Source: Candidatus Coatesiibacteriota bacterium (GTDB taxonomy: Bacteria > RBG-13-66-14 > B26-G2 > WVWN01 > G020348885). From it: DNA of 39,995 nucleotides. The stretch covers positions 1,855,886 to 1,895,880 of the forward strand of contig CP070755.1 of assembly GCA_020348885.1 (NCBI GenBank), given 5' to 3'. The position numbers and the translations under genes are program-made. A model generated the notes under the pieces. The model searched no databases and had not been told where the DNA came from. It worked only from the letters and a program-made list of their open reading frames with translations. Below are positions 1 to 39,995 of the stretch, piece after piece (the stretch's first letter is position 1; the number at the start of each line of letters is the position of its first letter).

Positions 1-291
1 CCGGGCCTTCGAGAAGATGGCCAGCGTGATAAGGAATTTGCAAGCGACCGGTTTAATTAATTCGCTGGCGACGCGGAAAAAACCGCCAGCTTCAGGAAGC
101 GGCGTTTAAAGGGCGAAATATAGAAACGCGACTTTAGTCGGGGTGAGTACGTATAGGGTGTAGCGTCCCCGGCTGAAGCCGGCACAGCCGGTCTTCGAAC
201 CGGGGTTCGACGCTCCGCCCATCAAGAACCGCCTGCTTCAACAGGCGGTATAAGGAATCGAGCCGGCCGTACGTGAAGGTACGGCCCTACG
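1..291. other. Hairpin-rich intergenic region, no clear gene
   Basis: No complete gene is visible here. Two perfect inverted repeats stand out: an 8-bp stem at 230-251 (ACCGCCTG / CAGGCGGT, 6-nt loop) and an 8-bp stem at 264-285 (GGCCGTAC / GTACGGCC, 6-nt loop). A longer imperfect inverted repeat lies around 153-213. None has a clear T-tract on either strand, so they look more like repeat-type or mRNA-stabilising hairpins downstream of alaS than classical terminators. Confidence 0.5.
2..109 (+). CDS. Possible C-terminal tail of an unknown protein (cut by window edge)
   Basis: One plus-strand frame is open from the left edge to a TAA at 107-109, giving about 35 residues. They include AFEKMASVIRNLQATG, which reads like a helical protein end, followed by a basic, Pro/Gly/Ser-rich tail. 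If real, the gene converges on alaS. The stretch is too short for any family call, and an open frame of this length can occur by chance in this base composition. Confidence is therefore low. Confidence 0.25.
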   Translation, partial: RAFEKMASVIRNLQATGLINSLATRKKPPASGSGV

Positions 292-2943
292 TTATTCCCC
301 CAGCATCTCCCGTATAATCTTCAGCGTCTCCTCCTCCAGCAACGCCTCGAAGTTACCCGCTTCCCGGGTGATGTTGAAGCCGCCCTGGGCGAAGTCGGGC
401 TTTCCGCCGCCGCCGCCGCCGAAGAGTTTCGAGACCGCGCCGGCCACGTTCCCGGCGTGGAAGCCGGTTTTGATGGCGCCGGGGCTGGCGCCGGTATAGA
501 AGACCACCTTGTCGCCGGCCTCGGTCGCGATTAGGATGAAGACCGGGTCGTTGTTCGCTATGAAGTTGCCGGCGGTGTCCTTTATCGCGTCGGCCGAGAC
601 GTTGAACTGATACTCCACCAGCACGTCCACGCCGGTTACCTTCGTCGAGTAGTCGGCGAACTGGCGTAGGCGGGCGCCCTCGTCGCGGGTTTGGGCCGAC
701 TTCAATTCCTTGGTCAGCCGTTTGTTCTCCTCGATGTATCGCTCGATGCGGTCCGTCAGGTTCTCCCAGCCGGTCTTGATGGCCCGCGCCGCGTCATCGA
801 GGGTTTCACGCATACGCTGGGCGTACGCGACGGCCGCTTCTCCCGCGACGGCTTCGACGCGCCGCACCCCCGCCGAGAGCGCCTCCTCCCGGACGATGTA
901 GAACGGTCCGGCGTCGCCGGTACGTTCCAAGTGGGTCCCTCCGCATAACTCGGTACTCAACGCGCCCTCTTCCCGGCCGATGAAGACGACCCGAACCCGG
1001 TCGCCGTACTTCTCGCCGAAGAGGGCCGTGGCGCCGGCGGCGGTCGCCTCGTCCATGTCCATGTCGCACCAACTAATCTCGAAGTTCTCCATTATCAACT
1101 CGTTCACCCGGCGCTCCACCGCCCGGACCTCCTCCGGCTCCAGGGCGCGGTCGCTGGCGTAGTCGAAGCGCAGGTATTCGGCGCCGACGAACGAGCCGCT
1201 CTGGGTCGCCTGTGTACCGAGCAGCTCCCGGAGTGCCGTGTGGAGTCGGTGGGTCGTAGTCTGGTGCCGCTCGACGCCTTTGCGGAGGTGCGGGTCCACG
1301 GCCGCGTTGACTTCGTCGCCTACGTGCAGGTCGCCGGCGGTCTGGGTACCATAGTGGAGATATACGTCGGCCTGGTTCTTGCCCGTCTCGGCGACGTCGA
1401 AGGTAGAGTCGTCCGAACGGAACAAACCCGAGTCCCCCACCTGGCCGCCGGCCTCGGCGTAGAAAGGCGTGCGGTCGAGGACGACGATGCCAGCGCGGCC
1501 CTCGGTCAGCGTTTCGACGCGACCTTCGTCGGTAATTATCGCCAGAACCGTGCTCTCGGCCGTCAGTGCGTCGTAGCCGACGAACTTGGTGGCTGGCACG
1601 TCCGTGAGACCCTCGAGCAGGGGGAAGTCGACGGTGAACGCCGACGCCTTCTTGGAGCGGTGGCGCTGCTCGGCAAGGGCCGCGTCGAAGCCCTCCCGGT
1701 CGGTCGCGATACCCTCCCACTCGGCGACCTCGGCTGTAACCTCAGGCGGCAAGCCGTACGTGTCGTAGAGGGTGAACATCTCTGACCCGGATAAGGTATC
1801 GCCGGCGGACATCCCGGCCAGGATACTCTGAAGCCGGTCCATACCGCGGGTTAAGGTTCGTAGATACTTTTTCTCCTCGTCCTCTATGGTCGTCCGCAGG
1901 TATTTCTCGCGCCTTTTTAACTCGGGGTACGCGCCGATCATACCCTTGACGATTGGCTCGACTAAATGGTGGAGTAACGGCTCGTCCACGCCCAGCAGGT
2001 ACGCGTGGAGGAGAGCGCCCCTTAGTAGTTTACGGACGACGTAACCGCGGCCCTCGTTCGACGGGAGTATGTTCTCGACCAGCGTGAAGACGAGGGCCCG
2101 GGAGTGGTCCGCAACGATGTTCATCGAGCTGGTCGTTCGGTCGCTCTCTTTATACGCCTTCCCGATTAACTCCTCCGCCCGGGCGATAACCGGCGCGAAG
2201 ATGTCGGTTTCGAAGTTGCTTGAGACGCCCTGGGTCACGACGGCGAAGCGTTCAAGGCCGGCGCCGGTGTCGATTCCTCTATTGGCCAGCGGCGGCCGGG
2301 AGGCGTCTGGTTGCTGGTCGAACTGGGGGAAGACTACGTTGTATAGTTCGAGCCAGCGGTCGCAGTCGCAGTTGAGGTGGCAGTCGGCCCGGCCGCAGGC
2401 GTGTTCTTCGCCCAGATGATAGTGTATCTCCGAAGACGGGCCGCAGGCGCCCACGCCGCCGGCGGGGCCCCAGAAGTTGTCTTCGTCGTAGCGGGCAAGA
2501 TGTCCTTCGTCCAGCCCGACCTCCTTCAACCATATGTTGTACGCTTCGTCATCCCCGACGTGGACTGTGGCGTAAAGCCGGTTCGGGTCAAGCCCCATCA
2601 AATCGACGCAGAACTCCCAGTCCCATACGATACCTTCGCGTTTGAAGTAGTCGCCGAAGCTGAAGTTGCCGAGCATTTCGAAGAAGGTGTGGTGCCGAAC
2701 GGTATGACCGACCTGCTCAATGTCCGAGTCTTTTCCGCCGGCGCGGAGGCATTTCTGGCAGGACGCGGCCCGGCGGTTCGGCGGTTCCACGGTCCCCGCG
2801 AAGAAAGGTTTGAATTGGACCATCCCGGCGACGGTGAACAGAAGCGTCGGGTCGTCGGGGACCAGCGGTGCCGAGGTGTATATCTTATGGTCCTTCTTCT
2901 TGTAGAACTCGAGGAACTTGCGGCGTATCTCGTCGGTCTTCAT
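292..2943 (-). CDS. alaS: Alanine--tRNA ligase
   Basis: AlaRS charges tRNA-Ala with alanine in the cytoplasm and edits mischarged Ser/Gly. The 883-residue product has the expected order: class II catalytic core with FFEMLGNFSFGDYF, a Cys cluster near residues 181-192 (ACGRADCHLNCDCDRW), the editing domain with CGGTH near 666, and a C-Ala domain with a GGGGGGKPDFAQGG stretch. An oddity: the usual HxxxH of the editing domain reads H-QTTTH here, so the first His is displaced by one and Gln takes its place. The start at 2943 (MKTDEIRRKF) is preceded by AAAGGAC. A frame extension to 3045 was rejected because its TTG is the -35 box of the promoter. The gene is monocistronic and divergent from the ubiA operon. 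Identification is very secure. Confidence 0.97.
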   Translation of the reverse strand: MKTDEIRRKFLEFYKKKDHKIYTSAPLVPDDPTLLFTVAGMVQFKPFFAGTVEPPNRRAASCQKCLRAGGKDSDIEQVGHTVRHHTFFEMLGNFSFGDYFKREGIVWDWEFCVDLMGLDPNRLYATVHVGDDEAYNIWLKEVGLDEGHLARYDEDNFWGPAGGVGACGPSSEIHYHLGEEHACGRADCHLNCDCDRWLELYNVVFPQFDQQPDASRPPLANRGIDTGAGLERFAVVTQGVSSNFETDIFAPVIARAEELIGKAYKESDRTTSSMNIVADHSRALVFTLVENILPSNEGRGYVVRKLLRGALLHAYLLGVDEPLLHHLVEPIVKGMIGAYPELKRREKYLRTTIEDEEKKYLRTLTRGMDRLQSILAGMSAGDTLSGSEMFTLYDTYGLPPEVTAEVAEWEGIATDREGFDAALAEQRHRSKKASAFTVDFPLLEGLTDVPATKFVGYDALTAESTVLAIITDEGRVETLTEGRAGIVVLDRTPFYAEAGGQVGDSGLFRSDDSTFDVAETGKNQADVYLHYGTQTAGDLHVGDEVNAAVDPHLRKGVERHQTTTHRLHTALRELLGTQATQSGSFVGAEYLRFDYASDRALEPEEVRAVERRVNELIMENFEISWCDMDMDEATAAGATALFGEKYGDRVRVVFIGREEGALSTELCGGTHLERTGDAGPFYIVREEALSAGVRRVEAVAGEAAVAYAQRMRETLDDAARAIKTGWENLTDRIERYIEENKRLTKELKSAQTRDEGARLRQFADYSTKVTGVDVLVEYQFNVSADAIKDTAGNFIANNDPVFILIATEAGDKVVFYTGASPGAIKTGFHAGNVAGAVSKLFGGGGGGKPDFAQGGFNITREAGNFEALLEEETLKIIREMLGE

Positions 2944-2950
2944 AAACGGG

Positions 2951-2984
2951 CGTCCTTTATAACATAAAGCCCCTGACGGGGACG
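2951..2984 (-). promoter_or_regulatory. Structured alaS leader that could hide the ribosome binding site
   Basis: Just upstream of alaS the leader can form two adjacent hairpins, 2955-2960 with 2964-2969 (6 bp) and 2970-2973 with 2978-2981 (4 bp). They can be closed by a 4-bp helix, 2951-2954 with 2981-2984, which competes for one base at 2981. This three-way junction would bury the AAAGGAC ribosome binding site. The pairing is seen by eye; a regulatory role is inference. Confidence 0.35.
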
Positions 2985-3016
2985 TTCGTTCTCGTCGTTT
3001 TATACGTGCGCCTCGT

Positions 3017-3045
3017 ATTATACGGAAAGACGGCGGTAATTTCAA
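3017..3045 (-). promoter_or_regulatory. Sigma70-like promoter of alaS
   Basis: On the minus strand, TTGAAA (3045-3040), a 17-bp spacer and a perfect TATAAT (3022-3017) are present. The predicted transcript start is near 3010, which gives a leader of about 67 nt before the start at 2943. Confidence 0.75.
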
Positions 3046-3143
3046 ACGGAAAGGGGATTCGGAGTGGATAATAAAACTTAGGTACGGAGTATATTAACGG
3101 GTTTATACGCCGGAAGGTATTGAAAACACGCATATTTCTGTTA

Positions 3144-3172
3144 TTGACTGTAATCCGCGCCGGTGGTATATT
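3144..3172 (+). promoter_or_regulatory. Sigma70-like promoter of the ubiA operon (near-leaderless)
   Basis: TTGACT (3144-3149), a 17-bp spacer and TATATT (3167-3172) lie directly upstream of the ATG at 3182. Only 9 nt separate the -10 box from the start codon and there is no Shine-Dalgarno site. The transcript should therefore start within a few bases of the ATG. Confidence 0.75.
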
Positions 3173-3181
3173 TCCCGACCT

Positions 3182-4057
3182 ATGGGCGCCGAAAAACGTT
3201 CGCCGGCGGACGTAATTTACGGCTTGATCGGGTTGATACGGCCGGTGAACCTGTTGCTTCTGTTTGCGATGGTCTTGCTGGGGGCGTACCTTTCGACAGG
3301 TGAGTGGTACGTCGAGAAGTACGTTCTGGCCGGGTTAGCCTTTTGCCTTATGGCGGCAGGCGGATACGCCGCTAATGACGTAGCCGACCTGGCGACCGAC
3401 AGGATAAACAAACCCAGGCGCCCGCTTTCGTCCGGCGCGATAGCGGCTCGGGAAGCGGTTGCCCTGGGCGCAGTTTTGTTCACGGCCGGGCTAGTCGCGG
3501 CGGCTATTTTGGGGGTAAGGACCGGCGCCGCCGGCCTTTTGTATGGCGCACTTTACCTTTTCTATAATTGGGTCGTTAAGGGCAAGGGAATACTCGCGAA
3601 CGCTACCAGCGCTACCTTTTTTATCATGGCGTTAGTTTTCGGTTGGACCGCGGGCGCCGGCGCTTTGTCCCGTGTTGTTTTTCCGGTCGCGATCTTCTGG
3701 TTGTACGTGGCCGCTAGGGAGATATATAAAGACGCCGGTGATCTCTTTGGCGATAAGATAACCGGGCGGAACACCCTACCGGTGGTGTTGGGGGCGGGCG
3801 CGGCGTGTAACGTCGCGGCGGTATTGTTGGGGGCATTTATACTTTTAACGCCGTTGCCGTATTTATGTGGGCTATATTCCGGCGTTTACCTCGCGTTTAT
3901 CGTACCGGTGGACGCGCTCATAATCTACTTGGCGGTCCAGAACTTGAGGAAATTCGAAGAGCACCGGGTTATATTTACGTATAAGTTTATGAAAGCGTTA
4001 TTGTTTTTAGCGGCGGTCGGCATATATTGGGGCGCCGCCGATAGAACGGTTGTTTAA
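3182..4057 (+). CDS. UbiA-family prenyltransferase, digeranylgeranylglyceryl phosphate synthase-like
   Basis: This is a 291-residue, highly hydrophobic integral membrane prenyltransferase with about eight to nine membrane segments. The first Asp-rich motif, NDVADLATDRINKPRRPL, lies near residues 64-81. The second, REIYKDAGDLFGD, lies near 178-190. The REIxKDxxDxxGD form is typical of archaeal DGGGP synthases, which add the second geranylgeranyl chain to make the ether lipid core; quinone or haem prenyltransferases are alternatives. It is the first gene of an operon and overlaps the geranylgeranyl reductase gene by 8 nt, which supports isoprenoid lipid or quinone tail chemistry. There is no ribosome binding site, consistent with the near-leaderless promoter. 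The family is secure; the exact substrate is inferred. Confidence 0.9.
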   Translation: MGAEKRSPADVIYGLIGLIRPVNLLLLFAMVLLGAYLSTGEWYVEKYVLAGLAFCLMAAGGYAANDVADLATDRINKPRRPLSSGAIAAREAVALGAVLFTAGLVAAAILGVRTGAAGLLYGALYLFYNWVVKGKGILANATSATFFIMALVFGWTAGAGALSRVVFPVAIFWLYVAAREIYKDAGDLFGDKITGRNTLPVVLGAGAACNVAAVLLGAFILLTPLPYLCGLYSGVYLAFIVPVDALIIYLAVQNLRKFEEHRVIFTYKFMKALLFLAAVGIYWGAADRTVV

Positions 4058-5291
4058 CGTAGGTGTAACGCTTAGCGTGGAAGCGCCACTAAATAGGCTC
4101 GTTCCGAAAGACAGCTACGACGTTGTCGTAGTCGGCGGGGGCCCCGCCGGTTCTATCGCCGCTAAGACGTGCGCCGAAGCCGGGCTAACGGTCTTATTGG
4201 CGGAAAAACGCCCGGACCTGGGCGTGCCTAACAGATGCGCCGAGGGCATACCCCGGGAACAGATGGAGCAGTTTGTTAAGCCCAAAGATTCGTGGATCGC
4301 GTCCGTCGTAAACGCCGGTTACGCTATCTCGCCGGGCGGTTACGTAGCTGGTCAGGTATTCGAAAACGCCGGATACGTACTCGAACGCAAGGTGTTCGAT
4401 CGGGATTTGTTCGCGGCGGCTGGCGAAGCGGGCGCCGACATTTTCCCGAAGACCGAAGCCGTTGAATTAATCATGGACGGCGAGGCGGCGTCGGCGGTGA
4501 GGTTCACGTTACGCGATAGGAACGTTAAGGCGGTAAAGACCCTAGCCGTAATAGGCGCCGACGGCGTCGAATCCGTGATAGGGAAGTCGGCGGGGTTGAC
4601 TACGGCAATACCGCCAAAGGAGACCCATTCGTGCGCACAATACCTGATGACAGGGGTTGAACTTGAGCGCGACGATTGTTTGTACTTTTACGTCGGGCGG
4701 GATATTGCCCCCGGCGGGTACGCGTGGGCTTTCCCGAAGGGCGGCGGCCTATATAACGTAGGACTGGGTGTTTGCCCGGATTCGGCGGGCGGGAGGAACG
4801 CGTTCGGTTGTTTGAACGCGTTCGTCGGCGAAAGATTTCCAGGGGCGAAAGCGGTTGAGATCCATATGGGGCTCGTGCCCGCGTCTGGGAGCCTGAAGAG
4901 GTTTACGAGGGGAAACGTGGCGCTGGTCGGCGACGCGGCGCGGCATTCGGACCCGTTTTCGGGTGCGGGGTTGATTCATGCGATGTATTCTGGTAAGATG
5001 GCCGCCGAATCGGTCGTTTCGGCCGTTACTGACGGCGGGGATATAGTCGAAAGCTTCGTCGAGAATTACAAAAAGCCGTGGGAGAAGGGTATAGGGAAAA
5101 AGCTGAAGCAGTTTTATAAGGTCAGGAATATGTTCCTTGATATTACAGACGGAGAATTGGATACTATTATCCGGCGGCTCGGCGAAGTTGTAGGGGAGAA
5201 GAGGATCGGCGTATCGGACATAATCCCGACGCTTTTAAAGGTATTAATGTCGACTCCCAGCCTGATACCTAAAACGCGGCACCTTCTGTAA
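4050..5291 (+). CDS. Geranylgeranyl reductase family protein (FAD-dependent)
   Basis: This flavoprotein family saturates the double bonds of geranylgeranyl chains in archaeal ether lipids, quinones or chlorophyll. The protein has a Rossmann FAD motif (VVVGGGPAGS, about residues 27-35), a Cys-containing NRCAEG segment typical of the archaeal branch, a PGGYAWAFPKG substrate-pocket motif near 220 (family form PxxYxWxFP), and a second FAD motif, GDAARHSDPFSGAG, near 294. At about 413 residues the length is normal. The open frame begins at TTG 4050, overlapping ubiA by 8 nt; GTG 4077 is an alternative start that leaves the FAD motif nearer the N-terminus. Co-transcription with the UbiA enzyme suggests the two act on the same isoprenoid product. 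The family call is strong; the natural substrate is unknown. Confidence 0.9.
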   Translation: MFNVGVTLSVEAPLNRLVPKDSYDVVVVGGGPAGSIAAKTCAEAGLTVLLAEKRPDLGVPNRCAEGIPREQMEQFVKPKDSWIASVVNAGYAISPGGYVAGQVFENAGYVLERKVFDRDLFAAAGEAGADIFPKTEAVELIMDGEAASAVRFTLRDRNVKAVKTLAVIGADGVESVIGKSAGLTTAIPPKETHSCAQYLMTGVELERDDCLYFYVGRDIAPGGYAWAFPKGGGLYNVGLGVCPDSAGGRNAFGCLNAFVGERFPGAKAVEIHMGLVPASGSLKRFTRGNVALVGDAARHSDPFSGAGLIHAMYSGKMAAESVVSAVTDGGDIVESFVENYKKPWEKGIGKKLKQFYKVRNMFLDITDGELDTIIRRLGEVVGEKRIGVSDIIPTLLKVLMSTPSLIPKTRHLL

Positions 5292-5303
5292 AAGGGGTCG
5301 GAT

Positions 5304-5996
5304 ATGGAGATGATAGTAAAAATAGGACGGTTTGCGGCGCGGTTCGTTACGCTGGCGATTGTCGTATGCGCGTTACCGTCAACCGTCGAGGCGAAGTTCG
5401 TGTTGGGTCCGAACGATCGTATAAACATATCCGTGTTATCGCGGTCGCCCGAGGGCTTGGCCATTCCCGATCCGGCCGTTTCCGGCGATTATATTATCGA
5501 CCCCGATGGTAATATAACGCTGCATTATATCGGCGAGATGCATATCGCCGGTTTATCGCCGGGGGAAGCGATAGATTTACTCAAGGAACGGTTTAGCGAG
5601 TATTATATAAACCCGGACGTGAACGTGCGAGTGGTACAGATAGCATCTAGACGTGTAGTCGTTCTGGGCGAAGTGTACCGCGTTGGGGTTTATGACATAC
5701 CTACCGACGAAACCGCGTTAGGCGTTTTGGCGATGGCTGGCGGACCGCGAGGTAGCGCGTTGTTATGGAACGTTAAGGTAATTCGCGGTGGCCTTGACGA
5801 TCCTCAAGTTTTAACATGTAACTTGGATAAGGCTTTAAAAAAAGGCGATTACGCCGAGAACATCCAGTTAATGCCGGGTGATATAGTTTACGTACCGCGG
5901 ACTTTACTGGCCAGAGCTAACGACGTTATCAGTAAAATTACGCCTACTATGGGTTTGATAATCAGGTCCCAGGACGTAGGCGATACGTTTAAGTAG
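5304..5996 (+). CDS. Polysaccharide export protein, Wza/OtnA-like (Poly_export + SLBB)
   Basis: This is a 230-residue periplasmic or outer-membrane component for exporting capsule or exopolysaccharide. A signal peptide spans roughly residues 1-31 with cleavage after VEA, and there is no convincing lipobox. Residues about 33-115 form a Poly_export domain (LGPNDRINISV, DYIIDPDGNITLHYIG). An SLBB domain follows (VVVLGEVYRVGVYDIP, then MPGDIVYVP). It is shorter than E. coli Wza and has one clear SLBB repeat, as in many GumB-type proteins. The start at 5304 follows AAAAGGGG. The gene lies 12 nt after the reductase gene and 37 nt before the copolymerase gene, with which it should work. Confidence 0.92.
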   Translation: MEMIVKIGRFAARFVTLAIVVCALPSTVEAKFVLGPNDRINISVLSRSPEGLAIPDPAVSGDYIIDPDGNITLHYIGEMHIAGLSPGEAIDLLKERFSEYYINPDVNVRVVQIASRRVVVLGEVYRVGVYDIPTDETALGVLAMAGGPRGSALLWNVKVIRGGLDDPQVLTCNLDKALKKGDYAENIQLMPGDIVYVPRTLLARANDVISKITPTMGLIIRSQDVGDTFK

Positions 5997-6007
5997 TCGA
6001 GGAGCCG

Positions 6008-6023
6008 GGGGAACATGGTCCCC
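6008..6023 (+). other. Small intercistronic hairpin before the Wzz-like gene
   Basis: GGGGA (6008-6012) pairs with TCCCC (6019-6023) across a 6-nt loop, just upstream of the GGAG ribosome binding site of the gene starting at 6034. It has no T-tract. It might protect or balance the wza/wzz messages, but that is inference. Confidence 0.3.
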
Positions 6024-6033
6024 TGGAGTTAAC

Positions 6034-7638
6034 ATGAAAATAACGGTAGTAGATTACGTGAAGGTCATTTGGAAGTATAAATGGCTTATCGCGTTTTGCT
6101 TCTTATTCGCCGCTGTTCTGGGCTTCGGCGTCAGCCTTCTCATGGAACCGGAATACAGCTCCAGCGTGGTTATTGTCCTACAGGAGGAGACGGCGAAGAA
6201 GGGTTTATCCACGGATTTCCTTGCGGGCGGTATCCTTGGGTTGGAAACGAAAACCGGGACCGAAATAGCGATTATCGAGTCCGACGCGTGCCTCGGAAAA
6301 GTCGTAAACGACTTGCAATTGTTCATCGACAGAAGCGATATACCGAGGGACGAGACCGGGCACCAAATTATAGGCGATATTTACTTGAACGAAACTATCG
6401 CTTACGATACATACAAGGTCGAGTTCGTCGACGGCGCGGGTAACTACCGGGTAAGTACAGAGGGGGGCAGGTACGTCGGCTCCGGTTCGTGCGGCGATTG
6501 GTTCCGCGGCGGCGGCATGGGTTTCTTATTGTCGCCCATAGAGACGCCCCGGAAGGGGACGGATTTCGAGATAAAGGTCGACGACCCCGTAGCTTACGTG
6601 CCGTTCTATGCCACGAAGAAAATGAAAATCTCTATTGAGAGCGACGATATTTTAATAATCCAATGCCATTACGACGACGCCGTAAAAACCAAGCAAATAG
6701 CCGAGCGTATTGTCGCGGAATATCTGTATCAAAAACAGGAATACGGGCGTAGCGTTTCCAAAGAGATATCGCAACTGATTAAGCGCCGTATGAACTACAT
6801 TCTCCGCGAGAGAAACAAGGCCGAGAACGAGTTAATGCGCCATCAGCAAGAAGAGGGCGTTATCTTTACGGAAGATATGGTGCCCATTATCGAACCGATA
6901 AGCGCTCTAAAAAACGAAGCAACTTTAGCTGAAGTACAGAGGGAAACGCTCCGTTTGTATATGAGAGAATTAGAGGGTAAAGGCGATACCGACGTTTCGT
7001 ATATTGATTCGATGACTATGGCCGGTGTAATAACCGGCGATTCGAGTCTAATAGACCTTCAGCGTAATATATACGAAGCGGAGACAACGTTAACCGGTTT
7101 GCGTTCCACTTATACTAATAAACACCCTATGGTAACCGAGCAAGAAGAAAAGGTCCGTTTATTAAAATCTGAACTGTTGAATAGGACACACGATTCGCTG
7201 AGGGAAGCTATCGCCGGTGTCAATAAACGAGTTACTCTTTTGGAGGATAAGTACAACGTCTATTACCAGGATTTACCGCCGAAACAGATGGAAGCGGCCA
7301 GATTGTCGAGGGAGATTTACGAAGCGGACACGATTTATAACACTCTTGCGGCCGAGTATGAACAACATAAGGTCGAGGAAGCGAAGGAGGATAGCAAAAA
7401 AAGGTATATCAGGGTAATAACTGAACCTACGATTCCGAAGAGGCCGGATAAACCGAGGAAGAAGATGAACGCGTTGGTTTCGGGTGTTTTCGGCGGGTTC
7501 TTCGGGGTGGTCTTCGCGTTTATCCTTCATATGTTCGATTTTACGCCCGTATTATCGAAGATACCGGGTTACGACAAAATAAAGTCCATATTGGACCTCA
7601 GGAAGGGTATATTTAAAAGATGGAAGACGCGGGCGTAA
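6034..7638 (+). CDS. Wzz/GumC-like polysaccharide co-polymerase
   Basis: This inner-membrane protein sets chain length and links synthesis to export of surface polysaccharide. It has 534 residues, with a first membrane segment at about 16-38, a large periplasmic part rich in coiled coil, and a second segment at about 478-501. The second segment is preceded by the Pro-rich signature PKRPDKPRKK of this family. No Walker motifs or Tyr-rich tail follow, so the BY-kinase domain found in Wzc is absent and any kinase would be encoded elsewhere. GGAG is positioned before the ATG. The gene follows the Wza-like gene and overlaps the next gene by 19 nt. Confidence 0.92.
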   Translation: MKITVVDYVKVIWKYKWLIAFCFLFAAVLGFGVSLLMEPEYSSSVVIVLQEETAKKGLSTDFLAGGILGLETKTGTEIAIIESDACLGKVVNDLQLFIDRSDIPRDETGHQIIGDIYLNETIAYDTYKVEFVDGAGNYRVSTEGGRYVGSGSCGDWFRGGGMGFLLSPIETPRKGTDFEIKVDDPVAYVPFYATKKMKISIESDDILIIQCHYDDAVKTKQIAERIVAEYLYQKQEYGRSVSKEISQLIKRRMNYILRERNKAENELMRHQQEEGVIFTEDMVPIIEPISALKNEATLAEVQRETLRLYMRELEGKGDTDVSYIDSMTMAGVITGDSSLIDLQRNIYEAETTLTGLRSTYTNKHPMVTEQEEKVRLLKSELLNRTHDSLREAIAGVNKRVTLLEDKYNVYYQDLPPKQMEAARLSREIYEADTIYNTLAAEYEQHKVEEAKEDSKKRYIRVITEPTIPKRPDKPRKKMNALVSGVFGGFFGVVFAFILHMFDFTPVLSKIPGYDKIKSILDLRKGIFKRWKTRA

Positions 7639-8330
7639 TCCGTGAGCTTGCGGACCTAGACGAGCGGGAAAAAAACCTCCGTACCCGCGCCGAGGAAGTC
7701 CCGCTGTTAATCGAAGAAAGCCGGAAAAGGACGGAAAAGGCGGAAGAAGGAATAGCGAAGGTAAGGGACGAAGCCGAAGAACAGAAGAGGACTATAAGGA
7801 CGTTGGAGTTGGAAATCCAGGAGATGAACGATAAACTGGAAAAGTATTCCAAGCAGTTGATGGACGTTAAAACGAATAAAGAGTTCCAGAGTTTACAGAA
7901 GGAGATGGCCGACGTAGAAGGGGCTATTACCGAAAGAGAAGACCAGCTCTTAGAGACGATGGATCGATTGGAAGAATACTCCCGTACGGCGGAGAACGCC
8001 GAGGCGGAAACGAAAGGAGCCCGGGAGGAAGAGGAAAACAACCTCAGGGAGTTGGAAACGGAACTAAAGGATACCGAGATACAGTTAATAGAAGTATCCG
8101 AAAAAAGGAAAAGGGCGATTGAAAAACTTTCGCCCCAGTTACGCGACGAATATGAAAAGGTAAAATCGCATTACCCCGGCGACGCGATAGTAGCCGTGTC
8201 CGGTGGCGTTTGTACTGGGTGTTACGTTAACATACCGCCTAATGTAGTCGGCGAATTGCACGCGGGGGGTAGTATAATCCGTTGTGAGCAATGCGGTAGG
8301 TTTCTATATTTCAATAACGAATACGAATAA
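7620..8330 (+). CDS. Coiled-coil protein with C4 zinc ribbon (DUF164/CT398 type)
   Basis: The 236-residue cytoplasmic protein has a long charged coiled coil over residues about 10-180 and a C-terminal zinc ribbon with Cys pairs CTGC (near 198) and CEQC (near 222). This architecture is the widespread bacterial DUF164/CT398-like family, proposed to bind nucleic acid or protein partners; its function is not settled. The start at 7620 lies inside the end of the wzz-like gene (19-nt overlap), which suggests translational coupling. Its link to polysaccharide export is positional only. It is probably the last gene of the 3182-8330 operon. Confidence 0.85.
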   Translation: MEDAGVIRELADLDEREKNLRTRAEEVPLLIEESRKRTEKAEEGIAKVRDEAEEQKRTIRTLELEIQEMNDKLEKYSKQLMDVKTNKEFQSLQKEMADVEGAITEREDQLLETMDRLEEYSRTAENAEAETKGAREEEENNLRELETELKDTEIQLIEVSEKRKRAIEKLSPQLRDEYEKVKSHYPGDAIVAVSGGVCTGCYVNIPPNVVGELHAGGSIIRCEQCGRFLYFNNEYE

Positions 8331-8382
8331 CGCCATCGTTGTGGGTCGTCCGCCGCGGCTGTAGTCGGTCGCGGGTTTTCTT

Positions 8383-8391
8383 TGCTATATA
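8383..8391 (+). promoter_or_regulatory. Possible extended -10 promoter for the radical SAM gene
   Basis: TGCTATATA is an extended -10 element (TGn plus TATATA). It ends 8 nt before the ATG at 8400, and no good -35 box is visible. The short distance matches the near-leaderless promoters seen elsewhere in the window. Confidence 0.35.
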
Positions 8392-8399
8392 TTGCCGGG

Positions 8400-9851
8400 A
8401 TGAAGATACTCGCTCTAAATCCCCCTTTTCTACCCAAATTCTCCCGCGAACAGAGGAGCCCGGCGTTAACGAAGAGCGGTACGTTATACTACCCGATGTG
8501 GCTCGCGTACGCCGTCGGCGCGTTGGAGGAAACGGGCCACGAATGTAACCTTATCGACGTTCCCGCGGACCCGGGTTGGACCCGCGACGGCGTTTTACGT
8601 CACGTAGCTTCGTCGGCTTACGACTTGGCGCTAGTCGATACTTCGACACCGACAATAGATAACGACGCCGGTTTCGCGGCGGCGATTAAGGAGGTATCTC
8701 CGGAAACACGTACGGTTCTAGTCGGGCCCCACGTTTCGGCTTTACCCGAAGAAACTCTCAAGGAGTTCGAGACGGTGGACGGTGTCCTCCGTGGGGAGTA
8801 CGAAATGACGGCCGTCGCGCTGGCCGTTGCTCTGGAAAACGGGGGCGACCCGTCCGCGGTTGAGGGAGTTACCTGGCGCATAGGAAATAAGGTCGTTTCA
8901 GCGCCCGCGCGTTCGCCCCTTAACGACCTTGACAGTTTACCGTACGTCTCCCGCGTATACGACAAGTACCTCGCTATAGGTAACTACTTCTACTCCCACA
9001 GCCGTTACCCGATAGTAACTATATTGACGGCCCGGGGGTGTCCCCACTATTGCGTCTTTTGCGTATATCCGCAGGTGTTCTCCGGCCGCGAATACCGTGT
9101 CCGGAGCCCGGATAACGTCGTTGCGGAATTAAAGTACATTAAGGAAACTTGGCCGAACCTCGGCGAGTTGATGTTCGAGGACGACACGTTTTCGGTGGAC
9201 CGCGAGCGTACGCGCCTTTTATGCGAGGCGATGCTCGACGAGGGCGTTGGACTGACCTGGAGCGCCAACGCCCGGGCCGACCTCGATTATGAAACATTGC
9301 GCGTAATGCGTGAGGCCGGTTGCCGCTTACTCTGCGTCGGCGTGGAAAGCGGGGACGATTCGATGCTGGAGAGTATGGGAAAGCAGGTTGGCAGGGGACG
9401 TATTGAGCAATTTTTCGCCGACGCGAAGCGAGTAGACGTTTTGGTGCATGGATGTTTTATGGTCGGGAACCCGGGTGAAACGCGCGGGACTATGGAAAAA
9501 ACGTTGGAGTTCGCGAAGAAGCTTCGGCCGGACACCGCCCAGTTCTTTCCGATAATGGTTTACCCGGGGACCGCAATGTACCGCTGGGCGGAACAACACG
9601 GTCATTTAACCGCGGACGGTTTTTCGGATTGGCTGACGGACGAAGGTTTGCATAATTGCGTCGTGGACTTACCGGGTTTACCGGCTTCCGAGTTGGTGGC
9701 GTTTTGCGACCGGGCACGCCGCGAGTTTTATTTGTCGCCCGGGTACGTGTTCTACAAAATGCGTCAATTGTTAAAACGGCCGCGGGAACTTGGCCGGACG
9801 CTTAAAAGCGCCAGAGTGTTCTTCAAACACCTCTACAAACCCGCCCGTTAA
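8400..9851 (+). CDS. B12-binding-domain radical SAM protein of unknown substrate
   Basis: The 483-residue enzyme has the BchE/HpnJ-type layout. The N-terminal part looks like a cobalamin-binding fold (LALNPPFLPKFSREQ, YPMWLAYAVGALEETGH, VLVGPHVSALPE). A radical SAM core follows, with ARGCPHYCVFC near residues 211-221 supplying the CxxxCxxC cluster ligands, and VGVESGDDSMLESMGK and FMVGNPGETRGTMEKTLEFA further on. Such enzymes do methylations, cyclisations or other radical chemistry on lipids and cofactors; the substrate cannot be read from sequence. The ATG at 8400 is preferred over an upstream TTG at 8382, because a possible extended -10 box occupies the upstream codons. Confidence 0.88.
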   Translation: MKILALNPPFLPKFSREQRSPALTKSGTLYYPMWLAYAVGALEETGHECNLIDVPADPGWTRDGVLRHVASSAYDLALVDTSTPTIDNDAGFAAAIKEVSPETRTVLVGPHVSALPEETLKEFETVDGVLRGEYEMTAVALAVALENGGDPSAVEGVTWRIGNKVVSAPARSPLNDLDSLPYVSRVYDKYLAIGNYFYSHSRYPIVTILTARGCPHYCVFCVYPQVFSGREYRVRSPDNVVAELKYIKETWPNLGELMFEDDTFSVDRERTRLLCEAMLDEGVGLTWSANARADLDYETLRVMREAGCRLLCVGVESGDDSMLESMGKQVGRGRIEQFFADAKRVDVLVHGCFMVGNPGETRGTMEKTLEFAKKLRPDTAQFFPIMVYPGTAMYRWAEQHGHLTADGFSDWLTDEGLHNCVVDLPGLPASELVAFCDRARREFYLSPGYVFYKMRQLLKRPRELGRTLKSARVFFKHLYKPAR

Positions 9852-9931
9852 TATATCTAGGCGCCGCGTCGGTTTATATTCTGGAAAACCGAAGGCCGAT
9901 GTATTAGAATCGTACCATCGTAGTAGTAGTT

Positions 9932-9940
9932 AAAGGAGGT
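9932..9940 (+). promoter_or_regulatory. Strong ribosome binding site fixing a GTG start
   Basis: AAAGGAGGT lies 6 nt before GTG 9947 and fixes the start of the lipoprotein cyclophilin. Confidence 0.8.
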
Positions 9941-9946
9941 CAATCG

Positions 9947-10633
9947 GTGAATACGAATGCTTTTTTAACCGTAACAGCGATTTCGGCGTCTCTGCTAGGA
10001 TTAATAGGCTGCGGCGGCCCCGCCGAGAAGTTCATCTGCGGGGATTGCGGCGCCGAGTTCGATAGCGAGGAGGAGTTGGACGCCCATATGAAAGAAACGC
10101 ATCCGCCGGAACCGCCCGACGAACCCGTAACACTATCCGACGAAGCGATGGAACTTCCGGCGGGTACAACGGTGGCCGTGTTGGAGTTGGAAAAAGGCGG
10201 CGTTATCGAATTCGAGTTGTTAACCGAGGAGACTCCCGAAACCGCCGGGAATTTCGTTACGTTGTGCGACGAAAAGTTTTACGATGGATTGGCGTTCCAC
10301 CGGGTGGTCAAAGGCTTCGTCATCCAGGCCGGCGACCCGACCTTCGTCGGCGGTGAACCTGTGGATGTGACGATTCCCGAGGAGCCGGACGCGCGTAAAT
10401 TCAAGCGCGGTGCGGTTTCGATGGCCCGAATGGCTACTGAGGACGAGTCGGGCAATACCGTCTACGGCGGGACCAGCGGCAACGAGTTCTTCATAACCAC
10501 GGGCGAAGCGTCCCATCTTGACCCGGACTTCTGCGTGTTCGGCTGGGTAATTACCGGTATGGACACGGCCGACATCGTAGCCCAGGGTACCATTATCAAG
10601 CGGATACGGGTCATCGAAGTACCGCCCGAGTAA
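9947..10633 (+). CDS. Cyclophilin-type peptidyl-prolyl isomerase, predicted lipoprotein with a C2H2 finger
   Basis: The protein should isomerise prolyl bonds outside the cytoplasm. It begins with a lipoprotein signal ending in lipobox LIGC (Cys22). Directly after this comes a classical C2H2 pattern, C31-x2-C34-x12-H47-x4-H52, then a Pro-rich linker, then a cyclophilin domain over about 72-228. Active-site segments are present: FHRVVKGFVIQAGD, GNEFFITTGEA and DFCVFGWVITGMD. A zinc finger on an exported lipoprotein is unusual. It is the first of three tandem cyclophilin paralogues and lies in the same gene run as lgt, which would lipidate it. Start is GTG with a perfect ribosome binding site. 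The isomerase family is secure; zinc binding is inferred from the pattern. Confidence 0.9.
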   Translation: MNTNAFLTVTAISASLLGLIGCGGPAEKFICGDCGAEFDSEEELDAHMKETHPPEPPDEPVTLSDEAMELPAGTTVAVLELEKGGVIEFELLTEETPETAGNFVTLCDEKFYDGLAFHRVVKGFVIQAGDPTFVGGEPVDVTIPEEPDARKFKRGAVSMARMATEDESGNTVYGGTSGNEFFITTGEASHLDPDFCVFGWVITGMDTADIVAQGTIIKRIRVIEVPPE

Positions 10634-10724
10634 CCCCCGTCCGATGAGTAGGAGGGAATACGTAATCGATATATCCTAACCGCGGTCCGGTTTACGGCCG
10701 GGCCATACCGAGGTGATTTCGTAA

Positions 10725-11300
10725 ATGAAACGGATTCTGATGGTAATTACGGTAGCCGCGATATTGCTGGCTTACGCCGCTTACGGCGCCGACACGCCCG
10801 AGCTTTCGGACGAGGCTTTGGCCCTTCCCGCCGGGACGCCCGTCGCTGTCTTTACGATGGCCGACGGCAAAACCTTTGAGATAGAGTTATTCCCGGACGA
10901 AGCGCCGGCGACTACCGGGAATTTCGTCGAACTGGTCAACGACGGCTACTACGACGGTATCGAGTTCCACCGGGTCGAGGGCTGGGTAGTTCAGGCCGGT
11001 GACGCACGCACCGCCGGGCGGGAGGAGTACGTCCACTACATTGAGCAGGAGTCGGGCGAACGCGGGTTCGGCCGGGGCGCGTTTTCGATGGCCCGGCTGG
11101 CCGCTCCAAAGGACGATGGTACTTACGAGTATAAAGAGACCAGCGGCACCCAATTCTTCGTGATAAAAGAGGGCGGCGAACACCTGAACGGTAACTTCTG
11201 TGTCTTCGGCTGGGTAATCGCCGGGATGGAGGATATCGATGCTCTGTCCAAGGGCGACACGATAGAGGAAGTAACGATCGTGGAGGTACCCGGAGAATAG
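10725..11300 (+). CDS. Secreted cyclophilin-type peptidyl-prolyl isomerase
   Basis: This 191-residue paralogue of the preceding gene has an N-terminal signal peptide of about 21 residues ending AAYGA and no lipobox Cys. The cyclophilin domain follows at once. The motifs FHRVEGWVVQAGD, GTQFFVIKEGG and NFCVFGWVIAGMED keep the Arg and hydrophobic residues of the active site. It shares with its neighbours a pre-domain stretch of the form LSDEALALPAGTPVAV. The ribosome binding site is GAGGTG. The next gene begins 2 nt after the stop, so the two are co-transcribed. It probably acts in the periplasm on unfolded envelope proteins. Confidence 0.9.
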   Translation: MKRILMVITVAAILLAYAAYGADTPELSDEALALPAGTPVAVFTMADGKTFEIELFPDEAPATTGNFVELVNDGYYDGIEFHRVEGWVVQAGDARTAGREEYVHYIEQESGERGFGRGAFSMARLAAPKDDGTYEYKETSGTQFFVIKEGGEHLNGNFCVFGWVIAGMEDIDALSKGDTIEEVTIVEVPGE

Positions 11301-11302
11301 TT

Positions 11303-11887
11303 ATGCGGCCCTACGCGGCGGCCCTGGCGACGGTTATGACGTTGGCGTCGGTATCGGCATCGGCGGTCGAAGCGCTTGAACCGATATACGTACTTAGCGC
11401 CGCAGCGTATAGACTTCCGCCGGGAACGCCGATAGCGGTCGTTGAACTGGCGGGCGGGTCCACCGTCGAGATCGTATTATTAGAAGACGAAGCGCCGCTC
11501 ACGGCGGCACACTTCGTGAACCTCGCGGAACGGCAGACCTACAACGGTACAGTATGGAACAGGGTGGTGCCCGGTTTTGTCGTACAGGGGGGCGCGCTGT
11601 CGGCGGTCGGTCGATTCGACGAAACGCCGGCCCCCGAACGCGAGATAAACGACGAGGTTTGTACGCGAGGCGCCGTCTTTTTAGCCCGAACGGTCATCCC
11701 CGAAGGAGCCGATGGTTATCGGTACGCCGAAACCCTGGGCGACCAGTTTTGCGTTCTTCTCAACGACGCCCTCTACTTAAACGACGACTTCACCGTCTTC
11801 GGCCGGGTCATTTCGGGGGTGGAACTTCTGGACGACGTGGAAGAGATGGAACCGATAACGAGTGTAAGAGTCGTACGAGTTCCTTAA
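11303..11887 (+). CDS. Secreted divergent cyclophilin-like protein
   Basis: The third tandem paralogue has 194 residues and a signal peptide of about 20-23 residues. The fold-defining segments remain (GTVWNRVVPGFVVQGG, GDQFCVLL, FTVFGRVISGVE). Two active-site positions are altered: the usual FHR is WNR and the second Phe of QFF is Cys. The catalytic Arg is kept, so activity may be reduced or specificity shifted rather than lost. The ribosome binding site GGAG lies across the stop of the preceding gene. The lgt gene starts 29 nt downstream. Confidence 0.85.
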   Translation: MRPYAAALATVMTLASVSASAVEALEPIYVLSAAAYRLPPGTPIAVVELAGGSTVEIVLLEDEAPLTAAHFVNLAERQTYNGTVWNRVVPGFVVQGGALSAVGRFDETPAPEREINDEVCTRGAVFLARTVIPEGADGYRYAETLGDQFCVLLNDALYLNDDFTVFGRVISGVELLDDVEEMEPITSVRVVRVP

Positions 11888-11916
11888 AAACGTTCGGCGG
11901 AAAGAGGACGTAGATA

Positions 11917-12672
11917 ATGCATCCTATTTTATTCGAGTTCGGCGGTCTTCGAATCGGCAGCTTCGGCGTAATGATGGTGATCGGTTTCGTAGTATGTTGG
12001 CTGCTATTCCGGTCGGAGTTGAAGCGGAAAAAGCTGAAGTTAATAGATACTGATATGCTGTTGGGCGCGATGGTCGGCGGCATCGTGGGCGCGAAAGCCT
12101 ATTACCTGATAGAACACTGGTCGGTGTTCGTCGCCGACCCGCTCGGCTCGATATTCAGCGCCGCCGGCCTGGTATGGTACGGCGGCGTCGCCGGTGGGTT
12201 GATCACGTGTATTATAATTATAATTATCCACCGGCAGCCCCTGCGGCCTTACGGCGACGCTGTGGCGCCGTCGCTGGCGATCGCCCTGGCGTTCGGCCGC
12301 ATCGGTTGACAGCTCGCCGGGGACGGAGACTACGGTCCCCCCACAGACTTGCCCTGGGGAATGTCGTATCCTAAAGGCGTCGTGCCGACGTTCGAGAACG
12401 TCCATCCCACGCCGATATACTCGGCGCTGCTTTTCTTCGGCTTGTTCCTCCTACTATGGTTCTTGCGAAAAAAAGAAGGGCCGGCCGTCGGGTGGCTATT
12501 CCTCGTATATGTAATAGGGACGGCCGTAATACGCTTTTTCCTCGAATACGTACGGACGACGCCGGAAGTTTTCCTCGGTTTTACGTTGACCCAACTAATA
12601 AGTATCGGGATGATACTGACCGGCGTTATCTGGCTAGCGAAGATGTTCTGGGCGAAGAGAAGGGCGGCGTAG
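11917..12672 (+). CDS. lgt: Prolipoprotein diacylglyceryl transferase with in-frame TGA, candidate selenoprotein
   Basis: Lgt moves diacylglycerol from phosphatidylglycerol to the lipobox Cys of prolipoproteins in the inner membrane. The frame starts at ATG 11917 (AAAGAGGAC before it) with HPILFEFGGLRIGSFGVMM and runs to FGRIG. It then meets TGA at 12307-12309 (codon 131), and continues in the same frame with QLAGDGDYGPPTDLPWGMSYP and the later membrane segments to TAG 12672. Read through, it is 251 residues, a normal Lgt length, with all motifs in order. Many Lgt proteins carry Cys at this exact position (GRIGC), so TGA most plausibly encodes selenocysteine. A stem-loop 9 nt downstream supports this. 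Alternatives are a one-base nonsense mutation or a sequencing error. Flanking genes use TGA as a normal stop. Confidence 0.85.
12319..12340 (+). promoter_or_regulatory. Candidate bacterial SECIS stem-loop in lgt
   Basis: GGGGAC (12319-12324) pairs perfectly with GTCCCC (12335-12340) around a 10-nt loop that begins GG. The loop starts 16 nt after the TGA at 12307-12309. Known bacterial SECIS hairpins lie immediately 3' of the UGA and have a G at the start of the apical loop, so spacing and loop fit. The hairpin is inside coding sequence that must also encode AGDGDYGPP, so chance pairing is not excluded. Confidence 0.6.
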
Positions 12673-12726
12673 TTACTACCCGTTTCCTTTAGGCTGCGTC
12701 CTTTGTTTTTAGACGGTTAATATAAT

Positions 12727-12751
12727 ACCCCTCCGCGAAGGCGGGGTTTTT
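12727..12751 (+). terminator. Rho-independent terminator after lgt
   Basis: CCCCTCC pairs with GGCGGGG (one mismatch) around a short loop, and is followed by TTTTT at 12747-12751. It closes the cyclophilin-lgt transcription unit, opposite the convergent gene ending at 12806. Confidence 0.75.
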
Positions 12752-12805
12752 CGTCGTCCGATCCGAAGAACGCCGTTTTGCGTTTTCAGTTTTTTCTTGC
12801 GTTCC

Positions 12806-13186
12806 TTAGCTTATCGAATATATCAACGCGCCGCCGAGGACGAGACCGACCAACAGAACCGCGACGAATTGGGCTATGACGTAGAACAACCATACGATTA
12901 AGGCTTTAACGAACCTTATCCCGAACACGCCCTGGATCACGAAGATGGAGAAGATTATGCCCAGGAAGAAACCGATTACGTTACCGAAGACAGGCAGGTA
13001 GGAGAAAATCGCCGTAACCACCCACGTTACCAGCGCCGCCAGTACCGCCGCGATTATCGACCTGCCGAAGGTTCCTCGCCTGACGCCCGCCAGGTTGGCG
13101 CCGATCCACATGAAGAAACCACCGAGTACGGCCGCGATAATCGCGGCTACTATCGTAGAACCGATGAACGTCCCCAGTATTTCCAT
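12806..13186 (-). CDS. Small integral membrane protein of unknown function
   Basis: This is a 126-residue, very hydrophobic protein with about four membrane segments rich in Gly, Ala, Ile and Val. One short polar loop (GVRRGTFGRS) is present. I recognise no catalytic motif. Two ATG codons are possible, at 13192 and 13186. The ribosome binding site GGAGGAGG abuts the first and lies 6 nt before the second, so 13186 (MEILGTF) is chosen. It follows the cyclase/TPR gene by about 24 nt on the same strand and is probably co-transcribed with it. It could be a membrane partner of that regulator, but only position supports this. Confidence 0.75.
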   Translation of the reverse strand: MEILGTFIGSTIVAAIIAAVLGGFFMWIGANLAGVRRGTFGRSIIAAVLAALVTWVVTAIFSYLPVFGNVIGFFLGIIFSIFVIQGVFGIRFVKALIVWLFYVIAQFVAVLLVGLVLGGALIYSIS

Positions 13187-13210
13187 CGTCATCCTCCTCC
13201 GGTATGACCG

Positions 13211-16200
13211 TTAACGGGTTCCGTTGTTACCTACAACTCCCAACTCGTCGATCCTGGATTTGAACTTAGCGGCGGGCAACGTCTCGTATAAATCCCGATA
13301 ACCGCTGACCGCTTTCGCTTTGAAATCGGGGTCGCGAGTTATTTTGTATAGTTCGTAATAAATGTCGGCAGTTTCCGTTTCTTCCAGTTCGTCTTTCAGT
13401 AGGGCTTTAAGCTCTTCAGTACCGGTTATTTCGTCGGAAGCGCTTTTAATTTTGGCTCGCAGAATCTTGCAGCCGAACAACGTGTCCCGGCGTCTAACCT
13501 CTTCCGCTAGTTTAAACGCTTCTTCGTTTAGTTTTTCAGCTTCGAGGATTTCGCCAATTTCGTAGTGTATTTCCGCTTTTTCGTTAAGCGCTGTACAAAG
13601 GTAGTATTTTAAGCCGTATTTCGTCAACCCTTCGATCGCTTTAGTATAGTATGCCAGCGCTTGATCGAATTCGTAAACGGCTTTGGACGCGCTGGCTATA
13701 CCCAAATATATGACGTTGATACTCGGTTCGTCGCCCAATTCCTCGGCGGTTTCCAGAGCCCGGCTGAAAGCCCCTGTCGCCGTTTCGTAGTCCCCGAACG
13801 TCAGTTCCATATTGGCGATATTACTCAACGTCTGACATATGTTCTGCTTGTCGCCTAGCTCTTCCGAGAGCTTCAAAGCCGTCTTAAAATAAGAGGTCGC
13901 GTCCGCCAATGCGCCGGAGCCGGCGGCCGCGGTCCCGAGGCACGTCGCCGCGTTTCTTATCATTCTCTTGTCGCCCAACTCCCGCGCGATGTCCATCGCC
14001 GCTTCGTAAAATTCCAGCGCTTCGGCATAATCGCCCTGTCTTCCGTGAACGTTACCTATACATATGTACGCGTTGTGGATGTAGCTTTTATCGCCGAGCG
14101 ATTCCGCCGCGTCGAGCTGCGTACGCCAGGAATCCATCGCTTTTCCGTAGTCGCCTTGCATAGCGGCAATAATGCCTACTTCGCCGGAAGTACGCGCGAC
14201 GCCCAACAAGTCGTCCAAGTCGGAAAAGGTACCGAGAGCTCGTTCGAGGAGAGTGTACGCTTCGCCGAAGTCCCCTTTTACCCGTAAGAACGCGCCGAGC
14301 GAATATTCCTTTTCGGCGACCAACCGCTCTTCACCCGACTTCTTGGCGAGTTCTAAGTTGCGGCGGCATAATTCTTCGGCCCGCGTCCAGTCCCCCGTTA
14401 ACTGCAGTATACCCGCGATATTTTCCTGAACATCTATTACCTCCTCGGGATTTTGGATGTAGTTCGATAGCCGTTCGTATAGATCTAGCGCTTCTTCGTT
14501 TTTATAGTTCTCTTTCGCGTAATCGCCGGCAAGGCTCAGGTACTCTTTGGCCTTGGCGGCGACGCCTCCTTTCTCATAATGAAACGCGACGTCCGTGTAA
14601 TGGGGTTTGTCGTTGCCGTATACCGCTTCGACGGCTTCGGCGGCGGTCCTATGTAGTTCGCGGAGCCGGCTTCGCAGCTGCATATCGTACGCTGTGTCCC
14701 TCATCAACGCGTGTCGGAAGATATACGACGCTTCCGAGACGGCCAACCATATCCGCTCGGCTTCGCCCTCGAGCAGGGTCGGTTCGACGTCCTCGCCTTT
14801 AAGCATCCCTGTTAGCACCGGGACGTCTATTTCGCGCCCGAGGACCGCGGCCGTCTGGATCAACGCTTTCAGATCCCGCGACAATCGGTCGAGTCTTGCG
14901 ACGAGAACCGCTCGTATCCCGCCCGGCACCTCGACTTCTTCCGAGGTAAGTGAATACCATCCGTCGCGGATTTCGATTAAGTCGTTTTCGGAAAGATATA
15001 AACAAAACTGCTCGACGAAGAACGGGTTGCCTTCGGTCCTGAATTCGATAAACGCCAACAGCTTATCGTCCGGCGGAAACCCCAAACGTGCTTTAATCAA
15101 ATCGGCCAGCAAAGCCGGCGGTAGGTGGTCGAGAGTAAGTTCGCCGGTGGAAATCGTATCGTCCAGCGCCAAAACCGGTTTCGAACCGTCGTCGAGGCAG
15201 CGCCCCAGCACGAATATCGCGATAGGGAAGCCCTTTATCCTTTTGGTTAGTGTTTCCGCAACCGTTCTCGAGTCGTCGTCCAGATAATGGACATCTTCGA
15301 TTAACAGGATTATTGGTTGTACTAGACTTTCGGCCTTGATGAACTCTTTAAGGGCGAAAAGGGTGTTCTCGAACCGGCCTTTCGCGTCCAGCTCGTCGTA
15401 AAGAGAGCCCTCCCAGTATAGACCGACAAGAGACCCTATAATCGATTTGACGCGGGTTAGTTCGCGCGCGATGGGCCCGGCCCGGGTTCTATCGGCGTGG
15501 TTTTCCAGTCGTTCTATAAGGGCAGACCATTCCTTTTCGAAGTTGGATTCGTTTTCTCCGTAAGTATTCGCGTCCGACTGCGCGAAGTAGTCTTTAAGCG
15601 CGTACGTAAACGGGCTCATACTTTTACGTACGACGTGGTCCGGCTGGAGAACAAATATACGTACGCCCGGTTTCAGGTCCTCCGTAAGTTCGAACAGGAG
15701 CCGCGACTTCCCGATGCCGGCCTCGCCGTAAATGTAGAACACGCCGCAGAATTCGCCTTCCAAAAGCGGTTCGCAGAAGCTTCGTAGCCGCTCCAACTCC
15801 GCGCGACGGCCTACGATAGCGCCGTCGAAGAAGGATTCGTCCGGGCGCTCCGCGAGACCCGTTAACTCAAGGACTTCTACCGGCTCGGTTTTACCTTTAA
15901 ACTTAAACATGCCTTTTCGAGCGATGTCGTAGCGCCCCTTAACTTCACGGGCGAACGGCGCCGATACCCATACTTCTCTCGAGTCCGCCCTTTGCATAAG
16001 TCTTGAGGCCAGGTTGACCGTATCGCCCAGGACGGTGTACGTGGAACGTCTCTTGCTCCCAACCGGGCCCGCGTACACCGTCCCGAACGTGATTCCACCG
16101 CGGACGGGTAATCCTGTATCCCTTTTCAACTCGAAGAAGAATTCCGCGGCCCTTGCGGCGTTGTCCTCGTAAGATACGGGCGCACCGAACACCACGAGCA

Positions 16201-16981
16201 TCGTCGGGCCTTTATCGCCGAAGTCGAGTAGGTTGAAGTAGCCGCCGAGGCGGTCGGCGGTCGCAAGGGCCGCCGCGATGAAGTCGTTCAGTTCGTCGAA
16301 ATCCTCAATATCTTCGAAGGATACGAACGCCGGTACGACGTCTCGGAACTCGGCGACTTGACCGCCCGTTAAAAGGATTTCCGGCAGGAAGGCGGATCCC
16401 GCATCTTCGGGCTCTTCGTTCGTCGATTCCCCGGTTTCGGCGGGCGCGCCGTCGTCAGAGGCGGTTAAGATCGTTTCATCCAGGGCTAGTTCCCCCTCTT
16501 TACAGGTAGCCGCGGCCCGAGCGCAGTTTACGATAGGTTCGCCTTTGAAGAAGTACGTTTTACGGTCTTCGGCTCCGACGATACCCCAGTTTATCCGGCC
16601 GTACGCGAGCCCGATTCTGACCGACAGGTTGAAGCGCCCGAACTCGGTTTCCTGTGCGCCTACAAGGTCTATAACGTCTTGTATATTACGCGCGGACGAT
16701 ACTGCGTACCATGGGCCGGACTGGAAAACGGCCGTAAACGCATCGCCGGCGAAACCCGCGACGAACCCGCCCTTTTCGTAAACGCCGTCTATAACCGGTT
16801 CGAATACTCTATTGAGTATTTCCGAAAGGATTTCGGCGCCGACCTTGCCGTGGGCCATAAGCTCTTCCGTCATAGTTGTGAAACCGGCGACATCGACGAA
16901 CATCGCCGCAGCGTCAAAGTCACCTTCGAGGCGCTCTTCACCGTAACGTTGCGTTATGAACTCGGGGATTGTCTCGGGCAT
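13211..16981 (-). CDS. Tandem class III nucleotidyl cyclase with ATPase and TPR domains
   Basis: The 1256-residue cytoplasmic protein resembles soluble adenylyl cyclases. Cyclase domain 1 (about 20-170) carries both metal-binding Asp residues, in FVDVAGFT (D30) and FAGDAF (D81), but lacks a properly spaced transition-state Arg. Domain 2 (about 205-375) lacks the first Asp but has DKGPTMLVVFG near 255 and GDTVNLASRL near 320, with the Asn/Arg pair. The two would form one composite active site. An AAA/NTPase module follows, with Walker A YGEAGIGKSRL near 417 and a likely Walker B at ILLIEDVHYLDD. TPR repeats then run from about 830 to 1215. It probably makes cAMP or cGMP in response to partners sensed by the TPR region. 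Ligand and product are unknown. A promoter lies at 17028-17056. Confidence 0.9.
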   Translation of the reverse strand: MPETIPEFITQRYGEERLEGDFDAAAMFVDVAGFTTMTEELMAHGKVGAEILSEILNRVFEPVIDGVYEKGGFVAGFAGDAFTAVFQSGPWYAVSSARNIQDVIDLVGAQETEFGRFNLSVRIGLAYGRINWGIVGAEDRKTYFFKGEPIVNCARAAATCKEGELALDETILTASDDGAPAETGESTNEEPEDAGSAFLPEILLTGGQVAEFRDVVPAFVSFEDIEDFDELNDFIAAALATADRLGGYFNLLDFGDKGPTMLVVFGAPVSYEDNAARAAEFFFELKRDTGLPVRGGITFGTVYAGPVGSKRRSTYTVLGDTVNLASRLMQRADSREVWVSAPFAREVKGRYDIARKGMFKFKGKTEPVEVLELTGLAERPDESFFDGAIVGRRAELERLRSFCEPLLEGEFCGVFYIYGEAGIGKSRLLFELTEDLKPGVRIFVLQPDHVVRKSMSPFTYALKDYFAQSDANTYGENESNFEKEWSALIERLENHADRTRAGPIARELTRVKSIIGSLVGLYWEGSLYDELDAKGRFENTLFALKEFIKAESLVQPIILLIEDVHYLDDDSRTVAETLTKRIKGFPIAIFVLGRCLDDGSKPVLALDDTISTGELTLDHLPPALLADLIKARLGFPPDDKLLAFIEFRTEGNPFFVEQFCLYLSENDLIEIRDGWYSLTSEEVEVPGGIRAVLVARLDRLSRDLKALIQTAAVLGREIDVPVLTGMLKGEDVEPTLLEGEAERIWLAVSEASYIFRHALMRDTAYDMQLRSRLRELHRTAAEAVEAVYGNDKPHYTDVAFHYEKGGVAAKAKEYLSLAGDYAKENYKNEEALDLYERLSNYIQNPEEVIDVQENIAGILQLTGDWTRAEELCRRNLELAKKSGEERLVAEKEYSLGAFLRVKGDFGEAYTLLERALGTFSDLDDLLGVARTSGEVGIIAAMQGDYGKAMDSWRTQLDAAESLGDKSYIHNAYICIGNVHGRQGDYAEALEFYEAAMDIARELGDKRMIRNAATCLGTAAAGSGALADATSYFKTALKLSEELGDKQNICQTLSNIANMELTFGDYETATGAFSRALETAEELGDEPSINVIYLGIASASKAVYEFDQALAYYTKAIEGLTKYGLKYYLCTALNEKAEIHYEIGEILEAEKLNEEAFKLAEEVRRRDTLFGCKILRAKIKSASDEITGTEELKALLKDELEETETADIYYELYKITRDPDFKAKAVSGYRDLYETLPAAKFKSRIDELGVVGNNGTR

Positions 16982-17027
16982 AAACGGTTAGTTGGGATGT
17001 ACGTCATTTCCTCTATAGCCGGCTATA

Positions 17028-17056
17028 AGTATATAACAACTGGTGCCGTCAGTGAA
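17028..17056 (-). promoter_or_regulatory. Candidate sigma70-like promoter of the cyclase gene
   Basis: On the minus strand, TTCACT (17056-17051), a 17-bp spacer and TATACT (17033-17028) lie about 47 nt upstream of the ATG at 16981. Confidence 0.5.
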
Positions 17057-17115
17057 CCGTTAATTCGCCGAAGTAGTGCGATCGAAGTTAAGAGCTATTT
17101 AAACCGGGTAAACGC

Positions 17116-17144
17116 TTGGAAAGAAACGTCTTTTATGGTAACAT
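17116..17144 (+). promoter_or_regulatory. Candidate promoter of the KamA-like gene
   Basis: TTGGAA (17116-17121), a 17-bp spacer and TAACAT (17139-17144) form a moderate sigma70 match. A transcript from it would start near 17151, which favours ATG 17191 as the start codon. It is divergent from the cyclase promoter. Confidence 0.35.
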
Positions 17145-17190
17145 CGTCGCAAGATGGGAGTTTCCGCGTCTATGTCGGCTTTTTTCGTTT

Positions 17191-18978
17191 ATGGTCGAGA
17201 AAGAGCTAATAGAGAGACTTTGGGAAGCGAGTAAACCGTTTTACTTGGCGCTACGCCGGGCGTCTTCGCTGGCACGGGCGCGTGACGCCGTGTTTACTTA
17301 CCTGGATCGGCGGAGTCGCGACATACGGGCCGAGGGGACGGCCTTGCATCCCCTTGAGTGGGACTTGGTCTTCAACTGTATTATAGCCTTAAAAAACGTC
17401 TTTTCGGAACACAACGAAGAGGTAACCGGCGTGAGCGCGCTGGAGATACTAAGGCGCTTTGCCAGGGGTGAGCCGGTGGAAGCGGAGGTATCGAAGGGCT
17501 TTATAGAGGAGTTCCGTCGGTTGTTGTTAGGTGTCGAGAACCGGTCCGGCATGTATGAGAAGCTGGAGTCATCGGAGTTCCTGAGGATGGAGGGGCGCGA
17601 AGCGGCCCGCGCCCGATCCGACGACCTGGACGAGTTGGCCGGGCGGATTAAAGACTATACGGACCGTTACCCGTCGGGTCTTGATGCGGAGGTTGTCGAA
17701 GAGCGCGCCGAAAACCGCCGCCGCATACTAGACGCGCTGGGCGGCGCGGAAGAGGACTGGGACGACTGGCGCTGGCATATGCGGCACGTCGCCCGGAATT
17801 ACGGGAAACTGAAGAAGCTCGTGCGGTTAACCGATGAGGAGAAGGAAGCGATAGAAACGGCGAGTACCTGCAACGTGCCGTTCGGCGTTACGCCTTATTA
17901 CGCATCGCTGATGAGTTACGGAGCGAAACGGCGCAAGAGACACGCGACCCGGGTCCAGATAATCCCACCGATGAGCTATGTCGAGACGCTAATCGCGGAG
18001 CGGGAAGACCCGACCGAGGGGCTCGACTTTATGGGCGAATTGGATACTTCGCCGGTGGACCTCGTTACGCGGCGTTACCCTACTGTCGCGATATTGAAGC
18101 CTTACGCGGCGTGCTTCCAGGTATGCGTTTACTGCCAGCGCAACTGGGAGGTTTTGGGAACCGTACGCGACGACGCGCTGGCGCCCCGGAAGCGCCTGGA
18201 CGCGGCGATAGACTGGTTGGGAGAACACCCCGCCGTTGCGGAGGTCCTGATTACCGGCGGCGACCCGTTCGTGATGGGCAACGACCGCATCGAGTACATT
18301 CTCGAGCGTCTCGCAGCGTCCGACCACATCGAGCGGATACGTTTCGGTACCCGTTCGGCGGTGGTGCTCCCGCAACGGATAACCGATAACCTTGCTGACC
18401 TTGTCGCGAAGTACCACGAACCGCCGAAACGCGAAATGATGATAGTAACCCACTTCCAGCACTCGGCCGAGGTTACGCCGGAGGCGTTCGAGGCCGTACA
18501 GAAGTTCAAGCGCCGGGGTATGAACATTTACAACCAGATGGTATATATCTACGCGAACTCGCGTCGGTTCGAGGCGGTCAAATTGAGGCTCGAGCTCAAA
18601 CGCATAGGGATCGAGCCGTACTATACTTTCAATACGAAGGGCAAGCGGGAGACGCGGGAGTACAGGGTGCCGGTCGCCCGGCTCGGACAGGAGCGGCGGG
18701 AAGAGGCGCGCCTGCTTTCGGGCGTTTGCCGCACCGATATGCCCGTGTACAACGTCCCGCGATTCGGGAAGAACAACTTGGCGGCGTGGCAGAACCATCA
18801 TCTCCTGATGATACTGCCGAACGGGCGCCGGGTATATGAGTTCCATCCGTGGGAGAAAAACATATCGCCTACTGAGACTTACATACATACCGACGTCTCG
18901 ATATACAACTACCTGGAGCGCCTGGCCCGGCGGGGCGAAGACCCGGCCGACTACGATAGTATTTGGTACTATTTCTGA
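17191..18978 (+). CDS. KamA-family radical SAM protein (lysine 2,3-aminomutase-like) with long N-terminal region
   Basis: The radical SAM cluster motif CFQVCVYC lies near residue 309, in the context PYAACFQVCVYCQRNW. The segments EVLITGGDPFVM and RIRFGTRSAVVLPQRI are typical of lysine 2,3-aminomutases. The 595 residues exceed classical KamA (about 416) because some 180 extra helical residues precede the core. Near the C-terminus, NVPRFGKNN occupies the place of the DAPGGGGK segment that holds the PLP lysine, so a PLP Lys may be kept while the substrate-binding Asp appears to be Asn. The substrate is therefore probably not free lysine. Start 17191 (MVEKELIERLW) is chosen over a TTG at 17116 that overlaps a promoter-like sequence. 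The gene stops at TGA and is followed by a terminator-like hairpin. Family good, reaction unknown. Confidence 0.85.
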   Translation: MVEKELIERLWEASKPFYLALRRASSLARARDAVFTYLDRRSRDIRAEGTALHPLEWDLVFNCIIALKNVFSEHNEEVTGVSALEILRRFARGEPVEAEVSKGFIEEFRRLLLGVENRSGMYEKLESSEFLRMEGREAARARSDDLDELAGRIKDYTDRYPSGLDAEVVEERAENRRRILDALGGAEEDWDDWRWHMRHVARNYGKLKKLVRLTDEEKEAIETASTCNVPFGVTPYYASLMSYGAKRRKRHATRVQIIPPMSYVETLIAEREDPTEGLDFMGELDTSPVDLVTRRYPTVAILKPYAACFQVCVYCQRNWEVLGTVRDDALAPRKRLDAAIDWLGEHPAVAEVLITGGDPFVMGNDRIEYILERLAASDHIERIRFGTRSAVVLPQRITDNLADLVAKYHEPPKREMMIVTHFQHSAEVTPEAFEAVQKFKRRGMNIYNQMVYIYANSRRFEAVKLRLELKRIGIEPYYTFNTKGKRETREYRVPVARLGQERREEARLLSGVCRTDMPVYNVPRFGKNNLAAWQNHHLLMILPNGRRVYEFHPWEKNISPTETYIHTDVSIYNYLERLARRGEDPADYDSIWYYF

Positions 18979-19003
18979 TGGTTACGTATCAATGATCAAG
19001 AAC

Positions 19004-19032
19004 GCCGCCGTTGATATACGGCGGTTTCGTTA
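19004..19032 (+). terminator. Likely terminator after the KamA-like gene
   Basis: CCGCCG (19005-19010) pairs with CGGCGG (19019-19024) across an 8-nt loop, followed by TTTCGTT. The T-tract is interrupted, so strength is uncertain. Confidence 0.55.
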
Positions 19033-19093
19033 AATAACGGCCTACTGGTTTTGAGATAGCGAAACAGCGGTGCTTGTGTTAGTTTAACGTGCG

Positions 19094-19906
19094 ATGTCTC
19101 CGTTGTACGATACGCCTATAAAAGAAGCCGAGTATGTCGTCTTCGACTTCGAGACGACGGGGCTCAGGCCGTCGGACGGCGCCGAGGCCGTTGAGATAGG
19201 CGCGCTCCGCGTCCGTTACGCCGAGGTAATCGGGCACTTCACGGAGCTGGTGTGTCCGGTTCGTCCGATACCGCCGGATATGACGGCGATACACGGTATC
19301 ACCGACGTGATGGTCGCCGAAGCGCGCCCGATAAGCGAAGTGTTGCCCGACTTTCTTGGGTTCGCCGGCGGGGCCGTGCTGGCGGCCCAGAACCTGACCT
19401 TCGACCTGTCTTTCCTGGCAGCCGCGTGCGAAGCCGCGGGCGAGGAGTTGCCCGACGTACCCGGCGTCGATTTAATAAGTTTGAGTAAAACACTCCTCCC
19501 CGGGCGCGACAGGTATAACCTCGAGGAGACGTGTCGGGCGCTCGGGATACGGTTGGTCGACGCCCACCGGGCGATGTCCGACGTGGCCGCCGAGGCGCAA
19601 ATACTGTTGACGTACGTGGAGGAGCTTGCGTCCCGGGACCCGGAGACGACCGTCGCGGGTTTGATAGGAGCGTCGAAGGGCGGCGGTCCGTACGACGCTT
19701 GGCTCATCGTCGCGATGGAGCGGGCCGCGGCCGTCGGCGACCCAATAACGATAACGTACGAGAAACAAGGCGAAGCGCCGGCAGAGAGGACTATAATAGT
19801 TAAATCCGTTTACGGCGGCGCGGGGAAGATTTTCGTGAAGAGCCACGACCTGGATAAGGGCGAGAAGCGCACGTTCCGCCTGGATCGGTTGTCGCTAGGA
19901 GATTAG
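19094..19906 (+). CDS. DnaQ-like 3'-5' exonuclease fused to a WYL-like domain
   Basis: Residues about 13-178 form a DEDDh exonuclease: VFDFETTGL (D18, E20), a middle Asp in NLTFDLSFL near 106, and HRAMSD near 157-162 giving the catalytic His and last Asp. It resembles the proofreading subunit epsilon of DNA polymerase III and related repair nucleases. Residues about 193-270 fit the WYL fold pattern: VAMERAAAVGDPITITYE, then an Arg-containing strand (AERTIIVKSVYG), ending KRTFRLDRLSLGD. WYL domains often bind ligands or nucleic acid and regulate enzymes, so nuclease control is plausible but inferred. The 270-residue length is explained by the fusion. There is no clear ribosome binding site. 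The tail overlaps the convergent gene by 12 nt. Confidence 0.85.
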   Translation: MSPLYDTPIKEAEYVVFDFETTGLRPSDGAEAVEIGALRVRYAEVIGHFTELVCPVRPIPPDMTAIHGITDVMVAEARPISEVLPDFLGFAGGAVLAAQNLTFDLSFLAAACEAAGEELPDVPGVDLISLSKTLLPGRDRYNLEETCRALGIRLVDAHRAMSDVAAEAQILLTYVEELASRDPETTVAGLIGASKGGGPYDAWLIVAMERAAAVGDPITITYEKQGEAPAERTIIVKSVYGGAGKIFVKSHDLDKGEKRTFRLDRLSLGD

Positions 19907-20674
19907 GGAGGTCGGCAGGACGCTTGATGCGAAGCGGAACACGATGTAGATTAGTCCGAAGGTAGTAATCGTTAGGATAAGGTAGAACGAGAAAGACCGG
20001 AACGGCGACAGGTTGTGAACGGCGGGTACGCCCCGACCGTAGAAGAACAAACGCAGTAACAGCGCCAGTAGCCCGCCGATTATCGGGATTACTTCGGCGA
20101 TGGAAGCGGACTGCGCGTAAGATACGGCCCTGAGGGTCGCGAACAGGTTGCCGGTGCCGCCGAGGCCGCGGGCCAGCAGGTGGAGAAAAACGACCGTTAC
20201 GACGAAGCCGACCGCGTACAACGGCGGGACCAGCGCGAGAGCGAACACTGTTCCGGCGGCCAACAAACTCGGATCGAACATGGAACTGAGAGCTGCGAAC
20301 GACTGCATCGCCGCCGGGATCGCCCCGACTAGGCCGATCGCGATGCAAATAACGGCGTACAGGACGGGTTTAAAGACGGGGCCGTCTGGCGGAAGCGTAT
20401 GGAAAAAGGCCCGGCTGTTAAAGACCACGGCGCGCCACGTAGCGAAAAAGGCGCGTACGGGTCCCGTTCCCCGGCGGTCCTCCCACGGCGGGGCGACCGT
20501 TTCGCGCCGCGGCGAGCGGGCGCGGCAGGCCTGGCAGATTAACTCGCCGCCAGCCGACGCGGACTTGCCGACGCAGTCCGGGCAGAGGAACGCGCCGCAG
20601 TTTCCACAAACGGCTATTGCGCGGCGGTTCGGGTGCGCGTAACAGCACGGGTTAACAGGGGTATCGGGCTTCAT
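19895..20674 (-). CDS. Yip1-like membrane protein with N-terminal zinc finger
   Basis: The 259-residue protein starts with a B-box-like zinc finger over about residues 9-46, with paired Cys/His ligands in CYAHPNRRAIAVCGNCGAF, CPDC and CQAC. A linker leads into about five membrane segments (from residue 85 on) with a Yip1-type layout, containing PPLYAVGFVVTVVFLHLLARG and LRAVSYAQSASIAEVIPIIGG. This architecture recurs in many uncultured bacteria; function is unknown, perhaps membrane organisation or transport. It converges on the exonuclease gene (12-nt overlap of ends). Its ATG at 20674 has no Shine-Dalgarno but a strong promoter ends 8 nt upstream. Confidence 0.8.
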   Translation of the reverse strand: MKPDTPVNPCCYAHPNRRAIAVCGNCGAFLCPDCVGKSASAGGELICQACRARSPRRETVAPPWEDRRGTGPVRAFFATWRAVVFNSRAFFHTLPPDGPVFKPVLYAVICIAIGLVGAIPAAMQSFAALSSMFDPSLLAAGTVFALALVPPLYAVGFVVTVVFLHLLARGLGGTGNLFATLRAVSYAQSASIAEVIPIIGGLLALLLRLFFYGRGVPAVHNLSPFRSFSFYLILTITTFGLIYIVFRFASSVLPTSLIS

Positions 20675-20682
20675 ATCGAGGG

Positions 20683-20711
20683 AATATAGTATAAGGCCCG
20701 GCGTTCGTCAA
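20683..20711 (-). promoter_or_regulatory. Sigma70-like promoter of the Yip1-like gene (near-leaderless)
   Basis: On the minus strand, TTGACG (20711-20706), a 17-bp spacer and TATATT (20688-20683) end only 8 nt before the ATG at 20674. No ribosome binding site can fit, so a leaderless or nearly leaderless message is expected. Confidence 0.7.
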
Positions 20712-20779
20712 CCGCTTATCGGCGGGGAGAAATCCCTTGCAATACGGGGGGTTCTTTTTTAACGTATTGGGAACGGTTC

Positions 20780-22129
20780 GTGTACGCAAGAATTAAACCT
20801 TTATTGGACAGCGAGGGCGTTCTGGCTCTCGCCGAACTCCCATCCGAAGAACTGATAAAGATAGCGGAGGAGTACCGCCGACGCTTGTGTGAGTTAACCG
20901 GGGCCGCGAAGGCCTACACGGTGACGTCAGGCCGGGGCGCGCTAGTTCTAGCGCTTAGGTCGTTAGGCGTTGATCCCGGCGACGAGGTCGTTATACCAGC
21001 TCTTACCTGTACGGGCGTCGCGGACGCGGTGCTGTCGCTAGGAGCGGTCCCGCATTTATGTGACGTTTCGCCGCGGACGCTATCGCTGCGTCCGGCTGGA
21101 TTGAAGCGGATACTAGCGAGAAAAAAGACGCGCGCCGTCGTGGATTCGCCGCTGTTGGGGACGGTCCCGCAGATGGAGGAAACCGCAGACGTATGCAACG
21201 TTACAGGCGTCCCCTTAGTGGTCGACGTTGCCCAATCGGTCGGTTGTACACGGTTGGGTAAAAACTTGGCGTCTTACGGGCAGATGGCGATTATTTCTAC
21301 TAACATAGATAAGCCTTTCACTACCGGGAGGGGTGGGGCCCTTTTAGTAATGAGCGGGAAATTAACCCCAGGTACCGACGCGTATTACTTACCCTGCGGA
21401 ACGCAAAAGCCCGACGAAGAGGTAAAAGCCCTTAAAGGTCTCGCGATTTCGGACCGGCTTTTATCGAGCGAGAATTATGAACCTTTCACGTCTATTGATC
21501 TGGGGTTCGCTTACGCGGCGGCTGAAGGGGACGCTTACGATCTGACGGACTTGCTTCTCGGAGCGGCCGGCGACAGGGCCGCCGCGAAAGCGAAAGCCGC
21601 GGCCGATAAATTGATGCCCGTGGAACGTTTAAGCTATTGGGGGCGGTTTAAAAGGAGGTTTAACCCCAGTTCGGCGGTACCCGGCATAGGCCCGCCGGAA
21701 AAATTGGGTCCGTTGCTTTCGTCGGTCGGCGGATTGCACCTTGAGCTCCTCGAAGAAGAGGGCGAACGTCGCCGGCGATTGGCCGATATTATCGACCGGG
21801 AACTAACCGGTTTTCCCGCGACTGAAGCTGCTTATTGGGACCTGGACGAAAGCGATTCGGCTTGGCCACTCCGGTACCCCGTACTATTGAACGATTATAG
21901 AGAGAGAGTAAACGTCGTAACTAGGTGTTCGAAAGCGGGATACGAAGTGGGTAATTTCATATATCCGCGGCCGTTATCCAATCACTTCCCATACTTTAAG
22001 CTTTCGAGATACGCGGGACGTTACCTAAGGGGCGCTTGGCGGACTGCGGCCGGAATGGTGAATTTACCGCTCCACCACGAGATGACGCCTGGCGACGCGG
22101 AGAAAGTCGCGCGGGTGCTAAAGGGTTAA
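20780..22129 (+). CDS. DegT/DnrJ/EryC1/StrS-type aminotransferase-like protein
   Basis: This PLP-dependent fold I protein of 449 residues resembles sugar aminotransferases of polysaccharide loci. Visible motifs are TSGRGALVLALRSLGVDPGDEVVIPALTC, shown here only in part as TSGRGALVLALRSLGV, then VVDVAQSVGC (Asp that contacts the PLP nitrogen), and STNIDKPFTTGRGG with the likely PLP Lys near 180. It is about 80 residues longer than the family norm, with a middle insertion and a C-terminal region containing YPRPLSNHFPYF. Its substrate is unknown and it diverges clearly from the second DegT gene at 29078. GTG start; a weak promoter-like TTGCAA-N17-TAACGT precedes it (20737-20765). It leads a four-gene plus-strand polysaccharide operon. 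Confidence 0.82.
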   Translation: MYARIKPLLDSEGVLALAELPSEELIKIAEEYRRRLCELTGAAKAYTVTSGRGALVLALRSLGVDPGDEVVIPALTCTGVADAVLSLGAVPHLCDVSPRTLSLRPAGLKRILARKKTRAVVDSPLLGTVPQMEETADVCNVTGVPLVVDVAQSVGCTRLGKNLASYGQMAIISTNIDKPFTTGRGGALLVMSGKLTPGTDAYYLPCGTQKPDEEVKALKGLAISDRLLSSENYEPFTSIDLGFAYAAAEGDAYDLTDLLLGAAGDRAAAKAKAAADKLMPVERLSYWGRFKRRFNPSSAVPGIGPPEKLGPLLSSVGGLHLELLEEEGERRRRLADIIDRELTGFPATEAAYWDLDESDSAWPLRYPVLLNDYRERVNVVTRCSKAGYEVGNFIYPRPLSNHFPYFKLSRYAGRYLRGAWRTAAGMVNLPLHHEMTPGDAEKVARVLKG

Positions 22130-22130
22130 A

Positions 22131-23018
22131 TTGGCCGGGAGAATTTCGACAATAATAGCGACGCTCGGCCGGGTCGAGGAATTAGGGAACACGCTAAGAA
22201 CGTTATGCGGTTGTACGACCTTACCGGACGAAGTTATAGTAGTAGACGGCGACGCTGGCGAAAGCGCTAGGTCGGTAGTCGAGGAGTACGCCGGCGAGTA
22301 CGAAGCTACCGCCTTCACTTACGCGGCGGTTGAACCGGGTTTGCCCGGACAGCGCAACGCCGGACTCGAACTGGCGACCGGCGACACGATATTTTTCCTG
22401 GATGACGATGTGGAACTGGAGCCAAGCTTTATATCCGAGATTTTATCCGTTTATGACGACCCCGAGGTAGGCGGTGCGACGGGGCTGATTGCCAACCAGG
22501 TCAAACCCGCCTGGTTGTTAAGGGTTCTTCAGCGTTTCTTCCTGCTTTCGCGGTTCGCGGGACGTTGTTACCTGCAAAAGTCCGGTCTGCCTATGTTCTT
22601 GTATAAACCAGATAAAACGATTGACGTTGGTATATTAAACGGGTGTAATATGTCTTTTCGGCGCTCGGCTTTGGGCGAATTCCGTTTCGACGATCGGATC
22701 AACTACTTCGATGACGACGACGTGTCATTGACAGTGGGGAAGGAATGGCGACTAGTCCAGGTTCCGGATGCCCGGGTTAAGCACCTCGTGTCGACCAAGG
22801 GTCGCCCGAGGGCGCCGGCGGCCGCGGACCGAAGCATAATCGAACAAAGACTTCTACACCGTAAACATTTACCGCAAACGCCCGCGAGCGTCGTAGCGTA
22901 CTATTGGTCAGTACTCGGCGCAGCTTTTATCGCGTTCGTCAGGTTGCACCCGTGGGTATCTTTGAGAACGTTATTGGGTTTGTGGGCCGCGCTAGCCGGG
23001 ACCGATAGAAGGCTTTGA
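22131..23018 (+). CDS. Family 2 glycosyltransferase
   Basis: This GT-A-fold enzyme of 295 residues transfers a sugar from a nucleotide donor to a growing lipid-linked glycan. Motifs include STIIATLGRVEELGNTL, EVIVVDGDAGES, GLPGQRNAGLELATGD and the metal-binding FFLDDDVELE near residues 86-95. An acceptor-side FDDDDVSLTVGKEWR segment follows. The C-terminus holds a hydrophobic segment or two, suggesting membrane attachment. It starts at TTG one base after the aminotransferase stop, so the genes are translationally coupled, and it stops with TGA. Donor and linkage are unknown. Confidence 0.88.
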   Translation: MAGRISTIIATLGRVEELGNTLRTLCGCTTLPDEVIVVDGDAGESARSVVEEYAGEYEATAFTYAAVEPGLPGQRNAGLELATGDTIFFLDDDVELEPSFISEILSVYDDPEVGGATGLIANQVKPAWLLRVLQRFFLLSRFAGRCYLQKSGLPMFLYKPDKTIDVGILNGCNMSFRRSALGEFRFDDRINYFDDDDVSLTVGKEWRLVQVPDARVKHLVSTKGRPRAPAAADRSIIEQRLLHRKHLPQTPASVVAYYWSVLGAAFIAFVRLHPWVSLRTLLGLWAALAGTDRRL

Positions 23019-23019
23019 T

Positions 23020-24060
23020 ATGGACTACTTCAAAGAAAATAGAGTCGTACTCGTAGGCGTGGGGAGGTGGGGCCGCAACCACCTCGAAACGCTCGTAAGG
23101 TTACTACCCAAGGGGTCTCTAGGCATATACGAACCGGACAATACGGCGAGGGCGGAAGCGGCGAAGAAAGCCCCCGCGGCTCAAACGTACGATACTTACG
23201 AAACGATTTTGAAAGATGATAACGTGGCGGCCGTCGTAATCGCTACACCCGCAAACCTACACTTCCCCTTAGCGTTGGAAGCGGTAAGAAGCGGGAAACA
23301 TGTTTTCGTCGAAAAGCCGCTGGCTATGAAAGCGGAAGAGGGTAAGTCGCTTTTAGAGGAAGCCGACTTCAGGGGCGTTACCCTCGCGGTAGGGCATATA
23401 CTGCTATTCGACCAAGCTTACGTAAAGTTGAAACAGACGGTTGAGCGGGGGAGTTTGGGCGAAGTTTATTACGTTTACGCCGAAAGGGCTAAGCTGGGCA
23501 CCGTGAGAACGGCCGAGGACGTACTTTTCAGTTTAGCGTCCCACGACATAGCGATGATTCTCGACCTGTTGGAACGGCGACCGACGAAGGTGTCTTGCGT
23601 CGGTACGTGTGGTTTGAACGAGACTATTATGGACGCGGCGGTCGTGGATATCGTATTCGAAGACGGGGTCAGGGCGCACGTGTTCGCGTCGTGGCTTCAC
23701 CCGGTCGTCTCTAGGCGGATGACCGTCGTCGGGTCGAAAGCGTCGGCGGTTTGGGACGAATCTGCCGATAGCGGGCTACGCTTGTATAAGAAAGGCGCGA
23801 AGCTTTTGAAGAGCGGCCCTAAGCTCTTCGACCGCGGCGAAAAAAAGGTGAAGGTGATTAAGAAGGACAAGCTGGAGGCCGAACTCCGCGACTTTTTGGA
23901 GAGCGTGAAGTCCGGCGAAACGCCGCGGTGCGACGGCCGTGGCGGATTGGCCGTTCTCAGGGTGTTGTCTGCCGCCCAGAGTTCGGCGGTTTCCGACGGT
24001 AAGCCGATAATACTTGAACCGGGATGTTTAGTCGTAGCTGAAAATGCTGGGGATGAGTGA
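23020..24060 (+). CDS. Gfo/Idh/MocA oxidoreductase, WlbA/WbpB-like UDP-sugar 3-dehydrogenase
   Basis: The NAD-dependent enzyme has 346 residues, with the Rossmann motif [10 protein letters not shown] (about 11-20), the EKP motif in VFVEKPLA near 97-104, and SHDIAMI near 178 with the likely catalytic His. In WlbA/WbpB this enzyme oxidises C3 of UDP-GlcNAc uronic acid so that a DegT aminotransferase can install an amine. The next gene is a WlbB/WbpD-like acetyltransferase overlapping by 17 nt, exactly the expected partner. The specific substrate is inferred from this pairing. The C-terminal half also contains a Lys-rich stretch (about 256-290). Confidence 0.87.
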
Positions 24061-24658
24061 TTGGATGGGCGACAAAGACAACTATTACGTACACGAAACG
24101 GCCGTAATCGACGACGGCGCGGTAATTGGTAGGGATACGAAGGTATGGCATTTTAGCCACGTAATGCCGGGCGTTGTAATAGGCGAAAGTTGCGTTCTCG
24201 GCCAGAATGTATTTGTCGCGTCCAACGTCGTGATTGGCGATAACGTCCACATACAGAACAACGTCAGCGTATACGAGGGCGTAACCCTCGAGGACGACGT
24301 ATTCTGCGGGCCGTCAATGGTTTTTACCAACGTGAAATACCCGAGGAGCGGTTTTCCGGTATCGGGACCGGACGAGTACGCGGAGACCTTGGTGCGCCGT
24401 GGCGCGACGCTGGGTGCGAACAGCACGGTCGTTTGCGGCGTAGAAATCGGTGAGCACGCTTTAGTGGGGGCCGGCGCGGTCATTACGAAAGACGTACCGC
24501 CGCACGCGGTAGTTACGGGTGTACCAGCGCGGCAGGTTGGTTTTATATGCGAATGCGGCGAATTGTTTGGGGACGTGGAACCCGACGGCGAAGAGGTTTG
24601 CGGGGTTTGCGGGAAGCGGTATAAGCGATCGGGCGGGGGGTTAGTAGGAAAAGAATGA
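24044..24658 (+). CDS. Hexapeptide-repeat N-acetyltransferase, WlbB/WbpD-like, with zinc ribbon
   Basis: A left-handed beta-helix acetyltransferase of 204 residues. The signature [35 protein letters not shown] and [10 protein letters not shown] closely matches enzymes that acetylate the 3-amine of UDP-2-acetamido-3-amino uronic acid using acetyl-CoA. The C-terminus adds a CEC / CGVC zinc-ribbon-like pair (about 170-193), which is not needed for the fold and may stabilise the trimer. The first ATG at 24044 lies inside the preceding gene; ATG 24053 and 24065 are alternatives. It is the last gene of the plus-strand operon and converges on the Wzy-like gene. Confidence 0.88.
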
Positions 24659-24721
24659 CGTATCAGGTTCGGTTCGGGTTTAGCACGAGAACATTCGGGC
24701 GGTTGGAATTAGAAGGCCCTA

Positions 24722-26149
24722 TTATTCCGATTGCTTCTTATATAAGTACCAATTCGCGAAGGCTAACCCGGCTAAAATCCAGAATACCGAACCTATCGCA
24801 GGCCATTTAATAAACCCGTCAAATAGCAGGTGGAACGTCAACCCGGTAAACCCGGCGAACAAACCCCAAGGTAAAGCGGCGGTTTCGGGGTCGGCGATTG
24901 TTCTGGCTTGCTTGTAAAGGTTGGCGAGCAAGGCGAATATCATAGCATAGTACGCAAGAAGCCCGACGACGCCGAGATGCACGAAGATATCAAAGAACGT
25001 GCTATTACCGTGCCCGAATTTATATATAACGTCGTACGAAGGTTCGTAATATCCGTAAGGCGAATACCCGAATCTTGCTCCCCAACCTATGCCGAATATC
25101 GGGTTTTCAAATATAGTCTTTAGGTTGCCGGAGTAGCTAATAACCCGGGCAACGACCGAGCCCTCCACGAGGGCCGTTTCGACGTTAAATATCGCCAATT
25201 GCCGCGCTATGAATGCCGACGCGGCTATGATCACGAGTATAATGAATCCCAATACGATAAATGAATACGCTCTCTTTTTCACCCGAAAGAACAGGATAAT
25301 AAAAAGCGATATTAATGCCGATACGAACCCTCCCCGCGAAAAGGTCATGAATAAGTTAACGTACCCGAGCGCGACTAACGCTATCAAAAAGGCTTTAATG
25401 CTGCGGTTTTTTTCTACCAACAAAAAACATATTGATAATGGTATTATTAACTCCAAGAAACCAGCGTAAATGTTAGCGTTTCCCAGGGTCGACCGTATAC
25501 GCGTTCTGACTTGATATTGTACAAAACCGGTGTACCCGGTCGCTTTCAGGTATTCGAAAACGCCTAAAACACACAAAAGAAACGCGGTTATTAATAATAG
25601 CCATATAAAGTATTTAATTTCGGACTTGTCGGTTATGGAGTTAAATACGATGAAGAATAGGCCGATATATAGCGTGTAGTATATAGTCTCATGAAGAACG
25701 TTAATCGAGAGGCTCCCTACAAGGAAACCCTTTACCGTACCCGCCAAACAAGCGCCGATAAAAAGGAACACGAATTTATTAAATCCCGAACGCCTCCATT
25801 TCTTCTCCTTCGATAACGCCTGAATCCCCAAAAAAACGAGAATAAGCCCTAACACAAAAAAATCGAAAACGTAAAATAAAGTTCCGCCTATCTCGAATCT
25901 GATGTTGCGTACGAGGACGATTACGATATACAGGGTGAGTAAAGTCGGTATATAGGAACGAATGAGGAACAGGGTAATCGGGAAGAGGGCGATAAACAGG
26001 AATAATCTCTGATGGTAGGATAAAAGATTCGTAAACGCTACAAAAGCCACAAACGCAATTCCAGTACAGGCAATTCCGATCACTAAAGGTTTCCAGCCTG
26101 TCACGGGCGTTTTTTCGATCTTTGTGATATCCGGTATTATATCGTCCAT
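24722..26149 (-). CDS. O-antigen polymerase/ligase family membrane protein (Wzy_C)
   Basis: The 475-residue protein has about 12 membrane segments and a large periplasmic loop before the last ones, containing FGHGNSTFFDIFVHLGVVG near residues 378-396 with the conserved His. This is the Wzy_C layout shared by O-antigen ligases (WaaL) and some polymerases (Wzy); which of the two cannot be decided. It sits 36 nt downstream of the Wzx-like flippase on the same strand. Base composition is visibly more AT-rich than in neighbouring genes, common for polysaccharide genes acquired by transfer. Confidence 0.87.
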   Translation of the reverse strand: MDDIIPDITKIEKTPVTGWKPLVIGIACTGIAFVAFVAFTNLLSYHQRLFLFIALFPITLFLIRSYIPTLLTLYIVIVLVRNIRFEIGGTLFYVFDFFVLGLILVFLGIQALSKEKKWRRSGFNKFVFLFIGACLAGTVKGFLVGSLSINVLHETIYYTLYIGLFFIVFNSITDKSEIKYFIWLLLITAFLLCVLGVFEYLKATGYTGFVQYQVRTRIRSTLGNANIYAGFLELIIPLSICFLLVEKNRSIKAFLIALVALGYVNLFMTFSRGGFVSALISLFIILFFRVKKRAYSFIVLGFIILVIIAASAFIARQLAIFNVETALVEGSVVARVISYSGNLKTIFENPIFGIGWGARFGYSPYGYYEPSYDVIYKFGHGNSTFFDIFVHLGVVGLLAYYAMIFALLANLYKQARTIADPETAALPWGLFAGFTGLTFHLLFDGFIKWPAIGSVFWILAGLAFANWYLYKKQSE

Positions 26150-26185
26150 AAATAGTAAACGCTGTTGATTACGTGCGTCAATTCA

Positions 26186-27685
26186 TTACGTCGCGGGCGT
26201 GGAAAAGGGCCTTACGAGTTTACCTATTAACGGGTCGATTTTGCCTAGCAACGTACGGTCACTCCCGCTAAGCGGTTTTAATATGTATAGTACGCTTACG
26301 GTTATAAGGTAATATACAACGGCGGCGGCCGTAACCCCCCATAAACTGGTCGGCCGGATTATTATACCCGGGATTAAGCCAAGAAGACAAGCCGACATTA
26401 ACGAAACATTGAAACGAATCGGGAACGCCGCACGGATAACGCGAAGTTTTACTATTACGAGTTCTGTGGTTACGACGAGTAACTGCGAAATGCCCGTAGC
26501 GATAAACGCCCCTAATACGCCTAACGACGGGATTAGGAATAGGTTTAGTGTTACGTTTACGGCACCCGCCGCGAACCTTACTGCGAGAGCTGTCTTTTGT
26601 CGTTCGGTCGCGTATAATACCGTTATATGATTACCGCCGCCGAGTAGTTTAGCTAATAACATAAAAGACGCGTATGTTTGGAATAGAACAACCGCAGGTT
26701 CGTAAGCTTCCGAGAATACCCCTATGATAATGGCTCGTGCGTGGATTATGGAAAACAGGATTATAGGTAATGCGATCGCGCCGTAAGCTTTAACCGTTAA
26801 TTGCCACGCGTCACCCAAAACCGTTTCATCTTTGCTTGAAGCTTCGGCGAAAGATGCCAACGTAACGCCGATGAATCCGCTTATCAATAGCATATTGACC
26901 GTGTTCACCGATCTGAACGCTATTTCGTAATAGCCGATTTGCGCTTCGGCGACGTTAAATAGCCCAAGTAATATTATGTCGCTTTGTTTACCCAACGCAA
27001 AGTTAACCAGGTTCGTCAACCAGACCGCCACGCCAAACGATAACGCGGGGACGATGGGTATACGCCGCGGCCGCAGGTTTATATAGCTACGTCCTATAAA
27101 GACGTATATAAGTAACAGGGCCGAGTTCGTTATAAAAAGGACAAAAATGACGCCGACGATGCCGCCGCCGGACGCGAGAACTGCGGATATACCGATTAGT
27201 TGAAGGATTAAGCTGAGTACTTTTGTGAACGCCAATGTACCGAACCTGAATAATCCGGTTAGTAAGAACATAAAAAGTGCGTTTATATTTGCGACGAAAA
27301 TGAACGGTATAGCCAAACGTATGAGGTCGCCGAGGCCCGGGCTTTTCATGATAACGCTGATTGGGTCCGAGAGCAGGAACGCCAATCCGGCGATAACCGT
27401 CAGGATGATAATTCGGAAAGCCAAAAGCGATGAGAATAGGGAAGACTGTCTAGTTTTATCGCGCGAATCCTTCGGGATTAAAGCGTTGAGGGTTTCTTCG
27501 AATCCGAAATTCGCGAGTAAGGCGAACAACCCGCAGAAGGTCATTACTATCGCGTATTTACCGAACAGATCTGGGCCTAGAGAACGGGTTAAAACCACCG
27601 ATATGGCGAACGTAAGTCCGAACTCGGTCAAACGGGATGCCGTATTTATTATAAAACCCTTAAAAGTTTTTTTCGCCAGCGACAT
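26186..27685 (-). CDS. Polysaccharide flippase, Wzx-like (MOP superfamily)
   Basis: This 499-residue integral membrane protein has about 12-14 segments. It begins with the typical ASRLTEFGLTFAISVVLTRS and SLGPDLFGKYAIVMTF region of oligosaccharide flippases and should move lipid-linked repeat units across the inner membrane. It lies between a small unknown gene upstream and the Wzy-like gene downstream, all on the minus strand. Like wzy it is AT-rich compared with its flanks, which hints at lateral transfer of the pair. The family call is strong. Confidence 0.92.
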   Translation of the reverse strand: MSLAKKTFKGFIINTASRLTEFGLTFAISVVLTRSLGPDLFGKYAIVMTFCGLFALLANFGFEETLNALIPKDSRDKTRQSSLFSSLLAFRIIILTVIAGLAFLLSDPISVIMKSPGLGDLIRLAIPFIFVANINALFMFLLTGLFRFGTLAFTKVLSLILQLIGISAVLASGGGIVGVIFVLFITNSALLLIYVFIGRSYINLRPRRIPIVPALSFGVAVWLTNLVNFALGKQSDIILLGLFNVAEAQIGYYEIAFRSVNTVNMLLISGFIGVTLASFAEASSKDETVLGDAWQLTVKAYGAIALPIILFSIIHARAIIIGVFSEAYEPAVVLFQTYASFMLLAKLLGGGNHITVLYATERQKTALAVRFAAGAVNVTLNLFLIPSLGVLGAFIATGISQLLVVTTELVIVKLRVIRAAFPIRFNVSLMSACLLGLIPGIIIRPTSLWGVTAAAVVYYLITVSVLYILKPLSGSDRTLLGKIDPLIGKLVRPFSTPAT

Positions 27686-27708
27686 AGTTTGAAAGTCGGG
27701 AAATACGA

Positions 27709-27939
27709 TTACCGGAGAGCTTTCGCGACCGCTATATCGAACAGCTCTTGTTCGGCGATTTCGGCCGAAACCGCGGCATTGAACTTCGCCCGGTATTCTT
27801 CTATTTCGGCGCTGAACATAGACGTCGCCAACCCCATAGACTTGGCGTCCTCCAACGCTTCGGCGTCGAGTCCGGCCACCAGTTCTGCCGCTAATTCGTC
27901 CGCGAGCTTACGCGCTTCCTCGATGTCGTCGATAGCCAC
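27709..27939 (-). CDS. Small acidic helical protein of unknown function
   Basis: A 76-residue, Ala/Glu-rich, probably all-helical protein starting at GTG (MAIDDIEEARKLADELAAEL). No family is recognised. It fills the gap between the 2-epimerase (39 nt upstream) and wzx (23 nt downstream) on the same strand, with no overlap, which supports it being real. There is no strong ribosome binding site. It could be a small regulator of the polysaccharide machinery, but nothing in the sequence shows this. Confidence 0.5.
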   Translation of the reverse strand: MAIDDIEEARKLADELAAELVAGLDAEALEDAKSMGLATSMFSAEIEEYRAKFNAAVSAEIAEQELFDIAVAKALR

Positions 27940-27978
27940 GGTATCTTTGTCTCGTCCGTGATAACTACTCGTGGTTAC

Positions 27979-29085
27979 TTATTTATCGCAGGTTCGCCGG
28001 CCCGCCAACTCACTAAGCGCGTCAGCGATACGCTTACTCGGTTTTGGGTCACCGACCAACTCCCGGCGGACGAGGCGGTTATCAACGGGTCGAGCGATGG
28101 CTTTTCGAACTGCTGTTTTAATCGCTTCGGGTTCGGTACCGGCTAGGGTGTTTCCGCCGCCGTCGACGGTCTCGGTCCATTCGGTTACGTCCCTCAAAGT
28201 TACGGTCGGGACGCCGTATAGATACGCTTCTCGTTGTATTCCGCCCGAATCGGTTATCACCGCGGCCGTACTATAGATTAAAGCAAGCGTAGTTATATAT
28301 CCGGCGGGTTCGGTTAAGGTAACTTTATTGTACTCAGCTAACCGGTCCCATAGCCCGAATTCCCGGAGTCGCTTCTCGGTCCTCGGGTGCACCGGGAATA
28401 CCACCTTCAAAGGGATATCGAATAACGCTTCGGTTACTTTACGGAGTTCGCCGGCGTCGTCCACCGTAGCCTGTCGGTGACAGGTGACGAATACGTACTC
28501 GCCGCGGTTCACGCCGAAAGGTGAAACGCGTTCTACGTCTTCGGCCAACGGTATCGCTTTCAACGCCGTTTCGTACGTTGTATCGCCAGCGTCTATTACT
28601 TTACCGGTAGCCCCTTCGGCCGCCAGTATGTCCGCCGCCCGTTCGTGCGGCACGACCAATACGTCCGATAATTTATCGGTTATTACCCGGTTCCGTTCCT
28701 CCGGCATTTTCATATCGCCTGACCGAAGCCCCGCTTCGACGTGAGCCAGCGGTACCCCCGCCAGGTCGGCGGCCAGTGCGCCCGCGAGAGTTGAGTTAGT
28801 ATCACCGAAAACGGCGCAAACCGCCGGCGCATCTTCCTGGATTACGTCCCACAGTCGTTCAATCATCTTGGCTATCTGCGGCGCTGGCGCCATCGGGCCG
28901 ACCTCAAGTTGCCTGTCCGGCGTCGGTATCGAAAGCTCCTCGAAAAAAGCCCGCGACATCCGGTAGTCATAGTGCTGGCCGGTGTGGACGAGTAACCACT
29001 CGTATCCGTCGAGTTCCTGCTCAACTACCGGCGCGGCCTTAATGAACTGAGGCCGCGCTCCCACGATCAACATTATCTTATCCAC
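27979..29085 (-). CDS. wecB: UDP-N-acetylglucosamine 2-epimerase, non-hydrolysing (WecB/WbpI-like)
   Basis: The enzyme interconverts UDP-GlcNAc and UDP-ManNAc, or in WbpI/WlbD acts on the diacetamido uronic acid form. The 368 residues show VGARPQFIKAAP, FGDTNSTLAGALAA, HVEAGLRSGDMKMPEERNR, the conserved HR in VTCHRQAT and ITDSGGIQREA near 280, all in family order. It overlaps the upstream aminotransferase gene by 8 nt. The WlbA- and WlbB-like genes lie nearby on the other strand, so the WbpI role is plausible. The symbol is for the family; which substrate is used cannot be decided from sequence. Confidence 0.92.
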   Translation of the reverse strand: MDKIMLIVGARPQFIKAAPVVEQELDGYEWLLVHTGQHYDYRMSRAFFEELSIPTPDRQLEVGPMAPAPQIAKMIERLWDVIQEDAPAVCAVFGDTNSTLAGALAADLAGVPLAHVEAGLRSGDMKMPEERNRVITDKLSDVLVVPHERAADILAAEGATGKVIDAGDTTYETALKAIPLAEDVERVSPFGVNRGEYVFVTCHRQATVDDAGELRKVTEALFDIPLKVVFPVHPRTEKRLREFGLWDRLAEYNKVTLTEPAGYITTLALIYSTAAVITDSGGIQREAYLYGVPTVTLRDVTEWTETVDGGGNTLAGTEPEAIKTAVRKAIARPVDNRLVRRELVGDPKPSKRIADALSELAGRRTCDK

Positions 29086-30184
29086 GGTAAAAACCCTCTA
29101 CGGTGGAACAGACCGAATCCAGTTGCCCGTCGGTCATCTGCGAGAACAACGGCAGCGATAGTACTTCGGCCGCGGCTGTTTCCGCTTCCGGGAAATCACC
29201 CGGCTTGTGGCCGAGAAAACCGAAAGCTTCGGTAACGTGTAAGGGTATCGGGTAGTAAACGGCGCAGCCGATATCCCGACTCTGTAAGTGTTCCATAAGC
29301 TCGTCTCGGCGTTCTACCCGAGCCGTAAATTGGTGATACGCCGGTTCTCGGCCTTCCGGCTCCTCCAAAAGCGTAACGCCCAGAACGCCGGTGAGCCGCT
29401 CGCGGTAGGCGTTTACTATATCCCGTTTCCGTAAAACCCAATCGTTCAGGTATCGTAGCTTGACGGAAAGGACCGCAGCTTGCATAGCGTCAAGCCGGGC
29501 TTTATATCCTATAACGCCGGGGTAGTTTTTACGCTTCGCGCCGTGTACCCGCAACGCCCTAACTTCTTCCGCTAGTTCGGCGTTGTCGGTTACGATTGCC
29601 CCGCCGTCCCCGTACGCACCTAGGTTCTTGGTAGGGAAGAAACTGAAGCAACCGGCTTCCCCGAACGTTCCCACAAAGCGCCCTGCGTACCTGGAACCCG
29701 CTGCTTGCGCCGCGTCTTCGACGACCGGTACGCCTGTTTCAGAGGCAATTTCGCGAAGTTTTGCGAGGTCGCACGGCATCCCGTACAGGTGGACGGGCAG
29801 TATCGCCGCCGTTTTGGGGTTTATCGTATTTTTAATCGCATCGGCGTTCACGTTAAGCGTACCCGGTTCCACGTCCACGAAGACCGGGCGCGCGCCCAGG
29901 CGTACGATAACGTCCGCCGAAGCGACGAACGTAAACGGCGTCGTTATAACCTCGTCGCCTTCGCCCACGCCCAGAGCCCTTAGCGATAAGAGAAGCGCGT
30001 CCGTCCCCGACGAAACGCCTACGCAGTACTCGACGCCCAAGTATTCTGCGAATTCTTCTTCGAAGCGTTCGACGTAAGGCCCGAGTGTGTATTTGCCGGA
30101 ATCCAAGAACTTCGACAGATGGTCGTCGATTTCGTGCGCTATCGAACGGTACTCGGCGGCTACGTCCATCAAGGGAACTGCCAT
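29078..30184 (-). CDS. DegT/DnrJ/EryC1/StrS sugar aminotransferase (WlbC/WbpE-like)
   Basis: The 368-residue PLP enzyme has the full family set: YTLGPYVERFEEEFAEYLG, GVSSGTDALLLSLRALG, VEDAAQAAG with the PLP Asp, and FFPTKNLGAYGDGG with the PLP Lys near 190. It would transfer an amino group from glutamate to a keto-sugar nucleotide; with the WlbA-like dehydrogenase the natural product would be the 3-amino uronic acid. GGAGG lies 5 nt before the ATG. The gene is 36 nt downstream of mutS2 and overlaps the 2-epimerase gene, so it probably heads the minus-strand glycan genes. Confidence 0.92.
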   Translation of the reverse strand: MAVPLMDVAAEYRSIAHEIDDHLSKFLDSGKYTLGPYVERFEEEFAEYLGVEYCVGVSSGTDALLLSLRALGVGEGDEVITTPFTFVASADVIVRLGARPVFVDVEPGTLNVNADAIKNTINPKTAAILPVHLYGMPCDLAKLREIASETGVPVVEDAAQAAGSRYAGRFVGTFGEAGCFSFFPTKNLGAYGDGGAIVTDNAELAEEVRALRVHGAKRKNYPGVIGYKARLDAMQAAVLSVKLRYLNDWVLRKRDIVNAYRERLTGVLGVTLLEEPEGREPAYHQFTARVERRDELMEHLQSRDIGCAVYYPIPLHVTEAFGFLGHKPGDFPEAETAAAEVLSLPLFSQMTDGQLDSVCSTVEGFYRG

Positions 30185-30220
30185 TAAACCTCCATATACG
30201 TATTCCCGGAATATGGTTTG

Positions 30221-32551
30221 TTATTTTAGTACTGCTACCGTTACACCCTCGTTGCCTTCGGGGCCGGGCCCGAATTCCTTTACAATCCGGTGGGTTTTAA
30301 GGAAACGGCGTATCCCGTCGCGAAGGGCGCCGGTGCCGTGGCCGTGGATTACCTCGACCGATTTTAAGTTCGCGAACGCCGCGGCGTCCAGATACTTGTC
30401 GAGTTCGACGAGGGCCTCCTCGACCCGGGACCCGATGAGGTCGATAGAAGGTAATATTTCCGGCGCCGCGGGCGTTTTGACGCCTCGCGTTTCCCTATCA
30501 CCTTTTGTATGTTCTAGGTCGGCCAGGTCCACGTTCGCGGCGACGGAACCGAACTTTACCGTCGCCCGGTTTTTTCCTTCTTCGACGGCTACTATCTGCC
30601 CCTTCGTAGACGTTCCGCGGACGATTACCCAGTCGCCCGGCGAAAAAACGCCGCCGGTCGCCCGCCCGGCGCGTCCGGTTTCCTCGGCCTCTTTTTCCCT
30701 CAACTCCCGTTCCATCTCGGCCAGCTCGGTTCGTATCGAGTCGGCGGCCCGCGACCCCTCGGCTTCCTTCAGTTCCTTCACTATGGCCGCGGCCTGCCGC
30801 CGCGCTTCCTTCACTATCCGCGCCGCTTCGGCGTATGCGTCGTCCCGCAAACTCGACGCGTGTTCTTCGGCCTCCGCTTCCCTGGCGTCAAGGCCAGCTT
30901 GTTTCGCGCGGAGGGCTTCTTCCAATTTGAGCAGTCCCGTTTCTAACGTTGTTACTTCCCGTTCCTTCGTTTCGAGGCGTGTCAACAGGTCTCCGAGTTT
31001 CGTTTCCTCCTCGTCCAGGCCGGCTTCCACCTCGGACAAAAAATCGCGAGGGAACCCTACCCGCCCGAGTATCGCCACGGCCTCGGACGACCCTGGGCGG
31101 CCCACAACGAGGTTGTACAGGGGCGCCAACGTCTTCGCGTCGAACTCGACGGCCGCGTTCACGTACCCCTCGTTCTCCAACGCGAACATCTTCAAGTCGT
31201 CGTAGTGGGTGGTGGCGAGGACCAGGGCGCCCGCGGCTTTCAATCGCCTCAGAACCGCCGCCGCTATCGCCGCGCCGTACTTGGGGCTGGTCCCCACGCC
31301 TATCTCGTCTATCAAAACCAGGCTCCGGTCGTTGACCGCGTTGACGAACTTCAAAGCTTTGACCATATGGGCGGTGAACGTGCTGAGGTTACCTTCGATG
31401 CTGGACTCGTCGCCGATGTCGGCGTAGATGTTCTTGAAAAACCCGACCGCGCTGTCTTTCGCGGCGGGCACCGGCACGCCACTCAGGGCCATCGCCGTAA
31501 GGAGCCCGGCGGTTTTCAGCGCGACCGTTTTTCCGCCGGCGTTGGGCCCGCTTATCAACATCCCGGCGTAGTCATCGCCGACTTCGACGTCTATTGGCAC
31601 GACGTCGCGGCCGTCCGGCGCCGTAACCAACGACGGGTGCCGGGCTCTCTTTAGCTTGAGAACCGGGTTATCGGACAGCGACGGCGTTTCCCCGTCGAGA
31701 GACCGGCCGTATCCGGCGCGGGCCGCTATGAAGTCCAACTCCGAAACTATTTCCAGGTTCGACGCCAGCGCGTCGGCGTTCTCACGGGCGACGTACGAGA
31801 TACGCCGGAGTATCTTCGCGACCTCCTCCTCCTCGGCGGCCAATAGACGCTCCAGCTCGTTGTTCAATTCGACTACGGGCATCGGTTCGACGAAAGCCGT
31901 TACCCCCGACGAGCTGTGCCCGTGGACGACGCCCCGGACGTGGCTCATACTGTCAGTTCGAACGGGGAGTACGTATCGCCCGCCGCGCTGGGTTACTATC
32001 GGTTCCCGGAGCCACTTCTTCATCTTGGGCGAGCGGATTATTCGGTCCAGGGCGCCGCGGATGTCGTCCTTTTTGCGGCCTACGTCCTTTCGTATCGCGG
32101 CGAGCGCCGGCGTCGCGTCGTCCCGGACGTTGCCCTCTTCGTCTATCGCTTTCGCGATTTCGTCGGCGAGCTCCCGGCAGGGGTCGAGGGCCGCCGCGTA
32201 ACCGGCGAGAATCGGGTATCGGTCCGCGTCCTTCACGTCCCGCGAACACCGCGCGCACGCCATCAGGAATTCGCCGAGGGTTAGCAACTCCGGCCCGCCG
32301 AGGACCCCGTCTTTCTTAACCCTTTCGATAAACGGACAGATATCGCTTATGCCGCCGAGTGGCAGACCGCCTTCCAGGTCTGTGAACGTCATGGCTTCGT
32401 CGGCTTCGGCCATCGCCTGGCGGGCGTTTTCGTAGGTTTCGAGGGGCGCCATGGCGGCGGCGGCCGCGCGGCCCAGCTCGCTGAACGCCGCGGCGGCTAC
32501 GCCTTCGCGTACCAGATGATATTCGATCGCTTCCAGGGACTTCTCGTCCAT
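30221..32551 (-). CDS. mutS2: Endonuclease MutS2
   Basis: MutS2 binds branched or stalled DNA and ribosome collisions, depending on species. The 776 residues have the MutS core without mismatch-recognition domain I, a Walker A GPNAGGKT near 334-341, a VLIDEIGVGTSP Walker B, a long coiled coil (about 510-620), a KOW-like region (FSPGDWVIVRGTSTKGQIV) and a C-terminal Smr nuclease domain with IDLIG and VEVIHGHGTGALRDGIR. Everything is intact and of normal length. Upstream there is a GC-rich palindromic leader and a divergent class V aminotransferase gene. It may be co-transcribed with the glycan genes that follow, without functional meaning. Confidence 0.96.
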   Translation of the reverse strand: MDEKSLEAIEYHLVREGVAAAAFSELGRAAAAAMAPLETYENARQAMAEADEAMTFTDLEGGLPLGGISDICPFIERVKKDGVLGGPELLTLGEFLMACARCSRDVKDADRYPILAGYAAALDPCRELADEIAKAIDEEGNVRDDATPALAAIRKDVGRKKDDIRGALDRIIRSPKMKKWLREPIVTQRGGRYVLPVRTDSMSHVRGVVHGHSSSGVTAFVEPMPVVELNNELERLLAAEEEEVAKILRRISYVARENADALASNLEIVSELDFIAARAGYGRSLDGETPSLSDNPVLKLKRARHPSLVTAPDGRDVVPIDVEVGDDYAGMLISGPNAGGKTVALKTAGLLTAMALSGVPVPAAKDSAVGFFKNIYADIGDESSIEGNLSTFTAHMVKALKFVNAVNDRSLVLIDEIGVGTSPKYGAAIAAAVLRRLKAAGALVLATTHYDDLKMFALENEGYVNAAVEFDAKTLAPLYNLVVGRPGSSEAVAILGRVGFPRDFLSEVEAGLDEEETKLGDLLTRLETKEREVTTLETGLLKLEEALRAKQAGLDAREAEAEEHASSLRDDAYAEAARIVKEARRQAAAIVKELKEAEGSRAADSIRTELAEMERELREKEAEETGRAGRATGGVFSPGDWVIVRGTSTKGQIVAVEEGKNRATVKFGSVAANVDLADLEHTKGDRETRGVKTPAAPEILPSIDLIGSRVEEALVELDKYLDAAAFANLKSVEVIHGHGTGALRDGIRRFLKTHRIVKEFGPGPEGNEGVTVAVLK

Positions 32552-32564
32552 AAAGTATCTAAAA

Positions 32565-32583
32565 GCCGCGGCGCCGCCGCGGC
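32565..32583 (-). other. GC-rich inverted repeat in the mutS2 leader
   Basis: The self-complementary octamer GCCGCGGC occurs twice (32565-32572 and 32576-32583) with 3 nt between, 13 nt upstream of the mutS2 ATG. As RNA it gives an 8-bp stem that could limit ribosome access; as DNA it is a possible protein site. Confidence 0.35.
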
Positions 32584-32627
32584 GTCAATCACGCATATAC
32601 GTCTTTATTGGGCGTTAACTCTTCCGA

Positions 32628-32656
32628 AAACTATCATATACGTTATATAAAGTCAA
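32628..32656 (-). promoter_or_regulatory. Candidate promoter of mutS2
   Basis: On the minus strand, TTGACT (32656-32651), a 17-bp spacer and TAGTTT (32633-32628) are present. The -35 is strong and the -10 weak. The leader would be about 70 nt. Confidence 0.4.
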
Positions 32657-32691
32657 CGACGACGACGCCGGCGGGCCGCGAAGCCCCGTTT

Positions 32692-32721
32692 TTGCTTGTT
32701 AGACCGCCTGTTATGTATAAT
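32692..32721 (+). promoter_or_regulatory. Promoter of the class V aminotransferase gene
   Basis: TTGCTT (32692-32697), an 18-bp spacer and a perfect TATAAT (32716-32721) lie 23 nt before the GTG start at 32745. The ribosome binding site AAGGTGG (32733-32739) lies between. Confidence 0.55.
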
Positions 32722-32744
32722 AATCGGGCCTGAAGGTGGGATTT

Positions 32745-33878
32745 GTGAACGACGACGTACGCTCTCTTTTCGAGATAACGAAGACGAAGACGTTCCTCAA
32801 TAACGCGTCCCACGGGCCGCATCCCGAACCGGCCCGCCGCGCTATGGTCGATTACTTCGCCCGGCGTGCGACCAACGACATACCGGAGGAGGAGTTGGGC
32901 GCGGTAGTCGAGGAGACCCGCGACGAGCTAGCGCGTCTCGTGGGCGCGCCCCGGGAAACCGTCTCTATAGTCGGCAACACCACCATGGGTTTAAGCCTGA
33001 TTACCGCGGCGTATCCCTTCGAGCCGGGCGACGAGGTGCTCGTCCTGGACCGGTGCTTCCCGTCGGCGGTGCTCCCCTGGCTCCACCTCCGCGGCCGGGG
33101 CGTCGAAGTGCGGTTGGTGCCTGCCGACCGGTACCCGGACCTTGAGCGCGCCCTCGATATGGTCACGCCGAGTACCCGCTTACTCGCCGCGAGTTGGGTC
33201 CGTTTCTTCGACGGTTACAGGATGGACCTGGGCGAGTGGGCGGCGGCCTTACACGAGAGGGGCGTTCGGTTCGTCGTAGACGGGATGCAGGGGCTTGGGG
33301 TGGTGGACGTGGACCTGCCGGCGACGTGCGTGGACGCGATGGCGGCCGGCGGCGCCAAGTGGTTACTATCGCCCTGCGGGACCGGGCTGTTGTACGTGGC
33401 GCCAGAGTTCCGCCGGGAGCTTACGATGCCGTTCGCCGGGTGGATGCAGATGATAGAATGGGAGGCCTTCGACGACGGCCACTTCCTCGACTACGACGTC
33501 CACGACCCGGGCGACGGCCGCGCTTTCGAGGCGGGGACGTATCCGTTCGGGCTCCTCGTCGGGATGCGCGAATCGGTCCGACTCCTGAACGAAGTCGGCA
33601 TAGCTAACATCGAAAAGCACGTACAAGGGCTGTTGGACCGACTCGTAGAACGAGTAGAAGCGATACCGGGCTGCGGCGTCCGTTCAGACTTATCGTCCGG
33701 GCATCGGTCCGGGATAATCTCCCTTGAGACGCCGGACCCAAGGGTTGATACGGAACGACTACTCGCGAACGACGTGATAGTGAGTTACCGGCAGGGCGGT
33801 ATCCGGGTCTCGCCGTACCTGTTCAACGACGAGGACGATATAGAGCGGCTCGTAGATGTGCTTGCGGGGGATACTTAA
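32745..33878 (+). CDS. Class V aminotransferase-fold PLP enzyme (cysteine desulfurase/epimerase-like)
   Basis: A fold I PLP enzyme of 377 residues. It starts with FLNNASHGPHPEPARRAM, typical of the class V group that includes cysteine desulfurases, isopenicillin N epimerase-like enzymes and kynureninase. VDGMQGLGVVDVD supplies the PLP Asp, and AGGAKWLLSPCGTG near 200-213 the PLP Lys. No desulfurase active-site Cys loop is evident near the C-terminus, so sulfur transfer is doubtful. GTG 32745 is preferred over GTG 32736 because AAGGTGG is spaced correctly only for the former. It is divergent from mutS2 and stands alone. The substrate is unknown. Confidence 0.85.
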   Translation: MNDDVRSLFEITKTKTFLNNASHGPHPEPARRAMVDYFARRATNDIPEEELGAVVEETRDELARLVGAPRETVSIVGNTTMGLSLITAAYPFEPGDEVLVLDRCFPSAVLPWLHLRGRGVEVRLVPADRYPDLERALDMVTPSTRLLAASWVRFFDGYRMDLGEWAAALHERGVRFVVDGMQGLGVVDVDLPATCVDAMAAGGAKWLLSPCGTGLLYVAPEFRRELTMPFAGWMQMIEWEAFDDGHFLDYDVHDPGDGRAFEAGTYPFGLLVGMRESVRLLNEVGIANIEKHVQGLLDRLVERVEAIPGCGVRSDLSSGHRSGIISLETPDPRVDTERLLANDVIVSYRQGGIRVSPYLFNDEDDIERLVDVLAGDT

Positions 33879-33930
33879 CGTACGGGTTGGTAGGGTCGGT
33901 GTTGGCCCTTACGTATAGTTAGTTTAGTAC
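33879..33930. repeat. Imperfect inverted repeat after the class V gene
   Basis: GTAGGG and CCCTTAC pair with one bulge around 33890-33914. The tail resembles the GGCCCTACGT end of the hairpin at 264-291. It may be a weak terminator or a copy of a small dispersed palindrome; the similarity is short. Confidence 0.25.
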
Positions 33931-33970
33931 CTTTCGAAGGGCGTTTTATCGGAAGATAGGGATACGTTTT

Positions 33971-33999
33971 TTGATTCACCCGGTATTATCTGCTAAAAT
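33971..33999 (+). promoter_or_regulatory. Sigma70-like promoter of the GT2 gene (near-leaderless)
   Basis: TTGATT (33971-33976), a 17-bp spacer and TAAAAT (33994-33999) end 9 nt before the TTG start at 34009, the same geometry as the ubiA promoter. There is no ribosome binding site. Confidence 0.7.
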
Positions 34000-34008
34000 A
34001 CGAACACC

Positions 34009-34971
34009 TTGAAACTCATCATCCAAATCCCGTGCTTTAACGAGGCCGAGACCCTGCCGGAGACCCTGGCGGACCTGCCCCGGGAGATTGACGGCATCGA
34101 CCGGGTCGAGGTACTCATCGTCGACGACGGCTCCACCGACGGCACCGCCGACGTGGCCCGGGAGCACGGCGCCGACCACGTGGTCCGGTTCGGTCAGAAC
34201 AAGGGGCTGGCCGCCGCGTTCAGCCGGGGTTTGGACGTGTGTCTGGCGCTGGGCGCCGACGTCGTCGTCGGGACCGACGCCGACAACCAGTACGTCGGCG
34301 CCGATATCGCGGAGCTGGTCGCGCCGATAGTTGAAGGCGAGGCCGACATGGTCATCGGCGCGCGGCCCATCCGCGAGATGGCCGACTTCTCCTTCGTTAA
34401 AAAGCGGCTCCAGCGCCTCGGCAGCTTCGTCGTCCGGATGCTTTCCGGGACCCGGGTTCCCGACGCTACGTCGGGCTTCCGGGCGTACAGCCGGGAAGCG
34501 GCGATGAAGCTGGTCGTCCTGGGCGAGTTCACTTACACTCTCGAGACGATAATACAGTCCCAGTACAAGGGCCTGACGGTCGCGTCTGTTCCGATTCGGG
34601 TGAACCCGCTGACGCGGAAGTCCAGGTTGTTCAAGTCCATCCCGGAGTACCTGCGCCGGTCCCTCAACACGATGTTCCGGGCATACCTGCTCTTCCGGCC
34701 GCTACGGGTGATGGGGGCGGCAGGCGTCCTGTTGACCCTCCCCGGCCTGGCCCTTTTCGCCCGGTGGCTATACTTCTACTTCTCGGTCGAGGGCGCCACC
34801 GGCCACGTTCAGTCTCTCATCTTCGGCGCAATCTTCGTGTTCGTCGGCTTCCAGGTAATCGTGATAGGGTTACTCGCAGATTTAATCGCGGCGAACAGGC
34901 GCTTTCTGGAGGACGTTCTCTACCGGGTGAAGAAGGTCGAGTACGACACGCCGGACCGCGTAGTAAAATAA
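34009..34971 (+). CDS. Family 2 glycosyltransferase, polyprenyl-phosphate type, with C-terminal membrane segments
   Basis: The 320-residue protein begins directly with the GT-A fold (IIQIPCFNEAETLPETLADL). VLIVDDGSTDGTADVA and VVVGTDADNQY carry the nucleotide- and metal-binding Asp residues, and ATSGFRAYSREAAMKL resembles dolichol-phosphate-mannose-synthase-type enzymes. Two membrane segments at about 230-255 and 270-300 anchor it. It likely loads a sugar onto polyprenyl phosphate, or adds it to a lipid-linked glycan, at the inner membrane. The TTG start has no ribosome binding site, but a good promoter ends 9 nt upstream. It stands outside the main glycan locus. Confidence 0.88.
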   Translation: MKLIIQIPCFNEAETLPETLADLPREIDGIDRVEVLIVDDGSTDGTADVAREHGADHVVRFGQNKGLAAAFSRGLDVCLALGADVVVGTDADNQYVGADIAELVAPIVEGEADMVIGARPIREMADFSFVKKRLQRLGSFVVRMLSGTRVPDATSGFRAYSREAAMKLVVLGEFTYTLETIIQSQYKGLTVASVPIRVNPLTRKSRLFKSIPEYLRRSLNTMFRAYLLFRPLRVMGAAGVLLTLPGLALFARWLYFYFSVEGATGHVQSLIFGAIFVFVGFQVIVIGLLADLIAANRRFLEDVLYRVKKVEYDTPDRVVK

Positions 34972-34994
34972 CGCCCGTTTTTCGGCGATTTGAC

Positions 34995-35023
34995 TTGTAA
35001 ACAGGATTAAAATCTGCTATAGG
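34995..35023 (+). promoter_or_regulatory. Candidate promoter of the MIP18/SufT-like gene
   Basis: TTGTAA (34995-35000), a 17-bp spacer and TATAGG (35018-35023) form a moderate match. A TTGACT overlaps the -35 at 34990-34995. The leader would be about 40 nt to GTG 35072. Confidence 0.35.
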
Positions 35024-35071
35024 TATCGCTATTCTTACGGACCAGAAATGACCGAACCGGAGGTAATAACG

Positions 35072-35377
35072 GTGGCAGTAACTGAGGAAGCGGTAACGGC
35101 GGCGCTCTGCGAGGTTTACGACCCGGAAATTCCGTTCGTGAACGTCGTGGACCTGGGCCTGATATACGAGACGCGGATAAACGACGGCAACGTGGACATA
35201 GACATGACGCTGACGGCGCCCGGGTGCCCTATGGCCGGTATGATAGCGAACCTGGTCAAGGAGGCCGTTCAAGGCGTCGACGGCGTGGAGGCGGCCAACG
35301 TCAACATCGTCTGGGACCCGCCGTGGGACCCGAGTCGGATGACCGAAGAAGGGAAAAAAAAGCTGGGTTTCGACTGA
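35072..35377 (+). CDS. MIP18/PaaD/SufT-family iron-sulfur assembly protein (DUF59)
   Basis: A small cytoplasmic protein that helps mature Fe-S proteins in this family. The 101 residues contain VYDPEIPFVNVVDLGLIYE, the classic DPEIPxVNVVDLGLIY signature, and TLTAPGCPMAGMI with the conserved reactive Cys. The C-terminal NIVWDPPWDPSRM is also standard. The start is set by a perfect GGAGGT (35059-35064) 7 nt before GTG 35072; an ATG at 35048 is in frame but has no ribosome binding site. It would serve the radical SAM enzymes of this cell, among others. A hairpin follows the gene. Confidence 0.9.
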   Translation: MAVTEEAVTAALCEVYDPEIPFVNVVDLGLIYETRINDGNVDIDMTLTAPGCPMAGMIANLVKEAVQGVDGVEAANVNIVWDPPWDPSRMTEEGKKKLGFD

Positions 35378-35395
35378 TAAGATGGAGCGAACCGC

Positions 35396-35424
35396 AGGGA
35401 GCCGAAAGGCTCCCTTTATAGTTT
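35396..35424 (+). terminator. Perfect hairpin with GNRA loop between the SufT-like gene and rsmI
   Basis: AGGGAGCC (35396-35403) pairs perfectly with GGCTCCCT (35408-35415) around a GAAA tetraloop, followed by TTATAGTTT. It looks like a Rho-independent terminator, but the rsmI ATG follows at 35425 with no ribosome binding site, so partial read-through or a role in rsmI translation is possible. Confidence 0.6.
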
Positions 35425-36240
35425 ATGGGTAAACTCGTGATAGTCTCCACGCCGATCGGCAACCTGGGGGACCTAGCGCCCCGGGTCGTCGAAGCGCTCG
35501 CGGGCGCTGACGTAATCGCTTGCGAGGATACGCGGGTAACGGCCAAGCTCGCGGCCCGGGCCGGCGCGTCCGCCGAGCTTATGACGTACGCGGAACACAA
35601 CGAGGCCGAAGCGGCGGCGGAATTGGTCGGGCGGTTGGCGACCGGGGCGGCGGTCGCCCTTGTGTCGGACGCGGGGACGCCGCTTCTCAGCGACCCGGGG
35701 TATCGGTTGGTCCGCGCTACGCTGGACGCGGGGCATGAGTTGGACGCGGTTCCCGGCCCGTCGGCGGTCCACAATGCGTTGGTACTGTCGGGCCTTCCGC
35801 CGTACCCGTACGCGTTCCTCGGTTACTTCCCGAAGAAAACCGGCGAGCGGACAGAGTTCGTCGAACGGTACGGCGGTCTTGGGATGACAACCGTCGTTTT
35901 CCTATCGCCCCACCGGTTGAAGGATGAACTTGCGGCTTTAGCGGAGGCCTGGCGTGAACGCCCGGCGGCTCTTTGCCGGGAAATGACCAAGCTTCACCAG
36001 GAAGTCATCCGGGGGACGTTAAACGAAATACACTTGGCGATAACCGAAAGGGATAGCGTAAAGGGCGAGCTTACGTTGGTTATCGGCGCAGGGCCGGAGC
36101 CGGACGAACTGGGCCGGGCGGTAGCGCTGGCCGTCCAGGCGGTGGATAAAGGGCTTTCGCGGAAAGACGCGGCCCGATTGGCCGCCGACGAGTACGGCGT
36201 TAGTAAAAACGAGGTTTACAAACTTCTGGTTACCTGTTAA
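35425..36240 (+). CDS. rsmI: 16S rRNA (cytidine1402-2'-O)-methyltransferase
   Basis: RsmI uses SAM to 2'-O-methylate C1402 of 16S rRNA in the decoding centre. The 271 residues show LVIVSTPIGNLGDLAPR, ACEDTRVTAKL, VALVSDAGTPLLSDPGY and VPGPSAVHNALVLSGLP, all diagnostic of this tetrapyrrole-methylase-fold family, and a C-terminal helical tail with SRKDAARLAADEYGVSKNE. The length is normal. The ATG at 35425 comes right after a strong hairpin and has no visible ribosome binding site. A secreted-protein gene starts 27 nt downstream with its own good site. Confidence 0.95.
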   Translation: MGKLVIVSTPIGNLGDLAPRVVEALAGADVIACEDTRVTAKLAARAGASAELMTYAEHNEAEAAAELVGRLATGAAVALVSDAGTPLLSDPGYRLVRATLDAGHELDAVPGPSAVHNALVLSGLPPYPYAFLGYFPKKTGERTEFVERYGGLGMTTVVFLSPHRLKDELAALAEAWRERPAALCREMTKLHQEVIRGTLNEIHLAITERDSVKGELTLVIGAGPEPDELGRAVALAVQAVDKGLSRKDAARLAADEYGVSKNEVYKLLVTC

Positions 36241-36267
36241 AATAGGCGGAAAAAGGAGGTTCTCCCG

Positions 36268-36654
36268 ATGAAGGTTATCTTATTCGCGGTCGTATCGATG
36301 GTAGCTTTCGCGTCGGTTTGGGCGATGCTCCCGCCGGAGGAGTACTATCATCTGCAGGACGAAGCGGCTTTCGTACTCGTAGGAGAGGTTACGGACGTTG
36401 AGGAAGTTTCAGCCGGCGAGCGCGGCACCGATTATAAAGCGACGGTCGAGGTCGAGGAATCGGAGCGGGGCGCTCTGGCGTCGGGCGATACGATATACAT
36501 AGACTATACGGTACCAGCGGCGAACATAGACGGGCCGGGTGGCATGACCGTATCCGAGGGTGAAACCTATCGCTTCTGGTTGAACCCGGGGGGCGAGCCC
36601 GACGTTTATGTCCCGGCCGCCTATATGGCCAGCGCCGAGGTGGTAAACGAGTAG
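36268..36654 (+). CDS. Small secreted protein, tandem paralogue 1
   Basis: A 128-residue unknown protein with a signal peptide of about 19 residues (MKVILFAVVSMVAFASVWA). The mature part is acidic, predicted mostly beta, and shares with the next gene the pattern ERG...GDTIYIDYxVP...GPG...F/Y-x-x-W-L-N...VY-x-P-A-A-Y. An OB-fold/NTR-like barrel is possible but only a guess from strand spacing. The ribosome binding site AAGGAGGT precedes the ATG. It lies 9 nt before its paralogue, so the pair is one transcript. No function can be assigned. Confidence 0.8.
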   Translation: MKVILFAVVSMVAFASVWAMLPPEEYYHLQDEAAFVLVGEVTDVEEVSAGERGTDYKATVEVEESERGALASGDTIYIDYTVPAANIDGPGGMTVSEGETYRFWLNPGGEPDVYVPAAYMASAEVVNE

Positions 36655-36663
36655 GAGGGTTTA

Positions 36664-37077
36664 ATGAGGAATGTCATTATAGTCATATTAACCGGTATCT
36701 TTACTTTCCCGGCTTACGCAGTTCTGCCGGATGACGCGTACGACGACCTGAGGGAAGACGCCGGGACCGTGGTTGAGGGCATAGTCCTTTCTATCGACGA
36801 GACCGGGGAGGACGAAAGCGTTACGTCTTACCACGCCGAAGTCAAGGTTACCGCTGTCGAGCGGGGCGACGTGGAAAGGGGCGACACCATCTATATCGAC
36901 TATTCGGTCCCGAACGAGGAAATGCCCGGCCCCGGACATATTATGATTTGGCCCGACGCGACTTTTAAGTTGTGGCTGAACGGCGGCGACGGCGGCGTTT
37001 ACGCGCCGGCGGCCTATAAAAGGAGCGCTACGGAAATAGAGGGAGAGAAAAAGGCCGGTACGAAAAGCGCGAATTGA
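36664..37077 (+). CDS. Small secreted protein, tandem paralogue 2
   Basis: The 137-residue duplicate of the preceding gene has a signal peptide of about 19 residues ending FPAYA. It keeps VERGDTIYIDYSVP, the GPG turn, LWLNGG and VYAPAAY. It adds a Lys-rich tail of about 15 residues. The core differs enough that the duplication is old. The ribosome binding site is GGAGGG, the stop is TGA, and a strong terminator follows. Envelope location is inferred from the signal peptide. Confidence 0.8.
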   Translation: MRNVIIVILTGIFTFPAYAVLPDDAYDDLREDAGTVVEGIVLSIDETGEDESVTSYHAEVKVTAVERGDVERGDTIYIDYSVPNEEMPGPGHIMIWPDATFKLWLNGGDGGVYAPAAYKRSATEIEGEKKAGTKSAN

Positions 37078-37101
37078 ACGTACAGAAAGGCAAGTATAGC
37101 G

Positions 37102-37128
37102 AAAACCCCGGTGTTGGCCGGGGTTTTT
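37102..37128. terminator. Bidirectional Rho-independent terminator
   Basis: AAAACCCCGG (37102-37111) pairs with CCGGGGTTTT (37118-37127) across a 6-nt loop. It has a T-tract on the plus strand and, through the A-tract, on the minus strand too. It separates the convergent secreted-protein and barrel genes. Confidence 0.9.
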
Positions 37129-37156
37129 CCGTCGCTCTTTTTGTTTTCGTGATATG

Positions 37157-37834
37157 TTACAGCGAAAAACCGAACTTAAACATTAGCCTGGTAGTAGAAA
37201 AACCGTATCCTGTGAGCCACGATTTTAGCCCTATCGAGAAGTCGCCGTGGAACTTGGGCCCTCCGATCTCGTTGCCGTGGCCAACCTCGAAAAAAGCGCC
37301 GCCGTATTGGCCGGGCGACCACGTACTGTAAAGTAGAGTATAACCTCCGTTAAAATAGAAGTAGTTCCCCAACGAAGCGCTCCTACTGTACACGTACCGA
37401 TTATGGACGTATATCGGGAAAGAATAGTGATCCCAATCGGTGTACCAGCTGTTCCCGAATCCCAGGGCGATAGCGTGCTTACCGGTTCGCCGGTACCCCA
37501 CGGCGAATTCGGCGCCGACCTCCAGGTTGCCCGACCCCAACCGGAGCCCCACGGCCGGCTGAAACGCGAACAGGAACTTCCTATATCCGTAATCCTCGTC
37601 TTCTGCCACCCGGAACTTCGGTTCTCTGGTTATCTTTTCGACCTCGTCAGCGTTTATAACCAGCACGTTCCCGCCGGCGATTTCTATTTTATACGTCTCG
37701 CCTTGGATCCTCTCTACTATCGTCCCCCGTATTACGCTGCCGTCCTGTAAGTAGATTACGTCTTCGTATTCTGTTGCCCCGGCGAAAGTGAAAAACGATG
37801 CTAAGGCCGTGGACGTTATAATGAGTGCCCTCAT
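37157..37834 (-). CDS. Secreted envelope protein, probable outer-membrane barrel, paralogue A
   Basis: This 225-residue protein has a signal peptide of about 20 residues ending FAGA. An N-terminal module follows (YEDVIYLQDGSVIRGTIVE, then GETYKIEIAGGNVLVI and EVEKITREP). The rest alternates aromatic and polar residues as in an outer-membrane beta-barrel, ending FKFGFSL. The same module occurs in the next two genes upstream on this strand. Function unknown. The ribosome binding site is AAAGGA. The gene lies 37 nt downstream of its paralogue and ends near the bidirectional terminator. Confidence 0.78.
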   Translation of the reverse strand: MRALIITSTALASFFTFAGATEYEDVIYLQDGSVIRGTIVERIQGETYKIEIAGGNVLVINADEVEKITREPKFRVAEDEDYGYRKFLFAFQPAVGLRLGSGNLEVGAEFAVGYRRTGKHAIALGFGNSWYTDWDHYSFPIYVHNRYVYSRSASLGNYFYFNGGYTLLYSTWSPGQYGGAFFEVGHGNEIGGPKFHGDFSIGLKSWLTGYGFSTTRLMFKFGFSL

Positions 37835-37871
37835 TACCGTATCCTTTCCGAATAACGCCGCATGAAGTGAA

Positions 37872-38579
37872 TTACATTAAAGCGCCTACCCGGACGTACA
37901 ACGCGCCGCCGGCCCGGTCCAGATGATGTTGCCGGCGATACCCCAGAGAAACGTAGCCGCGGAAACGGGGCGGTCCGAACTCCAACCCTTGGCCGGCGCC
38001 GTATGTAAAACCGCCGGACTCGCCTTGCGTCCCGCTCGCGTAAACAAACCCGTATCCGCCGTAAACGTCCGCAAAAAAGCCGAACGATCCTGCTCGCAAA
38101 TAAGTAAACCTGCCTCCGACGTAAACCGGAACGATATTGTAGGTTACACCCTCGTAAAAATAGCTTTCGTAAACCGCACGGTTGTAGCCGACGCCGGCGG
38201 TCGGCGCGAAAAACCTCGAAAGCCGCCAACAGACCAAAGCTTCGGCGCCGTAAAACCTCTCTCCGTAGTCGCCATATTTACCGAATACGAAACTTGCACC
38301 GAACGCGATCGTCCGGTATTCGTCCGCTGAACGACGGGTTTCCAGCCCGCCGATCGATTCGCGTTCGATTCGCGCCACGTCGTCGGCCTCGAAGATAATC
38401 ACGCTCCCGCCGGCTATCTCAATCTTGTACGTCTCGCCCGGAACCTCTTCGACGATGACGCCGCGGACGACAGAGCCGTTATTCAGGTAGATTACGTCCT
38501 CGTATTCGTTTTCAATCGCAAATACGGCCGCCGAGACGAGTACCGATATTAGAAACGGCGCCAAAACTTTCCCGCCCAT
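37872..38579 (-). CDS. Secreted envelope protein, probable outer-membrane barrel, paralogue B
   Basis: A 235-residue member of the same tandem family: signal peptide of about 21 residues (ending VFAIE region), module YEDVIYLNNGSVVRGVIVEE and GETYKIEIAGGSVIIFEADD, then a Tyr/Phe/Gly-rich barrel-like part (FGKYGDYGERFYGAEALVCW). It ends VGALM rather than in an aromatic residue. GGGAG precedes the ATG. It is spaced about 36 nt from both neighbours, consistent with one transcript. Confidence 0.78.
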   Translation of the reverse strand: MGGKVLAPFLISVLVSAAVFAIENEYEDVIYLNNGSVVRGVIVEEVPGETYKIEIAGGSVIIFEADDVARIERESIGGLETRRSADEYRTIAFGASFVFGKYGDYGERFYGAEALVCWRLSRFFAPTAGVGYNRAVYESYFYEGVTYNIVPVYVGGRFTYLRAGSFGFFADVYGGYGFVYASGTQGESGGFTYGAGQGLEFGPPRFRGYVSLGYRRQHHLDRAGGALYVRVGALM

Positions 38580-38615
38580 AATCTCCCTTTCGAGAGGGTT
38601 ACTGCTAATTGCGCG

Positions 38616-39356
38616 TTATACCGAAAAACCTACTCCGCCGAGGAACATCAGCATAGGTTCCGCTCCCCAATAATAGGTATCATAATGCTGAACGTAAAGC
38701 GTTGCCGATAAGTTCACGCGTATTTTACCGGGCCCCAGCTCCATCGCCTGACCGAAACCGTAAAGGAACCCGCCTTTTTGCCCGGGTTTTGACCCGCCGT
38801 ATACAAGCCCGTAGCCTACGTCGAACTCGCTGTGCATTTTCATCGAACCGCCGCGATAGAACGTGAACCTATTTTGGATGTGTATAGGTATGAAGCTATG
38901 CGCAAGGACGGACCGGTGGTCGCCGTCCTTTGGTTCGGTCCGAACGTACCCGACCGCCAGCGACGGCGTATATACGGCGTGGGCACGCAAACCGAACAGA
39001 AGCAAACCGCCGAATGGAATCAACGCTTCTTCGTTGATGTACGTGCTTCCTACTACTGCCCTGAAGCCGAAGGATAGACGGCTGGTTTCGGGCGGCGTTT
39101 CTTGACCCGGTCGCGACGGCGCCTTTCCTTCTTTCTCTAACCCCCGCGATATGTAATCTACCTCGGCGGCTTCGAAGACGAAGACGCTTCCGCCGGCTAT
39201 CTCTATCTTGTAAGTCTCACCCGGGACCTCGTCAACGATGATACCGCGGTAAACCGACCCGTCTTTCAGGAAAATTACATCCTCGGTCCCGCCGGCAAAC
39301 CCCGCGGCCGGCGTAAGCAATATTACCCCGAGAACCGCCGGAATTAAACTCTTCAT
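38616..39356 (-). CDS. Secreted envelope protein, probable outer-membrane barrel, paralogue C
   Basis: A 246-residue member, with signal peptide MKSLIPAVLGVILLTPAAGFA, the shared module (TEDVIFLKDGSVYRGIIVDE, then GETYKIEIAGGSVFVFEAAE), a linker rich in Pro/Glu (about residues 80-95), and a barrel-like C-terminal part ending GGVGFSV. The start is fixed at ATG 39356 by GGAGGTG upstream; a GTG at 39371 lies inside that ribosome binding site. A promoter-like TTGACC (39401-39396) lies upstream. It heads the three-gene minus-strand set. Confidence 0.8.
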   Translation of the reverse strand: MKSLIPAVLGVILLTPAAGFAGGTEDVIFLKDGSVYRGIIVDEVPGETYKIEIAGGSVFVFEAAEVDYISRGLEKEGKAPSRPGQETPPETSRLSFGFRAVVGSTYINEEALIPFGGLLLFGLRAHAVYTPSLAVGYVRTEPKDGDHRSVLAHSFIPIHIQNRFTFYRGGSMKMHSEFDVGYGLVYGGSKPGQKGGFLYGFGQAMELGPGKIRVNLSATLYVQHYDTYYWGAEPMLMFLGGVGFSV

Positions 39357-39506
39357 CCTATTCACCTCCACGAAAGTAATATATTAGTCGCCGCGGGTCA
39401 AGAGACGTTACGCTAGAAGAAAGGAAGTACTTATTGCGCCCCTGGATATATATTTCTATATCGGTTATATGTTGTTTGCAGATGCAGTGCCCTGTTGGCC
39501 GGTCCT

Positions 39507-39995
39507 CTAAAAGTAGAAGCTTGGACCGAACTGGAAGTACGGGACCACCTTGTTCTTCTCGTACGGTTTTGTCTGGAGTAGGAATTGACCGGAAAAAAAC
39601 CCGAATTTACCGTTGATTCCTATTCGTTCGTGGACCTGATATCCGCCCTCTCCCTCCAGCACCACTTCCGGGAAGACGTTAAACCCGCGGAGTTGCTTGC
39701 TTTGGTCGATCCATTCGTCTTCGCACTCGCCGAACGTTATTTGAGCGGTGATGTTGAATCGGACAGCGAAGTAAGGTTTGCCCAGCGGTACCCGCGCGCC
39801 GGCTGTGAACCCGAAACGTGCGAAGGTTTCCGTAAATTTGCCGCTGGCGTCGCCCGCCAGCTCACTCGCTGTGACGGCATACCCTATTCCGAAGCCCGGC
39901 CCCATGTACGCCTTTAAAGGCGACTTGACGAGGAAGTACTTGAACGTCAAATCCCAGTCGGAGCCCGTCGAACTCGATTCGCCCGGGAATCTGAG
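39507..39995 (-). CDS. Outer-membrane beta-barrel protein, N-terminus beyond window
   Basis: The minus-strand frame is open to the right edge, so only the last 162 residues are seen. The pattern of alternating strands (SDWDLTFKYFLVKSPLKAYM, GFGIGYAVT, ARFGFTAGARVPLG) and the C-terminal FQFGPSFYF with terminal Phe are typical of an outer-membrane barrel. The part visible does not include the GETYKIEIAGG module of the downstream genes, so membership of that family is open. No function can be given. Confidence 0.75.
   Translation of the reverse strand, partial: LRFPGESSSTGSDWDLTFKYFLVKSPLKAYMGPGFGIGYAVTASELAGDASGKFTETFARFGFTAGARVPLGKPYFAVRFNITAQITFGECEDEWIDQSKQLRGFNVFPEVVLEGEGGYQVHERIGINGKFGFFSGQFLLQTKPYEKNKVVPYFQFGPSFYF

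Follow-up and report, generated by a model that had tools for sequence, protein, structure and literature searches.

Does an in-frame UGA inside a gene for a prolipoprotein diacylglyceryl transferase (Lgt) betray a broken gene, or is it read as selenocysteine (Sec)? The question is raised by a stretch of 39,995 nucleotides from a Candidatus Coatesiibacteriota bacterium (contig CP070755.1), hereafter the window, in which an lgt frame of 251 residues runs from 11917 to 12672 on the plus strand. Its lone internal stop is a TGA at codon 131 (12307-12309, plus strand), and its terminal stop is TAG. The probability that this lgt is a functional selenoprotein in which UGA 131 is decoded as Sec is put at roughly 95%, as judged from sequence comparison.

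Read through the TGA, the product matches the Pfam LGT family (PF01790) over 238 of 240 positions (1.6e-47, 162 bits for a gathering score of 24.9) and also aligns with E. coli Lgt (5AZB). The sequence is conserved on either side of the UGA, the signature motif reading GRIG-U-QLAGDGDYG. Thus, the full-length Lgt frame with a single TGA and intact motifs described in an earlier note made from the DNA letters is recovered here, and the source genome assembly carries the identical TGA at codon 131. The read-through product stays below the NCBIfam lgt equivalog TIGR00544 (91.4 bits for a cut-off of 118.9) and, because the subfamily is divergent, it is described as a member of the Lgt family and not as a certified equivalog. 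A plausible ribosome binding site, the purine-rich GGAAAGAGGA (11899-11908, plus strand), lies 5' of the ATG. An AlphaFold model of the protein, built on three sequences, reached a pLDDT of just 56.5 and was left out of geometry and fold searches.

Stop codon usage in the window speaks on two other ways of reading the UGA. The 34 main open reading frames end with TAA (22), TAG (6) or TGA (6), and lgt alone contains an internal stop. Since TGA terminates six other genes and lgt holds the sole internal stop, there is no global code change, in line with what had been expected from the letters. The UGA could also be a true stop separating the two halves of a split Lgt, as a TTG at 12349 opens an in-frame ORF of 107 amino acids. 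The chance of this is next to nil: the cut would break the signature motif where a transmembrane helix ends, and translation of the second part would have to begin at a rare start codon with no purine-rich site directly upstream. That part would also lack QLAGDGDYG, a segment invariant across the UGA genes, and the Cys-type relatives are fused. The weakness attributed to the two-protein reading by the earlier note, on account of the unaided TTG and the severed motif, is therefore upheld.

Decoding as Sec draws support from other genomes. Searching 41 genomes brought up three more Lgt genes interrupted by a single stop, TGA in each case (G001, G002 and G003). They belong to the same order as the window's genome, their products share 46-48% identity with that of the window's gene, and the TGA occupies the identical codon in the context GRAG-U-QLAGDGDYG. 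The codon is TGC in G004, a member of the genus of G001-G003, and TGT in G005, from the same class; Cys is aligned with U131 in all the nearest non-UGA homologues and in most of the panel. TGA, TGC and TGT are thus all found at codon 131 among related genomes, which confirms that the TGA sits where many Lgt proteins have Cys. Such a recurrence of TGA at one codon in three other genomes is beyond chance. When 84,980 species genomes were scanned at the DNA level for the UGA motif, with a pattern covering the GDGDYG type only, two members of the lineage (labelled Candidatus Zixiibacteriota) and one other match came up; given this limit on the pattern, Sec may also occur in other types of Lgt. The other match, L053 in a Hyphomicrobiales MAG, sits in an unrelated gene and was taken as chance.

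These comparisons also bear on whether the TGA reflects faulty sequencing or assembly, or else a nonsense mutation newly acquired by a gene that is dying. Loss of this copy could be tolerable because the genome encodes a second, full-length Lgt of Cys type (CCYG) with no internal stop (L002, G000:C1:2593904-2594686), on which the organism could rely. Against this, three other genomes have TGA at the identical codon, two independently named public MAGs among them, and coincident errors exactly at a Cys codon are not credible. Among the approximately 160 best matches listed from a search of 386 genomes, the internal stops are those four TGAs and no others. The scattered nonsense mutations in relatives that would point to decay were sought, and none was found elsewhere in lgt, either in the window's gene or in the matches listed. 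Comparison of the three closest UGA genes gives a dN/dS of 0.17-0.21 after the UGA and 0.28-0.32 before it, so that the portion 3' of the TGA is under purifying selection. Error or decay is hence refuted by conservation and is held to be very improbable.

Decoding as Sec requires a dedicated machinery, which the earlier note had proposed to look for as selA, selB, selC and selD. The window's genome (one scaffold of 2.6 Mb, rated 89.98% complete, with gaps including at least one run of 100 N) encodes SelA (410 bits), SelB (344 bits) and SelD (344 bits), all exceeding curated cut-offs. SelD itself has an in-frame TGA inside its classic CAGUASK motif (CAG-U-ASK). The search succeeded for these three proteins, and tRNA-Sec was not found in the gapped assembly with Rfam RF01852, a consensus pattern or a model built from 11 relatives. 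The best matches checked there are ordinary tRNAs, and an ARAGORN tRNA call near selA is located within queA and is spurious. A run of 100 N stands at L047:3576-3675 (G000:C1 near 139100), within 1 kb upstream of selA, and because of this position the simplest account is that selC is hidden in an assembly gap. In the relatives, SelA and SelB exceed the cut-off in 6 of 6 genomes tested. Across the phylum, 11 of 14 genomes carry a tRNA-Sec with anticodon UCA, among them the four other members of the order; those sharing the lgt UGA possess a canonical tRNA-Sec. The SelD gene (L049:1414-2478), with a strong hairpin after its UGA, is a second selenoprotein gene of the window's genome.

With the tRNA-Sec not found in this assembly and Cys being the aligned residue in relatives, it might be argued that the UGA is read as Cys, Trp or Gly through a code change or a special tRNA. 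This is highly unlikely in view of the six other genes of the window that UGA terminates, the retention of SelA, SelB and a UGA-containing SelD, and the canonical tRNA-Sec of the relatives that share the lgt UGA. Decoding by SelA, SelB, SelD and tRNA-Sec would instead place Sec at position 131.

Insertion of Sec at this codon would be directed by an in-frame bacterial SECIS hairpin. Within the coding sequence, a SECIS-like hairpin that the earlier note had not mentioned, GGGGAC(GGAGACUACG)GUCCCC, is located at 12319-12340 on the plus strand, starting 9 nt past the UGA, with a G opening the apical loop. All four UGA genes retain its form, which the closest Cys relative no longer has. Indeed, the 5' arm and loop in G001-G003 are those of the window's gene, apart from one silent change in G003. 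These three genes have a 7-bp stem (GGGGACG with CGUCCCC) with a 3' arm two bases further on, a shift due to the next residue being Val rather than Pro. In each of the four UGA genes, GGT precedes the UGA and the arm and loop are written with GGG-GAC-GGA, although GGA accounts for only 4-12% of Gly codons in their genomes; the nearest Cys homologues have GGC-GAC-GGC in place of GGG-GAC-GGA. In G004, the closest Cys relative, the comparable stem is reduced from 7 to 4 bp.

The folding energy of the window's hairpin is unremarkable in a GC-rich gene when set against shuffles (z 0.06). An equally good stem arises in 13% of synonymous recodings for the window's gene and in 3.5-5% for the three other UGA genes. 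In the published bSECIS model, the loop counts 3-9 nt and the spacing 16-37 nt (PMC13188914), so the lgt hairpin, with a 10-nt loop and a spacing of 15-16 nt, is at or just outside these limits. The case for a SECIS element is consequently one built on comparison between genomes and not on folding energy. Together with the UGA in four genomes, Cys in relatives and the presence of SelA, SelB and SelD, this hairpin supports the candidate selenocysteine Lgt that had been proposed.

No report of a Sec-containing Lgt was found in the open-access full text searched. It is likewise unmentioned in the selenoproteome inventories of 2022 and 2026 (PMC9312934, PMC13188914) and in the deep-Sep paper. Sec-Lgt counts as a new selenoprotein family insofar as an enzyme family already known occurs here in a variant form, produced by an established decoding mechanism.

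Two Lgt-family genes per genome are found in the window's genome and in its five closest relatives (G001-G005). As a second, Cys-type Lgt is encoded, the Sec form is a paralogue and not necessarily the sole Lgt of the cell. For G329, G294, G197, G308 and G169, the GDGDYG type is the only Lgt match among those listed; the subfamily must then be able to manage the housekeeping reaction in several genomes, which argues that it can carry out the normal Lgt reaction. In a maximum-likelihood tree, the G004 Cys gene is nested within the UGA genes from its genus (94/79), a placement suggesting that Sec has reverted to Cys in G004. The lgt of the window pairs with the G005 Cys gene (95/85), a grouping compatible either with one gain and two losses or with more than one gain. 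The codons shared around the UGA favour a common origin of the UGA genes.

Next to the lgt gene, three consecutive genes for cyclophilin-type peptidyl-prolyl isomerases (9947-11887) lie directly upstream, the first with a lipobox-like LIGC signal, and they possibly form an operon with lgt. No conserved lgt neighbourhood was found, as cyclophilin genes adjoin the window's lgt and other genes adjoin those of relatives. Tandem paralogous secreted proteins ending with GRVKALYY (L087:7258-13707, an array containing a run of masked or unknown bases) adjoin the Cys-type lgt of G004, and such an array is likewise found beside lgt in G002 and G003. Elsewhere in the window (37157-39371, minus strand), three tandem related genes share an N-terminal module (VIYLxDGSVIRG ... 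GETYKIEIAGG), and their products are probably secreted or located in the outer membrane.

What Sec could do in Lgt is approached by alignment with the E. coli enzyme, the residue spacing having been confirmed by eye. E. coli R143, R239, E243 and R246 are kept as R128, R206, E210 and R213, whereas N146, E151, Y26 and H103 correspond to U131, D136, F16 and Y88. N146 of the E. coli enzyme is part of a buried network of hydrogen bonds in which R143, R239 and other residues also take part (PMC4728403). It is essential, the N146A variant being inactive and also less stable, and Cys replaces it in distant Lgt homologues (PMC13251419). Sec131 would thus take the place of a Cys that itself occupies the position of an essential Asn, in the signature motif and close to the catalytic-pocket arginines R128 and R206.

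In Leptospira Lgt, a second Cys may pair with the Cys at the N146 position. No second Cys lies near U131 in the sequence of the window's Lgt, and in G228, G087, G197, G329 and G345 the matched region shows no Cys other than the one equivalent to U131, which makes an internal disulfide or selenenylsulfide unlikely. The likeliest role, advanced tentatively, is that of an active-site selenolate: ionised within the arginine network, it would assist diacylglyceryl transfer by positioning or activating the lipobox Cys and phosphatidylglycerol. With the same caution, Sec131 could be a catalytic residue taking a direct part in the reaction of a non-redox membrane lipid transferase. A redox-sensitive on/off switch acting through an external thiol would come next.

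Redox use of Sec, or a reaction not involving lipoproteins, would mean that the Sec-Lgt is not a standard diacylglyceryl transferase. The presence of a second Lgt in the genome and the redox nature of most catalogued selenoproteins lend themselves to this explanation, as do the changes of E. coli Y26 to F and H103 to Y in the window's Lgt, since Y26F abolishes the activity of the E. coli enzyme (PMC4728403). However, the signature motif and the equivalents of R143, R239, E243 and R246 are kept, other Lgts likewise carry Y, W or F in place of H103 (PMC13251419), and the GDGDYG type is the only Lgt match listed in the five genomes named above. A redox or otherwise non-standard function is therefore rather unlikely, and the active-site selenolate is kept as the preferred, if tentative, role.

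Lgt is an antibiotic target, and catalogued selenoproteins are nearly all redox enzymes. The mutational work on E. coli left the role of the N146 side chain undecided, as N146A is both inactive and less stable, and a natural Sec at this Asn/Cys site suggests a chemical role for the side chain there. If Sec131 is catalytic, lipoprotein anchoring would be selenium-dependent in this lineage, and the Cys or Asn at this site in ordinary Lgt would be catalytic rather than structural. The four genes with UGA, set beside the Cys form of a close relative, offer a natural comparison between Sec and Cys.

Three known systems stand close to this gene. With E. coli Lgt (PF01790; PDB 5AZB/5AZC), it shares full-length homology, seven predicted transmembrane helices, the signature motif and the four R143, R239, E243 and R246 equivalents, but differs by Sec at N146, the GDGDYG-type motif, F for Y26 and Y for H103. 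The Cys-type GDGDYG Lgts (for example those of G004, G005, G228 and G197) have the subfamily, the motif and the codon position in common with it, several with a single Cys, whereas their codon is TGC or TGT instead of TGA and the closest of them (G004) lacks a matching SECIS stem. Like bacterial selenoprotein families such as SelD, FdhA and PrdB, it combines an in-frame UGA at a Cys site, a downstream hairpin with a G in the loop and genomic selA, selB and selD; unlike them, the predicted Sec-Lgt is an integral membrane lipid transferase with no redox fold or thioredoxin-like motif.

Follow-up and report, generated by a model that had tools for sequence, protein, structure and literature searches.

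Selenocysteine (Sec) occurs mostly in redox enzymes, the majority of which are soluble. Its insertion signals in bacteria (bSECIS; for example those of E. coli fdhF and bacterial selD) are hairpins that follow the Sec UGA immediately and lie within the coding sequence, for which the published model specifies an apical loop of 3–9 nt, an upper stem of 4–16 bp, a G within the first two loop positions, a UGA-to-apical-loop spacing of 16–37 nt and a minimum free energy of −7.5 kcal/mol or lower (PMC13188914, Fig. 2A); some bSECIS elements fall outside this model (PMC13188914). Neither the prolipoprotein diacylglyceryl transferase Lgt nor its Pfam family, PF01790, appears in the same review, the inventory of which comprises 119 prokaryotic selenoprotein families or subfamilies. 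In E. coli Lgt (PDB 5AZB/5AZC), Asn146 is a member of a hydrogen-bond network in the cavity (PMC8689077, PMC4728403); the N146A variant is inactive (PMC8689077), and H103Y does not complement (PMC4728403).

The window analysed here, a 39,995-nt stretch of the genome of a Candidatus Coatesiibacteriota bacterium, carries on its plus strand an lgt-family gene (11917–12672) that starts with ATG at 11917, ends with TAG at 12670–12672 and contains an in-frame TGA at 12307–12309. This is codon 131, predicted to encode Sec in the context GRIG-U-QLAGDGDYG, and standard annotation would end lgt at residue 130. The 251-residue read-through protein gives a single match to the Pfam LGT domain (PF01790; E = 1.6e-47, residues 3–240) that runs across the TGA. 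Its residues 2–250 match E. coli Lgt (5azb) in phmmer, and 5azb is also the top PDB match of its AlphaFold2 model (pLDDT 80.5, TM score 0.77). The fold, the domain and the GRxG signature are thus shared with E. coli Lgt, including Arg128 as the equivalent of Arg143. By contrast, two positions differ: in the phmmer alignment, the Asn that ends the E. coli signature GRLGN (GRLGNFINGELWG), Asn146, corresponds to Sec131 in the window protein and to Cys in its subfamily, and His103 corresponds to Tyr88. Because N146A and H103Y inactivate the E. coli enzyme, Lgt activity should not be assumed for the window protein; the protein also scores below the NCBIfam cut-offs for the lgt equivalog and is classed here as a member of the Lgt family rather than as a proven Lgt. 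Homologues often have Cys in place of Asn146, the second Lgt of the same genome among them (L001, C1:2593910–2594689; TRVGCFLNGCCYG, FYGC). As this second protein combines that Cys with a Tyr at the His103 position, replacement of Asn146 and His103 is not specific to the Sec form.

Directly after the TGA lies the hairpin to which the preliminary description had drawn attention, and its account of the primary features agrees with the sequence. The 5′ arm GGGGAC (12319–12324) is perfectly complementary to the 3′ arm GUCCCC (12335–12340; GTCCCC in DNA), giving a G+C-rich stem of 6 bp that closes a 10-nt loop beginning with GG (GGAGACUACG in RNA, GGAGACTACG in DNA; 12325–12334). Counted from the UGA, the loop opens at base 16, so that 15 bases lie between the two. 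Local folding of 12310–12350 also prefers this stem and places a G at the start of the loop, within its first two positions, as the earlier description had proposed to check: pair probabilities are about 0.95–0.98 for the six pairs and for an additional predicted inner pair, G12326–C12333, which leaves a 6-nt loop (AGACUA) above a 1×1 mismatch.

Set against the published model, the element shares with described bSECIS its position in the coding region, a G at one of the two opening loop positions (GG in the window, GA in the relatives described below, and G second in the inner-pair loop), a G+C-rich upper stem and a genome encoding selA, selB and selD. Stem length (6 bp in the window, 7 bp in the relatives) and energy (−10.4 kcal/mol for the plain 6-bp hairpin, −12.6 kcal/mol in the relatives) fall within the model's limits. 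Apart from the identity of the gene, the differences concern the loop and the spacing. The loop measures 10 nt above the 6-bp stem, or 6 nt if the predicted single G–C pair forms, compared with 3–9 nt in the model; the UGA-to-loop spacing is 15 nt in the window, 16 nt in the relatives and 17 nt to the inner loop, compared with 16–37 nt. The spacing had been described as lying within the known range; with 15 intervening nucleotides in the window, it sits at the lower limit. The relatives' elements share the one-base excess in loop size and the position at the spacing limit. Under the strict published model, none of the four elements from TGA-bearing homologues passes, and the geometry is marginal, on the edge of the published consensus or a little beyond it.

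The preliminary description also took the hairpin as independent support for recoding. In a single sequence it is weak evidence, barely beyond chance. In the GC-rich window, 5.1% of coding codons are followed by at least six Watson–Crick pairs in SECIS geometry; when this peptide is recoded at random with synonymous codons, a stem of that size and geometry arises in 10.2% of cases, and one at the exact place in 0.9%; and under a relaxed geometry a hairpin at least as stable follows 3.3% of codons. The fold energy is like that of shuffled sequence (z = 0.03 for 12300–12360, −0.70 for 12310–12350), and Rfam gave no match in the window. The probability of the stem's inner five pairs depends on the context folded, being 0.91–0.94 in 12240–12420, 0.74–0.77 in 12200–12450, about 0.47 in 12290–12390 and 0.0 in 12280–12400; some longer contexts favour a different fold. 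The claim of support gains its weight from the comparison with Cys homologues.

Across homologues, codon 131 is TGA in four (the window and three relatives), Cys in 97 and Asn in three, a distribution that makes a conserved Sec/Cys pair with at least two independent TGA sequences. The TGA-bearing relatives (G001–G003) belong to one genus, in another family of the window's order; G004, of that same genus, and G005, of the same class, have Cys. A pattern search of 386 genomes across the domain returned no TGA version beyond these four, and viral contigs yielded none. The stem is kept in all four TGA homologues, the comparison that the preliminary description had suggested, and a single Cys homologue out of 97 has it at that position (Fisher p = 1.2e-6); a relaxed SECIS model recovers four of four compared with nine of 97 (p = 1.8e-4). 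With the three same-genus sequences counted as one lineage, these values become 6e-4 and 0.011, the first of each pair being optimistic in that the place was taken from the observed hairpin. Independent support thus amounts to about two lineages, three of the four TGA sequences coming from one genus. The sole Cys homologue with the stem at this place (L133) sits on a Gemmatimonadota-like branch, and its stem is therefore probably due to chance rather than a SECIS remnant.

Codon usage within the hairpin separates the two groups in the same manner. Gly135-Asp136-Gly137 is written GGG-GAC-GGA in all four TGA forms, and the nonamer GGGGACGGA occurs in none of the 97 Cys homologues. The loop codon GGA (Gly137) is used by four of four TGA homologues compared with ten of 78 comparable Cys homologues, while GGA accounts for only 11% of Gly codons in the window and 5% in the relatives' loci. 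In a Cys homologue from the genus of the TGA-bearing relatives (L033/L061), the peptide GDGDYGVP is the same, and GGC in place of GGG at Gly135 breaks the stem. The 3′ arm GUCCCC also occurs in the three relatives, 2 nt further on, despite Gly-Val-Pro in those proteins and Gly-Pro-Pro in the window: with Pro rather than Val at codon 141, the window keeps GUCCCC 2 nt nearer through GGU-CCC-CCC. Owing to this shift in register, no fixed pair of alignment columns covers both forms of the arm. Pairwise codon-identity statistics are suggestive but weak. Taken from the aligned sequences, the synonymous choices and the register-shifted GUCCCC are signs of selection on the RNA rather than on the protein.

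The alternative that survives this comparison best is that the UGA does encode Sec and the hairpin is incidental, a by-product of the conserved GDGDYG codons and of G+C-rich composition, with SelB using another or weaker element. Equally good hairpins after 3–10% of codons, a geometry just outside the published model and the other folds preferred in some contexts all speak for such an accident. It would, however, have to account for 97 Cys homologues that mostly encode the same peptide and include only one with the stem at this place, for rare synonymous codons fixed only in the TGA forms, and for a stem that survives a register shift. We regard it as improbable, though short of negligible since the independent lineages are few (two).

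The genome itself encodes SelA, SelB and SelD, all above curated cut-offs, and its SelB has the SelB beta-barrel together with a C-terminal winged helix (SelB-wing_3). Almost the whole phylum has SelA, and each of the five nearest relatives carries a tRNA-Sec (64–71 bits). Among named records, the closest are MAGs of Candidatus Coatesbacteria together with two that bear the label Zixiibacteriota but fall in the same order; the host is an uncultured relative of these. Searches of the window's own assembly (G000) with Rfam, with a model built from the relatives and with two patterns did not find a tRNA-Sec; in the parts of the assembly inspected outside the window, gaps of 100 N recur at intervals of about 7 kb, and the absence is uninformative because the gene may lie in one of them. 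The selD gene of the genome (L029, C1:267282–268208, minus strand) has an in-frame TGA at its own Cys/Sec site (VTCAG-U-ASK) and is a second selenoprotein gene; a hairpin of 6–7 bp whose loop starts with G lies about 20 nt downstream of that TGA.

A genuine stop at 12307, leaving a pseudogene or a 130-residue protein, with translation perhaps restarting at TTG 12349, finds some encouragement in the 107-residue open reading frame that begins at this TTG. Such a reading is very unlikely: the same TGA is present in four genomes, the Lgt domain and the predicted fold span it, and the downstream part stays in frame, with mainly synonymous change and constraint like that upstream. Purifying selection is indeed similar on the two sides, the comparison of L032 with L035 giving 22 synonymous and 15 non-synonymous codon differences downstream of the TGA and 21 and 20 upstream. 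Equally slight is the chance that the TGA specifies an amino acid other than Sec through a reassigned code or near-cognate readthrough, to which the missing tRNA-Sec of the assembly might point, given homologues with Cys (97) or Asn (3) and never Trp, Gly or Arg, the presence of selA, selB and selD, and a selD with TGA at its Cys/Sec site; code reassignment as such was rejected on the Cys homologues and on the use of TGA as the terminator of two of the 20 long open reading frames in the window.

The best explanation, to which we assign a probability of roughly 0.9, is that the hairpin at 12319–12340 is a bacterial SECIS within an Lgt-family coding sequence that lets SelB place Sec at UGA 12307. 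The SECIS-like reading put forward initially is thus supported, chiefly by the contrast between TGA and Cys homologues. Upon arrival of the ribosome at UGA 12307, SelB carrying Sec-tRNA(Sec) would dock on the hairpin and deliver Sec, and translation would continue to the TAG at 12670–12672, yielding a membrane protein of 251 residues and 28 kDa. In this protein, Sec131 would stand where the subfamily has the Cys of its motif GRxGCQL(A/S)GDGDYG, at the substrate-cavity position of E. coli Asn146. The hairpin, its conservation in TGA as compared with Cys homologues, the Cys/TGA pairing and the presence of SelA, SelB and SelD are supported by the sequences; from these we infer SelB binding, Sec insertion and any catalytic or redox gain that Sec may bring. 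Within the cavity, Sec may act as a better nucleophile, in acid/base chemistry or in a redox function.

A tree of 86 homologues unites the class's six sequences, four with Sec and two with Cys, in a single supported group surrounded by Cys outgroups; the G004 sequence, a Cys form, is nested among the Sec forms of its genus, and G005 and the window sequence join on long branches. This topology allows a Cys-to-Sec gain followed by one or more Sec-to-Cys losses in which the SECIS would have been erased by synonymous change; Sec may also have been gained separately. Conversion of Sec to Cys has precedents in other families (PMC1794560).

With its Sec/Cys pair, several TGA sequences, SECIS-like hairpin and SelA, SelB and SelD, the case resembles the listed prokaryotic selenoprotein families, and the Lgt family is probably a new selenoprotein family that uses a known mechanism. 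In its full form, a previously unlisted family consisting of a Coatesbacteria-related membrane enzyme of the Lgt family, with Sec at the Asn146 position and a SECIS with a 10-nt loop, the proposal appears likely, if less firmly so than the SECIS itself. No paper linking selenoproteins with prokaryotic diacylglyceryl transferase was found in a search that left out subscription papers and preprints, so that priority is unproven. Sec would here sit in the active cavity of enzymes from a family of membrane lipid transferases that is not known as a redox family, which would imply either a nucleophilic or acid/base role or a redox role for this branch of Lgt. The locus also suggests that conservation can extend to bSECIS elements that depart slightly from the published model, and strict searches would miss such elements.

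Three tandem cyclophilin-like genes, one of them PPIase-like by NCBIfam, lie directly upstream of lgt (9947–11887), a neighbourhood not seen in the flanks of the relatives' genes. On the minus strand, 13211–16981 encodes a 1,256-residue protein resembling kinase/cyclase fusion proteins of TOMM systems and TPR regulators. Two further TGA-split frames occur in the window, at 27201 and 38328.
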